Source: Dyella lipolytica
Lineage (GTDB): Bacteria > Pseudomonadota > Gammaproteobacteria > Xanthomonadales > Rhodanobacteraceae
Direction of reading: 5' to 3'
Assembly (NCBI RefSeq): GCF_030160075.1
Contig: NZ_BSNQ01000003.1
Span: 1,182,556-1,246,555, forward strand
DNA length: 64,000 bases
The notes under the pieces were generated by a model. That model saw nothing but the letters and a program-made list of their open reading frames with translations. It had not been told where the DNA came from and made no database searches. Shown here piece by piece: positions 1 to 64,000 of this stretch. The position numbers and the translations under genes were made by a program. The first letter of the stretch is position 1. Every line of letters starts with the position of its first letter.

Positions 1-94
1 ACGGGTGACCGTTGGTGGCGCAAAATCGAAGTAGCGTCAGATTCCCATTGGGAAAGCGCGTTGTCGCTGAAGTAAATGCAGTAACCCGCGATCG

Positions 95-856
95 CTACGC
101 GCGTAACTTGTAACCGCTGCGGAAAATCCAGGCGACAGCCATCGCACACAACAGCAAAAATACCATCGTCATGCCCACACTTACGACAACGTTGACGTCG
201 GACTGGCCATAGAAGCTCCAGCGAAATCCACTGATGAGGTAAACCACGGGGTTGAACAGCGCGGCCTTTTGCCAAAACGGCGGAAGCATGCCAATGGAGT
301 AGAAAGCGCCACCGAGGAAGGTGAGCGGCGTGACGACCATGAGTGGAATCACCTGCAATTTCTGAAAGTCATCGGCCCACAGCCCGATGATGAAACCGAA
401 CAAACTGAATGTCACCGCAGTCAGCAACAGAAAGGCGATCATCCATATCGGGTGAATAATGTGGTAAGGCACGAAAAAGCGCGCGGTAAGCAAGATCAAC
501 GCGCCGAGCAGCACCGACTTGGTGGATGCCGCGCCGACATAACCGAGCACCGCCTCGAACGGTGAAACAGGTGCGGAAAGTAATTCGTAAATGGTGCCCG
601 ACCATTTGGGAAGGTAGATCCCGAACGATGCGTTGGAAATACTCTCGTTGAGAAGCGACAGCATAATCAGCCCAGGAATGATGAAGGCGCCATAGCTCGT
701 TCCTCCAATGTCACCCATACGCGAACCGATGGCGGCGCCAAATACGACGAAGTACAGCGATGTCGATAGCACAGGCGACACGATGCTCTGCGTTAGCGTA
801 CGAAACGTACGCGCCATTTCGAAACGATAAATGGCGTGAATGGCAGGAATGTTCAT
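95..856 (-). CDS. yadH: ABC-2 type exporter permease (YadH family)
   Basis: A 253-residue inner-membrane permease, the usual length for the YadH/ABC-2 family. About six hydrophobic segments are visible, and the family-typical stretch [12 protein letters not shown] (near residue 58) and [20 protein letters not shown] (near 180) match YadH as I remember it. It would form the membrane half of an ATP-driven exporter with the ATPase encoded just upstream; its ATG overlaps that gene's TGA by four bases (853-856), so the two are translationally coupled. The exported substrate is unknown for this family. Confident in family, not in substrate. Confidence 0.93.
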
Positions 857-1800
857 GGCGTACCCCGCACCAGGTTTACAAAGATGTCCTCAAGCGAGCT
901 TTCCAGCGTGTGGAGATCCTTGAAATCCACGCCGCGGTCTCCCAGCTTGCGCAACAACACGGCTATACCGGTGTCCTCGCTCTTGACGTCAAACGTATAA
1001 AGAAGCGTTGCTCCGTCGTCGGCGAGCTCCAGTGCGTATTCGCCGAGCCCCTCAGGTAGCGTCTGCATAGGCGCTTGCAAGCTGATCGCCAGCTGCTTTT
1101 TACCCAGTTTGCGCATCAACACGTCTTTTTCTTCGACGAGGATAAGCTCGCCACGCGTGATCACTCCAACGCGATCGGCCATTTCCTCGGCTTCGTCGAT
1201 GTAATGCGTGGTGAGAATCACCGTCACGCCGGTGTCCCGCAAGGCACGCACCATGTTCCACATATCGTGCCGCAGTTCTACATCCACACCCGCAGTGGGC
1301 TCGTCCAGGAACAGGATGCTAGGCTCGTGTGCGAGCGCCTTGGCGATCAGCACGCGGCGTTTCATGCCTCCGGACAATGTCATGATCTTCGCGTCTTTTT
1401 TGTCCCAGAGCGACAAATCGCGAAGAACCTTTTCGATATGCTTATCGTTCCGCGAGCGTCCGAACAATCCCCGGCTGAACCGGACCGCCGCCCAGACCGT
1501 CTCAAAAGCATCGGTCGACAGCTCCTGGGGCACCAGACCGATCCTCATGCGCGTAGCGCGATAATCGCGCAACACATCGTGGCCATCCGCCGTTACCGTG
1601 CCATGGCTTGGTTTGACGATGCCGCAGATGATACTGATCAAAGTCGTCTTGCCCGCACCATTCGGGCCAAGTAGTGCAAAGATCTCGCCACGCCGGATAT
1701 CGAGATCGACCGACTTCAGTGCCTGGAAGCCGCCTTTGTAGGTCTTGCTGACGCCGCGCACGGAAATCGCGTGCGGCGTCGAAGTGGCCTGTTCGCTCAT
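853..1800 (-). CDS. yadG: ABC exporter ATP-binding protein (YadG family)
   Basis: Nucleotide-binding subunit that powers the YadH-type permease encoded immediately downstream. Visible motifs: Walker [12 protein letters not shown], signature [15 protein letters not shown], Walker [13 protein letters not shown] and a downstream switch histidine in [12 protein letters not shown]. The reading frame is open up to 1842, but the Met at 1800 (MSEQATST) fits the family N-terminus better, giving 315 residues. The C-terminal roughly 80 residues after the ABC domain are the regulatory extension common in the drug/DrrA-like subfamily. Two-gene operon with yadH. Confidence 0.93.
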
Positions 1801-1929
1801 AGCGTTCCTGGATTTCAATTCAATGTACTTCTTTGGAGTCAACGCTCGGAATCAGTGTTGCCTTCCTACTTCACCGAGGCCAAGGATTCAATAAGCGATT
1901 GTTCTTCTACCGTGCACCCGCCCCGACGT

Positions 1930-3888
1930 TTATTTGCGCGGAGCGATGATTTCGCTCAGGTAATCGGGCGTGCCTTCAACACGCACCAGGTGCGGGTATT
2001 GCAGGCCGCCGTGGTAGTCCACCGGTACCGTGCGGTAGCCGCCCTGGTATTTCAATAGCAGCTGGATCGGCGCGTTACTGTTCTTGGCCGCCGCGATCGC
2101 ACTCTTCAATACATCGTTCGAATAGGTCTGCCCGTTCACCGCAACCAGGCTGGCCCCGGTACTGACGCCAGCCTTGAATGCCGGCCCGTCCCAGCGTACG
2201 TCGTTGACCTGCCCCGCATCGTTCATTGTCAGACCGATCGACCAGGCGAAGTTGTACAGATGGCGAGACGATTGCGGCCGGCTGTTGTACTGCTTCTCGT
2301 ACGCGCTTTCCTGATCGGTGTAGACCAGCTTCCAGCCGGTCGCTGCGATACCGTTCTCCAGCGGCGGATCGAGCGTATCGACATGTGCGCGCAGGAAGCT
2401 CGCCCAGTCGTACTTGGCGACGCCGTTCAGGGCTGCCACTACGTCGTCAAAGGTGTAGGTCTTGGTGACGTAGCTGCCGTTGTCGACACCGAAGAAAGCG
2501 CGTGCAAAATCGTCCAGCGATTTTTGGTCATGCGTCAGGGTACGCAGCTTGGCGTCCATCTCCAGCCACATCATCTGGCCGCCGCTGTAGTAATCCTCGC
2601 TCATCTGCCAGCTGCGGTACGGCAGGCTGGAGCGGCGGGCAGCAGTCGCGTCGTTGGTGGTGTCTTCGAGCGTGCGCCACTGGAAGCCTTCACGATTGCG
2701 TTCGTAGTTGGCCGCCACCATGGCCAATGCGTCGCGGAACTGCTGCGGCGTCCACATGCCGGCGCGCGCCGTCAGCACGAAACCCCAGTATTGAGTCTGC
2801 CCCTCGTATACCCACAGCAGCGAGTCGCCCATCGGCACGTTGAAGTTGGGTGTCCACAGATCGGCCGGACGGCGGAACTTGCCGTTCCACGAATGCGTGT
2901 ACTCGTGAGCCAGCAAGTCGCGGTCAGGCGCAGCGTCGTTCCAGGCGGTGAAGTAGTCGGCGCCCAAACCGTTCTCGCTGGACTGGTGGTGCTCCGTGCC
3001 GTTGCCACCCAGCACGTCCGACAGCGAGAACAGGAAGTCGTAATGGTCGTAGTGGTGCGAGCCGAACAATGTCACGGCCTGCGTCACCAGCGCGCGATGC
3101 ACCTTGATCTGCTCGGGCGTCATTTCCAGGTACTTCGGCGCGTCGGCGACGATGTCCAGGTGCACCGACGTCTCGCCGCCTGGGTTGAGATCGACACGTT
3201 TGAAGTATTGACCCGCATAGATGGGCGAGTCGACCAAGTTGTTGAGCGTCACCGGCTTGAACGTGATGGTATCGCCCGATTGCGAGGCGGTCTCCAGCGC
3301 GGTGCCGAGCTGCCAGCCATGTGGCAGCGTCACGCTGGGCGCGAAGGTGATACCGCGCGAAAAATAGCCGGCCGGATACAACGCCACCTTGCTCCATTCC
3401 ATGTCCATCATGCGGTCGGTGATCTCGAATCCCTCGCCGTCGGTGCGGCCCGACATGTACTGGAATGTCGCATCGACCGTGGATACGTCTGCAGGCACGT
3501 CGACATGGAACGCGTACACGTTGTACTTGTCGCGTTTCCACATGAGCGGCTTGCCGTTGGCGCTGAGCTTGAGGCCGGCGAGCATGGCGATCGGGCCCGT
3601 CGGCGAGTGATCGCCGGGAATCCACTGCGGGTACAGCAGCGTCAGCGCGCCCGACTTCACCGGAATCGTTTCATGGACGCGGAAAATGCCCTGCGCCGTG
3701 TCGTTCGCATCGACATGAAGCGCCACCGTACCAACGTACGGCGTGTCCTGTGGCGGCGGCACATCGTCGGTGTACGCTTGCTGTGCACCGACAGTACCAG
3801 CCGCGAGTGCCATCGCTACGGCTAAAGCGAGACGCGAAAACGTACGATGCATGGCAAGCGGCGAACCAGCGGTGGGGATAAGAGACAT
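1930..3888 (-). CDS. Secreted M61 family metallopeptidase with PDZ domain
   Basis: Zinc aminopeptidase of the M61 (glycyl aminopeptidase) family, acting outside the cytoplasm. The zinc motif HEYTHSWN (HExxH) sits near residue 327, followed by the family's glutamate-containing WVYEGQTQYWG segment. A C-terminal PDZ-like part (about 520-620, GPAFKAGVSTGASLVAVNG) is present, as is usual. The start at 3888 is chosen because GGAG lies about nine bases upstream; it gives 652 residues with a signal peptide ending near AAGTVGAQQ. A later Met at 3852 would also leave a signal peptide. Monocistronic, between an ABC exporter and a MocR regulator. Confidence 0.92.
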   Translation of the reverse strand: MSLIPTAGSPLAMHRTFSRLALAVAMALAAGTVGAQQAYTDDVPPPQDTPYVGTVALHVDANDTAQGIFRVHETIPVKSGALTLLYPQWIPGDHSPTGPIAMLAGLKLSANGKPLMWKRDKYNVYAFHVDVPADVSTVDATFQYMSGRTDGEGFEITDRMMDMEWSKVALYPAGYFSRGITFAPSVTLPHGWQLGTALETASQSGDTITFKPVTLNNLVDSPIYAGQYFKRVDLNPGGETSVHLDIVADAPKYLEMTPEQIKVHRALVTQAVTLFGSHHYDHYDFLFSLSDVLGGNGTEHHQSSENGLGADYFTAWNDAAPDRDLLAHEYTHSWNGKFRRPADLWTPNFNVPMGDSLLWVYEGQTQYWGFVLTARAGMWTPQQFRDALAMVAANYERNREGFQWRTLEDTTNDATAARRSSLPYRSWQMSEDYYSGGQMMWLEMDAKLRTLTHDQKSLDDFARAFFGVDNGSYVTKTYTFDDVVAALNGVAKYDWASFLRAHVDTLDPPLENGIAATGWKLVYTDQESAYEKQYNSRPQSSRHLYNFAWSIGLTMNDAGQVNDVRWDGPAFKAGVSTGASLVAVNGQTYSNDVLKSAIAAAKNSNAPIQLLLKYQGGYRTVPVDYHGGLQYPHLVRVEGTPDYLSEIIAPRK

Positions 3889-3961
3889 GGGGACTCCGGC
3901 AAGCAAGTGGATAATCCCGCAACTTAACACCACAGGTACCGGGTAAGGCTAGAGGCAGCTC

Positions 3962-5437
3962 TTAAATGCACGCCGCGAGTCTGCGTACGCCCTCACGAAG
4001 CTCGTGCACATTCGCACCCGCGTAGCCAAGGATTACCCCACCCCGATGGGGCGGAGTTGCATAGCAAATGGACAAAGGTCGCGCTGATACACCTTTCTGA
4101 GCGGCCTTGATTGACACGGCCACGTCGTCAACGCCCGCTGGGAGCAACGCCACCAACTGCATGCCAGCTTCGGTGCCGATCACTTCAAGCCGGTCTCCCA
4201 GGTACTTTTGGATGGCTTCAAGCAATGCTGTCCGCCGCTCCAGGTACAACGCTCGCATTCGACGGATGTGACGCGCGAAGTGCCCCTCGCGAATGAAGTC
4301 GGTCAGCACGACTTGATACAGCATGGACGAAAACGTGTCGAAAGCATCGCGAACTGTAGCGAACGCGGGCACCAGATCTTTGGGAACTACCACATAGCCC
4401 ACTCGCAATGCGGGAAACATCACCTTGCTGAAGGTTCCTACGTAGATGACCCTATCGTCGGTATCCATACCTTGTAGCGAAGCCAGCGGGCGACCGCCGA
4501 ATCGGTACTCGCTGTCGTAGTCGTCTTCGATGATCCAGGCGCCGGTGTGTACGGCCCAATTCAGCAGTTGCATGCGTCGCGTTGCGCTCATGGTGGTGCC
4601 GAGCGGGAATTGGTGTGATGGGCTGATATATGCTGCCCGCGCACCGCTCGCCCGGAGGATGCCCTGCTCCACGTCAAGGCCTTCTTCGTCCACCGGAACC
4701 GCGACGACTTCTGCGCCGATCGTCTTCAATACCTGCCGCGCACCGGGATAGCCGGGGTCTTCCATCCACACGCGATCCCCCGCATCCAACAAAGCGTGCG
4801 CGCAGATTTGCAGGCCTTGTTGCGATCCCGTGGTGATAAGAATCTGCGACGCGTCGCAGCGCACAGCACGAACGGTGCCTAAGTATTCGGCGATGGCTTC
4901 CCGCAGCGGCAGATAGCCCATGGCACTGCCGTACACCATGTGATCGATCGGCGGCTTGCGCGAATGACGGTTGACGAGCTTTGACCAGGTGGTGATCGGG
5001 AAGTGATCGATGGCCGGCAGACCCACGCGAAATGCACCTTGATTGTTAGCCCAGGTCTGCGCTGGTGTGCGCAATCCCTCCACACGCTGGGCGATGCGGC
5101 GTGGCGCGCTCTCCTGTGATGGTGACGCATGCCGCTCGGTGATGCCGGTCGACTTCAATACGTCGCCCGGGATCGATCGCGCGACACAGGTGCCGGCACC
5201 CACAAAGGTTTCCAGATAGCCTTCGGCAAACAGCTGCTCGTATGCACTGAGCACCGGCACACGGGAGATCTTCAGTTCTATCGCAAGACTTCGGGTCGAT
5301 GGCACACGCTGTCCGGGACGCAGTTGCCCGTCGATGATCGCGTGCCGAAACCATTCGGATAACTGGTCGTACATCGGTGTGTCGCTTGCGGCATCGAGTG
5401 CGACCGGCGGCAGAAAACCAGCAGGGATACGTTTCAT
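3962..5437 (-). CDS. MocR/PdxR-type regulator (GntR winged helix fused to aminotransferase fold)
   Basis: Transcription factor of the MocR subgroup of GntR proteins. The N-terminal winged helix (about residues 10-80, MYDQLSEWFRHAIIDGQL) is followed by a fold-type I PLP domain to the end; the PLP-lysine context YVGTFSKVMFP is intact near residue 310, as is EDDYDSEYRFGG. Length 491 is normal. I chose the Met at 5437 and not the one at 5470, because the earlier start would place one arm of the putative operator inside the coding region. Targets could be its own gene and the divergent exported-protein cluster at 5551. Some members control PLP synthesis (PdxR), others GABA or taurine use; no pdx or gab gene is nearby, so the ligand is open. 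Confidence 0.9.
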   Translation of the reverse strand: MKRIPAGFLPPVALDAASDTPMYDQLSEWFRHAIIDGQLRPGQRVPSTRSLAIELKISRVPVLSAYEQLFAEGYLETFVGAGTCVARSIPGDVLKSTGITERHASPSQESAPRRIAQRVEGLRTPAQTWANNQGAFRVGLPAIDHFPITTWSKLVNRHSRKPPIDHMVYGSAMGYLPLREAIAEYLGTVRAVRCDASQILITTGSQQGLQICAHALLDAGDRVWMEDPGYPGARQVLKTIGAEVVAVPVDEEGLDVEQGILRASGARAAYISPSHQFPLGTTMSATRRMQLLNWAVHTGAWIIEDDYDSEYRFGGRPLASLQGMDTDDRVIYVGTFSKVMFPALRVGYVVVPKDLVPAFATVRDAFDTFSSMLYQVVLTDFIREGHFARHIRRMRALYLERRTALLEAIQKYLGDRLEVIGTEAGMQLVALLPAGVDDVAVSIKAAQKGVSARPLSICYATPPHRGGVILGYAGANVHELREGVRRLAACI

Positions 5438-5450
5438 ACCGGGTGGCCTG

Positions 5451-5500
5451 AAGTGGTTATATCCAATCATACATAAGTGGTTATTTCAGTGAACCACTAA
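5451..5500. promoter_or_regulatory. Candidate MocR operator: two direct AAGTGGTTAT repeats plus an inverted half-site
   Basis: In the gap between the MocR gene and the divergent gene at 5551, AAGTGGTTAT occurs at 5451-5460 and again, identically, at 5475-5484 (24 bp apart, about two helical turns), and an inverted GAACCACTAA lies at 5491-5500. Direct repeats of this kind are the known operator style of MocR proteins, and an AAGTGGW core is, as I recall, part of published PdxR boxes. The placement suggests autoregulation and control of the divergent operon. Confidence 0.6.
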
Positions 5501-5550
5501 CTGACTTAATTTCTGCCCCAAGCGACCCGTCGGTCGCGGGAGATTGAGCC

Positions 5551-6132
5551 ATGACAACGTTCAAAAACGCCTTGTTTTACTGTGCTTTCTTTGCCACGGG
5601 GCTGATGGGCTGCCCCGCCCTGACCCTCGCCCAGACGGCCACGAGCGCGCCCTCGACATACCGGGATGGTGCGCACGACTTCGACTTCAACATCGGCACC
5701 TGGAGGACGCACATCAGAACCCTCCAGCACCCGCCTACCGGCTCCGCCACCTGGGAAGAGATGACCGGCACAGTCACGGTCCGAAAGATCTGGGGCGGCA
5801 AGGCTTCAATGGAAGAAATCGAAGCCGACGGCAAGAGCGGCCACTTCGAAGGCATGACGCTGTTTCTCTACAACCCGCAGTCGCATCAGTGGACTCAGTC
5901 CTACGCCGGCAGCGACAGCGGCACCATCGAGGAATCCTCAGTCGGTGAATTCAAGGATGGACGCGGCGAACTGATCTCGCAGGAGCCGTATAACGGTCGA
6001 ACCGTGCTTGTGCGTAGCGTGTGGTCGGACATCCAGCCAAACTCGCATCGCTTCGAGCAATCGTTCTCCGAAGACCACGGCAAAACGTGGCAGCCGAACT
6101 TCGTGGCCAATCTGACACGGATCAGCCAATGA
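5551..6132 (+). CDS. Exported protein of unknown function, DUF1579-like (paralogue of the protein at 7155)
   Basis: 193 residues with a signal peptide cleaved near LTLAQ (about residue 28). The mature part begins with HDFDFNIGTWRTHI, reminiscent of the HDFDFxxGxW opening of DUF1579 and related lipocalin-like beta-barrels, and continues with alternating short strands (SVGEFKDGRGELISQEPYNGR). It is clearly a paralogue of the protein at 7155-7751, sharing GEFKxGRGEfI, YNGRtvLV, VWSDIxPNS and DGGKTW-like segments. GGGAGA upstream supports the ATG. First gene of a four-gene exported cluster; its stop overlaps the next start. Function not known. Confidence 0.8.
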   Translation: MTTFKNALFYCAFFATGLMGCPALTLAQTATSAPSTYRDGAHDFDFNIGTWRTHIRTLQHPPTGSATWEEMTGTVTVRKIWGGKASMEEIEADGKSGHFEGMTLFLYNPQSHQWTQSYAGSDSGTIEESSVGEFKDGRGELISQEPYNGRTVLVRSVWSDIQPNSHRFEQSFSEDHGKTWQPNFVANLTRISQ

Positions 6133-7133
6133 ACAAGGGGCGGCATGCATGGATAAGTCTTGTGCTCGGTGCATGGTGTTGCGGCGCATGGTCTCCGCAC
6201 GCTATCGCACAAACAGCGACATCATCGACAGATCCATCCACGCCGCCTTCCGTCACCAATCAATCGATGAGCGATGCATGGTGGACCGGCCCGATGCTGG
6301 CCAATTCCGCCGCAACGCTGCCGCCCGGCCACTTCCTGTTCGAGCCGTATCTCTACGACATTCGCTCGCCGGGCGCGGACAGTTTCGGATCGCGCACGTA
6401 CATTCTTTACGGATTGGTCAATCGACTTTCGATCGGCGTGATTCCGGTATTCGGATACAACCACGTCAACAATGGCCGCAGCAGCTCAAGTATTGGTTTT
6501 GGCGACTTCACGCTACAGGCGCAGTATCGGTTGACGGAATTTCATCCAGGCAGCTGGATTCCAACCACGGCCATCCAGTTGCAGGAGACGCTTCCGACCG
6601 GCCGTTACGATCAGTTAGGTGATCGTCCCAGCGATGGCCTGGGTGCCGGTGCGTACTCCACCACAATCGCGTTGAATACGCAGACGTATTTCTGGCTGGC
6701 GAATGGTCGCATTCTGCGTACACGTTTCGACCTATCCGGATCGTTCTCACGCGCGGCCAATGTCGAAGGCGTGAGTGTTTACGGCACCAACGCGGGATTT
6801 CGCGGCACGGTCAAGCCGGGCACCTCTTTCTATGCAGATTTGGCATTCGAATACAGCATGACGCAACGCTGGGTGCTGGCGTTGGATATGACCTATAGCT
6901 ACAACAGCAATACGCGCGTCAACGGCGTGAATGTGCAGGAAATAAATGGTCTCCCCTACGCACAAAACGTGACGCTCAACTCAGGGCCCAGCGAAGCGTA
7001 CGGCGTCGCTCCCGCCATCGAATACAACTGGACGTCCAACATCGGCGTGCTGCTGGGCACGCGTATCATCTTCGGCGGTCACAACACCGTTGGAACGGTG
7101 ACGCCCGCTATCGCACTCAACGTCGTTTACTGA
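6129..7133 (+). CDS. Outer-membrane channel-like protein (phenol-degradation MetA / transporter family)
   Basis: 334 residues starting at the ATG that overlaps the previous stop (ATGA, 6129-6132), so coupled. A signal peptide ends near PHAIAQ. The rest is an amphipathic beta-strand repeat with many aromatic strand ends (FLFEPYLYDIR, TYFWLANGRI, WVLALDMTYSYNSN) and ends in aromatic Tyr, as outer-membrane barrels do. The pattern FEPYLY...GFGDFTLQAQYRL...GLGAGAYS matches the Phenol_MetA_deg/putative-transporter family. Probably a small-molecule pore or barrel of unknown substrate serving the same process as its two flanking paralogous exported proteins. Confidence 0.72.
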   Translation: MNKGRHAWISLVLGAWCCGAWSPHAIAQTATSSTDPSTPPSVTNQSMSDAWWTGPMLANSAATLPPGHFLFEPYLYDIRSPGADSFGSRTYILYGLVNRLSIGVIPVFGYNHVNNGRSSSSIGFGDFTLQAQYRLTEFHPGSWIPTTAIQLQETLPTGRYDQLGDRPSDGLGAGAYSTTIALNTQTYFWLANGRILRTRFDLSGSFSRAANVEGVSVYGTNAGFRGTVKPGTSFYADLAFEYSMTQRWVLALDMTYSYNSNTRVNGVNVQEINGLPYAQNVTLNSGPSEAYGVAPAIEYNWTSNIGVLLGTRIIFGGHNTVGTVTPAIALNVVY

Positions 7134-7154
7134 GCGTGCAAAACGGAGTCATTC

Positions 7155-7751
7155 ATGAAAGCGTCGCAACAGTTGCGGGCCGCGGTCTTTACCTTTGTTT
7201 TGGTCGCGTGCATGGCACCGCTCAAGGGTTACACCCAACTGGCCTCGCCCGCGCCGGCAGCGCACGACGGGCAGCATGATTTCGATTTCAATATCGGCGC
7301 CTGGAAAACGCACATCTCGCGCTTGATGAACCCGCTATCGGGTTCGAAAACCTGGGTGCAATACGATGGCACCCATGTCGTGCGCAAAGCATGGGATGGC
7401 CGCGCCAACATCGGGGTATTGGAAATCGATGGCCCCAGCGGTCATATCGAGGCGCTGTCGTTGCGACTCTACAACCCGACAACGCACCAGTGGAGTCTCA
7501 ACTTTGCGCGTAGCACCGGCGGAACCCTTGGCGTGCCGATGTATGGCGAGTTCAAGAACGGGCGCGGCGAATTTATCGACCAGGAGACATACAACGGCCG
7601 CACGATTCTGGTAAAAAACGTCTGGTCGGACATCACGCCGAACTCTTGCCGTTCTGAGTGGTCGTTTTCTGATGATGGCGGCAAAACCTGGGAAGTGAAC
7701 TGGATTGCCGTCGATACGCGCATCCCCGATGACGTCGACAAGACACTCTGA
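7155..7751 (+). CDS. Exported protein of unknown function, DUF1579-like (paralogue of the protein at 5551)
   Basis: 198 residues with a signal peptide ending near KGYTQL. The mature domain starts HDFDFNIGAWKTHI and follows the 5551 protein over its full length (VRKAWDGRANI, LRLYNPTTHQW, YNGRTILVKNVWSDITPNS, DDGGKTWEVNW), so one arose by duplication around the barrel gene. GGAG-like sequence (ACGGAGTC) precedes the ATG. Probably a periplasmic ligand-binding or enzymatic small barrel; no catalytic motif is recognisable to me. Confidence 0.8.
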   Translation: MKASQQLRAAVFTFVLVACMAPLKGYTQLASPAPAAHDGQHDFDFNIGAWKTHISRLMNPLSGSKTWVQYDGTHVVRKAWDGRANIGVLEIDGPSGHIEALSLRLYNPTTHQWSLNFARSTGGTLGVPMYGEFKNGRGEFIDQETYNGRTILVKNVWSDITPNSCRSEWSFSDDGGKTWEVNWIAVDTRIPDDVDKTL

Positions 7752-7777
7752 AGCCACCTGCTACACGGAGACCCATC

Positions 7778-8548
7778 ATGAAACTCCACGGTTTGTTCGC
7801 GGCTGCCGCCACGCTTGTCATATTTGCAGCTTTACCGGCAAAGCCGGTGCAAGCCGTTCCTTCATTTGTGGCGCTGGCGGTGGCGAACCCGGCACGGCCG
7901 GCGGAAGACCGGGCGCAAGATGTAAACCGCAAGCCCATTCAAGTACTGGGCTATATAAACATCGGGGCTGGCGACAAGGTCGTGGACCTGATGCCGGGCA
8001 ACGGTTATTACACGCGTCTCTTCAGCAAGTTGGTCGGTCCGCACGGCACGGTGTATGCACTTCAGCCGACGGAAATGGATAAGGTCGCGCCGCAACGCCT
8101 GAAGAGCCTGCGCAGCCTTACAAGCGCGGCCGCCTTTCCGAACGTGACCGTGCTGCCGCTGCAACCGATAGCGGCGCTTTCGTTACCGCAGGGCTTGGAT
8201 ATGGTGTGGACATCGCAGAACTACCACGATCTGCACGACCCGTTCATGGGATCGCCCGACGTGGCGCGCATCAACAAGGCGATTTACGACGCCTTGAAAC
8301 CGGGCGGCCTCTATATCGTGCTGGATCACGCTGCAGCAGCGGGCACCGGTGTTTCCAAAACCAACGATCTGCACCGGATCGATCCTGCTGCTGTGAAAGC
8401 GGAAGTGACCGCGGCCGGGTTTCAGTTTGTCAGCGAGAGCGATGTTTTGCGCAATCCCGCGGACGATCACACGCTCGCTATTTTCAATCCAGCGATCAAA
8501 GGCAAGACGGATAAATTCATCTACACGTTCCGTAAGCCTGTGCAATAA
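7778..8548 (+). CDS. Exported class I SAM-dependent methyltransferase-fold protein
   Basis: 256 residues. The N-terminus MKLHGLFAAAATLVIFAALP is a clear signal peptide, cleaved near VQAV. It is followed by a Rossmann methyltransferase fold: motif I VVDLMPGNGYYTRLFS (about residue 67), GTVYALQP, MVWTSQNYHDLHD and LKPGGLYIVLDHAAA. The combination is odd because SAM is cytoplasmic, yet this subfamily with a leader is recurrent in proteobacteria. It closes the cluster that starts at 5551 (gap of 26 bases, GGAG RBS). It may bind another ligand or act before export. Reaction unknown. Confidence 0.82.
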   Translation: MKLHGLFAAAATLVIFAALPAKPVQAVPSFVALAVANPARPAEDRAQDVNRKPIQVLGYINIGAGDKVVDLMPGNGYYTRLFSKLVGPHGTVYALQPTEMDKVAPQRLKSLRSLTSAAAFPNVTVLPLQPIAALSLPQGLDMVWTSQNYHDLHDPFMGSPDVARINKAIYDALKPGGLYIVLDHAAAAGTGVSKTNDLHRIDPAAVKAEVTAAGFQFVSESDVLRNPADDHTLAIFNPAIKGKTDKFIYTFRKPVQ

Positions 8549-8551
8549 AGC

Positions 8552-8602
8552 CTATCTCCCTGCGGGCACGTGGGTAGGCGCCATAGACGGCGCCGGCTTT
8601 AT
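8552..8602. repeat. Interspersed repeat copy (CTCCCT..GGGCACG..GGCGCC hairpin)
   Basis: Intergenic element containing GGCGCC-atagac-GGCGCC followed by GGCTTTAT. It aligns well with 34366-34418 (CTCCCTTTGGGCACG, then GGGGCCATGGATGGCCCC GGTTTT), sharing CTCCCT, GGGCACG and the paired-arm plus GGYTTT layout. It lies between convergent genes and may serve as a terminator. Seen directly as two related copies in this window; a larger genome-wide family is inferred. Confidence 0.55.
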
Positions 8603-9411
8603 CAACTTGCAAGCGCCAACGCGGTCAGCTGATCCAGCTCGTCTTCGTCGAATCCTGCCAGCAGCCGCGCTTGCCGGTTAAACGGCCCGCGCAAGTTGCG
8701 CCCCATGTAATCGCGAAGCAGATCAAGAAACGTTTCGCGTGGTGCTAATCCATCACGCTCACAACACCATCGAAACCAACGCGTGCCGGCGGCTACATGG
8801 GCAACTTCTTCGCGCAAGATCACTTCCAATATCGCGATGGTGCGCTCGTCGCCGACGGCGCGCAGACGTTCGATCATGCCGGGAGTCACATCCAGCCCGC
8901 GCGCTTCCAGCACTCGCGGAACAAGCGCCATGCGCGCCGTATCGTGATGGGCGGTTCTCTCAGCCATTTCCCATAAGCCGTTGTGTGCATCGAAGTCGCC
9001 ATAGCGATGACCGAATTCGCCCAGTCGCTCGGAAAGCATGGCGAAGTGACGCGCTTCGTCGTTGGCGCAGCTAGCCCAATCGCTGTAATACGTATCAGGC
9101 ATGCCGCGAAAGCGGTAGACGGCATCCCATGCAAGATTGATGGCGTTGAATTCGATATGTGCAACGGCATGCACTAACGCGGCGCGGCCCTCGGGCGTAC
9201 CTAGACCGCGATGCGGAACCTGGCGTTGCGGAACAAGTTGCGGGCGTTCGGGGCGACCTGGTGAGCAGATAGGCTCCGGTGCCGGTGACGCCGAATCTGG
9301 GTGAAGCTCAGCGGATTGCAGCGCGGCCCATGCTGCATGCGTGAGGCGTAGTTTCTCGACAGGATCGTGTGCGTCGAGGCAGCGTTTCGCGGCGGCGTGG
9401 AGGTCGGTCAT
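8602..9411 (-). CDS. DUF455 family ferritin-like protein
   Basis: 269 residues, typical for DUF455, a ferritin-like four-helix family related to diiron proteins. Ferritin-type ligand candidates are seen in helices with HIEFNAINLAWDA, NDEARHFAMLSERLGEF and EEVAHVAAGTRWFRW, i.e. the E, ExxH, E, ExxH series. Members are often annotated as rhamnosyltransferase-associated or tRNA-hydroxylase-like (MiaE relatives), but the true reaction is not established. No strong ribosome site precedes the ATG. Convergent with the methyltransferase gene at 7778. Confidence 0.85.
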   Translation of the reverse strand: MTDLHAAAKRCLDAHDPVEKLRLTHAAWAALQSAELHPDSASPAPEPICSPGRPERPQLVPQRQVPHRGLGTPEGRAALVHAVAHIEFNAINLAWDAVYRFRGMPDTYYSDWASCANDEARHFAMLSERLGEFGHRYGDFDAHNGLWEMAERTAHHDTARMALVPRVLEARGLDVTPGMIERLRAVGDERTIAILEVILREEVAHVAAGTRWFRWCCERDGLAPRETFLDLLRDYMGRNLRGPFNRQARLLAGFDEDELDQLTALALAS

Positions 9412-9446
9412 ATGGGTTTTTGTCGCCAGTGCCGCCCCTCACCCTA

Positions 9447-9469
9447 CCCTCTCCCCGGCGGGGAGAGGG
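9447..9469. repeat. CCCTCTCCCC/GGGGAGAGGG intergenic hairpin
   Basis: Perfect 10-bp inverted repeat with a GGC loop just downstream of purF. It belongs to the CCCTCTCC-type intergenic repeats also seen near 34366. No U-run follows on either strand, so transcript-end protection is more likely than intrinsic termination. Confidence 0.6.
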
Positions 9470-9478
9470 AAAAGCGTG

Positions 9479-10954
9479 TCATGCGCTGCGGCGTGCGGCC
9501 TTCGCGTCATCCGAGCGCAGCATTTCGATCTGCTGCAGATACTGCTGATCGAGACCGGTGATGTACTCGCCGGAGAAGCACGAGGTATCGAAGTGCTTCA
9601 ATTCCTCGTTGCCATCCTGCACGGCCCAGATCAGATCCTGCAGATCCTGGTAGATCAACCAGTCGGCGCCGAGCATCTTCTCCACTTCCTTGACGGTATG
9701 GCCGGCGGCCACCAGCTCGGAGGCGGCGGGCATGTCGATGCCGTACACGTTCGGATAACGCACCGGCGGTGCGGCCGACGCGAAATACACGTTTTTAGCG
9801 CCGGCATCGCGTGCCATCTGGATGATCTGGCGCGAGGTGGTGCCACGCACGATGGAGTCGTCTACCAACAGCACGTTCTTCTTGCGGAACTCCAGCTCGA
9901 CCGGATTGAGCTTGCGACGCACCGATTTCACGCGCTCGCCCTGCCCCGGCATGATGAAGGTACGGCCGATGTAGCGGTTCTTGACGAAGCCTTCACGGAA
10001 CGGCACGCCCAGCACTTCGGCCAGCGCGCTGGCGGCGGTGCGTGCGGTGTCGGGAATCGGGATGACCGCATCGATGCCGTGGTCGGGCCGCTCGCGCAGA
10101 ATTTTCTCGGCCAGTTTCTGGCCCATGCGCAGACGCGCCTTGTACACCGACACGTTCTCGATCATCGAATCGGGGCGTGCCAGGTACACGTATTCGAAGA
10201 TGCACGGCGCGTGTACCGCGCTATCGGCGCACATGCGGGTATGCAGCTGGCCGTCGTCGGTGATGAACACGGCTTCGCCCGGCGCCACGTCACGCAGGCG
10301 CTTGAAACCAAGGATATCCAGCGCCACGGATTCGGATGTAACGGCGTATTCGCGACCTTCCGCCGTGACGCGCTCACCCAGCACCAACGGGCGGATGCCG
10401 TTCGGATCGCGGAAGGCCAGCAAGCCGTAGCCCAGTAGCAGCGCCACACAGGCGTAGCCGCCGCGCGCGCGCGCATGCACGCCGGCCACAGCCTTGAAGA
10501 TATGGTCCGGCGTCAACGCCATGCGGTCCTGGATCTGCAACTCGTGCGCGAGCACGTTGAGCAGCACTTCGGAATCCGAATCGGTGTTGATGTGCCGGCG
10601 GTCGTCCTCGAACATCTCGCGCCGCAGCGTTTCGGTGTTCACCAGGTTGCCATTGTGTGCGAAGGCGATGCCGTAGGGCGAGTTCACATAGAACGGTTGC
10701 GATTCTGACGACCCTTCCGAGCCTGCCGTGGGGTAACGGCAATGGCCCAGACCGATGCGTCCGCGCAAGCGGCTCATTGCCGCCTGGGTGAACACGTCGC
10801 GCACCAATCCGTTGTCCTTGTGCAGTCGCAGTCGCGCGCCGTCCACGGTCGCGATACCGGCCGCGTCCTGCCCGCGATGCTGCAGGACGGTGAGGCCGTC
10901 ATAAAGCGCCGATGCCACTTCAGTGGTACCGACGATGCCGATGATTCCGCACAT
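9479..10954 (-). CDS. purF: Amidophosphoribosyltransferase
   Basis: Catalyses the first committed step of purine synthesis, PRPP plus glutamine to phosphoribosylamine. Begins MCGIIGIVG, so Cys2 is the N-terminal nucleophile of the class II glutamine amidotransferase domain (about 1-235), with the [13 protein letters not shown] and [10 protein letters not shown] segments in place. The PRTase domain carries the PRPP loop [14 protein letters not shown] (near residue 357). Length 491 is close to the E. coli enzyme. Downstream of cvpA with a 13-bp gap, in the classical folC-dedD-cvpA-purF order. Confidence 0.98.
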
Positions 10955-10967
10955 GGTGCTTTACCTG

Positions 10968-11597
10968 TTAACTGTGATGCGTTGCGTCGGCCGCGCTCGA
11001 AGCAGCAGCCGGGGAAGTGGTGCCGTGCGCCGGCAAGCTGCCCGGCCACATGTTCTGCAAGTGCTGATTTTGCAGGTGCTGTAGGTTCGGCAGATGCACC
11101 GGCAGGTTCTCCGGATGCAGGTGCTCGCGCACGTTCGGCGGCATTTCGTTTTCCAGCCACGCCGCCATACTTTTGAACTGCGGCAGCAAGGTCGACTGCT
11201 GCCACATCGACTCACGCGCGAAGGATGTCAGGCCGACCAGAAACACCACCAGGGTCACCAGCAACACGCCGCGCGCGAAACCGAAAATCATGCCTAGCAA
11301 GCGATCCGTGCCACCCAGTCCGGTTCCATCCACCAATTTCTGAACCATGAACCGTATCAGCGCACCGCCTATGAGGACGGCGATAAAACAGAGGCCATAG
11401 CCGACCAGCAATCGCAGTAGCGGCGTTTCGATCGTCCGATCGAAATGCGCCGAAACCGCCGGGCCGTAAGTCCATGCCACCCAGAACGCCGCCACCCAAG
11501 TGGCCAGCGCCAGTACCTCGGATATGAGGCCGCGCCAGAGTCCTACAAGGACCGACAGCGCCAACACCGCGATGATGATGAGGTCGACCGCGTTCAT
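10968..11597 (-). CDS. cvpA: CvpA family inner-membrane protein
   Basis: 209 residues. The first about 165 match CvpA (colicin V production protein): NAVDLIIIAVLALSVLVGLWRGLISEVL and the segments GLGGTDRLLGMIFGFARGVLL, with four membrane helices. The C-terminal tail is rich in His, Asn and Gln (LPNLQHLQNQHLQN) and Ala, longer than in E. coli and probably disordered. CvpA is linked to envelope homeostasis and bile-salt resistance in enterobacteria. Cotranscribed with purF. Confidence 0.95.
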   Translation of the reverse strand: MNAVDLIIIAVLALSVLVGLWRGLISEVLALATWVAAFWVAWTYGPAVSAHFDRTIETPLLRLLVGYGLCFIAVLIGGALIRFMVQKLVDGTGLGGTDRLLGMIFGFARGVLLVTLVVFLVGLTSFARESMWQQSTLLPQFKSMAAWLENEMPPNVREHLHPENLPVHLPNLQHLQNQHLQNMWPGSLPAHGTTSPAAASSAADATHHS

Positions 11598-11624
11598 CGT
11601 TTGGCTTCCGGTCCGTGTATTCGG

Positions 11625-12590
11625 TTAATTGGCGCTAACAACGTTGCCGTCGAGCCCGAGCTTGGCCTTGATCTGGTCGCGCAGGCTCACCGCATCGCTG
11701 CGCTGGGTCTGCGGACCGGCACGTACGCGCCACAGCTGCTTGCCTCCGGCGTTCACCGAATCCACGAAACCGTCGAAACCGTTGGCGCGCAGCTTGTCGC
11801 GCAACGCTACGGCATCGGCTTGGCTGCCCATGGCGGCCACTTGCACGGCCCAGGCACCTGCCCGTACGGGACCGGCTGCCACGGGTGCAGGCAGGTCGCC
11901 TTGCAGCGTGGTGGCGCCACTCTCAAGCCGGGCCGGGGCACCGGGTATCGACTGGCTGATCCTCAGCCGTGCCGCTTCAGCTGCTGCACGCGTTTCGAAC
12001 GGTCCCGCGCTGACCAGGGTCAGCGTCTTGCCGGCGCGCTGGATGGGCTCGCTACGTACCGGATAGCCCAATGCACGCACACGCTGCATCAGGCGATTGG
12101 CGCCTTCCGGGGCATACGCACTGAGGTTGATGGCATAGATGCCGCGCGCTGCGGTCGCTGGCGGCAGCGCCGGCGTGGGCACTGCTGCCGGAGGCGGCGG
12201 CGCGATGACCGGGCGGCTAGTGGCAGCCACGGTTTTCGGCGGCGTGGTGGGAATGGCGGGTTGCTGAGGTTGCTGCTGCACCGGGGTCGGAATCGCCGGC
12301 GTCGCCGCAGTCGTCGAAGGCTGCGGACGACTATCGCCGATATTTACCGTAGCCATGCCGTTCGCGTTCGGGGCCACCGACGTGGCCGGCGCCACGCTGG
12401 CGCCCGTTGCCGGGCCCTGGGCGGACAAGCTCATGGTCTTGGTTTGCAGATCGCGGTCGGGCGCCGGGGGAATGGCCAGGCTGACCGATTGATCGGTGCC
12501 CGTCGAAGGCGGCTTGCCCGAGAAGAACATCGGCACGAATAGGATTGCCAGAGCAACGAGGACGGCAGCTCCCAACAGGCGTGTGTTCAA
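11625..12590 (-). CDS. dedD: DedD-like protein with SPOR domains
   Basis: 321 residues. One N-terminal membrane helix (LLGAAVLVALAILFVPMFFS), a Pro/Ala/Thr-rich periplasmic linker (about 40-160), then a canonical C-terminal SPOR domain (GAWAVQVAAMGSQADAVALR ... WRVRAGPQ). A second SPOR-like repeat seems to precede it (IYAINLSAYAPEGANRLMQR ... LTLVSAGPFETRAAAEAA, about 170-235). SPOR domains bind denuded septal peptidoglycan; DedD helps constriction at division. Position between folC and cvpA supports the name. Confidence 0.93.
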   Translation of the reverse strand: MNTRLLGAAVLVALAILFVPMFFSGKPPSTGTDQSVSLAIPPAPDRDLQTKTMSLSAQGPATGASVAPATSVAPNANGMATVNIGDSRPQPSTTAATPAIPTPVQQQPQQPAIPTTPPKTVAATSRPVIAPPPPAAVPTPALPPATAARGIYAINLSAYAPEGANRLMQRVRALGYPVRSEPIQRAGKTLTLVSAGPFETRAAAEAARLRISQSIPGAPARLESGATTLQGDLPAPVAAGPVRAGAWAVQVAAMGSQADAVALRDKLRANGFDGFVDSVNAGGKQLWRVRAGPQTQRSDAVSLRDQIKAKLGLDGNVVSAN

Positions 12591-12675
12591 GATGGACTCC
12601 AGACAACCAACTTGTGCATGACGCGGCGATTATACCTGTCCCTGCCACCCTACATGACAGAACGGTGCAGACGAT

Positions 12676-13947
12676 TCAGCCAGCCGCTTCCGCAAGTACC
12701 GCAGAAGCGACGAAAAACGACCCGAACGCCAGGATACGTTCACCATGCCGGGCCGACGCGCGCGCCGCGGCCAACGCGTGCTTCACATCGACATGGGTGT
12801 CAAAGCCCGCACGCGGTAGAACTTGATGCAGCACGCCCGCCAATACCGCCGCCGGCAAGCCGCGCGGCGTGTCCTGATCCAGACTGGCCAGATGCCAATG
12901 AGCGATGCGCGGCCCCAACGCCGTCATCACGCCACCGACATCTTTATCGGAAAGCGCGCCGTACACCGCATGGACACGTCCGCCTGGTTCGGCATCCAGC
13001 CAATCGGCCAGCGCCCTTGCCGCTTGCGGGTTGTGTCCCACATCGACAATCAAAGCCGGGTCGCCGCCCAGCGACTGCAAACGCGCAGGCACACTTGCCA
13101 GGTGCATGCTTGCGGCGGCGACGCGTCCCAATTCGAACGCGTCGATCACCTGCAGCGCATGAACTGCAGCGATCGCCGCCGATGCGTTGGCATATTGCAC
13201 CGGCGCCGCAAGTTCGGGATCGGGCAAGGCCAGCGCGGTGCCGTCGCGATGCCGCCAGCGCCAGCCATGCGCCGCACGTTCGACATGGAAATCGTTTCCG
13301 GCTCGCTCGATATGAGCACCGCACAAAGCCAACGCGTCCAGCAATCCGTGGGGCGGATCGAGTTCGCCCACAATCGCTGGCCGATTGCTGCGCGCAATGC
13401 CGGCCTTTTCGCGGCCGATGCTGTCGCGATCCGGCCCCAGCCATTCGACATGATCCAGATCCACGGTGGTAATCACCACCGCGTCGGCATCGATCAGGTT
13501 GACCGCATCGAGGCGGCCGCCAAGCCCAACCTCCAGCACAGCTACATCGAGATCGGCGCGCGCAAACAGATCGAACGCCGCCAGCGTGCCGAATTCGAAA
13601 TAGGTCAACGACGTCTCGCCGCGGGCGAGCTCGATCCGCTTGAAGCTGTCAATCAAGGCTTCATCACCGGCATCGACGCCGGCGATGCGGATACGCTCGT
13701 TGTAATGCATCAGATGCGGCGAGGTGTAGCAACCCACCCGCTGCCCCGCTGCTGTCAGCATGGCCTCAAGGAAAGCGACCGTGGAACCCTTGCCGTTGGT
13801 ACCTCCCACGGTCACCACACGACGCGCCAGCGTCGGCGAGCCCATGCGTTGCCAGACGGCACGCACCCGATCCAGCCCAAGATCGACACCCAGCGCGTGG
13901 ATGTGCTGCTGATAATCCAGCCACTCGGCGAGGGTTATTGGCTTCAC
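12676..13947 (-). CDS. folC: Bifunctional dihydrofolate synthase / folylpolyglutamate synthase
   Basis: Adds glutamate to dihydropteroate and to folates. 423 residues with the Mur-ligase ATP loop VTVGGTNGKGSTVAFLEAML (near 46), the DYHNE-like region YTSPHLMHYNERIRIAG, FEVGLGGRLDAVN and the C-terminal DVGHNPQAARALADWL. All expected motifs are there. First gene of the folC-dedD-cvpA-purF block; in many relatives accD precedes it, but here a 53-residue small protein does (60-bp gap). Confidence 0.97.
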   Translation of the reverse strand: MKPITLAEWLDYQQHIHALGVDLGLDRVRAVWQRMGSPTLARRVVTVGGTNGKGSTVAFLEAMLTAAGQRVGCYTSPHLMHYNERIRIAGVDAGDEALIDSFKRIELARGETSLTYFEFGTLAAFDLFARADLDVAVLEVGLGGRLDAVNLIDADAVVITTVDLDHVEWLGPDRDSIGREKAGIARSNRPAIVGELDPPHGLLDALALCGAHIERAGNDFHVERAAHGWRWRHRDGTALALPDPELAAPVQYANASAAIAAVHALQVIDAFELGRVAAASMHLASVPARLQSLGGDPALIVDVGHNPQAARALADWLDAEPGGRVHAVYGALSDKDVGGVMTALGPRIAHWHLASLDQDTPRGLPAAVLAGVLHQVLPRAGFDTHVDVKHALAAARASARHGERILAFGSFFVASAVLAEAAG

Positions 13948-14007
13948 GCGGGACTCCGGCTACAGGCCCGCGCAACATAAGGGCAGCAACGCCCTTGCAC
14001 AACCCTT

Positions 14008-14169
14008 TTAGAAAAGATGCATCCCGCTCGCGTGCACCGCCCAGTACATCGCGAACACCGTCCAGAACGTGCGCTTGATTACCTTGCCCGCCAGGAAAGC
14101 AGCCAGCAGGCCGATGAGTAAAGGCATGTATTTTTCGAGTGAACTACGTGTGTCGTTGACGACGTTCAT
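14008..14169 (-). CDS. Small 53-residue membrane protein of unknown function
   Basis: A short gene reading MNVVNDTRSSLEKYMPLLIG and then LLAAFLAGKVIKRTFWTVFA, ending HASGMHLF. It has one or two membrane helices (about residues 15-30 and 36-47) with a positive KVIKR turn between them. A textbook ribosome site GGGAGGA lies seven bases before the ATG, but it is buried in a perfect 12-bp hairpin (14176-14204). It is co-directional with folC, 60 bp upstream. I do not recognise the family. The strong RBS, hydrophobic pattern and clean stop make a real gene likely. Confidence 0.68.
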   Translation of the reverse strand: MNVVNDTRSSLEKYMPLLIGLLAAFLAGKVIKRTFWTVFAMYWAVHASGMHLF

Positions 14170-14175
14170 GGCTGG

Positions 14176-14204
14176 TCCTCCCGCACCCCTGTGGTGCGGG
14201 AGGA
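14176..14204 (-). promoter_or_regulatory. Hairpin sequestering the ribosome binding site of the 53-residue protein
   Basis: TCCTCCCGCACC (14176-14187) and GGTGCGGGAGGA (14193-14204) form a perfect 12-bp stem with a 5-base loop. Read on the minus strand, one arm contains the GGGAGGA ribosome site and the other an exact anti-SD TCCTCCC, ending five bases before the ATG at 14169. No U-run follows on either strand, which argues against a terminator. It could be a translational switch or RNA thermometer. Confidence 0.6.
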
Positions 14205-14270
14205 ATCATCCATCCATGGCGATCGCCGCGGCAGACGCGAGCGTCACCTGTCGCATCTGACAGGCGTCAC

Positions 14271-15020
14271 CTACGAGTTTCTGTCCAGCAGCGGCTTAAT
14301 CAGATCCAACGGCAGTGGAAACACGATGGTGCTGGACTGACCGCTGCTGGACATGCTGGCCAAGGTCTGCAGATAACGCAGCTGCAAGGCCTGCGGTTGC
14401 TGCGCCAGCATCGCGGCGGCATCGCGCAGTTTCTCCGACGCCTGTAGCTCGCCGTCCGCATGAATGACTTTTGCGCGACGCTCGCGCTCCGCCTCGGCCT
14501 GACGCGCAATGGCGCGCACCATCGTTTCGTTGAGGTCGACATCCTTGATCTCGACGTTGGTGATCTTGATGCCCCAGGGATCGGTCGCTTCGTCCAAAAC
14601 CTGCTGCAGACTGTGATTGATCGACTCTCGCTGCGACAGGATCTCATCCAGCTCGTGCTGACCGAGCACCGAGCGCAAGCGGGTTTGCGACAACTGACTG
14701 GTGGCCTGGAAGAAGTCCGCCACTTGCAGCACCGACTTGTCCGGCTCCATCACGCGGAAATACACCACCGCGTTCACGCGTACGGACACGTTGTCGCGGG
14801 AAATCACATCCTGCGGCGGAACATCCATCACCGTTACGCGCAGATCCACCCGCGTCATCCGCTGCACGACCGGCACCAGGATCACCAGGCCCGGTCCCTT
14901 GGTGCCGGTATAGCGACCCAGCGTCAGCACGACGCCGCGCTGGTATTCCGGCAGTACTTTGATCGACAAGAACAACAGCGCAATCACGACAAGCACGATA
15001 ACGCCCGTAAAACCGATCAT
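14271..15020 (-). CDS. Slipin / stomatin-like SPFH protein (paired with NfeD)
   Basis: 249 residues from the Met at 15020, which overlaps the nfeD stop by four bases. An N-terminal membrane helix ([20 protein letters not shown]) is followed by the SPFH/band-7 domain with the slipin hallmarks [38 protein letters not shown] and the helical [16 protein letters not shown] ... [14 protein letters not shown]. Slipins form cage-like membrane microdomain scaffolds, and the neighbouring NfeD supplies protease and OB-fold parts. The operon pairing is the classical one. Confidence 0.95.
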
Positions 15021-16438
15021 GAGGATTCTCCTTCGCCTGCCTGCGCAGCGGTCACCCGCAGCAACAGCCCCTGTCGACTCACCACGCGCACAGGCGTACC
15101 GGCGGGAAGCGCCGCCTCGCTTCGCACGCGCCAGCGTTCGCCGCCGATGCGCGCCCAACTTTCGCCGCCGGCCGTCACCGCCTGCAGCAATTCACCCTTG
15201 GTAGTCAGCATGTGCTCGTCGCCGTTGAAGGCGCGCGCGCGTCTTGCCCGCATCACCAACCGTAGCAACAACCCGAGCAACACCAGCCCGCTGAATGCAA
15301 TGCCGGCAATCACGCCCAGGTTCACCGTGTAACCGGGCACGTCGGTACGAAACAACATGATCGAACCCAGCACGAAGGCAATCACACCGCCCACGCCAAG
15401 CACACCGGCCATAGGCACGAACGTCTCTGCCAGCAGCAGCGCAACGCCCAACGCCATCAGAATCAACCCGGCATAGCTCACCGGCAGCAACTGCAGCGCG
15501 TAAAGACCGATCAACAGGCAGATTCCGCCGACTACGCCAGGGAAGAACGTGCCGGGATGAAACGCCTCGAGAATCAGCCCGTAGATACCTGCCAGCAACA
15601 GCACATAAGCAATCGTCGGATTGGTAATGATGCCGAGAAAACGCGCGCGCCAGTTCGGCGGATAGTCGCGCACCGACAGATTGCGCAAGGTCAGCGTGAC
15701 GGTTTGCTCGCCCATTCGCACTGCACGGCCATCGGCCTGGTCCAGCAGCGATGCGGTATCCGGTGCGACGAAATCGATCACATGCTGGGTTGCGGCCTCG
15801 CTGGCGGTCAACGTTGCCGCACCGCGTACGGCTTGTTCCGCCCATGCCGCATTGCGCCCATGCATCTGCGCCAGCGAGCGAATGGTGGCAATCGCATCGT
15901 TGAGCACTTTGTTTGACTCGGCATCTTCAGGCGAGCCTGCGCCGGGCGCAGTCTTGTTCGTCGAACGACTCGAGGTCGGCAGTCCGTTGCCTAACGGCGA
16001 TGGCATCGGCGTGCCCCCGCCAAGGTCGACCGGCGTCGCCGCACCCAGATGCGTGGCCGGTGCCATCGCAGCAATCGGACAGGCGTAAAGAATATACGTG
16101 CCCGCCGACGCAGCGCGCGCCCCGGCCGGTGCGACATAGCCCAGCACCGGCACTTTTGCAGCAAGAATGTGGGCGATGATGTCGCGCATCGATTCGATCA
16201 GACCACCCGGCGTATCCAGTTGCAGCACGATCGCCTTGGCACCATCGTCGGTAGCTCGCTGGATCGCACCGTCGACATACTCCGCCGCCGCGGGACCGAT
16301 CGGACCGGTCAGCTCGATGCGCGCCACAAATGCAGGGTCCGACGGCGTGACAGGCGCTTCGGCAGTCGAACGCGCCCACACCAGCGCCAATGCCGCACAT
16401 AGGGCAGCGCTCAACACGATCCGTCCTCTTCGTGACAT
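15017..16438 (-). CDS. nfeD: NfeD family membrane-bound serine protease, long form
   Basis: 473 residues. Signal/anchor ([17 protein letters not shown]), ClpP-like serine protease domain (about 35-230) with the Ser-containing [20 protein letters not shown] segment and a catalytic Lys candidate in the following helix, then four to five membrane helices (about 270-395) and a C-terminal NfeD OB-fold ([20 protein letters not shown]). The long ClpP-class NfeD partners slipin and, in archaeal homologues, cleaves its C-terminus. Translationally coupled to the slipin gene. Confidence 0.95.
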
Positions 16439-16549
16439 GGCACTGGCCTCCCGGCCGACATGATCACCACGCAGCCGCTTCGTGCGACGGCTGCAAACGG
16501 AATATTACGCCTCTGCTCGTGTCATGGTGCTCAATATCTTGTTCAACGC

Positions 16550-18922
16550 CTACGCGGCACGACGCAAGCGTAACGCGTTGCCCACCACCGATACCGACGA
16601 CAGGCTCATCGCCAGCGCCGCGATCATCGGCGACAACACCATACCGAACAGCGGATACAGCGCGCCGGCCGCCAGCGGTACACCCAATGCGTTATAGATA
16701 AAGGCAAAAAACAGGTTCTGGCGGATATTGCGCACGGTTGCCTGTGACAGCGACCGCGCGTGCAAGATACCGCTCAGGCGTCCCTTCACCAGGGTCAGCT
16801 GTGCGCTTTCCATCGCCACGTCCGTACCTTGCCCCATGGCGATACCGATATCGGCAACCGCCAAGGCCGGCGCGTCGTTGATGCCGTCGCCCGCCATCGC
16901 TACGCGCCGTCCCTGCTTGCGCAAGGCGCCGATCACTTCAGCCTTACCGGCAGGAGAAACATCGGCGTGTACCTCGTCGATCGCCAACGCGCGCGCCACG
17001 CTGCTCGCGGTGATGGCGTTGTCGCCCGTCAACATCACAATATGCAAACCCGAGGCCTTGAGATCGACGATCGCGCTGAGCGTATCCGATTTAATGCGGT
17101 CGCTGACAGCGAACAAACCTACCGGCTTGCCGTCGACCGCAAGCGTCATGACCGTAGCGCCTTCGCCGCGAAGAACATCGGCTTTCGCAAGCGTATCCGG
17201 GTCTAGAGCGACACCAAGCGTTGCCATCAGTCGTTCATTGCCGAAGGCGATGTTGTTTTGCGAGACGTGCCCGCTTACGCCGCCACCGGCAAGGATGTGA
17301 ATATCAGCTGCATCGAGCAGGTGAACATGCTCCTCTTGCGCGGCCGTCATGATGGCCTTTGCCAGCGGATGTTCGCTCGAGCGCTCGAGACTCGCCGCAA
17401 ACGCGAGCAACTGGCTCCGGGTGTAACTACCTAGAGGCACAACGGATGTCAGCGATGGCCTGCCTTCCGTCAGCGTGCCTGTCTTGTCCATCACCAGCGT
17501 GTCGATGTCCCGCATGGCCTCGATGGCCGCCGCATCCTTGAACAGCAAGCCCTGTTGCGCACCACGCCCGCTCGCAACCATGATTGAAATCGGTGTAGCC
17601 AAGCCCAGCGCGCACGGGCAGGCAACGATAAGCACCGACACCGCCGCGATCAGAGCATGCGCAAAGCGCGGGTCTGGTCCGACCCATGCCCAGCCTGCGA
17701 AGGCCAGCGCGGCCACGGCAATAACGGCCGGCACAAACCACGCGGCCACGCGATCCGCCACACGCTGCAATGGCGCCTTGCTGCGCTGGGCGTGCGCCAC
17801 CTGCGCGACAATCTGCGCCAGCATGGTTGACGCGCCGACCTTTTCCACGCGCATGGTCAACGCGCCATCGCGATTGACGGTGCCGCCCGTCAACGCATCG
17901 CCCTGCTCTTTCGCCACCGGCATCGGCTCACCGGTCAGCATCGATTCGTCCACCTGACTCGTGCCGCTCAGAACCACGCCGTCTACCGGCACTTTTTCGC
18001 CTGGGCGAATACGCAACACATCGCCTACTTGCACTGCGTCCAGCGGCACGTCGTGTTCTTCGTTGTGACCCGACAATCGTCGCGCCGTCTTCGGAGCAAG
18101 ACCGAGCAACGCCTTCAAGGCTTCACCAGTACGCCGCCGGGCACGCCATTCGAGAAAGTCACCCAACGTCACCAACGTGACAATGACAGCGGCGGATTCG
18201 AAATACACCGCCACACGTCCGTGCATATCGCGAAAGCCCGGAGGAAAGATCGATGGCAACACGAAGGCCAGCGTGCTGTAGATCCACGCCACGCCGGTGC
18301 CGACGGCAATCAGCGTATACATATTAGGCTGCCATGGCCGTAGCGAACGCCAACCACGCGCAAAAAATGGCGCGCCGCCCCATAGCACCACCACGGTGGC
18401 CAGCAACGCTTCGATCCAGCCCGCCGCACCCGTCCACGCCGCTGGTAGATGCATGCCCATATGAGGCAGCATCGCAAGCAGAAATACCGGAAGCGTAAGT
18501 CCGGCCAGCAGCCACAAGCGGCGCTGCATCGCCTTCGTTTCGGCGGAATCGTCTTCCTCCAGGCTCGGCATCATCGGCTCCAGCGCCATGCCGCACTTGG
18601 GGCAGTCGCCGGGGCCGTCCTGTTGGACTTCCGGATGCATGGGACAGGTATACGTCGCACCGGGCACCATCGCTTCAACAACGCGATGCTCGTGCAGATA
18701 CGCCGAAGCATTGGCGATGAATTTCTGCACGCAACCGGCGGCACAGAAGTAATACGTGTGCCCTTCGTATTCGGCGCGATGCGGCGTGGTGGCGGGATCG
18801 ACCGTCATGCCGCACACCGGGTCTTTCGCCAACGGTGTTGCGTCATGGGGCGGCAACGCATGCAATGTTGGTGTCCCCGCTTGGCTGTCTGCGGCGTGAC
18901 AGCACGTACCGTGCGCGTTCAT
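16550..18922 (-). CDS. copA: Copper-exporting P1B-type ATPase with N-terminal YHS and metal-binding domains
   Basis: 790-residue inner-membrane Cu(I) efflux pump. In order: a His/Cys-rich N-terminus, a YHS domain ([10 protein letters not shown], near 35), a heavy-metal-binding domain ([20 protein letters not shown], near 90-110), eight membrane helices, the transport motif [10 protein letters not shown] (near 433), the phosphorylation site DKTGTLTEG (near 478) and the hinge [10 protein letters not shown] (near 680). The usual HMA ferredoxin-like domain is replaced by YHS plus HMBD, as in the CopA2/SilP-like branch. Start overlaps the merR stop by four bases. Confidence 0.95.
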
Positions 18923-19344
18923 GCCTGCCGCTCATCGTCGACAAGGGCACGCAGAATCGGACATTGCTCCGGATCACCGCGCCCGGGACAAGCTTCGATC
19001 AATTGCTCCAAGCCCTGGCGAATGCGGGTGAGTTCGGCGATGCGCGCATCGATATTGGCAAGCCGTTGCTGCGCACGTTGCCGCACCGCTTTGACGCCAC
19101 GATGCCGATCTGCCGATAGCGCCAACAGCTCGCCGATTTCTTCCAGCGTGAAACCCAGACCCTTGGCACGGCGGATAAAGCGCAACCTGCTGATCGTCGT
19201 TTCGTTGTAGCTGCGGTAACCCGACGCACGTCGCAGCGGTTCGGGTAACAAGCCTTCGCGCTCGTAATAGCGAATGGTGTCGATGGGGACGCCGGCGCGC
19301 TTGGCGACGGTGCCGATGGTCAAGGAGGGCGTTTGAGTGTTCAT
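18919..19344 (-). CDS. MerR family metal-responsive regulator (CueR/CadR/PbrR type)
   Basis: 141 residues. N-terminal winged helix ([29 protein letters not shown]), long dimerisation helix (about 80-115) and a metal-binding loop with two cysteines in [20 protein letters not shown]. The C-x(8)-C spacing resembles Cu(I)/Zn/Cd sensors; location before copA points to copper. The ATG at 19344 falls about seven bases after the -10 of the MerR-type promoter, so the mRNA may be leaderless; an upstream in-frame TTG (19350) would overlap the promoter region. Confidence 0.92.
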
Positions 19345-19350
19345 GGCCAA

Positions 19351-19382
19351 AGTCTAGACCCTGGATCAAGGTCCAGAGTCAA
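19351..19382 (-). promoter_or_regulatory. MerR-type promoter/operator of the merR-copA operon
   Basis: On the minus strand, -35 TTGACT (19377-19382) and -10 TAGACT (19351-19356) are separated by 20 bp instead of 17. The spacer is an imperfect palindrome, CTGGACC-TTGA-TCCAGGGT. The overlong spacer with a central dyad is diagnostic for MerR activators that underwind DNA on metal binding. It would drive merR and copA as one autoregulated unit. Confidence 0.85.
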
Positions 19383-19492
19383 GCATCTCCTCACTCCGCC
19401 AAAAAGCGGACCGATTTCGCTATTCATTTTCCAGCCAGCTACTCGGCCGCCATCCCAGTAACCTTGCGCGACCTTCAGCGCGGACCTACAGA

Positions 19493-21343
19493 GTGCACAC
19501 GGAAAACTCCGAGCCCCACACACGTGCATCGCTGCCCGTTGCCCCTTCTTTGGATCCAACCCTAGCCGCCGCACACATGCCGCGGCAGTTCCGGCCGCTC
19601 GACAGCCGCGTTCTTTGGATCAGTTTTGTCGCCATGTTGCTGGGTGGAGCCGTCGCCTTGGTCGCCAAGCTGCTGACGGGGCTCATCGGTTTGTTCACGA
19701 ACTTGGCCTTTTACGGGCGCTGGAGCTATGACTTCAGCAGTCCTGCCGGCAACCATCTCGGTTTGTGGGTCATCGCGGTACCGGTGATCGGCGGTTTGGT
19801 CGTCGGCGCGATGGCGCGCTGGGGTTCGCGGGCCATTCGTGGTCACGGCATTCCGGAAGCGATGGAGCAAGTGCTGCTCAACGAAAGCCGTATTCCTCCG
19901 CGCATCACCTGGCTGAAGCCGGTGTCGTCGGCGATCGCCATCGGCACCGGCGGACCGTTCGGTGCCGAAGGTCCGATCATCGCTACCGGCGGCGCGCTCG
20001 GTTCGCTGATCGCCCAGCTGATGCATGTCACCGCGGACGAACGCAAGACATTGCTGGCGGCAGGCGCCGCGGCGGGCATGGCGGCGGTGTTCTCGGCACC
20101 CATCTCCGCCGTGCTGCTTGCTATCGAATTGCTGCTATTCGAGCGCCGTGCACGTTCCTTGATTCCCGTGGCGCTGGCGGCCACCGTCGGCACTGGTGTC
20201 CGCTACGTGCTGGAAGGCAACCAGGCGATGTTTCCGATGCCGGACATCGCTACGCCTACCCTGCCCGCGCTGGCGACTTACGTCGTGCTCGGCCTGCTTG
20301 TCGGTGTAGTCAGCGTTGGCGTCACGCGCCTTACCTATGCCATCGAAGACGCTTTCGAGAAACTGCCCATTCACTGGATGTGGTGGCCTGCGCTGGGTGG
20401 CATCGTGGTCGGCATCGTCGGTTACTTCATGCCGCTGACGCTTGGCGTCGGGTACACCAACATTGCGGCGGTACTCGCCGGACAGATCGGCCTTGGCACC
20501 ATGCTTGCGCTTTGCTTGCTGAAATTGCTGTCGTGGTCGGTGGCGCTGGGCAGCGGTACATCGGGCGGTACGCTTGCGCCGCTTTTCACGATCGGCGGTG
20601 CTTTGGGTGGTGTGCTGGGCCTCGGTCTGACGACATCGGCACCGTGGCTGCAAGTCGACCCGCATATGGCGGCACTGGTATGCATGGCCGCCATCTTCGC
20701 GGGCGCGTCGCGAGCATTTCTCACCTCGGTGGTGTTCGCGTTCGAGACCACCCAGCAGCCGCATGGATTGCTACCGTTGCTAGGTGCTTGCGCTGCGGCC
20801 TATCTGATCTCCGGTTTGATGATGCGCAATACGATCATGACGGAGAAGATCGTGCGGCGCGGTGTGCGCGTTCCTTCCGACTACGCTGCCGACTATCTGG
20901 ATCAGATTTACGTGCGGGATGCGTGCAGCCGGAATGTGGTGAGTTTGCGCGCTAGCCAGACGCTTGCCGAAACGCGTGCGTGGATGGCATCTCCGGGGAC
21001 ATCAACCAAGCACCAAGGCTTTCCTGTTGTCGATGACAACGGAGCGCTACGGGGTGTCGTGACGCGTAGACATCTGTATGACGCTTCGCTTGCCGATGAC
21101 GTTACGGTGGGTTCACTGGTGCAGCGCGCGCCGTTGGTTGTGCGGGAGGACCACACGCTGCGCGAAGCGGCCGATCATATGGTCGAGACAGATGTCGGTC
21201 GACTGATCGTGGTTGGCCAGCACGCACCGCATCGGATGGTTGGAATTATTACGCGCGGCGATTTGTTGGCGGCGCATGCCCGGAGATTGAGGGAGGCGCG
21301 CGACGCATCTCGGCATTTGGGGAAAAAGCCTGCGGCTCCCTGA
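19493..21343 (+). CDS. ClC family H+/Cl- antiporter with C-terminal CBS domains
   Basis: 616 residues counted from a GTG at 19493; an ATG at 19577 is a possible alternative. The ClC selectivity motifs are visible: GHGIPEAMEQ (GSGIP position), GPFGAEGPI (GxEGP) with the gating glutamate kept, and GSGTSGGTLAPLFTIGG. The gating Glu argues for a proton-coupled antiporter and not a channel. Two CBS domains follow (about 470-600: VRDACSRNVVSLRASQTLAE ... MVGIITRGDLLAAHARR), which often sense adenine nucleotides. Divergent from merR-copA. Confidence 0.93.
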   Translation: MHTENSEPHTRASLPVAPSLDPTLAAAHMPRQFRPLDSRVLWISFVAMLLGGAVALVAKLLTGLIGLFTNLAFYGRWSYDFSSPAGNHLGLWVIAVPVIGGLVVGAMARWGSRAIRGHGIPEAMEQVLLNESRIPPRITWLKPVSSAIAIGTGGPFGAEGPIIATGGALGSLIAQLMHVTADERKTLLAAGAAAGMAAVFSAPISAVLLAIELLLFERRARSLIPVALAATVGTGVRYVLEGNQAMFPMPDIATPTLPALATYVVLGLLVGVVSVGVTRLTYAIEDAFEKLPIHWMWWPALGGIVVGIVGYFMPLTLGVGYTNIAAVLAGQIGLGTMLALCLLKLLSWSVALGSGTSGGTLAPLFTIGGALGGVLGLGLTTSAPWLQVDPHMAALVCMAAIFAGASRAFLTSVVFAFETTQQPHGLLPLLGACAAAYLISGLMMRNTIMTEKIVRRGVRVPSDYAADYLDQIYVRDACSRNVVSLRASQTLAETRAWMASPGTSTKHQGFPVVDDNGALRGVVTRRHLYDASLADDVTVGSLVQRAPLVVREDHTLREAADHMVETDVGRLIVVGQHAPHRMVGIITRGDLLAAHARRLREARDASRHLGKKPAAP

Positions 21344-21370
21344 TCGGATACTCGCACGTCCGTTTGCTGT

Positions 21371-21403
21371 CTTTCCCTTCCCTCCGCTGGAGGGAGGGGA
21401 AAG
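21371..21403. terminator. Hairpin between convergent clc and exporter genes
   Basis: CTTTCCCTTCCCTCC and GGAGGGAGGGGAAAG form a 15-bp stem with one G-U type mismatch and a 3-base loop, exactly between two convergent stop codons. There is no strong U-run, so it is a probable but unproven bidirectional transcript end. Confidence 0.5.
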
Positions 21404-21407
21404 AAAA

Positions 21408-23252
21408 TCACACCAGCGCATCATCCGCAGCAACAAACCCACCCGTCTGCCGCTGCCACAAGCGCGCATACAACCCGCCATGCGCGATCAACTCTGCGTG
21501 CGTACCTGTTTCCACGACTAGTCCCTTATCCATCACCACCAGTCGATCCATTCGCGCAATGGTGGAAAGCCGATGGGCAATCGCAATCACCGTCTTTCCT
21601 TCCATAAGCAACTCCAGGCTCTCCTGAATAGCTGCTTCCACTTCGGAATCCAGTGCGGAAGTAGCTTCGTCCAGCACAAGAATTGGCGCATCCTTCAGCA
21701 ACACACGCGCAATCGCGATGCGCTGACGTTGCCCACCCGATAACTTCACGCCGCGCTCGCCTACATGCGCGTCGAGGCCACGGCGTTCTTCGCCATCGAT
21801 CAGGTTGGGAATGAATTCATCGGCACGCGCCTTGCGTATCGCTTCCAGCAACTGCGCTTCGCTGGCATCAGGCCGACCATAAAGCAAGTTATCGCGCACC
21901 GAGCGATGCAGCAGCGACGTATCCTGCGTCACCACGCCGATCTGCGAGCGCAGGCTTTCCTGCGTCACCTGCGAAATGTCGGTGCCGTCGATACGAATAT
22001 GGCCACCTTCCAGGTCATACAGGCGTAGCAGCACGTTCACCAGCGTGGATTTGCCGGCGCCGGAAGGACCTACCAAGCCGATCTTCTCGCCGGGCCGCAC
22101 GGCCATGTTCAAGCCGGCGATCACACCACCCTGCTTGCCGTAATGGAAATGAATGTCGTCGAAGCGCACTTCGCCGCGGACGACTTCCAACGGCATCGCG
22201 CCTTCGCGATCCTGCACGGCGCGCGGTTGGGCGATGGTGGTGAGGCCGTCCTGCACGGTGCCGACGTTCTCGAAAATGCCGTTGACCACCCACATGATCC
22301 AACCGGACATGTTGTTGATGCGAATCACCAGGCCGGTGGAAAGCGCGATCGCGCCGACCGTGACCTTGCCTTCGCTCCACAGCCACACCGCCAGCGCCGA
22401 CGTGCCGACGATCAGGAAACCGTTGAGCGTGGTGATGGTGGCGTCCATCGCCGTGGTGAGACGGGTCATACCGCGCAGCTTTTCCGTCTGCTCCGCCATG
22501 GCTTCGGCTACATAAGCTTCTTCGCGCTGGGTGTGCGCGAAAAGTTTGAGCGTCAGCACATTGCTGTACCCGTCCACGATGCGCCCCATCAACTTGGAAC
22601 GCGCTTCCGAAGCCAACCACGAACGTTGCCGTGTGCGTGGAATAAAGAAATATAAGGTGCCGACATAGGCGAACAGCCACACCACCAGCGGCGCAGCCAG
22701 CCAAACATCGGCCTTGGCGAACATCACAATGGCGCTGCCGGTGTAGATAGCCACGTACCAGATCGCATCGACAATTTGCACCGCCGACTCACGCAGCGAG
22801 GCGCCGGTCTGCATGATGCGATTGGCGATACGTCCGGCGTAATCGTTCTGGAAAAAGCCCAGACTCTGGCGGATCACGTATCGATGGTTCTGCCAGCGGA
22901 TGCGGTTGGTGAGATTCGGCACGATCGCCTGATTCACCAGCAGATCGTGCAGCCCGATAAAGACTGGGCGCAGCACCAGCGCCACAAAACCCATCCACAG
23001 CAATTCGCGGCCGTGGATCTGGAAGAAAGCCTGGCCCGGTACCCCTTTGGCCATATCGACGATGTTGCCGATAAAGCCGAACATCGACACTTCTACCAGG
23101 GCCACACCAAAGCCCACCACGATCGCGGCGGCAAACACCGGCCACACCTGGCGCAGGTAGAACACATAAAAGCCCCCCACCGACTGCGGCGGCATGCTGT
23201 CGACGGGTTCCTTGAAGGCATCGATCAGGGATTCGAACCAGCGGAAGATCAT
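21408..23252 (-). CDS. ABC exporter, fused permease-ATPase (MsbA/MdlB-like)
   Basis: 614 residues from the Met at 23252 (MIFRWFESLIDAF), preceded by GGACGA. The frame is open much further upstream, but that part is not exporter-like. Six membrane helices (about 40-330) are followed by the ATPase domain with Walker A GPSGAGKSTLVNVLL, signature LSGGQRQRIAIARVLL, Walker B ILVLDEATSALDSE and the H-loop AIAHRLS. Half-transporter that should homodimerise; the substrate (lipid or drug) cannot be told from sequence. Divergent from the MscS gene. Confidence 0.93.
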   Translation of the reverse strand: MIFRWFESLIDAFKEPVDSMPPQSVGGFYVFYLRQVWPVFAAAIVVGFGVALVEVSMFGFIGNIVDMAKGVPGQAFFQIHGRELLWMGFVALVLRPVFIGLHDLLVNQAIVPNLTNRIRWQNHRYVIRQSLGFFQNDYAGRIANRIMQTGASLRESAVQIVDAIWYVAIYTGSAIVMFAKADVWLAAPLVVWLFAYVGTLYFFIPRTRQRSWLASEARSKLMGRIVDGYSNVLTLKLFAHTQREEAYVAEAMAEQTEKLRGMTRLTTAMDATITTLNGFLIVGTSALAVWLWSEGKVTVGAIALSTGLVIRINNMSGWIMWVVNGIFENVGTVQDGLTTIAQPRAVQDREGAMPLEVVRGEVRFDDIHFHYGKQGGVIAGLNMAVRPGEKIGLVGPSGAGKSTLVNVLLRLYDLEGGHIRIDGTDISQVTQESLRSQIGVVTQDTSLLHRSVRDNLLYGRPDASEAQLLEAIRKARADEFIPNLIDGEERRGLDAHVGERGVKLSGGQRQRIAIARVLLKDAPILVLDEATSALDSEVEAAIQESLELLMEGKTVIAIAHRLSTIARMDRLVVMDKGLVVETGTHAELIAHGGLYARLWQRQTGGFVAADDALV

Positions 23253-23427
23253 GGCGCGTCGTCCAGTTGTCGGGCCATAGAGATGGGGATCGAACCGGCA
23301 ATATACAGGGGGCGGCTCGTCACGTTTCCTTCGCGCAGGTACGCGACCTGAATGCCAACTACCCTCGAAAAGCCAGTCCTTGCAGGAACAATTGACCGTC
23401 CGGCACGTCACTTGGATCATGCAAGGT

Positions 23428-25863
23428 ATGCATATCTTCCTTCGTAAGGTTTTCATCCTGCCGCTCGCGCTGGGCCTATTCGTCTTCGGCACCCAGGCCC
23501 TCCATGCGCAGAACCCCACGTCGGCGCCGGCACCAGCCAGCGCAAGCTCCACGCAAGATCCAGCCCAGGCGCTGATAAGCCTCAGCAAACAGCTCGATAG
23601 CATCAAAACGACGCTGAGCAGCAATGCGACCAACGCACCGCTGAACGATTTGCGCAGCGAGGCCGGCACGGTGCAGCAGCAAGCCGATCAGTGGGTCGAA
23701 ACGCTGACGCCGCAAATGGATGGTGTGCAGGCACGCTTGACGGTACTCGGCCCCGTTCCGTCTGCCGGTGCTCCGCCGGAAACGGCAGCCGTCAGCCAGC
23801 AACGGCACCAACTCGAACGCGACAAGGGCAAACTGGATAGCGAGATCAAGCAGGCACAACTGCTCAGCCAGGATGCCGCCAAACTGACGACGCAGGTCGT
23901 TGAAACGCGTAACCAGCAGTTTCAGACCAAGCTCGCCACGCGTACCGGCTCGCCGCTCAGCATCGGCTTCTGGTCGAACCTGGCGCAGTCGTTTCCCGAA
24001 GACTCCGCGCGTTTGAAGCGCATCAAAGGTCTAGCACTTGAAGGCGGCAGCGCTGCGTGGCAACCCGAAAATCGCCTGCCGCTGATCTTGTGCCTGATCG
24101 GCGCGCTGCTGCTGATCGTGCCCGGCCGCTGGCTGGTTGAGCGCCTGATGCTATTCCTCGCTCGCCGCTACATGCCCGATGGACATTTCCGGCGCAGCGC
24201 GCTGGCGGTGATCTTCACCCTGACGGTGACCTTGTCGATCGGCCTGGCCGCGCGACTGATCTATCTCGCCTTCAACTGGAACGGAACGCTGGACGACGAT
24301 CTGGACACGCTCGCGCAATCGATCGTGCACACGCTGTTTTTGTCCGCGTTCATCGCCGGACTCGGACGCGCGTTGCTGGCGGTCAATCATCCTTCGTGGC
24401 GGCTGCCGGCGCTGGCGAACATCACCGCAAGCAAAATGCGCTGGTTCCCCTGGCTGTTGGGCGGCGCTTTCTTGTTGTTAGGGGTGATCGAACACCTCAA
24501 CAACCTGGCCGGCGCCAGCCTGCCGGCCACTGTCTGCACGCGTGCTGTACTCGCGCTGTTGATCACCGGTCTGGTAGGCGCTGCGCTGATACGGGTTAGG
24601 CGCATACGAAAGACGCTGCAACATGAAAGCGATAAACCCATCAAGCATCCGCTGTGGGTCGGCGCCCTCGTTGGTTTGGCGACGCTAGGTGTGGTCATCG
24701 CGTGGCTTTCGGTCTTCATCGGTTACGTTGCGCTCGCCTTCTTCATTTCATGGCAGATGCTGTGGATCGGCATGATCGTGGCGTCGCTTTATATGCTGTC
24801 GCATCTGCAGCACGATCTTTTCAACACCTTGCTTTCGCCGCACGGGCGCAGCGGCCATCGGCTGCAGTCTTCCTTCGGCGTTGCGCCGACCACGTTGGAA
24901 CAGGCGGCGACGATCCTATCGGCCGCCGTCCGCGTACTCTTGTTGCTGGTCGCCGTAGGCACACTGCTGATGCCGTTCGGCGGCGGTCCGCAGGATCTGT
25001 TTTCGCACATCGGCACCGTCTTCACTGGCTTGACCGTCGGCCAGCTGACGATCAAGCCCGGCGCGGTACTCAACGCGCTGGCAGTGTTCGTGGCTGGCAT
25101 GTTTTTGGTGCGCATCATCAAACGCTGGCTGGCCGAACAGCTGCTGCCCAAGACCACGCTCGATAAGGGCATGCAGAACTCCATCGTCACGCTGCTGAAT
25201 TACGTAGCCGTGGTGATCGTATTTGCATTGGCGCTAAAAACCGCCGATGTGAGTCTGCAAAGCCTGACTTGGATCGCCAGCGCACTGTCGGTCGGCATCG
25301 GCTTCGGTCTGCAGGCGATTGTGTCGAATTTCATTTCCGGCCTGATCCTGCTGGCCGAGCAACCGGTCAAGGTGGGCGACTGGGTAAGCATGCCCGGCGT
25401 TGAAGGCGATATCCGCCGCATCAATGTGCGCGCCACCGAGATCCAGTTGAGCGATCGCTCCACCATGATCGTGCCCAACTCGCAGTTCATCACTCAGAAC
25501 CTGCGCAACGTCACGCACGGCAATGCGCTGGGTCGCGTGAAGCTAAGCCTGCCGATGCCGCTCGATACGGATGCGGCGAAGATGCGCGAGATCATGATGG
25601 AGGCGCTGAACGCCAACACCGCAACTTTGGCCACGCCATCACCGGCGGTCACGCTGGACGACATCAACAATACGGCGATGACTTTCACCGGCGTAGCGTA
25701 CGTCCACAGTCCGCGTGAAGCGTCTGCGGTAAAGAGCGACCTGTTATTCGACATTCTCGCGCGCCTGGCCAAGGCGCAGTTGCCGTTGTCGACGCCGCAG
25801 AGCATGATCGTGCGCAACCTCGGCCCGCTGGGCGAAGACAGTCCGGCCGCACCTGGACAATAG
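23428..25863 (+). CDS. Large MscS family mechanosensitive channel with exported N-terminal domain
   Basis: About 811 residues. Signal peptide ending near ALHAQ, then a periplasmic coiled domain (about 25-200, many Gln and Leu heptads; DUF3772-like), several extra membrane helices (about 215-500) and the MscS core near the C-terminus: the pore helix and beta domain GIGFGLQAIVSNFISGLILL and EQPVKVGDWV. The gate opens under membrane tension to release solutes during osmotic downshock. Start uncertain: TTG 23380, ATG 23419 and ATG 23428 are all in frame; the last gives the cleanest signal peptide. Confidence 0.9.
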   Translation: MHIFLRKVFILPLALGLFVFGTQALHAQNPTSAPAPASASSTQDPAQALISLSKQLDSIKTTLSSNATNAPLNDLRSEAGTVQQQADQWVETLTPQMDGVQARLTVLGPVPSAGAPPETAAVSQQRHQLERDKGKLDSEIKQAQLLSQDAAKLTTQVVETRNQQFQTKLATRTGSPLSIGFWSNLAQSFPEDSARLKRIKGLALEGGSAAWQPENRLPLILCLIGALLLIVPGRWLVERLMLFLARRYMPDGHFRRSALAVIFTLTVTLSIGLAARLIYLAFNWNGTLDDDLDTLAQSIVHTLFLSAFIAGLGRALLAVNHPSWRLPALANITASKMRWFPWLLGGAFLLLGVIEHLNNLAGASLPATVCTRAVLALLITGLVGAALIRVRRIRKTLQHESDKPIKHPLWVGALVGLATLGVVIAWLSVFIGYVALAFFISWQMLWIGMIVASLYMLSHLQHDLFNTLLSPHGRSGHRLQSSFGVAPTTLEQAATILSAAVRVLLLLVAVGTLLMPFGGGPQDLFSHIGTVFTGLTVGQLTIKPGAVLNALAVFVAGMFLVRIIKRWLAEQLLPKTTLDKGMQNSIVTLLNYVAVVIVFALALKTADVSLQSLTWIASALSVGIGFGLQAIVSNFISGLILLAEQPVKVGDWVSMPGVEGDIRRINVRATEIQLSDRSTMIVPNSQFITQNLRNVTHGNALGRVKLSLPMPLDTDAAKMREIMMEALNANTATLATPSPAVTLDDINNTAMTFTGVAYVHSPREASAVKSDLLFDILARLAKAQLPLSTPQSMIVRNLGPLGEDSPAAPGQ

Positions 25864-25865
25864 TC

Positions 25866-26681
25866 GTGAGCTTCCTGTGCATCGTCCCTTCCCCACCGCT
25901 CGCCTCCGTGATCGAGGCGATCTGGGACTGGGACATGCCAGCCGGCGAATTCCGCTACGAACGCATTCTGCCGAGCCCCGCTGCGGGGCTCGTCATCAAT
26001 CTGCTCGAAGACGAAACGCGCGTTTACCAGGATGATGAAACGCGGCTATGTCTTCGCGCATCGGGCAGCGTGATCGGCGGCCCATACCGGCAAAGCTGGA
26101 TCATCGATACCGCCGAACAAGTGCGTGTGATGGGTGTGGTTTTTCGACCCGGTGGCGTGCATGCCTTGATCGGCCTCGATGCGGAAGAGCTCGGCAAACG
26201 CGATATCAATCTCGACGATCTATTCGGTGCCAACGCCCGTCGACTGCGGCAACGCCTGCTCGAGACGACAAGTCCGCGGCAGCGTCTGGAATTGCTGGAG
26301 CAATGGTTGCGCACGTGGTCGGATGATCCGTCGCCGGACGCGGTGGTCCTGCACGCCATCGCTCACCTGGGTTGCGTACCGGAAGTGCCCAGCATCGGCA
26401 GATTGCAGCGCGACAGCGGCTATTCGGCGCATCGTTTTGGCCTGCTGTTTCGCCGCCACGTGGGCATGACTGCCAAGCAATACGCACGCCTGATGCGCTT
26501 CCGCGCCGTGGTGAGCATGGCCCATCCGAATGCACAACCGGACTGGAGCCGCATCGCTGTCGACGGCGGCTATTGCGATCAGGCGCATCTCAGCCATGAA
26601 TTCCGGCGCTTCGCAGGCATTACGCCGTCCCAATTCGCGGCCATGCGCGGACCCTACCCCAATCACATACCGCTCGACTAA
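25866..26681 (+). CDS. AraC family transcriptional regulator with DUF6597-like sensor domain
   Basis: 271 residues starting at a GTG two bases after the channel stop, so probably cotranscribed. The N-terminal 150 residues resemble the DUF6597 beta domain (LPSPAAGLVINLLEDE ... SVIGGPYRQSWIIDT ... VVFRPGGVHALIG). The C-terminal AraC module has both helix-turn-helix units (VPSIGRLQRDSGYSAHRFGL and WSRIAVDGGYCDQAHLSHEF) and the family ending FAGITPSQFAAMRGP. Possible target is the VOC gene 80 bp downstream. Confidence 0.9.
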   Translation: MSFLCIVPSPPLASVIEAIWDWDMPAGEFRYERILPSPAAGLVINLLEDETRVYQDDETRLCLRASGSVIGGPYRQSWIIDTAEQVRVMGVVFRPGGVHALIGLDAEELGKRDINLDDLFGANARRLRQRLLETTSPRQRLELLEQWLRTWSDDPSPDAVVLHAIAHLGCVPEVPSIGRLQRDSGYSAHRFGLLFRRHVGMTAKQYARLMRFRAVVSMAHPNAQPDWSRIAVDGGYCDQAHLSHEFRRFAGITPSQFAAMRGPYPNHIPLD

Positions 26682-26760
26682 GCGGCTCGGAAAAATCTAC
26701 AAGACGTCATCGTGGTAGCGCATTAGGCTCTGAAAACCTTCCCAACCAGACACTAGCGCC

Positions 26761-27186
26761 ATGAACAAGGCAGCCATCGGCAGCACGATTATTCCCGGCT
26801 TGCGCTATCGCGACGCGCACGCCGCCATCGACTGGCTGTGCAAAGCATTCGGTTTCGAGAAGCAGGCGGTCTACGAGAATGATCAGGGCCACGTCATGCA
26901 TGCCCAGCTTGTCTATGGTGGCGGCATGGTGATGCTCGGCGATGCCCGTCATGACGGTTTCGGCAGGCACATGGCGCAACCCGACGAAATCCAGGGTCGC
27001 GAGACACAATGTGCCTATGTGATCGTCGCCGACTGCAAGGCGCATTATGAAAGAGCCAAGGCAGCCGGCGCCGTGATCGTCGAGGAATACGCCGAAAAAG
27101 ATTACGGCGGCGCCGGTTACGCTTGCCGCGATCCGCAAGGCCATCTTTGGAGCTTTGGCAGCTACGACCCGTGGCACATTCCGTGA
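26761..27186 (+). CDS. VOC superfamily protein (glyoxalase/bleomycin-resistance fold, PhnB-like)
   Basis: 141 residues forming the paired beta-alpha-beta-beta-beta units of the vicinal oxygen chelate fold: IIPGLRYRDAHAAIDWLCKAFGFEKQ in the first, CAYVIVADCKAHYERAKAAGAVI in the second, ending DPQGHLWSFGSYDPW. The Y-x-D-x-x-A-I-x-W opening and the terminal DPQGHLW are typical of the YycE/PhnB-like branch. Catalytic activity is not predictable. Confidence 0.9.
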   Translation: MNKAAIGSTIIPGLRYRDAHAAIDWLCKAFGFEKQAVYENDQGHVMHAQLVYGGGMVMLGDARHDGFGRHMAQPDEIQGRETQCAYVIVADCKAHYERAKAAGAVIVEEYAEKDYGGAGYACRDPQGHLWSFGSYDPWHIP

Positions 27187-27188
27187 TG

Positions 27189-27220
27189 TAAAAAAACGGG
27201 CCGGTATAAACCGGCCCGTT
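27189..27220 (-). terminator. Intrinsic terminator of the gene at 27247
   Basis: On the minus strand AACGGGCCGGT (27210-27220 side) and ACCGGCCCGTT (27195-27205 side) form a perfect 11-bp stem with a 4-base loop, followed by a run of U (A-run at 27189-27196 on the plus strand). Strong rho-independent terminator lying between convergent genes; its reverse has no U-run. Confidence 0.9.
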
Positions 27221-27246
27221 GTCGGAACTCTACAAGCTACGTTGGA

Positions 27247-27744
27247 TTACTTGCAGTTGCCGTCTTTGGCGGCGTGATAACCCGCTGCCTGCGCGTCCGC
27301 CGCACTCATGTACTTGCCTGCTTTGGTCTTGCCGTACCACTTGCCACCTTCGCAGTGGTAGGCCTTGCTCTTGGAACCGGTATTGACCCACACCTGCCCG
27401 GCGCCACCACCCGCGGCCGGCTCGGTCGCTGGCATCGACTTCGACGACATGCTCGACTTCGTTGCTGTGGGGGCAGCAGCGGGTGCAGTTGCTGCGGCCG
27501 GTGCGGCAGCGGCGGCGGCCGTGGAGGCCTTCGTGCTGGTGCCGGCACTGGAGCTGCCGCTTGCCGACTTGTCCACGCCCTTGTGCCCGTGGCAAGCACC
27601 TCTCATCGACGTGACAGTGACTGACGTACCGTCTTTGCACTGCACCGTCATACCACCTGCAGCCGGTGCGGCGGCCTGTGCATACACACCCGGGGCAGCC
27701 ATCACTGCGGCCGCCAGTACTGCGATCAACCCGAACGATTTCAT
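27247..27744 (-). CDS. Exported DUF3761-like low-complexity protein
   Basis: 165 residues from the Met at 27744 (GGAGGGA eight bases upstream). Signal peptide ending near GVYAQ. The segment VQCKDGTSVTVTSMRGACHGHKGV matches the DUF3761 pattern (Cys, Asp-Gly, GxCxxHxGV). A long Ala/Thr/Ser linker (about 75-105) leads to a second cysteine-containing module, WVNTGSKSKAYHCEGGKWYG and KAGKYMSAADAQAAGYHAA, a short domain I have seen at the ends of secreted nucleases and other exported proteins. Possibly a cell-wall or DNA-associated protein; function unknown. Confidence 0.8.
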   Translation of the reverse strand: MKSFGLIAVLAAAVMAAPGVYAQAAAPAAGGMTVQCKDGTSVTVTSMRGACHGHKGVDKSASGSSSAGTSTKASTAAAAAAPAAATAPAAAPTATKSSMSSKSMPATEPAAGGGAGQVWVNTGSKSKAYHCEGGKWYGKTKAGKYMSAADAQAAGYHAAKDGNCK

Positions 27745-27814
27745 CGTGATTCCCTCCGACATGAAAAGCCTCGATACAGGAAGCGCGCCGCCCTAGATGA
27801 ACGGTGTTCCCGCA

Positions 27815-27839
27815 GTGTCGTTTCAGCATGAAACGACAC
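27815..27839. repeat. Perfect inverted repeat GTGTCGTTTCA/TGAAACGACAC
   Basis: 11-bp arms with a 3-base loop, 70 bp upstream of the start at 27744, no U-run on either strand. It may be an operator or a 5'-leader hairpin of that gene. Confidence 0.5.
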
Positions 27840-27886
27840 GCCCAAGCGCCATGTGCCTACAGCGCTTGCGCTGGCAACTATGCCTG

Positions 27887-27911
27887 AAAAAGTCACCGGC
27901 AGGCGTGCCGG
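27887..27911 (-). terminator. Probable terminator of the esterase gene
   Basis: On the minus strand, the stem CCGGCA/TGCCGG (27896-27911, 4-base loop) is followed after four bases by a U-run (plus-strand A-run 27887-27891). It lies 20 bp past the esterase stop codon. Confidence 0.55.
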
Positions 27912-27930
27912 CCTACAAAATCTTACGGAG

Positions 27931-29571
27931 TTACGGCAGCTGGTTCACATTTGGTTTCGGCTTGGAATCCGGTCGGGCTACGGCATACATGGCCCAGCTG
28001 ATCTGTTTCAGCAGACCGTATGGATCGTTGCCCTGTACGTACAAGTCCATATGGGTCCGACCCGGGAGGAAGCGGACATCGGCGTGGGCGTTCAAACCAT
28101 CCAGCACCGCCTTCAAGCGATGCGCCGCACCATCGAGATAGAAGGTATCGGCTGTTCCGACGTAGAGATGGATCTTGCCGTCCAGATCCGGCTTCAGCGC
28201 CGGCCAATTGTGCTGCAGCCTGTAAGCGATGTCGTAATGATCGCGCCAGTAAGTCACCACAGCCGGATCGACGTCGCCCGTATCGCGATTGAACATCTGC
28301 TCAGGCCGTCCATCCTTGCCACGCGGCGAGAACACCCAGTCGAACGACGCCAGCTGCCCGCCGTACGGCCCCAGCACGCGCTCCATCTTTGCAAACTGTT
28401 CGAATGTTCCCAGCACCTTGCCCTTGTCGCGCACCAGCGGCCACGGTGTGCCATCCGGTTTGCGATACACATTCGCGTGCGGCGCATACAGGTCCGGACC
28501 CGTGAAATCGTGGAAGTCGCTGGGATCGGGCGAGGTCGACCAAGTGCCGCCGAAGATCTTCGGGTAACGCGTCTGCAACCAGAGCGTGGCCCAGCCGCCG
28601 GAGGAATGACCGTTGAGGAAACGGCCGTTCACATCGGCGTCCATCCGGTAATGCGATTCCAGATAGGGAATCAGCTCCGTGATCAGCGCCTGCCCCCACG
28701 GCCCGTTATTCACCGAATCGGCAAACTCGTGCGTGCCGGTGGGACTGGATTCGTCGAGGAACACCCAGATCATCGGCGGCATCTCGCCGCTCGCCATCGC
28801 GGCATCGACGCGTGCCACCGCGCGCACGACACGATCGTTGTTGCCGCCGAAACCCTGTGTGTAATACACCGTGGGGTAATGCTGTTTCGCCGATGTGTCG
28901 TAACCGGGCGGCAACAGCACGCGTCCGCGCATCGCGATCGGACGCCCCCAGAATGCCGACAGTACCGGGCTGGTGAAGTCGATCAGCTGCGAATGCTGGC
29001 GTGCATCGGCCATGGCTTTGCGCGATGCCGCCGGCGCTGAATCCGGCAGCGTCCAGGGATCCTCGCTGGGCAGCGTCTTGTCGAGCGTCAGTGTCGGTAT
29101 ATCGCTGCTCGGCAAATGCACTTTCACCACTTCGCTGACCAGATCGCCGGCATCGCGGCCTACGTAGTTGTAGTTGTTGTGCACATCGAGCACGGCCTGC
29201 ACCATGTAGTCGCCAGGCGGCAACTTCGACCATTCGCTTGGGAAAGCCAAGCTGTCCGCATCGATATCGATCATTTGCCCAGGCGTCAGCCTGGCGACAT
29301 CTTCTGCTGCAATGGACGTCTGCGTGGCGCGGAAAGGGTTCGCGTCGATCTCCGTCACCGTGCCGTCTTTGGATTGCGCCTGCGCGGCTGCGGCATCCAT
29401 CGCGAACAGCAGCAGTCGACCGGATAGGGGCTGCGTTTCACCTGCACCCAGTTGCACATGAAAGAATCGGTGCGTGGGAACGCTCTGCACATCCTGCCGT
29501 GCCCAGGCGTAGGTGCCTGCCAGCAGGCCGAGGCCAAGTAACGCAGTCAGGGCTAACTGACGATGACGCAT
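27931..29571 (-). CDS. Secreted esterase of the D-type alpha/beta-hydrolase superfamily
   Basis: 546 residues from the Met at 29571, which has AGGAGA upstream. Signal peptide ending near AGTYAWA. The N-terminal 170 residues form a beta-rich domain, then an alpha/beta-hydrolase of the putative esterase (Esterase D/enterochelin esterase-like) family with nucleophile elbow FLNGHSSGGWATLW (GxSxG) and a C-terminal catalytic His candidate in LPGRTHMDLYV. Exported; likely hydrolyses small esters or acyl compounds. Followed downstream by its own terminator. Confidence 0.87.
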   Translation of the reverse strand: MRHRQLALTALLGLGLLAGTYAWARQDVQSVPTHRFFHVQLGAGETQPLSGRLLLFAMDAAAAQAQSKDGTVTEIDANPFRATQTSIAAEDVARLTPGQMIDIDADSLAFPSEWSKLPPGDYMVQAVLDVHNNYNYVGRDAGDLVSEVVKVHLPSSDIPTLTLDKTLPSEDPWTLPDSAPAASRKAMADARQHSQLIDFTSPVLSAFWGRPIAMRGRVLLPPGYDTSAKQHYPTVYYTQGFGGNNDRVVRAVARVDAAMASGEMPPMIWVFLDESSPTGTHEFADSVNNGPWGQALITELIPYLESHYRMDADVNGRFLNGHSSGGWATLWLQTRYPKIFGGTWSTSPDPSDFHDFTGPDLYAPHANVYRKPDGTPWPLVRDKGKVLGTFEQFAKMERVLGPYGGQLASFDWVFSPRGKDGRPEQMFNRDTGDVDPAVVTYWRDHYDIAYRLQHNWPALKPDLDGKIHLYVGTADTFYLDGAAHRLKAVLDGLNAHADVRFLPGRTHMDLYVQGNDPYGLLKQISWAMYAVARPDSKPKPNVNQLP

Positions 29572-29622
29572 GATTTTCTCCTGATGGATCAAAGGATGCT
29601 CTTGCGAGTCCCCACCTAGCTG

Positions 29623-31287
29623 CTATTTCGCAGCCGTTGCATCGCTCAACGGCACCAGCCGCAAATCCTGAAAATCGAAACTGAAATCGGTCAGCGGCGA
29701 TATGGGTTGCATCCGCACTTCACGCACATGACCATCCACATCCAAGGCGAAGTTTACGAACGCATCTGCATTCAACGCACGGTCGTCCCAACGCACGATA
29801 AAGGTGTCGTGCTGCCACGGTGTCATGGTGCCGATCAACTGCTTGGTCTTGCTGAAGCGCAGGCGCAACGTGCCGCCTTCGTCGCTGATGGCAATGTCGC
29901 CGTACCACGGATCGCGATACATACCGGCATAACTCGCGAGTGGCAATGACGGTTTGCTGTCGGCATTGCGCGCAGCCTCATGCTTGCTCCAGCTTTCGTC
30001 GGCATCGCTATGCGCATGCTTCACCGCCTTGTCGTACACGCTTACCCAATCCGTCTTCGTGCCGGAGTTGAGATAGGCATCGAGCACGCGATAAGTAATG
30101 GCATTGAACGCCGCCCCCGATTCCTGGTTGGTGAGCACTACCACGCCAAGCTTCAGACCCGGCACCAGGGTGACGCGCGACACCATGCCCGGCCAGCCGC
30201 CGGTGTGCCACACGAGTTTCTCGCCGTGGTAATCGCTAAGGAACCAGCCTTCGCCGTAACCGGAGAAGTTCGGCATCAACGGTTGCAGCTCCGGAATCGG
30301 CGGCTTGCTGACCGGAATCGGCGTCAGCATCGTCCACATCTGGTTCTGGCTGTCTTGCGAGAACAACTGGCGTGACTTGCCATCTGCGCTTGCCGTGGGC
30401 AGTGCGCCGCCGGCCAGCTGCACGTTCATCCACTTGGCAAGGTCATGCACACTGGCATAGATGCCGCCGGCACCGGGGTCGTTGAGCCACGCCATCGGCG
30501 GTACGGGCTGCAGATTCTTGAAATCGGATAGCGCATGACCCGTGGCGTAGTCCATGCCGGGCTTGAGATAGGTCATGTCGATCAGCGACTCGTTCATGCC
30601 GACCGGTTTGAAGATGTGCTCGCGGATGTAATTCGCGTAGGACTGACCGGACGCTTTCTCGATAATCAGCGTAGCCACTGCGAACAGAATGTTGTCGTAC
30701 GCGTAGTGGCTGCGGAAGCCGTTGGTCAGCGGTACGTTGCCAAGGCGCTCGACGACTTCCTTGGTGGTGTAGCTGGTCGGCGGCCAATACAGCAGATCGC
30801 CCGCACCCAGGCTGAGGCCGCTGCGGTGAGCCAGCAGGTCGCGCACGCGCATCTCGTGCGTCACGTACGGATCGGACATGCGGAACCACGGCAGATAGTC
30901 GGTCACTCGACTATCCATATCCACCTTGCCCTGCTCGGCCAGCATCTGCAGCGCGGTGGCGGTGAAGGCCTTGGTATTGGAAGCGATCGCGAACAGCGTA
31001 TGCGCGTCCACTTTCTCCGGCTTGCCGGCTTCGCGCAAACCATAGCCCTGCTCGAAGACGACCTTGCCGTCCTTGACGATCGCCACCGCGATGCCAGGCA
31101 CGTTGAAGGTCTTGCGCGTGCTGTCCGCATAGGCATCAAAGTCCTGCAGCATCGGCGGCAGGTTGAGCGGTGCCACCACCGATGCCGCTTCCGGATCGAC
31201 CGGAGCCGGCGATGCCGGCACAACCGAGACGAACGTCAACAAGGCGCAGCACCCGATCAGGCGCAAGGACAAAGGCGACAAGGGCAT
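29623..31287 (-). CDS. Secreted serine hydrolase, class C beta-lactamase fold
   Basis: 554 residues starting at the Met at 31287 (signal peptide ending near VVPASPAP). The beta-lactamase/PBP-like core shows the SxxK nucleophile in FAIASNTKAFTAT, the YxN in YAYDNILFA and a HTGGWPG motif in place of KTG. A C-terminal extension (about 440-554) resembles the DUF3471 domain that often follows such esterase/peptidase enzymes. More likely a D-aminopeptidase or esterase than an antibiotic resistance enzyme. Confidence 0.9.
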   Translation of the reverse strand: MPLSPLSLRLIGCCALLTFVSVVPASPAPVDPEAASVVAPLNLPPMLQDFDAYADSTRKTFNVPGIAVAIVKDGKVVFEQGYGLREAGKPEKVDAHTLFAIASNTKAFTATALQMLAEQGKVDMDSRVTDYLPWFRMSDPYVTHEMRVRDLLAHRSGLSLGAGDLLYWPPTSYTTKEVVERLGNVPLTNGFRSHYAYDNILFAVATLIIEKASGQSYANYIREHIFKPVGMNESLIDMTYLKPGMDYATGHALSDFKNLQPVPPMAWLNDPGAGGIYASVHDLAKWMNVQLAGGALPTASADGKSRQLFSQDSQNQMWTMLTPIPVSKPPIPELQPLMPNFSGYGEGWFLSDYHGEKLVWHTGGWPGMVSRVTLVPGLKLGVVVLTNQESGAAFNAITYRVLDAYLNSGTKTDWVSVYDKAVKHAHSDADESWSKHEAARNADSKPSLPLASYAGMYRDPWYGDIAISDEGGTLRLRFSKTKQLIGTMTPWQHDTFIVRWDDRALNADAFVNFALDVDGHVREVRMQPISPLTDFSFDFQDLRLVPLSDATAAK

Positions 31288-31381
31288 AGCGGCTCCGGGT
31301 GTGGCAAAGCGGCAGTCTAGCCTGCTTGCCACTCCCTGTTTCCAGCCCCGGAAGTCACGCAGCGTGATGGTCTGGCGGCAA

Positions 31382-32374
31382 TTAAGGGCTCTTTGCAGCA
31401 GCCCGATGCGCGTCCAGCCAAGGTGCCAGCGATACCGACCAGATGTTGTCGTTACCGTTGTCCCAGCTTTCCATCCGGGCAAGCTGTGCTTTCGCTTGCT
31501 CAGGTGTGAGCGGATAAGTCACTTCGCTCCTGCGATCGCTGGTGTAGTAAAGAGTGCGCAGATCGGGGCCAACATGCGCGCCCCACTGGCTCCACTTGCC
31601 TGGTTTGCCGTTGATGGTCTCGCCAAGGTCGACTGGCTTTCCCCAATGATCGCCCTCACGAAACGCGATGTAGAAATCGCCCATGCCGCCATCTTTCGCG
31701 TCGGTCGAATTGAACACCATGAAAGACTGGTCCGGCGCGATGGCCGGATCGTGTGTCGACGCCGCAGGATCGCCTACCGCCACTTGCACGGCAGGCTGGT
31801 AAGCACCATTCGCGAACGACGAACTGTAAATGTGGAAGACACCACCGGCATCCGGATGGATGAAATACAGGCTGCCATCGGCTGCAATGCTGGGTGCATA
31901 GGTGCGATCGCTGGCGTTGACGGCGACAGGCAGATGTACCGGCTGACCCCAGCCATCGCCTTTGCGATCCACCCGCCACAAATGACCGCCGCGCGCCGGG
32001 TAGAACTTGCCGTGCACCGTCATGCCTAACGCATCGCCACCGGGCGTAAGCGGCCGATTGGAAACGAACACCAGATAGGAACCGTCCGGCGACATCGTCG
32101 GATCATGATCCAGCCACTGCCCTGAGAACGGCGCGATCTCCGGTTTGGACCAGACACCGTGCGTGCGATGCGACACCAGGATCATCGAGCCCACATCGAA
32201 GTACACCGTCTTGCCATCCGGCGTGAATGCGGGACAGGCTTCGCCCGCCGGTCCGGAAATCACACCCGGCGCGAATACTTGGGGTGCGTCAACCACCGCG
32301 TCCGCGGCAAACAGCGAACCGGTTGCGCCGTACAGGCCGGCCACCACCACGAACCAGAAAGGCTTGCGGATCAT
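31382..32374 (-). CDS. Exported TolB-like WD40/PD40 beta-propeller protein
   Basis: 330 residues from the Met at 32374 (AGGAAGA upstream). Signal peptide ending near GSLFAAD. PD40 repeats are visible: CPAFTPDGKTVYFDV, DPTMSPDGSYLVFVSNRP, APSIAADGSLYFIHPD, DPAIAPDQSFMVFNSTD. It is a six-bladed-propeller scaffold without visible catalytic residues. Co-directional with the serine hydrolase and esterase downstream (95-bp gap), perhaps one transcription unit of secreted proteins. Confidence 0.85.
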   Translation of the reverse strand: MIRKPFWFVVVAGLYGATGSLFAADAVVDAPQVFAPGVISGPAGEACPAFTPDGKTVYFDVGSMILVSHRTHGVWSKPEIAPFSGQWLDHDPTMSPDGSYLVFVSNRPLTPGGDALGMTVHGKFYPARGGHLWRVDRKGDGWGQPVHLPVAVNASDRTYAPSIAADGSLYFIHPDAGGVFHIYSSSFANGAYQPAVQVAVGDPAASTHDPAIAPDQSFMVFNSTDAKDGGMGDFYIAFREGDHWGKPVDLGETINGKPGKWSQWGAHVGPDLRTLYYTSDRRSEVTYPLTPEQAKAQLARMESWDNGNDNIWSVSLAPWLDAHRAAAKSP

Positions 32375-32518
32375 GTCGTTCTTCCTGCAGGAAAATGGGG
32401 GAGACTGCTGTATATCGGGCACCATCGCGCACCGCATGTCCTTAAAGTCACCCGGTACATACCTACATGGGACATCGAACGCACTACACTGACGACCGTC
32501 GCCAATAAGGAACCTGCG

Positions 32519-32953
32519 ATGTCCTCATCACGCCTTGTCTCGCTGCTGCTATTGGTGTTGCTGGTCGGCGCCCTGCTGTTCTGGAACCGCCACGCGTCGC
32601 AACCGCCCGGTGTAATTTCGCACGGCGACATGACGTTGCCGGCGAGCGGTAACAACTGCCCCGCTGCCGCGACGAACCTGCCTGCGTTCATGCCGCCGGA
32701 AGCGTGCGATACGCTGGCTCGCATCCTGCAGGGCGGCCCGTTCCCGTATAGCCAGGACGGTGTGGTGTTCGGCAATTACGAAGGCCTGCTACCGCAGCAG
32801 CCGCGCGGCTACTATCACGAATACACGGTGGAAACTCCCGGCGCGAGCAACCGCGCCACCCGACGCATCATCACCGGTGGTACACCGCCGCAAGTGTTCT
32901 ACTACACCGGCGACCACTACCGCAGCTTCCAGCCCTTCCAGGTGAACCGATGA
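32519..32953 (+). CDS. Membrane-anchored or secreted barnase-type ribonuclease
   Basis: 144 residues from the ATG at 32519 (AAGGAACC upstream). A hydrophobic segment (LVSLLLLVLLVGALLFW, 6-22) acts as signal or anchor. The C-terminal half is a microbial RNase N1/T1 domain: candidate catalytic residues are E101 (YYHEYTV), R116/R117 (RRIITGG) and H133 in GDHYRSFQPF, which closely parallels the TDHYQTF end of barnase. Cys47 and Cys63 may form a disulfide. Its stop overlaps the barstar start (ATGA), a toxin-inhibitor arrangement. Confidence 0.9.
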   Translation: MSSSRLVSLLLLVLLVGALLFWNRHASQPPGVISHGDMTLPASGNNCPAAATNLPAFMPPEACDTLARILQGGPFPYSQDGVVFGNYEGLLPQQPRGYYHEYTVETPGASNRATRRIITGGTPPQVFYYTGDHYRSFQPFQVNR

Positions 32954-33387
32954 GCGCAGAAGGCGCCCTCGACCTTACCCAGGCCAACGACGGCGGCGTG
33001 TACTTCGTCGACGCCGCCGATTTCGACGCACTTGCCGCCGCTGCCTTGCAAGGCAAGCTGTATGTATGCCGCGCCGACCTCGCCGGCTGCCAGGACAAAA
33101 GCGAATTGTTGCGCCGGCTGGCCACTGCGCTGAAGCTACCCGCAGGTTTCGGCCATAACTGGGACGCACTGGTCGACAGTCTGCGCGACCTGGGATGGTT
33201 GCAAGGCATCGGCCACGCCTTGTTGCTCGACCACGCCAGCGATCTGCGCGAGGCGGCAGCCAAGGATTTCGACACGCTGCTCGCCATCCTGCACGAATCG
33301 GCCAGCTTCGCCATCGGCCAGAACCGCCCGTTCTTTGCGTTTCTGAGCCTTCCCGAACATCCCATCGCACTTCCGACACATCGTTAA
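32950..33387 (+). CDS. Barstar family ribonuclease inhibitor
   Basis: 145 residues. The barstar core is LYVCRADLAGCQDKSELLRR followed by LKLPAGFGHNWDALVDSLRD, with the acidic barnase-binding DSLRDLGW helix. It should bind and block the upstream ribonuclease in the cytoplasm before export. The extended N-terminus (EGALDLTQANDGGVYFVDAAD) is common in the longer barstar relatives of Xanthomonadales. Overlap with the RNase gene ensures co-translation. Confidence 0.93.
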   Translation: MSAEGALDLTQANDGGVYFVDAADFDALAAAALQGKLYVCRADLAGCQDKSELLRRLATALKLPAGFGHNWDALVDSLRDLGWLQGIGHALLLDHASDLREAAAKDFDTLLAILHESASFAIGQNRPFFAFLSLPEHPIALPTHR

Positions 33388-33388
33388 C

Positions 33389-33607
33389 ATGGAATATATA
33401 GATTTCGAACTCGACCGGGACCACGTCGAACTCAATCAGCTCTTGAAACTAGTCGGACTGTGCGACAGCGGCGGCGCGGGAAAAATGATCGTAGCCAGCG
33501 GCGCGGTCTTTGTGGATGGACAGCAGGAGCTACGCAAGACCTGCAAGATCCACGCGGGACAGGTCGTGCAGCTGGACGACGTGGAGATTCGTGTCGTCGC
33601 CGGCTAG
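33389..33607 (+). CDS. S4-domain RNA-binding protein (YbcJ family)
   Basis: 72 residues, entirely an S4 fold: FELDRDHVELNQLLKLVGLC, SGGAGKMIVASGAVFVDG and TCKIHAGQVVQLDDVEIRVV. The length fits the small YbcJ family of presumed ribosome or RNA binders. It starts one base after the barstar stop, so it is read on the same transcript; whether that link to an RNase/inhibitor pair has meaning is unknown. Confidence 0.93.
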   Translation: MEYIDFELDRDHVELNQLLKLVGLCDSGGAGKMIVASGAVFVDGQQELRKTCKIHAGQVVQLDDVEIRVVAG

Positions 33608-33670
33608 ACGTAACCGTCGAGGCGCCGCCAACGAATACCAGACATCCGGATTCTCGTGGAGGCCTGCATC

Positions 33671-34357
33671 ATGTACGTCCGCCGTCATCTCGCCACCCTG
33701 ATTGCGCTAAGCGGCTTGACCGCCTGCACTGCCGTCGCCAGTAACGCCAACCTGCCCGACCCTGCTTACGACGCTCCCAAGACTAGCGCTCACACCACCG
33801 AAACCGCGGTCCTGGCGGGCGGCTGCTTCTGGGGCATGCAAGCGGTGTTCGAACACGTTCGGGGCGTCAAGCACGTGTGGGCAGGTTACAGTGGCGGCAA
33901 TGCCGACACGGCCCACTATGACGACGTCAGCGAAGGCAACACCGGCCACGCCGAGTCGATAAAGGTGCAATTCGACCCTGCAGTGATCAGCTACGGGCAG
34001 TTGCTCAAGGTGTATTTCGCGGTCGCCCACGATCCCACCGAACTCAACCGGCAAGGTCCCGACGCCGGTACGCAATATCGCTCGGAGATCTTCTACGCAA
34101 GTCCGCAGCAGCAAAAGATTGCCCAGTCCTACATCGCCCAACTCGATACGGCGAAAGTATTCGATTCGTCGATCGTGACGCTGGTGCAGCCGTTGACGAT
34201 GTTCTATCCGGCCGAGTCCTATCATCAGGATTACGCGCGCATCCATCCGGACAACATGTATATCGTGATCAACGATGCGCCGAAGGTAACGCGGCTCAAG
34301 CAACTGTTTCCGGCGCTTTATCAGCCGGAAGAGACCATTGTCGAGGTGCAGCTGTAG
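33671..34357 (+). CDS. msrA: Peptide-methionine (S)-S-oxide reductase, lipoprotein form
   Basis: Reduces methionine-S-sulfoxide in proteins. 228 residues from the ATG at 33671 (GGAGG upstream). The leader RHLATLIALSGLTAC ends in a lipobox-like LTAC, so the enzyme is probably a membrane-anchored periplasmic lipoprotein. The catalytic motif GGCFWGMQAVFEHV has the active Cys; YSGG, HAESIKVQFDP and AVAHDPTELNRQGPDAGTQY are in place. An exported MsrA suggests repair of envelope proteins. Confidence 0.95.
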   Translation: MYVRRHLATLIALSGLTACTAVASNANLPDPAYDAPKTSAHTTETAVLAGGCFWGMQAVFEHVRGVKHVWAGYSGGNADTAHYDDVSEGNTGHAESIKVQFDPAVISYGQLLKVYFAVAHDPTELNRQGPDAGTQYRSEIFYASPQQQKIAQSYIAQLDTAKVFDSSIVTLVQPLTMFYPAESYHQDYARIHPDNMYIVINDAPKVTRLKQLFPALYQPEETIVEVQL

Positions 34358-34363
34358 CCTTTA

Positions 34364-34555
34364 GCCCCTCTCCCTTTGGGCACGCGGAGAGGGGCCATGG
34401 ATGGCCCCGGTTTTGAGGAGCGAGGAGAGGGGTTGGGGTGAGGGTACGATCAGCGCGCGCTACTTAAATTCCGAGCGAGACTTCAACAACACGCTTCGCC
34501 CGTACCCTCATCCGCCTATCGGCACCTTCTCCCAAAGGGAGAAGGATCCACCGAT
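34364..34555. repeat. Composite intergenic repeat cluster
   Basis: Several hairpins between convergent genes: CCCCTCTCC/GGAGAGGGG (34366-34394), GGGGCCAT-gg-ATGGCCCC just after it, a longer inverted pair GGGTACG...CGTACCC (about 34442-34507) and CCTTCTCCC-aaa-GGGAGAAGG (34523-34547). The first 50 bp match the element at 8552-8602. Probably a MITE- or REP-like mosaic of the kind common in Xanthomonadales. Confidence 0.6.
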
Positions 34556-34566
34556 GTACATCTTAG

Positions 34567-37314
34567 TTATTTCGGCGGCACCAGACGCAATCGGGACGAT
34601 TCATGTCGCGGATTGGGTGAAAGCATTCGCTCGATTTCGATCGCCGCCAGGCCACGCGCGTAGTAATACCCCTGCCCTTCGATGCAACCGGCGCGCAGCA
34701 GGAAATCGTGCTGCGCCGACGTTTCGATACCTTCGGCGATGGTGCACATGCCAAGGCTCTTGGCGATGGCCAGCATCGCTTCGACGATCGCCACATCGTT
34801 CGCGCTGTCGGGCAGATCCTTGACGAACGAACGATCGATCTTCAGGAAATCGATACCCGACAGCTTCAAATACGCCAGCGATGAATAGCCCGTGCCGAAA
34901 TCGTCGATGGCGACACCGATACCCAGTGCGTGCAAAGCATGCATGGTTTGCTCGGTGGCCTCGCCCAAACGCAGGATCGCGCTTTCGGTGATCTCGAACA
35001 GCAAGCGCTTGGGAGAAATCTGGCTGGCCTGCAGCGCCTGTTTCACGCTATCGATAAAACCCGGATGGCCGAACGTCGCCGCCGATGCATTCAACGCCAC
35101 GCGAATAGGTGGCAACTTGGCCTGATCCCATTGACGTATTTGTGCGCAAACGGCGCGCATCGTCCAGGCGTCGATACGCCGAATCAAACCCAGACTTTCA
35201 GCCAGCGGAATGAAATCGTCCGGCATCAATTCGCCGCGTTCGGGATGGCGCCAACGCAGCAAGGCTTCGACCGCGATGATGCGGCCGCTGCGCAGCTCCA
35301 CGCTGGGCTGGAATACCAGATGGAACTCATCGCGCATCAGCGCCTGGCGCAGATCGGCACCCAACATCAGACGCATGCGAGCATCGGCATGCATCAGCGG
35401 CGTGTAGAAACGGTAGGTGTTGCGTTCCTGCGTTTTGGCCGCGTACATGGCCGCGTCGGCGTTAGCAATCAACACGACCGGATCGTTGCCATCCAGCGGA
35501 TAGCCGGCGATACCGATGCTTGCACTCATCACGATTTCGTAATCGCCGATCAGCATCGGCTCGGACAAGCTAAGCAGCAGACGGCTGGCGAACTGCGCCG
35601 CCTGTTCGCGTGTGCGTAGGCCGCCTAGCAGTACGGTGAATTCATCGCCGCCGATACGGCTGGCCACATCGTTCTCGCCAAGTTCGCGGCGAATGCGCTG
35701 CGCCACCTTTACCAGCAAACGGTCGCCGATCGCATGGCTGTAGCTGTCGTTGACCGCCTTGAATGCATCGAGATCCACGAACAGCACCGCCGCCGCACCG
35801 CTCATGCGCCCTGCCGCTTCGATAGCATGTGCGCAATGGCGCTGGAATTCGCTGCGGTTCGCGAGGCCGGTCAAGGGATCGTGCGCCACCATGTATTCCA
35901 GGCGCTGGCGATCTGCTTTGCTGCGCGTGATATCGGTGATCACCGCGACGTAATGCTGCACGCGGCCTTCGCTATTGCGGATCGCGCTAATGCTGAGCAG
36001 CTCCGGATAGCACGAACCGTCCGAACGCCAACTTTGCACTTCCCCAACCCAGTTGCCGCCATCAGCCACTCTGTCCCAGATCGACGAGGGCAACGGCGAG
36101 CCATCGGGCAACCGACGCAGCTCGTCGAAAGGATGATGTTGCAGGTACTGAAGTGTGTAACCGGTGATGCGAGTCTGCGCTGCGTTAACGGCCGTCACGC
36201 GCCGTTCTGCGTCGGCAATGATCAGGCCTTCAGCCACGCTGGCCATGGCTTCCGAAGCAATGCGACGCTCCTGCTCCATGGACAGGCGATCGGAGATATC
36301 GCGCATGATCGCTTGGCGTACCGGCTGCGTGCCCCACGTAATGAGGCTGCTGTGCGTCTCCACCGAGCGGTTCAACCCGCTCTCGGCGCGCAACAGACCG
36401 ATGGTCGATGTGCCCGCGGAACGCATACTGCCTTCGACGAACAGATCCTGAAAATTGCGGCCAATCAGTTCCTGCGGATCGCGCCCTGTCCACACGCTCG
36501 CCGTGCGATTGACGCCAAGTATCTTGCCGTGTGATTCGTCCACCATCACGATCGCGTCGGCCGCGCCGTCGAACAGCAGCTGGAATCGCTCTTCGGTACC
36601 GCGAATGCTCGCCAGGATGCGCTTTGCCATGCGGAACCACAGCGTGACAGCCAGTAGCGCGCTAATCAGTACGCTGGCAAAGAGAACGCGTCCTAGCCAT
36701 GCGGCGCCAAGGGCGATATCCAGCGAGAACGCGTCGCTGCGCGGCTGGATATAGTCGTTGAGTACACCGATGCGCGCGTTTTGCCGTGCGATCTCTTCGG
36801 CCGATGGCACGCCTTGGGCATAGGCATGCTGCAATTGCCCGGCGATGTTGTTGAGCTCTTCGATCGAGCCGTCGACGGAGCGCCAGTTTTCGATCGCCTG
36901 CGCCATGTACGGTGCTTGGGAGAAGTGATCGAGAATGAAAATCATCCCCGGAATTGCTGCAGGAATAACGCCCGCGCGTTGGAATGCCTGCCCCACTTCG
37001 TGTTGGTTGTAATGGCCGTTGGCGATCGCGTCGCGCGCCCAACGGTCCAGGCGCACTACTTCATAGTTGCGCCGGAAGCTTTCCAGCTGGCTGGGGTCGC
37101 CGCTGCGGGCATAGGTATACAGGTCGATAACGGTTTGCTTCTGAGCCTTCGACCAAAGACTTTCGCCGTTCAAGAAACCGGCCAGCGTGACCTGAACCTG
37201 GAGCGCGCCCCAGGTCAGGCACAAAACCAAGCCAACGACCGCCGCCAGGCCATATGCCAAAGGCATAAGACGCCGTGACAGCGGTCGTTGCTGAACATTC
37301 CGAGCGATACGCAT
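34567..37314 (-). CDS. Membrane-bound PAS-GGDEF-EAL c-di-GMP protein
   Basis: 915 residues. Two membrane helices (about 18-38 and 205-228) bracket a periplasmic helical sensor region; then two PAS domains (about 240-350 and 360-480), a GGDEF domain with intact RIGGDEFTVLL (near 556) and an EAL domain with VEALLRWRHPERG (near 685), DDFGTGYSSLAYLKL and AEGIE. Both catalytic signatures look complete, so it could make and break c-di-GMP, with one activity usually dominant. Stand-alone gene. The periplasmic signal is unknown. Confidence 0.93.
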   Translation of the reverse strand: MRIARNVQQRPLSRRLMPLAYGLAAVVGLVLCLTWGALQVQVTLAGFLNGESLWSKAQKQTVIDLYTYARSGDPSQLESFRRNYEVVRLDRWARDAIANGHYNQHEVGQAFQRAGVIPAAIPGMIFILDHFSQAPYMAQAIENWRSVDGSIEELNNIAGQLQHAYAQGVPSAEEIARQNARIGVLNDYIQPRSDAFSLDIALGAAWLGRVLFASVLISALLAVTLWFRMAKRILASIRGTEERFQLLFDGAADAIVMVDESHGKILGVNRTASVWTGRDPQELIGRNFQDLFVEGSMRSAGTSTIGLLRAESGLNRSVETHSSLITWGTQPVRQAIMRDISDRLSMEQERRIASEAMASVAEGLIIADAERRVTAVNAAQTRITGYTLQYLQHHPFDELRRLPDGSPLPSSIWDRVADGGNWVGEVQSWRSDGSCYPELLSISAIRNSEGRVQHYVAVITDITRSKADRQRLEYMVAHDPLTGLANRSEFQRHCAHAIEAAGRMSGAAAVLFVDLDAFKAVNDSYSHAIGDRLLVKVAQRIRRELGENDVASRIGGDEFTVLLGGLRTREQAAQFASRLLLSLSEPMLIGDYEIVMSASIGIAGYPLDGNDPVVLIANADAAMYAAKTQERNTYRFYTPLMHADARMRLMLGADLRQALMRDEFHLVFQPSVELRSGRIIAVEALLRWRHPERGELMPDDFIPLAESLGLIRRIDAWTMRAVCAQIRQWDQAKLPPIRVALNASAATFGHPGFIDSVKQALQASQISPKRLLFEITESAILRLGEATEQTMHALHALGIGVAIDDFGTGYSSLAYLKLSGIDFLKIDRSFVKDLPDSANDVAIVEAMLAIAKSLGMCTIAEGIETSAQHDFLLRAGCIEGQGYYYARGLAAIEIERMLSPNPRHESSRLRLVPPK

Positions 37315-37452
37315 GACACCCCTATTTCTTAGAACCCGTCATTCGCATCCGTGCATATCGGTCGTGCTGTATAGAAGATCAGGTTCTTATCAGCCAACGC
37401 TCACATGAAGAACTCGCTGATATGTATCGCCCCCACCACTCCATTCTTAAGC

Positions 37453-38229
37453 TTACGCAGCAGCCTCACTGGCCACCCATGGGTTGCGACGCACATCGAG
37501 GCACCGATCCAGGGTAATCCTCATGCTTATGTAGCTCCGTTTAACACATTCTTGGAGATAAGCCACATCCTCGGCCCGAGGAGACGTACCCGTAAGAGCA
37601 CAAACGATCTCCAGCGCCTCCCAGGGATGAGTATCATCATAAGCCGCGTGAAGATGAAGCCAACGCAGGCTATGTGCACGGATGTCCTTGGGGAAGGACT
37701 CGGCGTAGGCCGTGCTTTCGTAAACCCACTGAGCCCATTCCCCTGTAGCCCCTTCGACGGCGTAGTTGGTAGCGATCATGCCCGCCGCCAACGGCGCGTT
37801 GCGGCTGACCTCCTCGCACCAGCTGGCCAAGGCTTCCGTGCCAAAGGGAGTGGTACCGTTCAATACGTCGTCCCGGGATACGCCGGAGCCTTCGGCCCAG
37901 TCGAGCCAATAGTCGGCGTGATTCTGCTCCACCCGGATGTTGCGTACCAGCCAGCGCCTGGCCATGTTTTCACCCTGGCTGCGGCCATAGCGCGTCTTCA
38001 GCAGATTGTGCGCCATATAGCCTGGAAAACGCTCGATGACCGGCCATACGCCCACCATAAAATCGCGTGCTGCAACGGCATCCAACCGGCCTTCGCGCAT
38101 CACTGACCAGATGTCGTGGCTGGTTACCCCTAGTTTTACGTCTTCACAGGCTGTCACCAGGTCTTGTGCCCAACCCGGGTAGCTGGACAGCTCGGTCAAT
38201 GCCCCGGTACGTTCGAAATGTGCGTGCAT
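37453..38229 (-). CDS. undA: UndA-like non-heme diiron oxidase (fatty acid decarboxylase forming 1-alkenes)
   Basis: 258 residues of the heme-oxygenase-like diiron oxidase (HDO) superfamily. The metal ligands are readable as E101-x2-H104 (RVEQNHADYW), E159 (NYAVEGATGEW) and H194-x3-D198-x2-H201 (HAAYDDTHPWEALEI). These numbers coincide with the iron ligands I recall for Pseudomonas UndA (E101, H104, E159, H194), and segments MARRWLVRNIRVE, ATNYA-EGATGEW and YDD-HPWEALEI match it closely. UndA converts medium-chain fatty acids such as lauric acid to terminal alkenes such as 1-undecene. GGAGA precedes the ATG. Stand-alone gene. Family call strong, exact substrate inferred. Confidence 0.82.
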   Translation of the reverse strand: MHAHFERTGALTELSSYPGWAQDLVTACEDVKLGVTSHDIWSVMREGRLDAVAARDFMVGVWPVIERFPGYMAHNLLKTRYGRSQGENMARRWLVRNIRVEQNHADYWLDWAEGSGVSRDDVLNGTTPFGTEALASWCEEVSRNAPLAAGMIATNYAVEGATGEWAQWVYESTAYAESFPKDIRAHSLRWLHLHAAYDDTHPWEALEIVCALTGTSPRAEDVAYLQECVKRSYISMRITLDRCLDVRRNPWVASEAAA

Positions 38230-38446
38230 AAGTCAGTCTCCACTTAGTGTTTGCTATAGGGTCGTCTCGGCCGAGATGTCGGCCGACACCAGGGCCCTCT
38301 GGGCGGTCCCGGTACCCCAATAGTGGACGTCTAAAGAGAGCGTTGCGACCCTTTCCGATCACTGCCTCGGGGATCGCCCCAGGCCGGGGCTGAGCGCATG
38401 ATTGGCGGACCGTACCGTTAGCGGCCTTATTCGTCGTGGAGGGTCT

Positions 38447-38806
38447 ATGAGCTACGTGGATGGTTTCGTATTGCCGATACCGCTGGACAAACTGCCTGAG
38501 TACCGGCGCATGACGCGCAAATGCGGAAAGATCTGGATGGAGCACGGCGCCTTGGCGTACACCGAGTGCCTGGCTGACGATGTGAAGCCCGGCAAAGTCA
38601 CATCGTTTCCGCAGGCCGTGAAACTCAAGCCGGGCGAAACGGTGGCGTTCTCGTGGATCGTGTACGCATCACGTGCACAACGTGATCGCATCAACAAGAA
38701 AGTGATGAGCGATCCGCGCATGGCGGAATTTCTCGATCCAAGCGCATTGCCGTTCGATGGGAAGCGGATGTTCTGGGGCGGCTTCAAACCCTTCTTGAGC
38801 CTCTAG
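38447..38806 (+). CDS. DUF1428 family protein
   Basis: 119 residues from the ATG at 38447 (GGAGGG upstream). Starts MSYVDGFVLPIPLDKLPEYR, the hallmark of DUF1428, a ferredoxin-like alpha/beta fold of the dimeric barrel type; the C-terminal DGKRMFWGGFKPFL is also typical. Often annotated as RNA signal recognition particle 4.5S protein, a label with no support. Function unknown, probably cytoplasmic. Confidence 0.93.
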   Translation: MSYVDGFVLPIPLDKLPEYRRMTRKCGKIWMEHGALAYTECLADDVKPGKVTSFPQAVKLKPGETVAFSWIVYASRAQRDRINKKVMSDPRMAEFLDPSALPFDGKRMFWGGFKPFLSL

Positions 38807-38859
38807 CGTTTGCAGCATGCCGATACGCGTTCGCGTATCGGCATGCCCATGTGCATCAA

Positions 38860-40548
38860 TCAGTGCCGGCCATGCTCATGTTCATGCGCATCCGTACCCG
38901 GCGTAAACGACACGCCACGCAGCACTTCGCCAAACTTCGCCGAGCGCAAGGTCACGAACTGCTCGTTCGCAGCGCCGGCGGCCGTCGTGTTCGACAGCAC
39001 GTCGCGAACAGCAACCAGGCGGTCCGGATCGGCACCGGTATCGCCGTTGCCGCTGATGGTGGACGTAACGGCCCAGATCGTCACCTTGCCGTCCTCGTCA
39101 ACGCGGCCGGTTATCTGACGCAGGCCGTCGGTCGCCGGCGACCACGGCAGGTTGGTGGCCGGATTGGTACCAGCCGGATAGTTGCGCACGGTATACGGCT
39201 GACCAAGATTCAATCCGGCTTGCAGCGTATAGGCCAGCGTCCAGGACTTCGTCGTGGCATTGAACACCCACTTCTGCAGACCCGCTGTCGTCTGCGCCGC
39301 GGCGTGCGTATACAAGTCAGCACCGCCCACATAACCATCGCCTTCATCGGCCACGTACAGCGTGTTCGCATCGGCGAACCACAGCGCGAACGGATAAGAC
39401 AACGTCTTCGCCGTTTTCGCCGGGGTGGTCGGAAAGCCTGCAAGGATGCACATATTGGTCGGCAAGCCGCTGGTCTGCAGCGTGGATGCGTTATAGGAAA
39501 GCGGTGACGTCGGCAGCGCTGCGCCTGCGGCCGGAACACCCACACCGTTCTGGCAGGCCGTGCCCGTGGTGTCCACGAAATACACGGTGTTCACACCGTT
39601 GCCGCCACTGCCCTTGGTGAAATACAGCACGTTGTTGAATTCCGTTATGCCGCGGAAGTTGTCGTCCTTGCCGATCTTGTCCGCTTTATCGCCCAGTGCT
39701 GTTACGGAGAAACTTGCCAGCGGCGTCGGTGCAACCGGGCTCTGCAGCGATTCGGGCAACGACGCTGGCGTGATGAATTGCGCGCCCGCGCCAAGAATCA
39801 CACCATCGGGTTGTGGATTGCTGCCATTGCCCGCATTGCCGGAGGTGTAAAACACATTCGCACCGTCGACGTTGTTGAAGATGGCAGCGCGACCGTTATT
39901 ACCGCTATAGGCATTGGTCTCAGTGAACTGGAACCGGCCTTTGCGATCCACGATCGCCACCGCACGATAGAAGCTGCCGCCATCGGGATTGGTGGAATCG
40001 ACGGCAAGCGGCGTATTGGAATTGGACACGTCGAGCGCGTTGATCGGCGCGACGTAACCCATGAACGAAAGGTATTTTCCATCCAGCGAAAGATGCAGTC
40101 CCAGTTCCGACTTGGAACTGAAGCTGGTCACCATCTCTCCCTCGCGCGCGGTCGGCCGCGAGCTGTTCGGCACTTCCAGGGTATTGATCAGCCAGCCATT
40201 GGGCGTGATCTGGTCAAGATAGATGCGCGACGTGATGCCGAAGCTGCCGTCGTAGGTATCGTTGTTCCACACATAGGGATAGGTGCCATCGTACGGTGCG
40301 CCGCTTGCCGCTCCGCATGCGCCGCTGGATGCGGGGCAATGGGGCGGCAGCACTTCGCCTACCTGCACATTGCTGGCGTTGTTGTCGTACACGCTACGGC
40401 TGACCACTAGGTTACCCGGCCAGAAATGGAAGTCACGGTCATGCGAAAAATCATCGGCATAGGCGGCGACACCGGCTGCAAGGGCCGTAAGCGCAAGCGT
40501 GGCAACAGCGTGCCTACGCCCGAAACGGAAGGGCAGAATCGTGGTCAT
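38860..40548 (-). CDS. Large secreted beta-propeller-like protein of unknown function
   Basis: 562 residues with GGAG before the ATG. Signal peptide RHAVATLALTALAAGVAAYA. The mature protein alternates short strands with Gly/Asn/Ser turns (PNGWLINTLEVPNSSRPTAR, GLHLSLDGKYLSFMGY, DNFRGITEFNNVLYFTKG, PFALWFADANTLYVADEG), consistent with a propeller. Four cysteines at PHCPASSGACG, GTACQNG and NMCILAG may pair. It ends in a His/Glu tail, HEHEHGRH, possibly metal-binding. No enzyme motif recognised. Co-directional with the flavin oxidase gene upstream but 240 bp apart. Confidence 0.85.
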   Translation of the reverse strand: MTTILPFRFGRRHAVATLALTALAAGVAAYADDFSHDRDFHFWPGNLVVSRSVYDNNASNVQVGEVLPPHCPASSGACGAASGAPYDGTYPYVWNNDTYDGSFGITSRIYLDQITPNGWLINTLEVPNSSRPTAREGEMVTSFSSKSELGLHLSLDGKYLSFMGYVAPINALDVSNSNTPLAVDSTNPDGGSFYRAVAIVDRKGRFQFTETNAYSGNNGRAAIFNNVDGANVFYTSGNAGNGSNPQPDGVILGAGAQFITPASLPESLQSPVAPTPLASFSVTALGDKADKIGKDDNFRGITEFNNVLYFTKGSGGNGVNTVYFVDTTGTACQNGVGVPAAGAALPTSPLSYNASTLQTSGLPTNMCILAGFPTTPAKTAKTLSYPFALWFADANTLYVADEGDGYVGGADLYTHAAAQTTAGLQKWVFNATTKSWTLAYTLQAGLNLGQPYTVRNYPAGTNPATNLPWSPATDGLRQITGRVDEDGKVTIWAVTSTISGNGDTGADPDRLVAVRDVLSNTTAAGAANEQFVTLRSAKFGEVLRGVSFTPGTDAHEHEHGRH

Positions 40549-40789
40549 CGTGATCTCCAGGGATGTGTGAACGAACCGACAGGGGGCACAACACAGCCAC
40601 GGTAGTCACGTACGGTGAAGGTTTCTTGACAGCTTCGCGTAATGGATCGGCGTGTGAAGATCGCGTGACGACGGTCACCGTTACGTCATCGACACACGCA
40701 CAATCCATGCCCTCGGCACATCACCGCGACTTGCATCGTCACTCCACGGCAGCGCGGAATGACGAAAGAAAGTCGAAGTCGCCCGGCAT

Positions 40790-42622
40790 CTATCGCAAGC
40801 GCGTAAACCCGTCAGCACTCCATGCCTCGCTACCCACGCCGTGATGCACGAAGAACAATCCCTCCGGATCGTATGTCCGTTTCACTGCAGCGAGCCTCGG
40901 ATAGTTCGCGCCCCAGAACGCTGTCGACCAATCGGGCTGGAAATAATCGCTCTCCGAGACATACGCACCCGCGCCAGGAGCAACCTTCAACAGCTCATCC
41001 ATCGCCTTGCCGATATGCGCGGCATCGTGGCGCGCATCCGCCAGATCCGGCCCGGCACCGGGCATGCCGGGATAAGCGGGATCGCCACTGCCGGCGATGA
41101 TGGCCAACGCAAACGCATCGAGCACCTGCGGGTTGGTCGCCGTATCGCGCGACGCAGCGATTGCATCGGCCGGTGCACTGGCCAGCCCCTTGTTGACGTG
41201 CAGTTCGACATCCCAATGCCTCGTGCACGCAAACAGCGCATCGACCAACTGAGATTGCCGATCCTTGCGCAGCAACGATGCCGGCAGCCACGCCGACTTG
41301 AAGCTATGAATAAACCAGCCCGCCTCCCCCTGGTCGCCGGCCCACAACACATGATTGCGAGGCGCACCGGCGCGATCGTCGTCCACCATGATTCCCGGCG
41401 CGTGCTGACGGAAGAAATCGGCGTCCCAGAAATGTTGTGCAGGCAGTGCGAGCGCTCCCGGCTCTTTCAGAAAGCTGTACTCCTTACGTGCGCGCACCCA
41501 ATCGAGGAACGGCGCCCACGTTGCCTCGGCCTGTTTCGCGGTGAGGCCCTGGAACACCATCGACAGGCCCAATCTATTGTCGCCATGAAACTTTAGCTGT
41601 TCGCCCCAATGCGGATTGAACAGGTCGCTTTGGTAGAAACCGACGACCTTGGCGATCAGTGCGCGGTACGCATCATCGCTCGCCGCCTTGATCTCGCCGA
41701 ACACCGCACCGAAAAACTCAGGCAATTCATGCGTACGCAAGGTCAGTCGCGTGACGACGCCGAGGCAGCCGCCGCCACCGCCTTTGATGCCCCAGAACAA
41801 TTCCGGGTTGGTGCATGCGTTGGCGATGCGCGCCACACCGTCCGCGGTAACGATCTCCGCCTCAATCAAACTCGACGACGCCGTGCCGAAATTCTTCGAG
41901 AAACTGCCGAAGCCACCGCTTTGGATCAGGCCCGCCACACCTACGGTGGTGCATCCGCCGCCCTGTACATAGCGTCCACCGTGCGTGGTCACGGCGTCGT
42001 AGGCATCGATCCACATCGCACCCGCCTGCACCGTCACCGCCGGCTGAGGCGCATGTACGCCTGCACAACCCTGCGCCACGAATGCATCGTGCAAGGTCAC
42101 CTTATTCATATGCCGTGTCCAGACCAGCAAGGAATCGGGCGCATCGGAGGTGCCCTGATAACTGTGGCCGCCGCCCTTCACCACCAGTCGCAGGTGATGT
42201 TCGCGTGCAAAATTCACCGCAGCGATCACATCCGCCGTGCTTTCGGCGGCGACGGCGTAAACGCTGGGCTGCGACGTCCAGGCCTGCGCCCAACCGCTGG
42301 TCTGGGTCAATGCCGGAGTGTCGCCGATGTAAAACGGATTCTTGAGATGTTTGAGCGCCTCTTGGCACGCTGCCGTCGTCGAGGTCGCCGTGCAGTTCGC
42401 AAACGGTGACTCCAGTTTCAGCAAGCGCCCGCCGACGTCCTGCTTCAGCCGGCTCCACTCGGCCGTCGATGGCCAACCCGGGTCGCCCGGCCGCACCCGT
42501 GAGCGAAGACCACCAACCGTCGTTCCTCCCACCGCCGCCAACGCCGACGTCATTCCGCCCATCATCATGCCCGACAGAAACGGAATCGCCAGTGCGGCTT
42601 TCAGAACCTCACGCCTGTTCAT
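40790..42622 (-). CDS. Tat-exported bicovalent FAD oxidase (berberine-bridge-enzyme family)
   Basis: 610 residues from the Met at 42622 (GGGAGG upstream), with a twin-arginine leader MNRREVLKAALAIPF. FAD_binding_4 domain with His-linking motif VVKGGGHSYQGTSDAP and Cys-linking motif YVQGGGCTTVGVAGLIQSGGFG, so FAD is probably attached at both His and Cys. A C-terminal BBE segment (SDYFQPDWSTAFWGANYPRL) is present. Relatives oxidise sugars or oligosaccharides with O2; the substrate here is unknown. Folding with cofactor before export fits Tat. Confidence 0.9.
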   Translation of the reverse strand: MNRREVLKAALAIPFLSGMMMGGMTSALAAVGGTTVGGLRSRVRPGDPGWPSTAEWSRLKQDVGGRLLKLESPFANCTATSTTAACQEALKHLKNPFYIGDTPALTQTSGWAQAWTSQPSVYAVAAESTADVIAAVNFAREHHLRLVVKGGGHSYQGTSDAPDSLLVWTRHMNKVTLHDAFVAQGCAGVHAPQPAVTVQAGAMWIDAYDAVTTHGGRYVQGGGCTTVGVAGLIQSGGFGSFSKNFGTASSSLIEAEIVTADGVARIANACTNPELFWGIKGGGGGCLGVVTRLTLRTHELPEFFGAVFGEIKAASDDAYRALIAKVVGFYQSDLFNPHWGEQLKFHGDNRLGLSMVFQGLTAKQAEATWAPFLDWVRARKEYSFLKEPGALALPAQHFWDADFFRQHAPGIMVDDDRAGAPRNHVLWAGDQGEAGWFIHSFKSAWLPASLLRKDRQSQLVDALFACTRHWDVELHVNKGLASAPADAIAASRDTATNPQVLDAFALAIIAGSGDPAYPGMPGAGPDLADARHDAAHIGKAMDELLKVAPGAGAYVSESDYFQPDWSTAFWGANYPRLAAVKRTYDPEGLFFVHHGVGSEAWSADGFTRLR

Positions 42623-42764
42623 GGAACCTACCTCCCTGCCATTGCGTCTTGGATGGCGCAACTTTCCGCCCCACCCGGTCCGACGGCCATCGTGAAGGGA
42701 TGGATGGTGCAGGTGTTGTGACGAACGGTGGGGAATGGGGACGAAAGGACGGCGCTCGCGGTGC

Positions 42765-43712
42765 TCAGCCCGACCTGCCGCTCGCATTCGAGCGAGACCG
42801 CCTTACCTCGTAAGCCTTCAGATGCGCATAGGCCAACCGCAGCATCGGCAGATCGGCACCGGACGATTCGCCGCGCGCCAGCAGATCGCCCACCACATGA
42901 TCGGCTTCGATGGGACCGCCCTGCTCCAGATCCCGCATCATCGAGGCGCTCAGCGCGGAGCCTGGCTCGGTCAGCACGGAACGCGCACGTCCAAGCACCG
43001 TATCGCTGGGCGCATGACCGCACGCATCCGCCACCCGGCGGCAATCGTCGAGCAGGCCGAGTGCGGCCTGCGTACCACCCGGCGCCGCCACGATGTCGCC
43101 CACCGGCGCGCGCATCAAACAGGTGATCCCCGCAAGCGAGGCGAGGAAGACCCACTTGTCCCACATGTCCTGCAGGATGGTCGTGCTGAGGCGTGGTTCA
43201 AAACGGGCGTTCGCCATCGCCTGCGCGATACGTTCGACACGCTCCGAACGGGTGCCGTCGCGCTCGCCGAACGTAAGGCTGTGCGATTGATTGAGATGCC
43301 GCACCACGCCATCGGCATCCAGGGTGGCGGCGATCACGCACTGGCCACCCAGCACATGTTCGGCGCCGAAGCGTGCGTCGAGCAGATCCAGATGCCGCAT
43401 GCCGTTAAGCAACGGCAGGATGACCGTATTGGAGCCCACCGCAGGCGCCATATCCTCGATCACTTGCGGCAAGTGATACGCCTTGCAGCTCACGATGATC
43501 AGATCGAAGGCGCGATTCAGCGTGTCCGCCTGAACCGTCGAAGGCGACGGCAATGTCGCATCGCCCATCGGGCTGCGAATATTCAGGCCGGTTCGCGCGA
43601 GCATCTCCGCTCGCGTCTTGCGAACCAGAAAAGTGACGTCCTGTCCGCTTTCAAGCAGACGACCGCCGAAGTAACCGCCTGTGGCGCCCGCGCCAACTAC
43701 GAGTATTCGCAT
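42765..43712 (-). CDS. panE: 2-dehydropantoate 2-reductase
   Basis: 315 residues. NADPH-binding N-terminus MRILVVGAGATGGYFGGRLL, the ketopantoate reductase segment VSCKAYHLPQVIEDMAP, the catalytic Lys candidate in DMWDKWVFLASLAGITCLM and a C-terminal SASMMRDLEQGGPIEADHV. Reduces ketopantoate to pantoate in pantothenate/CoA synthesis, although paralogues of this family also act on other 2-keto acids. Not near other pan genes. Confidence 0.92.
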   Translation of the reverse strand: MRILVVGAGATGGYFGGRLLESGQDVTFLVRKTRAEMLARTGLNIRSPMGDATLPSPSTVQADTLNRAFDLIIVSCKAYHLPQVIEDMAPAVGSNTVILPLLNGMRHLDLLDARFGAEHVLGGQCVIAATLDADGVVRHLNQSHSLTFGERDGTRSERVERIAQAMANARFEPRLSTTILQDMWDKWVFLASLAGITCLMRAPVGDIVAAPGGTQAALGLLDDCRRVADACGHAPSDTVLGRARSVLTEPGSALSASMMRDLEQGGPIEADHVVGDLLARGESSGADLPMLRLAYAHLKAYEVRRSRSNASGRSG

Positions 43713-43842
43713 GGTTTATTCACCTCTTCCAAAAACCGACTTCGGCATCGCTGCCCGGGATTGCAGTCCGTAATGGGGTCGAAGCAAACGGATCCAACTC
43801 ACCGAATCAGAAAGGTACAGGGCAGTCATGCGATCATGACGC

Positions 43843-45222
43843 ATGACTGCCTTCACTACCCTCCCCCTCAAACCCGCCCTGCTCGCCAGCGTTGAAACGC
43901 TTGGCTACAGCGAAATGACCCCGATTCAGGCGCAAAGTCTTCCGGCCATGCTGGAAGGCCGCGACGTTATCGCTCAAGCACAAACGGGCAGCGGCAAAAC
44001 GGCGGCGTTCGGCCTGAGCCTGTTGCAATCGCTCGATGTGGAAACGATCCGCTTGCAGGCCCTGGTGTTGTGCCCTACCCGCGAACTGGCCGATCAGGTC
44101 AGCAAGGCGATTCGCAAGCTCGCTGCGAACATCCCTAACGTCAAGCTGCTGACTTTGTGCGGTGGCATGCCGCTGGGCCCGCAACTGGCCTCGCTGACGC
44201 ACGATCCGCATATCGTGGTCGGCACGCCCGGCCGCGTGCAGGAACACCTCAAGCGCAGCAGCCTGCACGGCGGCGGCATCAAGGTGCTAGTGCTGGACGA
44301 GGCGGACCGCATGCTCGACATGGGCTTCAGCGAAGCCATCGACGACATCGTCGGCCGCATCGCCAAGCATCATCAGACCTTGTTGTTCTCGGCCACGTAT
44401 CCGGATGAAATTCGCGCAGTGAGCCGTCGCGTGCAACGCAATCCCATCGAGATCACGGTGGAAGCGCCGGCTGAAACAAAGCCCGCGATCGAACAGCAAT
44501 TCGTCGACGTCGATCCCGCCAACAAGCTCGACGCGCTTGCTCAGCTGCTTACCGGCGAACGCGGCCAGCATGCACTGGTGTTCTGCAATATGCGGCGCGA
44601 CGTGGATGCGGTGGCGGAAGAACTGGACCGCCGCGGCTTTTCCGCACTAGCCCTGCACGGCGACATGGAACAGCGCGACCGCGACGAAGTTCTGGTGCGC
44701 TTCGCCAACCGCAGCTGCGCCGTGCTGGTCGCCACCGATGTCGCCGCACGCGGACTGGACATCACCGCGCTACCGCTGGTGATCAGCTACGACATCGCCC
44801 ACGATCCCGATACGCACACCCACCGCATTGGTCGCACCGGCCGCGCCGGGCAAACCGGCCTGGCGATATCGCTATGCACGCCGCGTGAAAAGCCGAAGGT
44901 GGAGAACATCGAACAGATGCTTGGCACCCCGCTGTCGTGGCGTCCGCTGAAGCTTGCGCCGCCGCGCGGCAAAACGCTGAATCTTGCACCCATGAAAACC
45001 CTGGTGATCGACGCCGGTCGCCAGGACAAACTGCGCCCCGGCGATATCCTCGGCGCGCTTACCGGCGACGCTGGCCTCGACGCCAACGACGTCGGCAAGA
45101 TCGATGTTTTCGCGACGCGCGCCTATGTGGCGATCAACCGTGCATTGGCGAACAAGGCCCTCGAACGGTTGCGCGCAGGCAAGATCAAGGGCCGCAACTT
45201 TCGTGTGCGTACGTTGAGTTGA
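43843..45222 (+). CDS. dbpA: ATP-dependent RNA helicase DbpA
   Basis: 459 residues. DEAD-box motifs in order: Q-motif region MTPIQAQSLPAML, motif I AQTGSGKT, Ib/TPGR VGTPGRV, motif II VLDEADRMLDMG, motif III FSATYP, V ATDVAARGLD and VI HRIGRTGRAG. The C-terminal 75 residues are the DbpA RRM-like domain (TLVIDAGRQDKLRPGDILGA) that recognises hairpin 92 of 23S rRNA. Acts in large-subunit assembly. Divergent from panE. Confidence 0.97.
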   Translation: MTAFTTLPLKPALLASVETLGYSEMTPIQAQSLPAMLEGRDVIAQAQTGSGKTAAFGLSLLQSLDVETIRLQALVLCPTRELADQVSKAIRKLAANIPNVKLLTLCGGMPLGPQLASLTHDPHIVVGTPGRVQEHLKRSSLHGGGIKVLVLDEADRMLDMGFSEAIDDIVGRIAKHHQTLLFSATYPDEIRAVSRRVQRNPIEITVEAPAETKPAIEQQFVDVDPANKLDALAQLLTGERGQHALVFCNMRRDVDAVAEELDRRGFSALALHGDMEQRDRDEVLVRFANRSCAVLVATDVAARGLDITALPLVISYDIAHDPDTHTHRIGRTGRAGQTGLAISLCTPREKPKVENIEQMLGTPLSWRPLKLAPPRGKTLNLAPMKTLVIDAGRQDKLRPGDILGALTGDAGLDANDVGKIDVFATRAYVAINRALANKALERLRAGKIKGRNFRVRTLS

Positions 45223-45351
45223 CGCAAGGCTGGATGCCGAATGACAGCACGCACAAATAGGAGCATCATTGCTGGCGAAACGCAGAAGCAGCCGGTCATT
45301 CATCTGCCAGATCGACTGACTTATGTTGGACTCTTGATGGGAGTCACCGTC

Positions 45352-45918
45352 ATGTCTCTCTCACGCATTCTTGTTCTCGCAGTCATAGCCGTTACCGGGT
45401 TAGCGACAACCCAAGTCGCCCAAGCTGCCGACGCCTCCGCCTTCCAAGTCCTGATGAACGACAGCGGCGGCAATCCCGTCGTATTCCAAAGCGTTTCTGC
45501 GCTTAAACGAGGCGACGTGATCAAGGTCCACGCCTTCAACGCGCGACCGGTCATGATCATGCAGGTTGCCATGTGCAATAGCGACTGCCCGCGTATGCAC
45601 CTGGTCAAAACGATATCGCTGCTTCCTTATTACGCAGGCACGGCGAACGCGAACCAGGACTTCGTGGTCCCTGAAGACGGTTATGTTTCCTTTTGGGTAG
45701 AGCAGCGCGGCGGAGCAGCCAGTGTGCCCATTCGCGCGCAGACCGGTACGTGGAGCCTGAACTTCGTGAATCGCTTCATGAGCTTTGCCACGCCCGAGCT
45801 ATTCAAAGAATCACAGCCCATGTCGGCCAATGCAGTCAGTCTCGACGACAATACGCTGCGCGTCCGCTACTTTCACCATACCTTTGTGGCAGTGAGTCTC
45901 GCCGACGCACCGATCTGA
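45352..45918 (+). CDS. Exported protein of unknown function
   Basis: 188 residues from the ATG at 45352, with GGGAGT about eight bases upstream. The signal peptide ends near TTQVAQAAD. The mature part is beta-rich with two cysteines close together (AMCNSDCPRMHLV), a Tyr/Phe-rich second half (FVVPEDGYVSFWVEQRG) and no catalytic motif I can identify. The layout suggests a single beta-sandwich. It stands alone, between dbpA and glpK. Confidence 0.7.
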   Translation: MSLSRILVLAVIAVTGLATTQVAQAADASAFQVLMNDSGGNPVVFQSVSALKRGDVIKVHAFNARPVMIMQVAMCNSDCPRMHLVKTISLLPYYAGTANANQDFVVPEDGYVSFWVEQRGGAASVPIRAQTGTWSLNFVNRFMSFATPELFKESQPMSANAVSLDDNTLRVRYFHHTFVAVSLADAPI

Positions 45919-45939
45919 AAGGCGGTAGCACGCCCCTGA

Positions 45940-47499
<1,560 letters not shown>

Positions 47500-47502
47500 C
47501 GA

Positions 47503-48336
47503 TCACGCACCCACTAATTTGTCGACATCCTGGCGGGTTGTTTCAATCAAGTCGCGATTGTCGTGTTTCCACGGATGAAAGCCGGGCAGAAACCACGTCA
47601 CCCATTGGCCGGCTATGCGCGCGATCGGCGCAGGGGCGATAAACAGAAAACCCAGCAACCGCAGCCAGCCGCGCCAATCCTTTCGCGTTCCATCGTCCTT
47701 GGACAATCGCCACATGAATTGCCAGGTGCGGAACGTGAAAAGCCCGGTGATCCAGAACATCGCACGGCAACGACGACGCCAGCGCACGAAGGCGGTGCCG
47801 CCTACGCGCTGATAGACATCGAACGCCACCGACTTGTGTTCGGTTTCCTCCAGCGCATGCCAGCGCCAGATCGCCACCATCCGGGGATCCGCCTTCTGCA
47901 TGATCGCTGGGTGACGCAAAAGTTGATCCGCCAACATCGCGGTGAAATGTTCCAGACAAATCGTCACCGCCAGCTGCCCGATCGGCGGCAAGGTACGGGC
48001 CCGGCGATCCTGCACCTCGCGCACGATATCCATCAGCGCGTACGCACCAACACCCTGCCCTTCCAGCCGATCGTTGTAGGCCTGATGTTCACGGCTGTGC
48101 ATGGCTTCCTGACCGATGAAGCCGCCCACCGCCGTGTCGAGGGAGGCGTCGTCCGTCACCTCGGGTCGAAAAGCGCGCACGCTATCGATAAAAAAGCGTT
48201 CGCCATCCGGAAACATCAGCGACAAGGCATCGAAGTAACGCGTTTGGTGCGCGTCACCGTTCAGCCAGTAGCGCGGAATGTCCGCCTGCATATCGAAATG
48301 CAAGTCACGGCGAACGATGCGAGGTGCATAAGTCAT
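47503..48336 (-). CDS. PF10118-type putative metal-dependent hydrolase
   Basis: 277 residues from the Met at 48336; a GTG at 48360 is an alternative. The conserved region DGERFFIDSVRAFRPEV, FIGQEAMHSREHQAYND and EHFTAMLADQLLRHP, WRWHALEETEHKSVAFDVYQ places it in PF10118, a ferritin-like helical family with ExxH pairs as likely metal ligands. Enzymatic reaction is unproven for the family. Convergent with glpK with only three bases between stops. Confidence 0.88.
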   Translation of the reverse strand: MTYAPRIVRRDLHFDMQADIPRYWLNGDAHQTRYFDALSLMFPDGERFFIDSVRAFRPEVTDDASLDTAVGGFIGQEAMHSREHQAYNDRLEGQGVGAYALMDIVREVQDRRARTLPPIGQLAVTICLEHFTAMLADQLLRHPAIMQKADPRMVAIWRWHALEETEHKSVAFDVYQRVGGTAFVRWRRRCRAMFWITGLFTFRTWQFMWRLSKDDGTRKDWRGWLRLLGFLFIAPAPIARIAGQWVTWFLPGFHPWKHDNRDLIETTRQDVDKLVGA

Positions 48337-48456
48337 AGCGCCACAACCGGCCAGGGACACGTCGCCAACCTAGGCTGATCGGGCATAGCTTTCAAGTAAC
48401 AGATGAACAACAGGCTTCGCGCTAAGCTTGAGCAGAGCGTCAACCGGTGAACAGCC

Positions 48457-49041
48457 ATGACACTGAAGAAATGGTCGGTTCGAGTCGCCCTAGGCGTCGT
48501 TATGCTTCTTCCGCTGTCGCTGGGCGTCGTCTGGGCGCTGCAACAGCAAGGGACGGCCGATATGGCGGGCAGTGCGTCGTTGCCCACGCTGCATATCGCC
48601 AGTTCCAGCTTCGCCGACGGCGACAGCATGCCTCCACGCTTGACCTGCGATGGTCTCAACCTATCCCCGAATATCCAGCTGCCCTCGCCGCCGGCGGGGA
48701 CCAAGAGCTTTGCGATCGTGATGGACGACCCGGACGCTCCGATGGGTTTCACCCACTGGCTGGCCTATAACATTTCGGCCGATACCCGCGACTTGGCCGA
48801 AGGCGCATCGGGGCCGAAGAAACATCTTGATCATGGGGCGGAAGGCGTCAACAGCTTCGGTAATATTGGCTACGGCGGACCCTGTCCCCCGGAAGGCACA
48901 CCGCATCACTACGTGTTTCGTGTCTATGCGCTCGACATAAATCCCGCCATGCAATCTGGCGAGACCAGGCAAGTAGTAGCTGCCGTGGTGAAAGGACACA
49001 TTCTCGCCGAAGGCCAAATCACCGGGCTATACAGCCGTTGA
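48457..49041 (+). CDS. YbhB/YbcL family (PEBP-like) exported protein
   Basis: 194 residues. N-terminal membrane or signal segment (VALGVVMLLPLSLGVVWAL), then the phosphatidylethanolamine-binding-protein fold: FADGDSMPPRLTCDGLNLSP, the signature MDDPDAPMGFTHWLAYNI and the second box PPEGTPHHYVFRVYALD. Family members bind small anionic ligands; the role is unknown. The 3' end overlaps the convergent gene by 15 bases. Confidence 0.93.
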   Translation: MTLKKWSVRVALGVVMLLPLSLGVVWALQQQGTADMAGSASLPTLHIASSSFADGDSMPPRLTCDGLNLSPNIQLPSPPAGTKSFAIVMDDPDAPMGFTHWLAYNISADTRDLAEGASGPKKHLDHGAEGVNSFGNIGYGGPCPPEGTPHHYVFRVYALDINPAMQSGETRQVVAAVVKGHILAEGQITGLYSR

Positions 49042-49488
49042 GCCTTTCCTGCCTGGTATCGCTGCAGGCCCTAGCATCCTCATGGCATCGTCAACGCTAA
49101 GAAGCTTCGCGTCGTCGAAAATGTCCGCGGGTACCCACGTCGGATAAGGCACATCATGCGTTTCGTGACGACCTGCCGCCGTATGCTCCTCGTGCACTTG
49201 CGAAAGCTGACCTGGCTCGAAGCGTTCCGCCAGCCGCACCAGCGCAGGCCACAGGCGCCGATGAATCAACGTCACCTTTCCATTAATGAAGCGGCAAACA
49301 AGAATATCGGGCGATTCGGTGAGCTGCTGGAACATCGCAAAGATCTGATGACTTTTCGGATGCGCCCACCAGCTGCCCTTGATCGACTCACCGGCAATCA
49401 CCTCCGCCATGCGCGGCACAGGTCCGCGCGCTGCCGTAAGCACGATGCCGTGCTCTTGAACAAAAGCCATTGCCTCTTCAAAGGTCAT
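49027..49488 (-). CDS. Hypothetical protein
   Basis: 153 residues, no signal peptide or membrane helix. MTFEEAMAFVQEHGIVLTAA reads like a helical start, ARGPVPRMAEVIAGESIKGSWWAHPKSHQIFAMFQ and ILVCRFINGKVTLIHRRLWPALVRLAE look like a compact alpha/beta protein. I recall similar proteins of unknown function in proteobacteria, without a named domain. Runs directly after the DUF302 gene (12-bp gap), so probably the same transcript. Overlaps the convergent PEBP gene by 15 bp at the 3' ends. Confidence 0.75.
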   Translation of the reverse strand: MTFEEAMAFVQEHGIVLTAARGPVPRMAEVIAGESIKGSWWAHPKSHQIFAMFQQLTESPDILVCRFINGKVTLIHRRLWPALVRLAERFEPGQLSQVHEEHTAAGRHETHDVPYPTWVPADIFDDAKLLSVDDAMRMLGPAAIPGRKGSTAV

Positions 49489-49500
49489 GCCTTACTTCAT

Positions 49501-49914
49501 TCAGGTGCGAAGAATGCCCGCGACGAGGCGTTCTACCGGAGCAAGGTTTGCAAGCAACTCGGCAGGCAGCGCGTGTCGCCTGATGATGTATGCCGCCGAG
49601 TTGAGGATGACCTCCACCCGACCTGGCGATGGCTCGACAACAAGGGCCTTCAGCGGAAGATCCACACCGGATTGCGGATTGGCAAGCATGAGCGGCGTAC
49701 CGGCCCTCGGATTGCCGAAGAGTATCAACGTGGTCGGCGGCATCGTCAGCCCGACTGCCAACGCTTCGGCACGCTGATCGATCGTGGCGAATACCTTGAT
49801 GCTGCGATCCGCAAAGGCAGCGAGTAGCCGCTGTACGGTGTCATCGAAAAGATACGGACTCTTGAAACTCACGATTCCCGCTGCGTCGTCCGCATGAGTA
49901 CTTGCAGAAGTCAC
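49501..49914 (-). CDS. DUF302 domain protein
   Basis: 137 residues. DUF302 features: GIVSFKSPYLFDDTVQRLLA, IKVFATIDQRAEALAVGL, TTLILFGNPRAGTPLMLANP and GVDLPLKALVVE. A dimeric alpha/beta fold of unknown function. No signal peptide, so cytoplasmic. Start codon ATG at 49914. Head of a two-gene unit with the hypothetical protein at 49027. Confidence 0.9.
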   Translation of the reverse strand: MTSASTHADDAAGIVSFKSPYLFDDTVQRLLAAFADRSIKVFATIDQRAEALAVGLTMPPTTLILFGNPRAGTPLMLANPQSGVDLPLKALVVEPSPGRVEVILNSAAYIIRRHALPAELLANLAPVERLVAGILRT

Positions 49915-50019
49915 GCTTCACCCCTCAATGATGCGCATGCCTGCGCTGATGACAGCGACGCCTACTCTAGATCAAGCACCTCCATCGAAAAGCGGCAAAC
50001 CAGAGCGGTTATCTTGTTC

Positions 50020-50048
50020 TTTACGAATGATTCACATCGTAAATGTGA
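50020..50048. promoter_or_regulatory. Nested palindromes, candidate operator
   Basis: TTTACGA (50020-50026) and TCGTAAA (50037-50043) form one inverted repeat, and overlapping it TCACA (50032-50036) and TGTGA (50044-50048) form another. The site lies about 100 bp before the small ORF at 50142 and 107 bp from the DUF302 start, so either direction could be controlled. Confidence 0.45.
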
Positions 50049-50141
50049 TCTAGTCGTCAGTGTAGGTGTGCGGTTCAGTGGGATCTTGGCTTTGTCACGA
50101 TTCAAATCATCGAGTCGACATTCCACAGGGGGAACGGTGAC

Positions 50142-50351
50142 ATGGGCACTTCTTTGTTCGCCGCAATTATCTGGTGCCTATGCACCATGGTGTTTATTCC
50201 GTTACCTGCCAAAGCAGCAAGCAGGCGGACGGCGTTTCGTCGCGCTATGGTTGAACCCGCCCCCAGCGTTGTCACTGAGGACACCCGCTTGCGTGCCCAT
50301 GCGAGACCACGCAAACAACGCGACTGGGCCACGGGCACTAAAGGGGACTGA
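50142..50351 (+). CDS. Possible small exported protein
   Basis: 69 residues: MGTSLFAAIIWCLCTMVFIP followed by LPAKA, a plausible signal peptide, then a basic, proline-containing tail. AGGGGGA lies eight to nine bases before the ATG, a good ribosome site. The mature part shows no fold I recognise and could be chance coding. It precedes the EAL protein gene by 57 bp. Confidence 0.38.
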   Translation: MGTSLFAAIIWCLCTMVFIPLPAKAASRRTAFRRAMVEPAPSVVTEDTRLRAHARPRKQRDWATGTKGD

Positions 50352-50408
50352 TTTCAAAGGTACTCAAACCATGCAACACAAGCGCCGGGAGCCAGATGGG
50401 TCATACCA

Positions 50409-53354
50409 ATGACAAACGCCCCTCCCAAAGTTCCATCTCAGCGAACCATTGTCGTATTCGGCAGCCTGACTGCCGTGATGCTGCTCGTGGTGCTGATAAA
50501 CGGTCTTAGATCCAATCTCGCCTCACAGCTGAGCGAGAGCAGTCATCGCGTTAACGAAGTGGCCCTCAACGTCGCGCAAATGATGCGCACGCCCCTGCGC
50601 GCCAGCGCCAACGCGGTGACGTTCGTCGCAGAAGAATCGGGGCGTTTTCAACGCACGGCGCCCGAGCAGAGCGACGTACTTTTGAAGGATATCGTTGCGG
50701 AGATACTCCGGCGACAACCTCAAATCCTGAGCATTAATTTCATAGATACGAGTACACCTGGCCAAGCATCGTCACCACCCGGACCAGAAAGCGGTGCCTG
50801 GACATCGTGCGACATATACATACCTTCAGCGGAAAAAACGCTGTGTTTCGGCGCCATAGCAAAAACCCCGCGTGGTTGGACGCTGCCGATTGCGGCATCG
50901 GTAGGAGAGCATCGCTGGATCACCGAAGATATCCAGATTGCGGCGCTGAAGCGTTCCGTAGCGAATGTACCCAACACGGACGACGTATTCTTTGAAGTTG
51001 TCGACGGGCATGGGGGCGTGATCGCGCAGGGCGGCAATCTCGATGCCGCTGGTGCCGCCGCGCACGACCTCGGCGAGCCGTGGTGGGTTCAAAAGGTGTT
51101 TAGGTTGCACACATCGACCCCACTCCGCGCGACGGCGGCGGTAGGGTTATACCCGTTTACGGCGGTTGCCGGAATGACGTATCCAACGGCTCTAGCGCCT
51201 TGGCGTAAGCAAGTCGCCGCGGCAGCCCTCCTCTACTTTTTCTACTTGCTGGCCTTCGTGTATCTGCTGAGGGTCATGACCCGATCCGCGCGGATGCAGC
51301 GTTACTACATCCAGAGTTTGCAAGCCAAGTCGGTGGATCTGCACACCGCGCAGCGCGTTGGGCGAACCGCCATTTGGAAACTCAGCGACCATGCGAAAGG
51401 CTTCGAATGCACCGATGAAGGAGAGGAAATATTTGGCTTGCCTCACGGTCAGACCACGGCAAGCACGAAGGAATTCCTGGCGCTGGTGCTTCCTTCGGAT
51501 CGACCGCTGCTGATCAATCACCTAAAGACCGCTTGGAAAAGCAGCGAGCCGCTGCGCGCAGAATTCCACATCAAAAGAGCCGACGGTTCAGTGCGCCGTC
51601 TATCGGCCGGCGGTCAAGTCGTGACCGACGCGGCAGGCACGAAGCGCATGACCGGTACGGTCGTGGACGTGACAGAACAGTGGGAGGCCCGCCAGCAGCA
51701 AGCGGAAAGCGAGCATCGCTTTCGTTCCCTGTTTGAACATAACCCGCTTCCATTTTGGGTGTTTGACGCGTCCTCCTTGAGGTTTTTGGAAGTCAACGAC
51801 GCCGCGGTGCGCGCATACGGCTATACGCGCGAAGAATTCCTGGCGATGACCATTATGGATATCCGGGATCCGGAGGATCACGCCAAAGTCGCGGAAGATC
51901 TGGCGTCGCCGCGCGAAGCAAGACACCCCGCAAAGGTCTGGACGCACAAAACCAAGGAAGGCAAATCCATCGATGTGCGCATTCACACCGCCGACATTGC
52001 CTTTAACGGCTGCCCCGCACGTCTGATACTGGCCGAGGATGTCACCTCGCACCTGGCCGGCGAGCGCGAGTTGGCGTATCTCGCTTCGCACGATCTGATT
52101 ACGAGGCTACCCAATCAGCACGCTCTGATTGGCTGGATGGATGGGCTTATCGCCCAGAATTCCGCGTTCGACGTCGCTTACCTTCAGCTGCTGGGAATGG
52201 ACGCCATCGCAGACACCTTCGGCATTAATGTTTCCGCGGGCATTTTGCAGGCTGTGGCGGAACGCTTGATGCGGCTGATCGGTGACGGTGAATTCCTGGC
52301 GACGGTGACCCACGAGGCCTTCGTGCTGGCGGCCACTTCGGGTCACCTGACCTACGCGAAACTGCAAGCAGCAGCCCATTGCGTGACTGAGCCCTTGTAC
52401 TACAAGGACACCCAGCATCAGATAGACGTTGTGATCGGCGTGGCCAGTCATCCGCAAGATGGTGTCGAAAGCGACGTACTTTTTGGGCGCGCTGCATTAG
52501 CTTCGCATGCGCATCTTCGAAGCGATCGGTCCATACACTACTTCGATCCCTCTATCGCGAAAAATTCGAGGGAAAAGTTGCATTTCGCGGCGTCCTTGAA
52601 GCGAGCGGTGAAACGCCACGAATTCGAAATGCACTTCCAGCCGATGACGAACTATCCCGACATGCGCGTGATCGGCCTGGAAGCATTGATCCGATGGCCA
52701 CAAGAAGACGGCACACTCATATCGCCCACGGACTTCATTCCGATATGCGAGGAGTCCGGCCTGATCCTACCGTTGGGAAAGTGGGTTCTAAATCAGGTCG
52801 CCAAGGCGAGCCGCGAGCTGAAGGATGCGGGTTTCGATAACTTGCCGATCAGCATCAACATTTCACCCACCGAGCTACGCAGCAACGATCTCGTCGCGAA
52901 CCTTCGCGCTGTTCGCGAAGCGTACTCACTTGGAAACAACGCGATCCACATCGAATTGACGGAAAGTAGCCTGATAGAACACCGGGACAAGGCGGTCGCT
53001 GTGATGAAACAATTGAGATCCGACGGGTTCGCCGTCGCGCTCGACGATTTCGGGACGGGGTTCTCCAGCCTTTCCTACCTGCGCGATTTGCCGATCGACA
53101 TGTTGAAGATCGATCAGGCATTTATACGCAACGTCGACTGGGACGTACGCTCGGCGACGATTTGCGATGCCATCATTGCGCTTGGCAAGAGTCTCAAGAT
53201 TCGCGTTATTGCCGAAGGTATTGAACGATCTTCGCAATATCGCTGGCTCTATCAGCACGGATGCGACGGCGCACAAGGATTTTATCTAGGTAAACCGGAG
53301 CGACTCTCTGCGTTCCTGGCACGAAGAACTCCTGAAAAATCTCGGGCGCCGTGA
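50409..53354 (+). CDS. Membrane-bound PAS-(degenerate GGDEF)-EAL c-di-GMP phosphodiesterase
   Basis: 981 residues. Membrane helix near 10-28, a periplasmic sensor of about 230 residues, a second helix (about 263-283), PAS domains (about 310-425 and 435-550), a GGDEF-like domain (about 555-690) in which the active motif is replaced by THEAF, and an EAL domain with GLEALIRWPQEDG (near 757), NISPTELRSND, HIELTESSLIE, DDFGTGFSSLSYL and VIAEGIE. The EAL residues look complete, so it should hydrolyse c-di-GMP; the GGDEF part is probably regulatory. Confidence 0.93.
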   Translation: MTNAPPKVPSQRTIVVFGSLTAVMLLVVLINGLRSNLASQLSESSHRVNEVALNVAQMMRTPLRASANAVTFVAEESGRFQRTAPEQSDVLLKDIVAEILRRQPQILSINFIDTSTPGQASSPPGPESGAWTSCDIYIPSAEKTLCFGAIAKTPRGWTLPIAASVGEHRWITEDIQIAALKRSVANVPNTDDVFFEVVDGHGGVIAQGGNLDAAGAAAHDLGEPWWVQKVFRLHTSTPLRATAAVGLYPFTAVAGMTYPTALAPWRKQVAAAALLYFFYLLAFVYLLRVMTRSARMQRYYIQSLQAKSVDLHTAQRVGRTAIWKLSDHAKGFECTDEGEEIFGLPHGQTTASTKEFLALVLPSDRPLLINHLKTAWKSSEPLRAEFHIKRADGSVRRLSAGGQVVTDAAGTKRMTGTVVDVTEQWEARQQQAESEHRFRSLFEHNPLPFWVFDASSLRFLEVNDAAVRAYGYTREEFLAMTIMDIRDPEDHAKVAEDLASPREARHPAKVWTHKTKEGKSIDVRIHTADIAFNGCPARLILAEDVTSHLAGERELAYLASHDLITRLPNQHALIGWMDGLIAQNSAFDVAYLQLLGMDAIADTFGINVSAGILQAVAERLMRLIGDGEFLATVTHEAFVLAATSGHLTYAKLQAAAHCVTEPLYYKDTQHQIDVVIGVASHPQDGVESDVLFGRAALASHAHLRSDRSIHYFDPSIAKNSREKLHFAASLKRAVKRHEFEMHFQPMTNYPDMRVIGLEALIRWPQEDGTLISPTDFIPICEESGLILPLGKWVLNQVAKASRELKDAGFDNLPISINISPTELRSNDLVANLRAVREAYSLGNNAIHIELTESSLIEHRDKAVAVMKQLRSDGFAVALDDFGTGFSSLSYLRDLPIDMLKIDQAFIRNVDWDVRSATICDAIIALGKSLKIRVIAEGIERSSQYRWLYQHGCDGAQGFYLGKPERLSAFLARRTPEKSRAP

Positions 53355-53383
53355 CGTCGCACCACACATGTCCATGCCAGAAC

Positions 53384-53941
53384 TTATTTGCAAAGCTCCG
53401 GATCAGTCAGCATGGATGACAGCAGCCTGCCCTTTCCGTAGCTAAATCCCCACTTGCCGCCATAGCGCAGATCGTCGATACGCCAAAGCCGTTTCGCCCC
53501 ACCCTCGCGCACTAGCAAAACGGTATCCGTCCAGCGTGGATGATCTTTCATCCCCGCCTGGTCGTAACGAAAATGCACTGGAACCTGCGCACGCATACCG
53601 GAAACACGCGCGACCCCCACCTGAAAACCCGTAGGGCCTTCAAACAGGCTGGAAAACAAATCCCCTTCGATCAACGGCGGCTTGTCGCTCGGATACTTCT
53701 GGATGCAGATCTGCTGCTGCGCCTTGGCCGCCTGCAATGCCGACAGCAGTCGAGCGCTTAGATACGGCGTCAACACGCGCAGCTGCTGTTCGTCGGGCAA
53801 ACCTCGAACTCTGAGCTGCGCGTTAGTGCGATAGAAACCATCCACCGTCGTCGCTGGCCCGGCGTTACCGGCTGGCGCAACCGCAAGCAATGCCTTTGGC
53901 ATGAGCAGCAACGCAACAAACACGATCAAGTAGCGATACAT
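53384..53941 (-). CDS. Exported DUF3828-like protein
   Basis: 185 residues with a signal peptide (LIVFVALLLMPKALLAVAP). Mature part: VDGFYRTNAQLRVRGLPDEQ, LTPYLSARLLSALQAAKAQQ, GDLFSSLFEGPTGFQVG and WRIDDLRYGGKWGF, a layout close to DUF3828, a cystatin- or NTF2-like exported fold. Two cysteines (QQICIQKY and the C-terminal ELCK) may pair. Function unknown. Convergent with the EAL gene. Confidence 0.75.
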   Translation of the reverse strand: MYRYLIVFVALLLMPKALLAVAPAGNAGPATTVDGFYRTNAQLRVRGLPDEQQLRVLTPYLSARLLSALQAAKAQQQICIQKYPSDKPPLIEGDLFSSLFEGPTGFQVGVARVSGMRAQVPVHFRYDQAGMKDHPRWTDTVLLVREGGAKRLWRIDDLRYGGKWGFSYGKGRLLSSMLTDPELCK

Positions 53942-54050
53942 GTCGACGCTCCCAAATCTCAGACAGGCACAATGATGCTAGCGGTTTTCCAATGATCCGG
54001 CGCTAACCAGCGCACCACCAAGCTCCATAGGAAACAACCGCGTCTGCACG

Positions 54051-54602
54051 TCAGGCAAGAAACTTCTTGAGCGGTTCCCAATAGTGATGGTGCCACCCCC
54101 AATCCAAGTGATCGAACTCGCCCGCGGGAAAACCCGTGTGATCGAAAGCGAGTGAAGATTCGGAGCCACGCGGTTTCAGTTCAAATCGAACGATGGAATA
54201 AACCCCGGCATCCCAGTGGGTCGGTCGCCATGCCTGCACAATGCGCTGATTAGCGATCAGCTCGATATGGCGTCCAACGATCTGACCACCGAACAATGAA
54301 AATGCGCCACCCGGCTTAGGCTCGATCTCAGCCGGCAGGCCCGAGAAGGCCGCGAACTGCTTGGCATCAAGCAGCGCTTCATAAATGCGCTGAGGGCTCG
54401 ATTTGAAATCGATGTCGTAGTGCAGAGAAGTACGCGCCTGATTCGCCGCCGTGGCCGGCTTTTGTTGCATCGCCGGCTCCTGGGCCAGTGCCCTGAATGG
54501 GAAGCCGGCAACCAAACCGCCCAAGGTGGCGGCAATACCAGCGATGACCTGGCGGCGGGCTGGTACAGGGGCAAGGACCGTGGATTGGATTTCAGTTTTC
54601 AT
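54051..54602 (-). CDS. Tat-exported SRPBCC (AHSA1-like) protein
   Basis: 183 residues. A leader with twin arginine (APVPARRQVIAGIAATLGG) ends near FRALAQ. The mature part is an AHSA1/START-like helix-grip: LHYDIDFKSSPQRIYEALLD, LPAEIEPKPGGAFSLFGGQIVG, IVQAWRPTHWDAGVYSIVRF and the C-terminal helix after LDWGWHHHYWEPLKKFLA. Such folds bind hydrophobic ligands; most are cytoplasmic, so the leader is noteworthy. Confidence 0.85.
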   Translation of the reverse strand: MKTEIQSTVLAPVPARRQVIAGIAATLGGLVAGFPFRALAQEPAMQQKPATAANQARTSLHYDIDFKSSPQRIYEALLDAKQFAAFSGLPAEIEPKPGGAFSLFGGQIVGRHIELIANQRIVQAWRPTHWDAGVYSIVRFELKPRGSESSLAFDHTGFPAGEFDHLDWGWHHHYWEPLKKFLA

Positions 54603-54687
54603 CGTGACCTCACAGCGATGTGAATATTCACGGGCCTGCTGATACTACAGCGTGATAAAAAGAGGAACATCCAGAAAGGGGGAAGAC

Positions 54688-56022
54688 ATGCGAATGCATA
54701 GACTTCGGCAGATCCCGACCGCATTGCTTGGCTGCATATTGCTCACTTGCGCCGCAAGCACGGCCGCGGCCGCAGACAACGTGATCGTTGGCAAACCGGC
54801 AGATCATGCCTGGCTGCTTAAAGCCGACCGTGTCTTCGACGCACGCAGTGAGCAAACGCATGCAGGCTGGGTCGTACTGGTAGAAGCCGACAAGATTGCC
54901 GCGGTCGGGCCCGCGACGGAGGTCAAGTCGCCACCCGGAACGCAAACCATTGAGCTGCCCGGCGCAACCTTGCTACCAGGCCTGATCGACGCGCACTCGC
55001 ATATTTTCCTCCACCCATACAACGAGACCTTGTGGAACGATCAGGTTCTGAAGGAATCGCTGGCCTATCGCACCATCGAAGCAGTGCAGCACGTCCACGA
55101 CACGCTGATGGCCGGCTTCACCGCGCTGCGCGATCTCGGCACGGAGGGCGCCGGCTATGCCGATGTCGACGTGCAACACGCCATCAACCAGGGCCTGATA
55201 CCCGGCCCGCATCTGTTCGTCGCCACCCGCGCCACCATCGCTGCGCACTGCTACGGCCCGGGCCCGATGGGCTTTCGCACCGATATCGACCTTCCCCAAG
55301 GCGGCATCCCGGTCAGCGGCACGGCGCAGATGATCGACGCCGTGCGCGACCAGGCCGGCCACGGCGCGGACTGGATCAAGCTCTACGCCGACTATCACTG
55401 CGGCAAGAGCAGTGGCGCCGTGCCCACCTTCACGCAGGAAGAACTCAACGCAGGCGTGGAAGCCGCTCACTCGCTCGGCCTGCCAGTCGCCGTGCATTCC
55501 ACCACGCCGGAAGGCATGCGTCGCGCCATCCTGGCCGGCGTCGACACCGTCGAACACGCCTACGGCGGCACGCGCGACGTGTTCGCGCTGATGAAGCAAC
55601 ACAACGTCGCCTACATGCCCACGCTCGAAGCGGAAGCCGCCTATGCCGAATACTTCAAAGGCTGGAAGCCCGGCCAACCGCCCACCGCGGACATGCAGCA
55701 AGCCGCCAACGCCTTCAAACTCGCCATGCAAGCCGGCGTCACCATCGGCTGCGGCAGCGACGTAGGTGTGTTTACGCACGGCACGAACTACAAGGAACTG
55801 GAGTGGATGGTGCGCGATGGCATGTCGCCAGCCCGCGCGCTGTTAGCAGCTACCGCCGTAGACGCGAAAATTCTTCGCCAGCAAGATGTATTCGGTCAGC
55901 TAAAGGCGGGGCTCGATGCCGACATCATCGCCGTACAAGGCGATCCCACGACCGACATCAGCGCCATCGAACACGTGCCGTTTGTGATGAAAGGCGGAGT
56001 GATCTACAAGCAGCCGGAATGA
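54688..56022 (+). CDS. Secreted metal-dependent amidohydrolase
   Basis: 444 residues from the ATG at 54688 (AAAGGGGGAAG upstream). Signal peptide ending near TAAAAD. Amidohydrolase superfamily (imidazolonepropionase/Xaa-Pro dipeptidase-like): HxH in [12 protein letters not shown], the bridging Lys candidate in [12 protein letters not shown], metal His in [10 protein letters not shown] and VEHAYGG, and the catalytic Asp in GCGSDVGVF. Binuclear-zinc peptidase or amidase is expected; the substrate is open, perhaps peptides scavenged in the periplasm. Confidence 0.92.
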
Positions 56023-56063
56023 ACAAAGCCCTGGCGTCGCCAAGATGGGTTTTGTCAGCGACT

Positions 56064-56837
56064 CTAACGAGGCGTTGAGAGCGGCCGCGCCAACGAATCC
56101 GCCACGACCCAGGCGCAACCGACCAGGGCAACATTCAAAACGTTCTCGGTCCAGATCCAACGACTTGTCGGGTTGGCCAGGAGCATCGGAAGGTGCACCA
56201 GCGGAGTAAACGACGCGTACATGATCGCCAGCAGGATCGCGGCAAGACGGGCCTTCACGCCCGTCAGGATCGCAACACCCGCCGCGATATGGGCAACCCC
56301 AGTCGCATAAGCCCAGAACACTTGCGAAGGCGGTAGCCATTTGGGAACCAGCGGGACGGTGAGGTTCATATAGAAAAAATGCGCACCGCCGAATAACACC
56401 GCACAAACCCCGAACGCTATTTGGCCAATGCGCGTGAGGCGAGCGGCCCGCGCCGCGTCGATATTGGCGTTAGCGGCGTAGACGATCAGCCCAGCCGCTG
56501 CAATCGCCAGCTGCTCTGCGGTGTCGCTGTAGCTGCCGTATTCAGCGTAATTAGCGAGCACCACGGCGCCGTTCATCAGGATGACGACGATGAGCGTGTA
56601 GTAGGCAGTGAGCGCTGCAGCGCCCCAGCTCACGGTCCGACGCCACGCGGTGGCGGCACCCGCCACGAGCATGAATACACCGGCGACATAAACCAGCGCG
56701 GTGCGAGCAGGAAAGTTATTCGGCACGGTCTGCCCCGGGTCGAAGTCTCCCAACGCCAGGCAGACGATGCCCAACGCCATCACGCCCAGGCCGTAAACGC
56801 GCCAGCCGAAGGCCATCGTCGTCTTTTCCGCGGTCAT
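56064..56837 (-). CDS. DoxX-like multi-span membrane protein
   Basis: 257 residues with about seven hydrophobic helices. Segments RIGQIAFGVCAVLFGGAHFFYM and WAYATGVAHIAAGVAILTG resemble DoxX/DoxD-like membrane proteins. No charged catalytic motif. It follows the PH-domain gene with a 35-bp gap on the same strand. Confidence 0.75.
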   Translation of the reverse strand: MTAEKTTMAFGWRVYGLGVMALGIVCLALGDFDPGQTVPNNFPARTALVYVAGVFMLVAGAATAWRRTVSWGAAALTAYYTLIVVILMNGAVVLANYAEYGSYSDTAEQLAIAAAGLIVYAANANIDAARAARLTRIGQIAFGVCAVLFGGAHFFYMNLTVPLVPKWLPPSQVFWAYATGVAHIAAGVAILTGVKARLAAILLAIMYASFTPLVHLPMLLANPTSRWIWTENVLNVALVGCAWVVADSLARPLSTPR

Positions 56838-56872
56838 GATTTTCCCGCCTTCAATGAGTACCGTTTCTGCCG

Positions 56873-57436
56873 CTACCCTCGAGCCTGCTGTTGGGTCTCA
56901 CGAATCACATCGTAAACCTTGCGTGCGTCGTCGATCAGATCAAACGCCGGCGCCTGCCGCTTGCTCATGCCGGGCCATGACGTGCCCGCCCACATCGCAT
57001 ACATCGGGTTGCTAGGGCCGAACGTGATACTGCCGCTGCGATCGGCTCTCTCTGTCAACGAAATATCGTTTAGCCCTTGAAGATTAAGACTCTTTACCTC
57101 GCGGCTCATCAACCCGCTGGAGATAATGACGCGCTGATCCGTGACACCGTAGTAGGTACGCGCGCGCTGGTAACTGTCGACGAAAAAACGTCCCACGATG
57201 ATGTACAAACCCATCAGAACAAACGGGACGCCCCACAGCGAGAAAAAGAACGGACTGCCCTGTGAAGTAACCGAGTACTCCCAGAAGAAAGCAAAGCCGC
57301 CCCATAACAGGCTAAATGGAATCATCAGCGCATCGGTGGGGCGCAGACGCACGCCCTGACGCGGCATCCCGCTCCACAGCAGCCGCTCGCTGCGGCCAAG
57401 CTCTGGTCGCAGAACCTGTTCAACTTCAAAAGTCAT
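56873..57436 (-). CDS. Bacterial PH domain membrane protein (bPH_2-like)
   Basis: 187 residues. Opens ELGRSERLLWSGMPRQGVRLRPTD, the usual beginning of this group, then two membrane helices (about 38-54 and 62-85) and a PH-like beta domain (TYYGVTDQRVIISSGLMSREVKSL, LNLQGLNDISLTERADRSG). Probably an inner-membrane adaptor. Transcribed with the DoxX-like protein. Function unknown. Confidence 0.85.
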   Translation of the reverse strand: MTFEVEQVLRPELGRSERLLWSGMPRQGVRLRPTDALMIPFSLLWGGFAFFWEYSVTSQGSPFFFSLWGVPFVLMGLYIIVGRFFVDSYQRARTYYGVTDQRVIISSGLMSREVKSLNLQGLNDISLTERADRSGSITFGPSNPMYAMWAGTSWPGMSKRQAPAFDLIDDARKVYDVIRETQQQARG

Positions 57437-57513
57437 TGTCGCTCCCCCTATCCCGCGTCACTTTATACAAGACCGCCGGCGGCGGAAACCAGCGTCTTTC
57501 CTTCGGCGCCGAC

Positions 57514-57542
57514 TTGACGTCAGACATATTCAGTTCTAGCTT
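57514..57542 (+). promoter_or_regulatory. Candidate promoter of the structured leader and 92-residue protein
   Basis: TTGACG (57514-57519), a 17-bp spacer and TAGCTT (57537-57542). The -35 box is good, the -10 box weak. Predicted start about 57550, just before the structured leader. Confidence 0.4.
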
Positions 57543-57567
57543 GCACGCGTCGCTGCCAAATCAGCGG

Positions 57568-57741
57568 CCGGGTGTGAGAACCCGACGACTCAAGGCGCAA
57601 AGCGCCTCCAGGCGCTTTTTCATTGCGCCAACACTCCCGCGCGTTTATGGCGGGCGTGTCGGGCAGGCTTCGGCCTGGCCGGTTCCTTGAGTCCCGGTTT
57701 CTCACTCCGGCACGTCCGCCGCCCGTGTGTCACGGGCGGCG
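57568..57741 (+). ncRNA. Self-complementary leader RNA, attenuator or C4-like antisense element
   Basis: Two segments at the 5' end, GTGAGAA (57574-57580) and GACTCAAGG (57587-57595), are exactly complementary to TTCTCAC (57699-57705) and CCTTGAGTC (57685-57693); CCGG at 57568 and 57707 adds a third pairing. Alternatively each end folds locally (CGGGT/ACCCG at 57569-57584, CCGG/CCGG at 57694-57710) with loops that could kiss. Between them lie an intrinsic terminator and a UUCG-capped hairpin (57664-57677); a perfect 11-bp stem (57717-57741, CGCCGCCCGTG/CACGGGCGGCG) follows. The ribosome site at about 57757 comes after all of it. Confidence 0.6.
57599..57620 (+). terminator. Intrinsic terminator inside the leader
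   Basis: AAAGCGCC-tcca-GGCGCTTT followed by TT, a perfect 8-bp stem with a U-run, about 150 bp before the start codon at 57768. The outer pair GGCGCAA/TTGCGCC (57594-57600, 57623-57629) extends the stem. It would yield a short RNA of roughly 70 nt or act as an attenuator. Confidence 0.7.
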
Positions 57742-57767
57742 TTGCCAATCGCGCAAAGGAGTGTTCG

Positions 57768-58046
57768 ATGAAAGACCCCATCTGTCGTCCGTGGATTACC
57801 CTCAACACCCAATACTTCATCGCCCCCGTCGGCAGTCCGCTCGACCTGCTGGATGACGCCAACCTGCTGTTAGGCAGTGCGCAGGATCTGGCTCGAAGCC
57901 TGAGCGAAGCGATCGATCAAGCCGACAACATCAATAGCGAACATCTCGCCGGCGCGTTCTGGGGCTTGGCAACGCTTATCGAGTTGGGGCAAAGCTGTGC
58001 GAGAGAAGCGAACGAGCGCTTGCATAAGATCCGCGCGACGAAATGA
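57768..58046 (+). CDS. Small DUF3077/DUF6124-like protein with long structured leader
   Basis: 92 residues from the ATG at 57768 (AAAGGAG upstream). Pattern TQYFIAPVGSPLDLLDDANLLLGSAQDLARSLSEAI resembles the small DUF3077/DUF6124 proteins of pseudomonads, which I recall having f-V-x-G-x-p-x-x-L-L-x-x-A cores. Mostly helical, cytoplasmic, function unknown. The unusually long self-complementary leader suggests tight RNA-level control. Convergent with the GFA gene; it lies at the left edge of the island. Confidence 0.8.
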   Translation: MKDPICRPWITLNTQYFIAPVGSPLDLLDDANLLLGSAQDLARSLSEAIDQADNINSEHLAGAFWGLATLIELGQSCAREANERLHKIRATK

Positions 58047-58084
58047 GCTTGCAAACCCTCGCTACCAATTGCCGCAGTTTCCGA

Positions 58085-58492
58085 CTAAGTCGGATCCTTT
58101 TCATAACCTTGCGTACCCGGTGGCAGCTGGACCCAAGAATGTTTGCGACATTCATAGACTGAATCTTGCGGCGCAGGAAAACTTGGATCAGCGAACGCGC
58201 CCACAGCGACGTTGACGTACGACAACTCACACCCTTCTTCGGTATGAAACAAGTTTGTGCCACAGACAGGGCAAAACCGAAACGTGTACTTGGTTCCTTG
58301 GTCACCAACGCGAACGTATTCGGTTGCATTACCAATAACCCTGAAAGGCGCCGCGAAACACGCCAGAGCAGCAAAGACGCTTCCGGTTCTACGTTGGCAC
58401 GCGAGGCAGTGGCAAACACCGACTCCAAGTGATTCACCTTGAACCTCAATGGACAACTGTCCGCAGGAACAAGAAGCCGTTCGCTTAGTCAT
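58085..58492 (-). CDS. GFA/CENP-V family zinc protein
   Basis: 135 residues from the Met at 58492 (GGGGGAAG upstream). Zinc-binding cysteines appear in the GFA pattern: SCSCGQLSIE, GVCHCLACQRRTGSVF and FRFCPVCGTNLFHTEEG. The fold is that of the S-(hydroxymethyl)glutathione synthase-like (GFA) superfamily; actual substrates are mostly unknown. Members are frequent passengers of integron cassettes and islands, in line with the location. Confidence 0.93.
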   Translation of the reverse strand: MTKRTASCSCGQLSIEVQGESLGVGVCHCLACQRRTGSVFAALACFAAPFRVIGNATEYVRVGDQGTKYTFRFCPVCGTNLFHTEEGCELSYVNVAVGAFADPSFPAPQDSVYECRKHSWVQLPPGTQGYEKDPT

Positions 58493-58591
58493 GACTTCCC
58501 CCAACGCGTTGTTCGTATAACTTAACTGTACCTAGAACCAGACAACTGAGAGGTCAACCCGGAGCCGTTTCCAGTTTTCGTAGCAAAGAAA

Positions 58592-59113
58592 TCAACCCAG
58601 CGTTTCTCTCTTTCCATACAAGTATCCGGCACGCTCCAAACGACGAATCAACAACGATACGAATGCTAGATGATCGAGACATGTGTCAACGTCATCCATC
58701 TGGTCCACTTCATGTCCGCGTGGATTGCGAATTGCCACCACTCCACCAGAGAACAGAAATTTGAACCCTCGCTGCTCGTCGAGCTCACTCTGTCCGCTTA
58801 GACTGTTCAGCTTCAATGTTGGATTAGTCTCATTAAAGACTTCCATCATTAACTTTTCGCCTGCCTTATTGTTCTTCGAGAGCTGCTGAACGACCTTATC
58901 CAGATACTTGAATGCCTCGAAAGTTGACTCCGCATAGTGTCCGTCGTCAAAGAAAGTCCGGACTTTAGCTGGCAGCTCAGGATGCACGTTCCTTTTGTCA
59001 AAAGGGTGCAACTGCTGCTCTAGAACAGCCTCTAGCGAAGCACTTTGATCCGCGTTGGAAAAACCACTGGCTACACGGACGATTGATTCAAAATAGTCAA
59101 GGGCGTTTGCCAT
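58592..59113 (-). CDS. TIGR02391 (Ymh) family protein with HEPN-type Rx4H motif
   Basis: 173 residues. HPELPAKVRTFFDDGHYAES, TFEAFKYLDKVVQQLS, NPTLKLNSLSGQSELDEQRG and GVVAIRNPRGHEVDQMDD match the TIGR02391 pattern. R129 and H134 form an Rx4H (RNPRGH) in the last helices, the signature of HEPN ribonucleases. The family is often found with restriction or abortive-infection genes. The start overlaps the DUF5343 gene by 17 bp, so the two are coupled. Proposed role: RNase effector of a three-gene defence-like operon. Family call good, activity inferred. Confidence 0.8.
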   Translation of the reverse strand: MANALDYFESIVRVASGFSNADQSASLEAVLEQQLHPFDKRNVHPELPAKVRTFFDDGHYAESTFEAFKYLDKVVQQLSKNNKAGEKLMMEVFNETNPTLKLNSLSGQSELDEQRGFKFLFSGGVVAIRNPRGHEVDQMDDVDTCLDHLAFVSLLIRRLERAGYLYGKRETLG

Positions 59114-59822
59114 TCATTAGGTTCTCTCGAATGCTCTTGAAAATGTTGTCATAAGTCTCTTTGTCAGCGCTTGCTGGTAGGTTGATTTCAACGCGAACCG
59201 TTAAGGCCATACCTCGAACAGCTCCGTCAACCTCGCCTCCCCCATCACCGCCATCTCCATTTTCGCTCGCAAAAACCGAAGCTCTCGAGCCCACCTGGGA
59301 CTTGCTAGATGAAGCCGATTTCGTAGCCCTGCTCTTCACTACAGGACTATCCGCTTTCTTTGTCTTCTGGGTAGATGTTTTTGGCAAATTCCCATCAAGC
59401 TTTCCACTGATCGTTGCAAGAGTCTGGAAAGTCCCAGCCTGTCTTCGACCGACAATGTCGCTGGTGTGGTCGGAACTACGGAAGAACGAAATCAGCCGAT
59501 CTGAAGTCGCAGTCCAGGCATCCACGCCATGCAGATCGAAAAGCGATGCGTAAGCATCTTGGACTATGCCGGCAAAGCCTTTCTGAAATTCGATTTCGTC
59601 ATGCTGTACGAGAACTGACGCGGCTTCAGCAATCTTGTTCCCCTCACCATCAATAATGTGAAGGAACCTAAGTGTGTTGACGATATATGTTTCGTTATTG
59701 GGCGCTATACCCAATTTCTTAAATGTCTCTGCCGTCACTTTTGCTGGAAACGATTTACGAAGCTGTGCGACTGCTGCAACCAAACCGCTCGCTCCGGATA
59801 CATATGGATGCTTGTCAGCCAT
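59097..59822 (-). CDS. DUF5343 protein
   Basis: 241 residues, GGGAGAA before the ATG. N-terminal about 130 residues match DUF5343: MADKHPYVSGASGLVAAVAQ, LRKSFPAKVTAETFKKLGIA, NETYIVNTLRFLHIIDGEGN, looking like two winged-helix units. A Lys/Ser-rich linker (about 145-185) and a Gly-rich stretch lead to a C-terminal beta-alpha module, ALTVRVEINLPASADKETYD. DUF5343 genes recur beside Ymh-type proteins as far as I recall. Possibly the sensor or regulator of the HEPN protein. Confidence 0.82.
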   Translation of the reverse strand: MADKHPYVSGASGLVAAVAQLRKSFPAKVTAETFKKLGIAPNNETYIVNTLRFLHIIDGEGNKIAEAASVLVQHDEIEFQKGFAGIVQDAYASLFDLHGVDAWTATSDRLISFFRSSDHTSDIVGRRQAGTFQTLATISGKLDGNLPKTSTQKTKKADSPVVKSRATKSASSSKSQVGSRASVFASENGDGGDGGGEVDGAVRGMALTVRVEINLPASADKETYDNIFKSIRENLMNGKRP

Positions 59823-59849
59823 ACTTATTTCTCCCAGTTAGATGGCTTT

Positions 59850-60572
59850 TTACGATTCGTCGTTGCGCGCTGCTAAAGCCTTTTTGACCTTCTTCAACAT
59901 TGCATCAACAATTAGTAGGTCCTCATCCTCAGCAACGACGATTGTTGAGTTCAATCCCGGCCCCTTGAACGTTATTGAGTAATCACCAGGCCCCAACTGA
60001 TCTGTCTTTTGAGCATTTTTTCCAACGATGCCGAACCCAGGGTTTTCCTTGCTATCGATATCGTCCAAAGTTGCATCAAGCGCTTCATTCCCGTTTGATT
60101 CGCCTATAGGAACTAAAACATTACCGGGTCCGATCATTCCCGCATGCGCAGCACCCTCCAAAAAATATGCACTCACTTTCGATGCTTGATCACCTGGAAC
60201 GTCGAATTCCCGTATCAATAACTTCTCAAAGTGCTCCATTGGCAATGACTTGCTCTGGAAACGATCGTAGATAGCTCGAAACATCGGAGGCGAAAGAAGC
60301 GCAGTTCGAAGTGCGCTTCGCTTCTCCGATTCGTTGTATGCGAGTGCGTAGTCTCGATACGACTGCTGAAGAATAAGCTTTCCACTTTTCGAGCTGAGCA
60401 GGCCGTACTTAGTGGCAGCGGAGACCAATGCGGTAAAAGCGCCACCTTGCTTCCGGTTAAGGCGTTCCGCGGCCATCTCGGTCGTGCATGAGCCACCGAG
60501 ACTGCTTACCGCATCAGCGAGCTCAATGCTGTTTACGAGCGAGGCTCTCGGGTAATCGACGTTCTTAGGCAT
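59850..60572 (-). CDS. Winged-helix protein, architectural relative of DUF5343
   Basis: 240 residues, first gene of the operon with GGAGG before the ATG. N-terminal winged helix (SIELADAVSSLGGSCTTEMA, AATKYGLLSSKSGKLILQQS), a second helical unit (LPMEHFEKLLIREFDVPGDQ) and, after an acidic linker, a C-terminal module YSITFKGPGLNSTIVVAEDE plus a Lys-rich helix. The order wHTH - linker - beta-hairpin - helix repeats that of the next gene. Not a named family to me. It may bind DNA at the palindrome in its own promoter. GC content is lower than the core genome. Confidence 0.7.
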   Translation of the reverse strand: MPKNVDYPRASLVNSIELADAVSSLGGSCTTEMAAERLNRKQGGAFTALVSAATKYGLLSSKSGKLILQQSYRDYALAYNESEKRSALRTALLSPPMFRAIYDRFQSKSLPMEHFEKLLIREFDVPGDQASKVSAYFLEGAAHAGMIGPGNVLVPIGESNGNEALDATLDDIDSKENPGFGIVGKNAQKTDQLGPGDYSITFKGPGLNSTIVVAEDEDLLIVDAMLKKVKKALAARNDES

Positions 60573-60593
60573 AGTGAAACCTCCAGTAACCGC

Positions 60594-60622
60594 ACTGTAT
60601 GCAGTTTAAAACCAGAAGTCAA
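60594..60622 (-). promoter_or_regulatory. Promoter of the three-gene HEPN operon with overlapping palindrome
   Basis: On the minus strand TTGACT (60617-60622), 17-bp spacer, TACAGT (60594-60599). The palindrome ACTG-CATA-CAGT (60594-60605) covers the -10 box, a position suited to repression. Upstream DNA to about 60720 is strongly A/T-rich, like an UP or silencer-bound region. Confidence 0.65.
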
Positions 60623-60757
60623 CTAAAACTAAGAAAGGCCTAAAATTTGAGGTTTAAATAGTCTAAGATATTTATATAAGATGATGTTTTTATTATATAA
60701 ATTAAATTAAGGCTACATGAGCATTCAATCAAGAGAGCATGGGAAGCTTTAGTTTTA

Positions 60758-60814
60758 CTCCTTCGTGCACTGCACGGCGATGTCATACCCCGCATCGGCG
60801 TGACGCATCACGCC
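60758..60814 (-). pseudogene. Fragment of a second hutU 3' end
   Basis: 57 bp at 52/57 identity to 63758-63814 of the intact hutU. In frame it reads [19 protein letters not shown] and then stops (TAA), against [20 protein letters not shown] in the intact gene. Four differences are synonymous and one changes Ala to Thr, so it comes from a diverged allele and not from a recent tandem copy. Marks a recombination or insertion junction. Confidence 0.85.
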
Positions 60815-60921
60815 GGCAGCCTAATTGCTGAAGCGTCACCTCGGAGAGTTTTAAGGGACCTTGCGACCCCGATGCCGGCGCTAGGTATCCAAAAAGTTTC
60901 ATGCGGTTGAACATCCGTTGT

Positions 60922-60992
60922 GGCTGACGCCAGCGCTTAACCGCAGCGACGAGTGCAGCGAGCTGGACAGCGACTGGAGCGCGCTGTTAGGC
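60922..60992 (-). repeat. attC site 1 of integrase-less cassette array
   Basis: On the minus strand GCCTAAC (60986-60992, matches RYYYAAC), a structured interior with AGCGCG and CGCTGCGGTTAAGC, and a degenerate end GCGTCAGCC in the position of GCGTTAGRC. The TAA of the core is the stop codon of the cassette gene at 60987. Confidence 0.65.
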
Positions 60993-61409
60993 ACTCCGTG
61001 TGCTCCATCGCCAACTGTCTCCAGATTCGCGCACGAATTTCGCCCAAACGTACCGCCAGGGAATGGCGATTACAGAGATCACCACCCCAAAGACGCAAGC
61101 CTGGATGGAGTCGGCGGTTCCCGGATCGATTTGGTTGGCGCGCCATAAAGGGAGTGCGATGGTAAGCAGCCATATCGACTTCCACGTCAGCTCGAAGAAG
61201 AGCAACGGCAGCATCTTGACGGGGTATCTAACGCCCAACATGGCCAAGACCTGTATACCGGCAAGCAGGCCGAACGTATCGCCATCCTTCAGAGCCCACT
61301 CGCTGGTGTGTTGAATCAACTTTGGCCAGACCATAAGGGCGAGCCCGACCGCAATCAGTGCGTACGCGGCCCTCAGGACGTACAAACGGAATGCTGATAT
61401 CTCGGACAT
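60987..61409 (-). CDS. Cassette-encoded four-helix membrane protein
   Basis: 140 residues from the Met at 61409 (GAGGTG upstream). Four hydrophobic helices: VLRAAYALIAVGLALMVWP, FGLLAGIQVLAMLGVRYP, LLFFELTWKSIWLLTIALP and ACVFGVVISVIAIPW. I recognise no family with certainty; similar short proteins are common in cassettes. The stop TAA is built from the attC core GCCTAAC. Confidence 0.75.
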   Translation of the reverse strand: MSEISAFRLYVLRAAYALIAVGLALMVWPKLIQHTSEWALKDGDTFGLLAGIQVLAMLGVRYPVKMLPLLFFELTWKSIWLLTIALPLWRANQIDPGTADSIQACVFGVVISVIAIPWRYVWAKFVRESGDSWRWSTRSA

Positions 61410-61440
61410 GGCGCACCTCAATATCGATTTGACGGGGAAT

Positions 61441-61532
61441 GTCTAACGCCAAACCTAAGCGCCGTGCGTCCCGTAACCAATAAGTGCACCGGAAACTCCT
61501 CTTCCACGGTCCGCTTGAGCACATAGTTCGGC
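61441..61532 (-). repeat. attC site 2
   Basis: On the minus strand GCCGAAC (61526-61532, one mismatch to RYYYAAC), CTCAAGCGGAC, a 45-bp variable centre, GGCGCTTAGG and GTTAGAC (61441-61447, fits GTTRRRY). CTCAAGCGG can pair with GCGCTTAGG, the expected L''/L' complementarity. Confidence 0.75.
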
Positions 61533-61533
61533 A

Positions 61534-61863
61534 TCAACCCAACTCGCTGGCACGCTGCTCCGCTCTATGTGCAGTGGCATCATCGCTCGGTGATGCGAAA
61601 CCATCATCTCGCAGCGCCTTGCGTACATCACGCTTCCAAGACTCGGCGCTTCTTTCGTCTGATGTCTTAGCTAGCGCGACAGTGTAGCGCTCCTCCAAGC
61701 GGTGAAATGCAGCAATGTCTTTATATGCCTGGATCAGTTTCCGCTTGAATCTTTCAGCTTCACGTTGTTTGACGGCGGCGCGGTACGTGAACCAGCCCGT
61801 CACGAAGCTGCCCAAGATCGCGGAAGTACTGGCTACTATCGCCAAGATCAATGTGTCGCTCAT
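61534..61863 (-). CDS. Cassette-encoded single-span membrane protein with coiled tail
   Basis: 109 residues from the Met at 61863, which lies a few bases after the attC core. One N-terminal membrane helix (TLILAIVASTSAILGSFVTGW), then a charged helical tail (REAERFKRKLIQAYKDIAAF, RLEERYTVALAKTSDERSAE). No named domain. The ribosome site is poor; translation may start on the attC core GTTAGGT, as in many cassettes. Stop lies next to attC site 2. Confidence 0.7.
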   Translation of the reverse strand: MSDTLILAIVASTSAILGSFVTGWFTYRAAVKQREAERFKRKLIQAYKDIAAFHRLEERYTVALAKTSDERSAESWKRDVRKALRDDGFASPSDDATAHRAEQRASELG

Positions 61864-61868
61864 CTGAT

Positions 61869-61924
61869 ACCTAACGTCTAAGTTAAGCGGCGTAATAAGC
61901 GTCCGCTTGGACGAGTGGTTATAT
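61869..61924 (-). repeat. attC site 3
   Basis: On the minus strand ATATAAC (61918-61924), CACTCGTCCAAGCGGACG, CGCCGCTTAACTTAGAC and GTTAGGT (61869-61875). AAGCGG pairs with CCGCTT. Length 56 bp, typical of short attC sites. Confidence 0.85.
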
Positions 61925-61942
61925 CGCAGGCTACGGCAGACG

Positions 61943-62275
61943 TCAGAGGGCCGGCAAGTACCTGGGCACTTTGATTTTGAGCAGCGCAATGAGATCGGGG
62001 TCCATGTACGCGTAATTGTCCGGGATCTCCAGACAGATCACGCGCTTGCCATCCAAGTAGGCCTTGAATTTGGCTGAGAGCTTGGAGCGATGAGCACGCT
62101 CCATGACGAAGATCATGTCAGCCCAGTTCAGTAACTCGGGAGTGACGGGCGTTTCGGCGCCATTGTTTAAGCCAGCCGAACGAGTTTCGATCCCGGGCCA
62201 ATCGGCAAAGACCTGCTCAGCCGTGGGGCTGCGTAGCCGGTTCTGGCTGCAGATAAAAAGTATGTTACGAGCCAA
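61943..62275 (-). CDS. Cassette-encoded low-molecular-weight tyrosine-phosphatase-fold protein
   Basis: 110 residues starting at a TTG at 62275 preceded by AGGA nine bases upstream. The P-loop ILFICSQNRLRSPTAEQVFAD is the C-x5-R-S motif of LMW protein tyrosine phosphatases, with an N in the third position as in the group found in cassettes. A possible general acid Asp is in EIPDNYAYMDPDL. Shorter than the usual 150 residues but complete in this subgroup. Could dephosphorylate Tyr or arsenate; role inferred. Confidence 0.87.
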   Translation of the reverse strand: MARNILFICSQNRLRSPTAEQVFADWPGIETRSAGLNNGAETPVTPELLNWADMIFVMERAHRSKLSAKFKAYLDGKRVICLEIPDNYAYMDPDLIALLKIKVPRYLPAL

Positions 62276-62288
62276 GATTTTTCCTGCG

Positions 62289-62347
62289 GTCTAACGCCTG
62301 AGTTAAACGGCGTGTGTATGCGCGTCCGCTTGGGCGAATAGTTAGGG
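62289..62347 (-). repeat. attC site 4
   Basis: On the minus strand CCCTAAC (62341-62347), TATTCGCCCAAGCGGACGCG, a short centre, CGCCGTTTAACTCAGGC and GTTAGAC (62289-62295). 59 bp; the clearest attC of the array. Confidence 0.9.
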
Positions 62348-62596
62348 GCGTGCCGATAACCAAATGCCGACGACATCCCCCGTTGCAGCTAAAACGCCGA
62401 CGAGTACTGCGCCAACCGTTGTCGATAGCGACCATTGGGAACGGATACCCGTAGCTAGTGCGATACCGCTTGCGATGCCGAAAGCAGGCCAGAGTTGGAC
62501 GCCATGAGGCACAAAAAAGCCGAACATATACATGGCCGCAAGGACACCTACGAGAGCACCCGCAAACGCCTTACCGACGGAAACTAAGAGTCGCAT
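62342..62596 (-). CDS. Cassette-encoded small membrane protein
   Basis: 84 residues from the Met at 62596 with a strong AAGGAG nine bases upstream. Three hydrophobic segments (AFAGALVGVLAAMYMFGFFV, WPAFGIASGIALATGI, TTVGAVLVGVLAATGDVVGI). No known domain. The TAA stop overlaps the core of attC site 4. Confidence 0.72.
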   Translation of the reverse strand: MRLLVSVGKAFAGALVGVLAAMYMFGFFVPHGVQLWPAFGIASGIALATGIRSQWSLSTTVGAVLVGVLAATGDVVGIWLSARP

Positions 62597-62607
62597 TTCA
62601 TCTCCTT

Positions 62608-62650
62608 CCATCTAAAGTCTGAGTTAAAGCGCGTACGGTGATAAATTGAG
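62608..62650 (-). repeat. Degenerate attC-like site 5
   Basis: On the minus strand GCGCTTTAACTCAGACTTTAGA keeps the L'-R' half pattern (compare GCCGTTTAACTCAGGCGTTAGAC of site 4), but the core is CTTTAGA in place of GTTAGAC and the other half is poorly preserved. Confidence 0.45.
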
Positions 62651-62682
62651 TTGCGGTCCTATCCATAGTGTGGGAAGACCTC

Positions 62683-63168
62683 ATGCCAAGTGAACTGATT
62701 GGAACATCGGCCCTCAGCATTGCTGCCCTAATCTCCATCGTCCTAACCATGTTGCGTCACCCTCGCTGGACAGACACCGTCAGCATCGAACGCGTTTCGC
62801 GAGTCTTTTTGTTCGGCCTAGCTGCCCAGTGTCTGCACTTCATGGAAGAGTCACTGACGCATTTTCCTGTACGGTTACCTGAGCTTCTGGGCCTTCCGCC
62901 TTGGCCGGATGACTTCTTCGTTGTATTCAACTTGCTATGGCTCGCTGTATGGATTCTATCGTCCATCGGACTGCGTGCCGGCTATCGCGTAGCGATGTTT
63001 CCTATCTGGTTTTTCACCATCTCATGCCTCGTCAACCTAATCGCCCATCCCATCCTGTCGCTCGCCGTCGGTGGATATTTCCCAGGCCTGCTGACATCGC
63101 CTCTGGTGGGCTTGTTCGGGGTGTGGTTGGTGATGCGGCTGATAGCGCTCACGCGGCCATCGCGTTGA
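62683..63168 (+). CDS. HXXEE-domain-like membrane protein, antisense to the array
   Basis: 161 residues from the ATG at 62683 (GGGAAGA upstream; an in-frame GTG at 62668 is the alternative). The motif HFMEESLTHFP is the H-x-x-E-E of the HXXEE family, a multi-span membrane protein group with likely metal-binding residues; later FNLLWLAVWILSSIGLRAGY and a His in NLIAHPILSLAVGGYFPG fit. It is transcribed against all other cassette genes and so needs its own promoter. Confidence 0.8.
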   Translation: MPSELIGTSALSIAALISIVLTMLRHPRWTDTVSIERVSRVFLFGLAAQCLHFMEESLTHFPVRLPELLGLPPWPDDFFVVFNLLWLAVWILSSIGLRAGYRVAMFPIWFFTISCLVNLIAHPILSLAVGGYFPGLLTSPLVGLFGVWLVMRLIALTRPSR

Positions 63169-63183
63169 GGGCTCAGTGGTGGT

Positions 63184-63237
63184 GATTCAGACAAGTTGAA
63201 GGGTGCCCGAGGCGTCCGCTTGAATGGTTAGTTAGGC
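63184..63237 (-). repeat. attC site 6
   Basis: On the minus strand GCCTAAC (63231-63237), TAACCATTCAAGCGGACGCC, then a weaker half CTTCAACTTGTCTGAATC. The first half matches the other sites (AAGCGGACGC); the second is worn. Confidence 0.65.
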
Positions 63238-63552
63238 ACCTTGCTTGAGCGCGCCATATGAACGAAAAAGCAATGAGACTCCCCAAATGCCGAGCGCTGC
63301 ATACAAGATGTAGAGCACCGCAGAAGACAAATAGATAAACGTATACCAAGGTCGCACAGCTGGTAGAAAGGCAGGAATAGTAACGGCAAAAAACGACAAC
63401 AATGCAGTTATGGTTGATAACGTCAGGATAAGAAAACTCTTGTGATGGTGCTTAGAGTAGGCGTGAAGTTGTAGCCAAAGCAGCGCGCCGGCGTTACACA
63501 GGGTGGCAGCTAGCATCAAGTAACTTGCGATATGGATCGCATCCGTATTCAT
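63232..63552 (-). CDS. Cassette-encoded membrane protein
   Basis: 106 residues from the Met at 63552 (GGGAGAAGG upstream). Three membrane helices: IASYLMLAATLCNAGALLWL, SFLILTLSTITALLSFFAVT and YIYL-like AVLYILYAALGIWGVSLLF, with HAYSKHHHK between the first two as a His-rich loop. Family unknown. Stop TAA is part of attC site 6; nearest cassette to hutU. Confidence 0.75.
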   Translation of the reverse strand: MNTDAIHIASYLMLAATLCNAGALLWLQLHAYSKHHHKSFLILTLSTITALLSFFAVTIPAFLPAVRPWYTFIYLSSAVLYILYAALGIWGVSLLFRSYGALKQGA

Positions 63553-63668
63553 TGCCCTTCTCCCTGAAGCGCGTAACTCTAATTCGACCCCCAAAAATGA
63601 GACATCGCGTGGTGCAATAACGCCACGCGCGTCTTCCCTCCCCTGTTTATACGACAAATCCACCCCGT

Positions 63669-63701
63669 AAAAAATTACACCCTCAAAAATGAGGGTGTAA
63701 T
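63669..63701 (-). terminator. Intrinsic terminator of hutU
   Basis: ATTACACCCTCA (63674-63685) and TGAGGGTGTAAT (63690-63701) form a perfect 12-bp stem with a 4-base loop; on the minus strand a run of U follows (plus A-run 63669-63674). It ends hutU transcripts 30 bp past the stop and isolates the cassette array. Confidence 0.9.
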
Positions 63702-63730
63702 GGCTTACTAAATGGCGTGTGGCCGACGAT

Positions 63731-64000
63731 TCAAATCATCGGCAACTTGAGCCCCTGCTCCTTCGCGCACTGCACGGCGATGTCGTATCCCGCATCAGCA
63801 TGACGCATCACGCCCGTACCCGGATCATTCCACAGTACGCGCGCAATACGCTTGTCCGCCGCCTCGGTGCCATCGCATACGATCACCACGCCGCTGTGCT
63901 GGCTGTAACCCATGCCGACGCCGCCGCCGTGATGCAGACTTACCCACGTAGCGCCACCGGCGACGTTGAGCATGGCGTTCAGCAGCGGCCAATCGCTCAC
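63731..64000 (-). CDS. hutU: Urocanate hydratase, C-terminal part (runs off the window)
   Basis: The last 89 or more residues of urocanate hydratase (urocanate to imidazolonepropionate in histidine breakdown). Highly conserved stretches: [38 protein letters not shown] and the ending [12 protein letters not shown]. The upstream part and the other hut genes lie beyond 64000. No intact hut gene lies on the near side; the 57-bp fragment at 60758 is from a different allele of this same 3' end. Confidence 0.97.

What the first reader, a model, noticed from the sequence alone, without database searches (positions are those of the whole stretch)
58592..60622. Three-gene winged-helix / DUF5343 / HEPN (TIGR02391) operon as a candidate defence system
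Seen: a lower-GC operon with its own promoter, GGAGG/GGGAGA ribosome sites, a 27-bp gap and a 17-bp overlap between genes, inside an island beside hutU. Known: TIGR02391/Ymh proteins are often linked to restriction and abortive-infection loci, and Rx4-6H motifs are the HEPN RNase signature; R129-x4-H134 (RNPRGH) is present. Inferred: the winged-helix and DUF5343 proteins sense or restrain the HEPN protein, which cuts RNA on phage attack. I know of no named system with exactly these three genes.
Basis: partly seen in the sequence, partly recalled or inferred. Interest (0 to 1): 0.85.

Follow-up and report, generated by a model that had tools for sequence, protein, structure and literature searches.

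The report
DUF5343–HEPN ribonuclease pair plus paralogue
Three bacterial genes in a foreign-looking patch encode a probable RNA-cutting enzyme, its usual kind of partner protein and a distant cousin of that partner; this is most likely an untested anti-phage device of a kind already listed as a candidate, in a new version.

Summary
In detail: three co-directional minus-strand genes, 27-bp gap, 17-bp overlap, low GC, HEPN motif R129-N-P-R-G-H134. The reading needs revision. (1) The conserved unit is the pair DUF5343 + HEPN, not the trio. In 15 of 17 DUF5343 loci examined a HEPN-type gene follows directly (gap -17 to +5 bp); the other two are a degraded fragment and a hit below the family cut-off. 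The HEPN comes from three families: Swt1-like (10), Ymh (2, including the window) and DUF4145-like (3, weak). The Swt1 version is in PADLOC as the untested candidate PDC-M34; the window's Ymh protein fits no PDC-M34B model. (2) The closest relative, 46%/52% identical, is the bare pair behind an integrase in a prophage-like contig. (3) Gene 1 is a distant DUF5343 relative: profile comparison gives P about 1e-5 (best control 1.6%), and AlphaFold element orders match. Of its 15 other relatives none neighbours an intact DUF5343 or a HEPN gene in the flanks read; 12 look like lone genes, two are fused to TIR/deoxyribosyltransferase-like effectors. Best explanation: a translationally coupled sensor/HEPN-RNase abortive-infection module, with gene 1 an added regulator. 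Defence activity is inferred, not shown. Verdict: new variant of a known candidate kind.

The parts
59850..60572 (-). g1, 240 aa: DUF5343-like paralogue. Predicted wHTH-like N-terminal domain plus helical bundle (residues about 11-143), disordered linker (158-195), C-terminal beta-hairpin and helix (198-239)
   Evidence: AlphaFold, pLDDT 77.5; profile comparison with DUF5343; relatives in other phyla
59097..59822 (-). g2, 241 aa: DUF5343 protein, PADLOC PDC-M34A-like; conserved helical N-domain, about 60-residue disordered linker, conserved C-terminal tail (VRVEINLPxxxxxETYDxIFKSIRxNL)
   Evidence: PF17278 29.5 bits; PDC-M34A 1.5e-18; AlphaFold, pLDDT 73.0
58592..59113 (-). g3, 173 aa: HEPN-superfamily Ymh/TIGR02391 protein, predicted RNase, motif R129-N-P-R-G-H134
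   Evidence: (PD-Lambda-3_B and Aga_HEPN models)
59097..59113 (-). 17-bp overlap of g2 and g3, consistent with translational coupling; 15 of 15 DUF5343-HEPN pairs have a gap of -17 to +5 bp
60573..60757 (-). 185-bp AT-rich (30% GC) upstream region, presumed promoter region; sigma-70-like match at 60622-60594 not above chance

Best explanation
The core is a two-gene module. g2 (DUF5343) and g3 (HEPN RNase) are made from one message by coupled translation and form one complex. g2 is the regulatory and sensing subunit: its N-terminal wHTH-like/helical domain senses an infection-related ligand, and its conserved C-terminal strand-helix tail, on a 60-residue flexible linker, holds the HEPN protein in check or positions it. 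On phage infection the HEPN protein is released or switched on, cuts RNA through R129/H134, and stops growth before phage release (abortive infection). g1 is a second, distantly related DUF5343-fold protein added upstream; it most likely acts as an extra sensor or regulator of the same complex. Shown here: gene order and overlap, DUF5343-HEPN pairing across 15 loci with three HEPN families, the HEPN motif, the g1-DUF5343 relationship at profile level, and the place of the nearest pair behind an integrase. Inferred: complex formation, sensing, RNase activity, defence, and any role of g1 in the complex.
For: DUF5343 is followed directly by a HEPN-type gene in 15 of 17 DUF5343 loci: window; L021-L028 from the Pfam search of 398 genomes, in which 11 genomes matched; L078; viral L107-L111. 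The gap is always -17 to +5 bp. Swt1-type partners keep Rx4H in 10 of 10. The nearest pair, L078 (46% and 52% identity, RNPRGH identical), sits directly after a tyrosine integrase in a prophage-like contig. PADLOC lists DUF5343 + Swt1-HEPN as PDC-M34; PDC systems are 'phage defence candidates', still uncharacterised (PMC12482510, passages). Ymh proteins are HEPN with conserved Rx4-6H and occur in R-M operons (PMC3710099, passages). The genes are low-GC; in the order, 2 of 130 other genomes have any g3 match, at 68.6 and 32.6 bits against 355.5 for the window's own. g1 and DUF5343 are homologous: hhalign 80.9%, P 1.3e-5; without any window sequence on either side 90.2%, P 1.6e-6; controls at most 1.6%; 200 column shuffles score at most 18.8 against 38.0. 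Their AlphaFold element orders match.
Against: No experiment. DUF4145-type partners (L026-L028) lack an Rx4-6H motif (0 of 3) and match DUF4145 only below its cut-off (L026 and L028 scanned), so not every DUF5343 partner need be an RNase. g1 has no repeated association with the pair. Profile comparisons with few or close g1 relatives were negative or weak (0.4-12.6%), and single sequences do not find the other family (0.5-0.6%); the link needs the diverse set. g1 and g2 tails show no sequence similarity above background. The g2 model has no PDB fold match (best E 1.3). The five neighbouring ORFs scanned against Pfam gave no defence gene. The DUF5343-Ymh combination is seen only twice. A search of 248 genomes of the class with the g2/L078 profile gave no convincing relative besides the window.
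Confidence: 0.55

Rival explanations
1. Toxin-antitoxin / addiction module: g3 is an RNase toxin neutralised by g2, a DNA-binding antitoxin that also represses the operon through its wHTH-like domain; g1 is the repressor or a second antitoxin. The benefit is stabilising the mobile element, not phage sensing.
For: Order regulator-then-HEPN with overlapping or abutting genes is TA-like and constant in 15 of 15 pairs. The N-domain of g1 looks like a DNA-binding wHTH. The nearest pair sits in a prophage-like element. Two g1 relatives stand near TA genes (HigB toxin and HTH gene in L074, AbiEii and DUF6088 genes in L076).
Against: g2 is large for an antitoxin (241 aa), with a long linker and two separate parts. 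DUF5343 stays while the HEPN family changes, more like a sensor with exchangeable effectors. HEPN TA systems known to me use MNT antitoxins (recalled), and no such gene was found among the proteins scanned. Defence and TA overlap and are not separable by sequence.
Confidence: 0.27
2. g1 is functionally independent: a lone regulator or one-gene system that happens to lie upstream of a DUF5343-HEPN pair in an insertion hot spot.
For: 0 of 15 other g1-family loci have a HEPN match in the fetched flanks, and 12 look like lone genes by eye. The nearest g2-g3 pair lacks g1. The 3' side of hutU is a variable site in the genus.
Against: Same strand, 27-bp gap without a terminator-like site in it, same low GC. 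g1 and g2 are distant relatives, as might be expected of cooperating subunits.
Confidence: 0.4
3. A housekeeping or stress RNA-processing unit unrelated to mobile-element conflict.
For: HEPN domains also serve RNA processing and stress responses (PMC3710099, abstract passage).
Against: Patchy distribution: DUF5343 in 11 of 398 genomes, Ymh in 15 of 398; g3 matches in only 2 of 130 other genomes of the order, both far lower scoring. Low GC. Integrase-linked relative.
Confidence: 0.06

Closest known systems
PADLOC PDC-M34 (DUF5343 'M34A' + Swt1-like HEPN 'M34B'), an untested phage-defence candidate
   Same: g2 matches M34A (1.5e-18, residues 1-236 of 241); HEPN gene directly downstream, overlapping
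   Different: the HEPN is of the Ymh/TIGR02391 family and matches no M34B model; an extra DUF5343-like gene (g1) lies upstream
PD-Lambda-3 (PADLOC model PD-Lambda-3_B)
   Same: its B protein carries the same Ymh-type HEPN domain (1.6e-16 over g3 residues 36-162)
   Different: PD-Lambda-3_B is longer (the match starts at model position 135 of 270); g3 is the bare domain beside DUF5343, not beside a nuclease partner (system make-up partly recalled; a PMC10952713 passage lists a PD(D/E)XK domain for PD-lambda-3)
Ymh HEPN proteins fused to paraMORC, AbiJ-NTD1 or AbiTii domains (PMC3710099, passages)
   Same: same HEPN family with Rx4-6H, linked to defence operons
   Different: there the regulatory domain is fused; here it is a separate DUF5343 subunit
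HEPN-MNT toxin-antitoxin systems (recalled)
   Same: two-gene unit with a HEPN RNase as toxic part
   Different: no nucleotidyltransferase antitoxin found; the partner is DUF5343

Membership tests
HEPN superfamily, Ymh (PF09509/TIGR02391) | profile match above curated cut-off | tested here: met
   PF09509 102.6 bits (cut-off 25), TIGR02391 75.9 bits (cut-off 39.45)
HEPN superfamily, Ymh (PF09509/TIGR02391) | Rx4-6H catalytic motif | tested here: met
   R129-NPRG-H134; aligned with 15 other Ymh proteins, H in 16 of 16, R in 11 and K in 5 of 16
HEPN superfamily, Ymh (PF09509/TIGR02391) | RNase activity / HEPN dimer | not testable with these tools
PADLOC PDC-M34 | M34A (DUF5343) protein | tested here: met
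   PDC-M34A 1.5e-18, residues 1-236
PADLOC PDC-M34 | M34B (Swt1-like HEPN) protein | tested here: not met
   none of the three proteins matches an M34B model at E<=1; g3 is of another HEPN family
PADLOC PDC-M34 | A and B genes adjacent, A first, coupled | tested here: met
   17-bp overlap; same order and -17 to +5 bp in 15 of 15 pairs
PADLOC PDC-M34 | anti-phage activity | not testable with these tools
   PDC systems described as still uncharacterised (PMC12482510 passage)
PD-Lambda-3 | B protein with Ymh-type HEPN domain | tested here: met
   PD-Lambda-3_B 1.6e-16 but only model positions 135-263 of 270
PD-Lambda-3 | its partner gene next to B | tested here: not met
   none of the three trio proteins matches another PD-Lambda-3 model; Pfam scan of five neighbouring ORFs gave no nuclease
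Aga (short Argonaute) class II with HEPN effector | Argonaute gene beside the HEPN gene | tested here: not met
   no Argonaute-type match among the trio and five neighbouring ORFs scanned
DUF5343 superfamily (proposed for g1) | homology to DUF5343 N-domain | tested here: met
   profile-profile 80.9%, P 1.3e-5, 139-146 columns; controls <=1.6%; but PF17278 itself does not hit g1 and small profiles or single sequences miss the link
DUF5343 superfamily (proposed for g1) | HEPN gene directly downstream of the DUF5343-like gene | tested here: not met
   g1 is followed by g2; in 15 other g1-family loci no HEPN match in the fetched flanks
Type II-like toxin-antitoxin module | small antitoxin-toxin operon, toxic HEPN neutralised by partner | tested here: inconclusive
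   order and overlap fit; toxicity and neutralisation not testable here

The most novel reading that the evidence does not exclude
DUF5343 and the g1 family form one unrecognised superfamily of sensor/adaptor subunits of bacterial immunity. They combine a wHTH-like/helical domain, a disordered linker and a structured C-terminal docking tail, and plug into exchangeable effectors: Swt1-, Ymh- and DUF4145-type HEPN proteins in operons, TIR/deoxyribosyltransferase-like domains by fusion. The window is a rarer form in which two different members (g1 and g2) jointly control one HEPN RNase, a two-key trigger.
Probability: 0.28. Interest if true: 0.72.

Novelty: new variant of a known kind. Interest (0 to 1): 0.5.

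Why it matters
A domain of unknown function (DUF5343) has a HEPN-type neighbour in 15 of 17 loci examined, from three different HEPN families, so a functional test of one pair would speak for many. The profile link between DUF5343 and the g1 family, which also occurs fused to TIR-like effectors, suggests a common sensor module used with different killing parts. No paper in the library searched holds the words DUF5343, TIGR02391, PDC-M34, PF17278 or PF18731; the library holds no preprints and lacks most subscription journals.

Tried and rejected
Rejected: the trio as a conserved unit. Rejected: the idea that the C-terminal tails of g1 and g2 are one motif; with tail HMMs, g1 tails score like the background of 632 C-termini (3 of the 632 were copies of a DUF5343 end that scored high, as they should). 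Not found: DUF5343 or g1 on plasmids or phages; tblastn of g1 against plasmids and phages, of g2 and L024's DUF5343 against plasmids, and of L078's DUF5343 against phages gave nothing. Ymh domains do occur there: g3 matches 79 plasmid records (30-36% identity in the 40 rows listed) and L078's HEPN matches two phage records (28.8%). Rejected as false: the 19 matches outside the window's own genome (16-25 bits), 17 of which cover only model positions 157-241, which I read as low-complexity linker matches. Dropped from the g1 family: L059 (E 0.004), whose frame runs opposite a transporter-permease-like ORF. DUF5343 hit L029 is below the family cut-off; DUF5343 hit L020 is a real but degraded fragment.

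Led nowhere: single-sequence viral scans for g1 and g2 and alignment scans A1 and A2; viral scans A7 and A8, which only returned the contig of L078 again; PDB sequence searches for g1, g2, g3 and one Swt1-HEPN (nothing below E 0.48); PDB fold search for g2 (best E 1.3); search for the left flank in the same-genus genome G707 (nothing). Swt1-like and Ymh HEPN profiles did not find each other either (0.7%), so their common superfamily rests on Pfam names and PMC3710099.

Full report
Observation. They have 48-50% GC in a window of 59.7%. g2 is DUF5343 just over the Pfam cut-off; g3 is a strong Ymh/TIGR02391 HEPN protein with R129-N-P-R-G-H134; g1 has no family at cut-off. The promoter-like site is not above chance.

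The pair is the unit. A Pfam search for DUF5343 in 398 genomes of the phylum found 11 genomes, 10 of them over the cut-off. Besides the window, eight of these loci (L021-L028) carry a HEPN-type gene directly after DUF5343: five Swt1-like (L021-L025, PF18731 47.8-58.6 bits, cut-off 27.5) and three DUF4145-like (L026 and L028 scanned, 18.5 and 21 bits, below the cut-off of 23.1; L027 by a home-made HMM of those two). In L027 the DUF5343 gene is interrupted. The other two genomes give a degraded DUF5343 fragment (L020) and a hit below cut-off (L029). A viral-contig scan with an alignment of five DUF5343 proteins gave five more loci, each with a Swt1-like HEPN gene behind, by a home-made HMM in all five and by Pfam in the one scanned, L107. 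A viral-contig scan with g3 gave L078: DUF5343 (46% to g2) and Ymh-HEPN (52% to g3) overlapping by 8 bp, right after a tyrosine integrase and before HTH-like and DUF3987 genes, with no g1-like gene in the 10.5 kb read. In total 15 of 17 loci pair DUF5343 with a HEPN-type gene, always with -17 to +5 bp between the genes. Rx4H is kept in 10 of 10 Swt1-like partners and both Ymh partners, and is absent from 3 of 3 DUF4145-like ones.

What is already listed. PADLOC holds DUF5343 and Swt1-like HEPN as PDC-M34A and PDC-M34B. g2 fits M34A; g3 fits no M34B model but fits the HEPN parts of PD-Lambda-3_B and Aga_HEPN. PDC systems are called 'phage defence candidates', still uncharacterised, in PMC12482510 (passages seen). 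For Ymh, PMC3710099 (passages seen) gives a conserved Rx4-6H, solo forms and fusions to paraMORC, AbiJ-NTD1 and AbiTii domains, and operons with restriction-modification. Searches for DUF5343, TIGR02391, PDC-M34 and 'Swt1-like HEPN' found no paper; PF17278, PF09509 and PF18731 together found one, PMC3710099, through PF09509 only. The library lacks preprints and most subscription journals.

Gene 1. Four relatives (35-52% identity over the best segment) came from a scan of species genomes: a MAG named Candidatus Ferrigenium altingense, one labelled Williamsia and two labelled Bacteroidetes/Bacteroidia. More distant ones came (L020). Counted are 15 loci outside the window (L019, L020, L054-L058, L074-L077, L125-L128); L059 was dropped because its frame runs opposite a permease-like ORF. 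None of the 15 has a HEPN match in the fetched flanks and none an intact DUF5343 (L125 and L126 lie near contig ends, so their flanks are short). L020 has the DUF5343 fragment 0.46 kb away on the other strand. L019 and L054 are fusions to a TIR/deoxyribosyltransferase-like domain (PADLOC TIR effector 7e-9 and 1.9e-8; Pfam PF05014 below cut-off). In L077 a 320-aa protein with an RAITDH (Rx4H) stretch but no Pfam family follows 6 bp behind. L074 lies near HigB and HTH genes and L076 beside AbiEii and DUF6088 genes. By eye 12 of the 15 look like lone genes.

g1 and g2 are relatives. With few or close sequences hhalign saw nothing convincing (12.6%; 0.4-0.7%). With 12 diverse g1-family N-domains against 14 DUF5343 the probability rose to 77.5% (P 1.9e-5), and with 16 to 80.9% (P 1.3e-5). 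Sets without any window sequence on either side gave 90.2% (P 1.6e-6). Controls (reversed DUF5343, Swt1 and Ymh HEPN profiles, three other HTH-type single proteins) gave at most 1.6%, and 200 column shuffles scored at most 18.8 against 38.0; 60 shuffles scored at most 21.5 against 36.7. Single g1 or g2 sequences against the other profile gave 0.5-0.6%. The AlphaFold models (pLDDT 77.5 and 73.0) show the same order of helices at nearly the same positions, then a disordered linker and a structured tail; they could not be superposed here. Fold searches found only weak wHTH matches for g1 and none for g2. The tails of the two proteins show no sequence similarity beyond background.

Setting. The patch lies between a GFA-family gene and the 3' end of hutU. 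A 64-nt copy of the hutU 3' end is repeated exactly 3,000 bp away (60758 and 63758), and small ORFs with attC-like sites lie between the copies. A C4 antisense RNA with its targets lies at 57536-57726. In a genome of the same genus, G707, hutU is 87% identical, but its 3' side carries transposase-, resolvase- and RES/Xre-like genes (annotation by eye). G707 has two Ymh proteins, longer than g3 and far lower scoring; one more of 130 other genomes of the order has a weak match. g1 and g2 were not searched for in G707. This is a variable, foreign-gene-rich site.

Mechanism and verdict. The constant coupling of DUF5343 to changing HEPN partners fits a regulatory or sensing subunit with an exchangeable effector. 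I commit to an abortive-infection RNase module (about 0.55), with a toxin-antitoxin reading as main rival (about 0.27). Whether g1 takes part is open (about 0.6 that it does). Nothing here shows activity. It is a new variant of a candidate kind already listed, with one new relationship (g1 to DUF5343) that would gain interest if experiments show a shared sensor module.

Noticed in passing
window 60758-60821 and 63758-63821: 64-nt direct repeat (88%) of the hutU 3' end, start-to-start exactly 3000 bp, flanking a stretch of small ORFs; looks like the ends of an inserted piece or a duplication at the 3' end of hutU.
   Followed up: partly
window 60935-60992; also about 61876-61921, 62292-62345, 63212-63235: attC-like sites: one clean 58-nt site by pattern, the others by eye from a shared 23-nt repeat, between small ORFs; suggests integron gene cassettes without a nearby integron integrase (no match over the family cut-off in the genome).
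   Followed up: partly
window 57536-57726 (+): C4 antisense RNA (67.5 bits) with its a1/b1 target element (56.8 bits): a phage-type immunity RNA, probably a phage or satellite remnant close to the trio; the ORF at 57687-58046 has no Pfam match.
   Followed up: no
L019:1875-2942 and L054:5979-7370: g1-family domain fused to a TIR/nucleoside-deoxyribosyltransferase-like domain: possible one-gene sensor-effector proteins.
   Followed up: partly
L077:6001-7722: g1 relative followed 6 bp downstream by a 320-aa protein with an RAITDH (Rx4H) stretch and no Pfam family; possible unassigned HEPN-like effector.
   Followed up: partly
L026-L028: DUF5343 paired with a DUF4145-like protein lacking Rx4-6H (has GDKSxH): a third, perhaps non-RNase, partner type; in L027 the DUF5343 gene is interrupted.
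   Followed up: no
L078:1282-5975 (IMGVR_UViG_2802429380_000001): Two integrase genes face each other's side, the second (2908-4209) followed directly by the DUF5343-Ymh pair: possibly tandem prophage/satellite with the pair as integrase-side cargo.
   Followed up: partly
L118:4256-5071 and L119:4225-5043 (same-genus genome G707): Two Ymh-HEPN proteins with an extra N-terminal region (271 and 272 aa); L118's copy has a nuclease-like gene directly downstream (by eye, like the annotated restriction endonuclease of plasmid locus L017).
   Followed up: no
L126:2137-4511: A g1-family gene about 0.3 kb from a DNA-methylase-like gene and a restriction-endonuclease-like gene on the other strand (by eye).
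   Followed up: no
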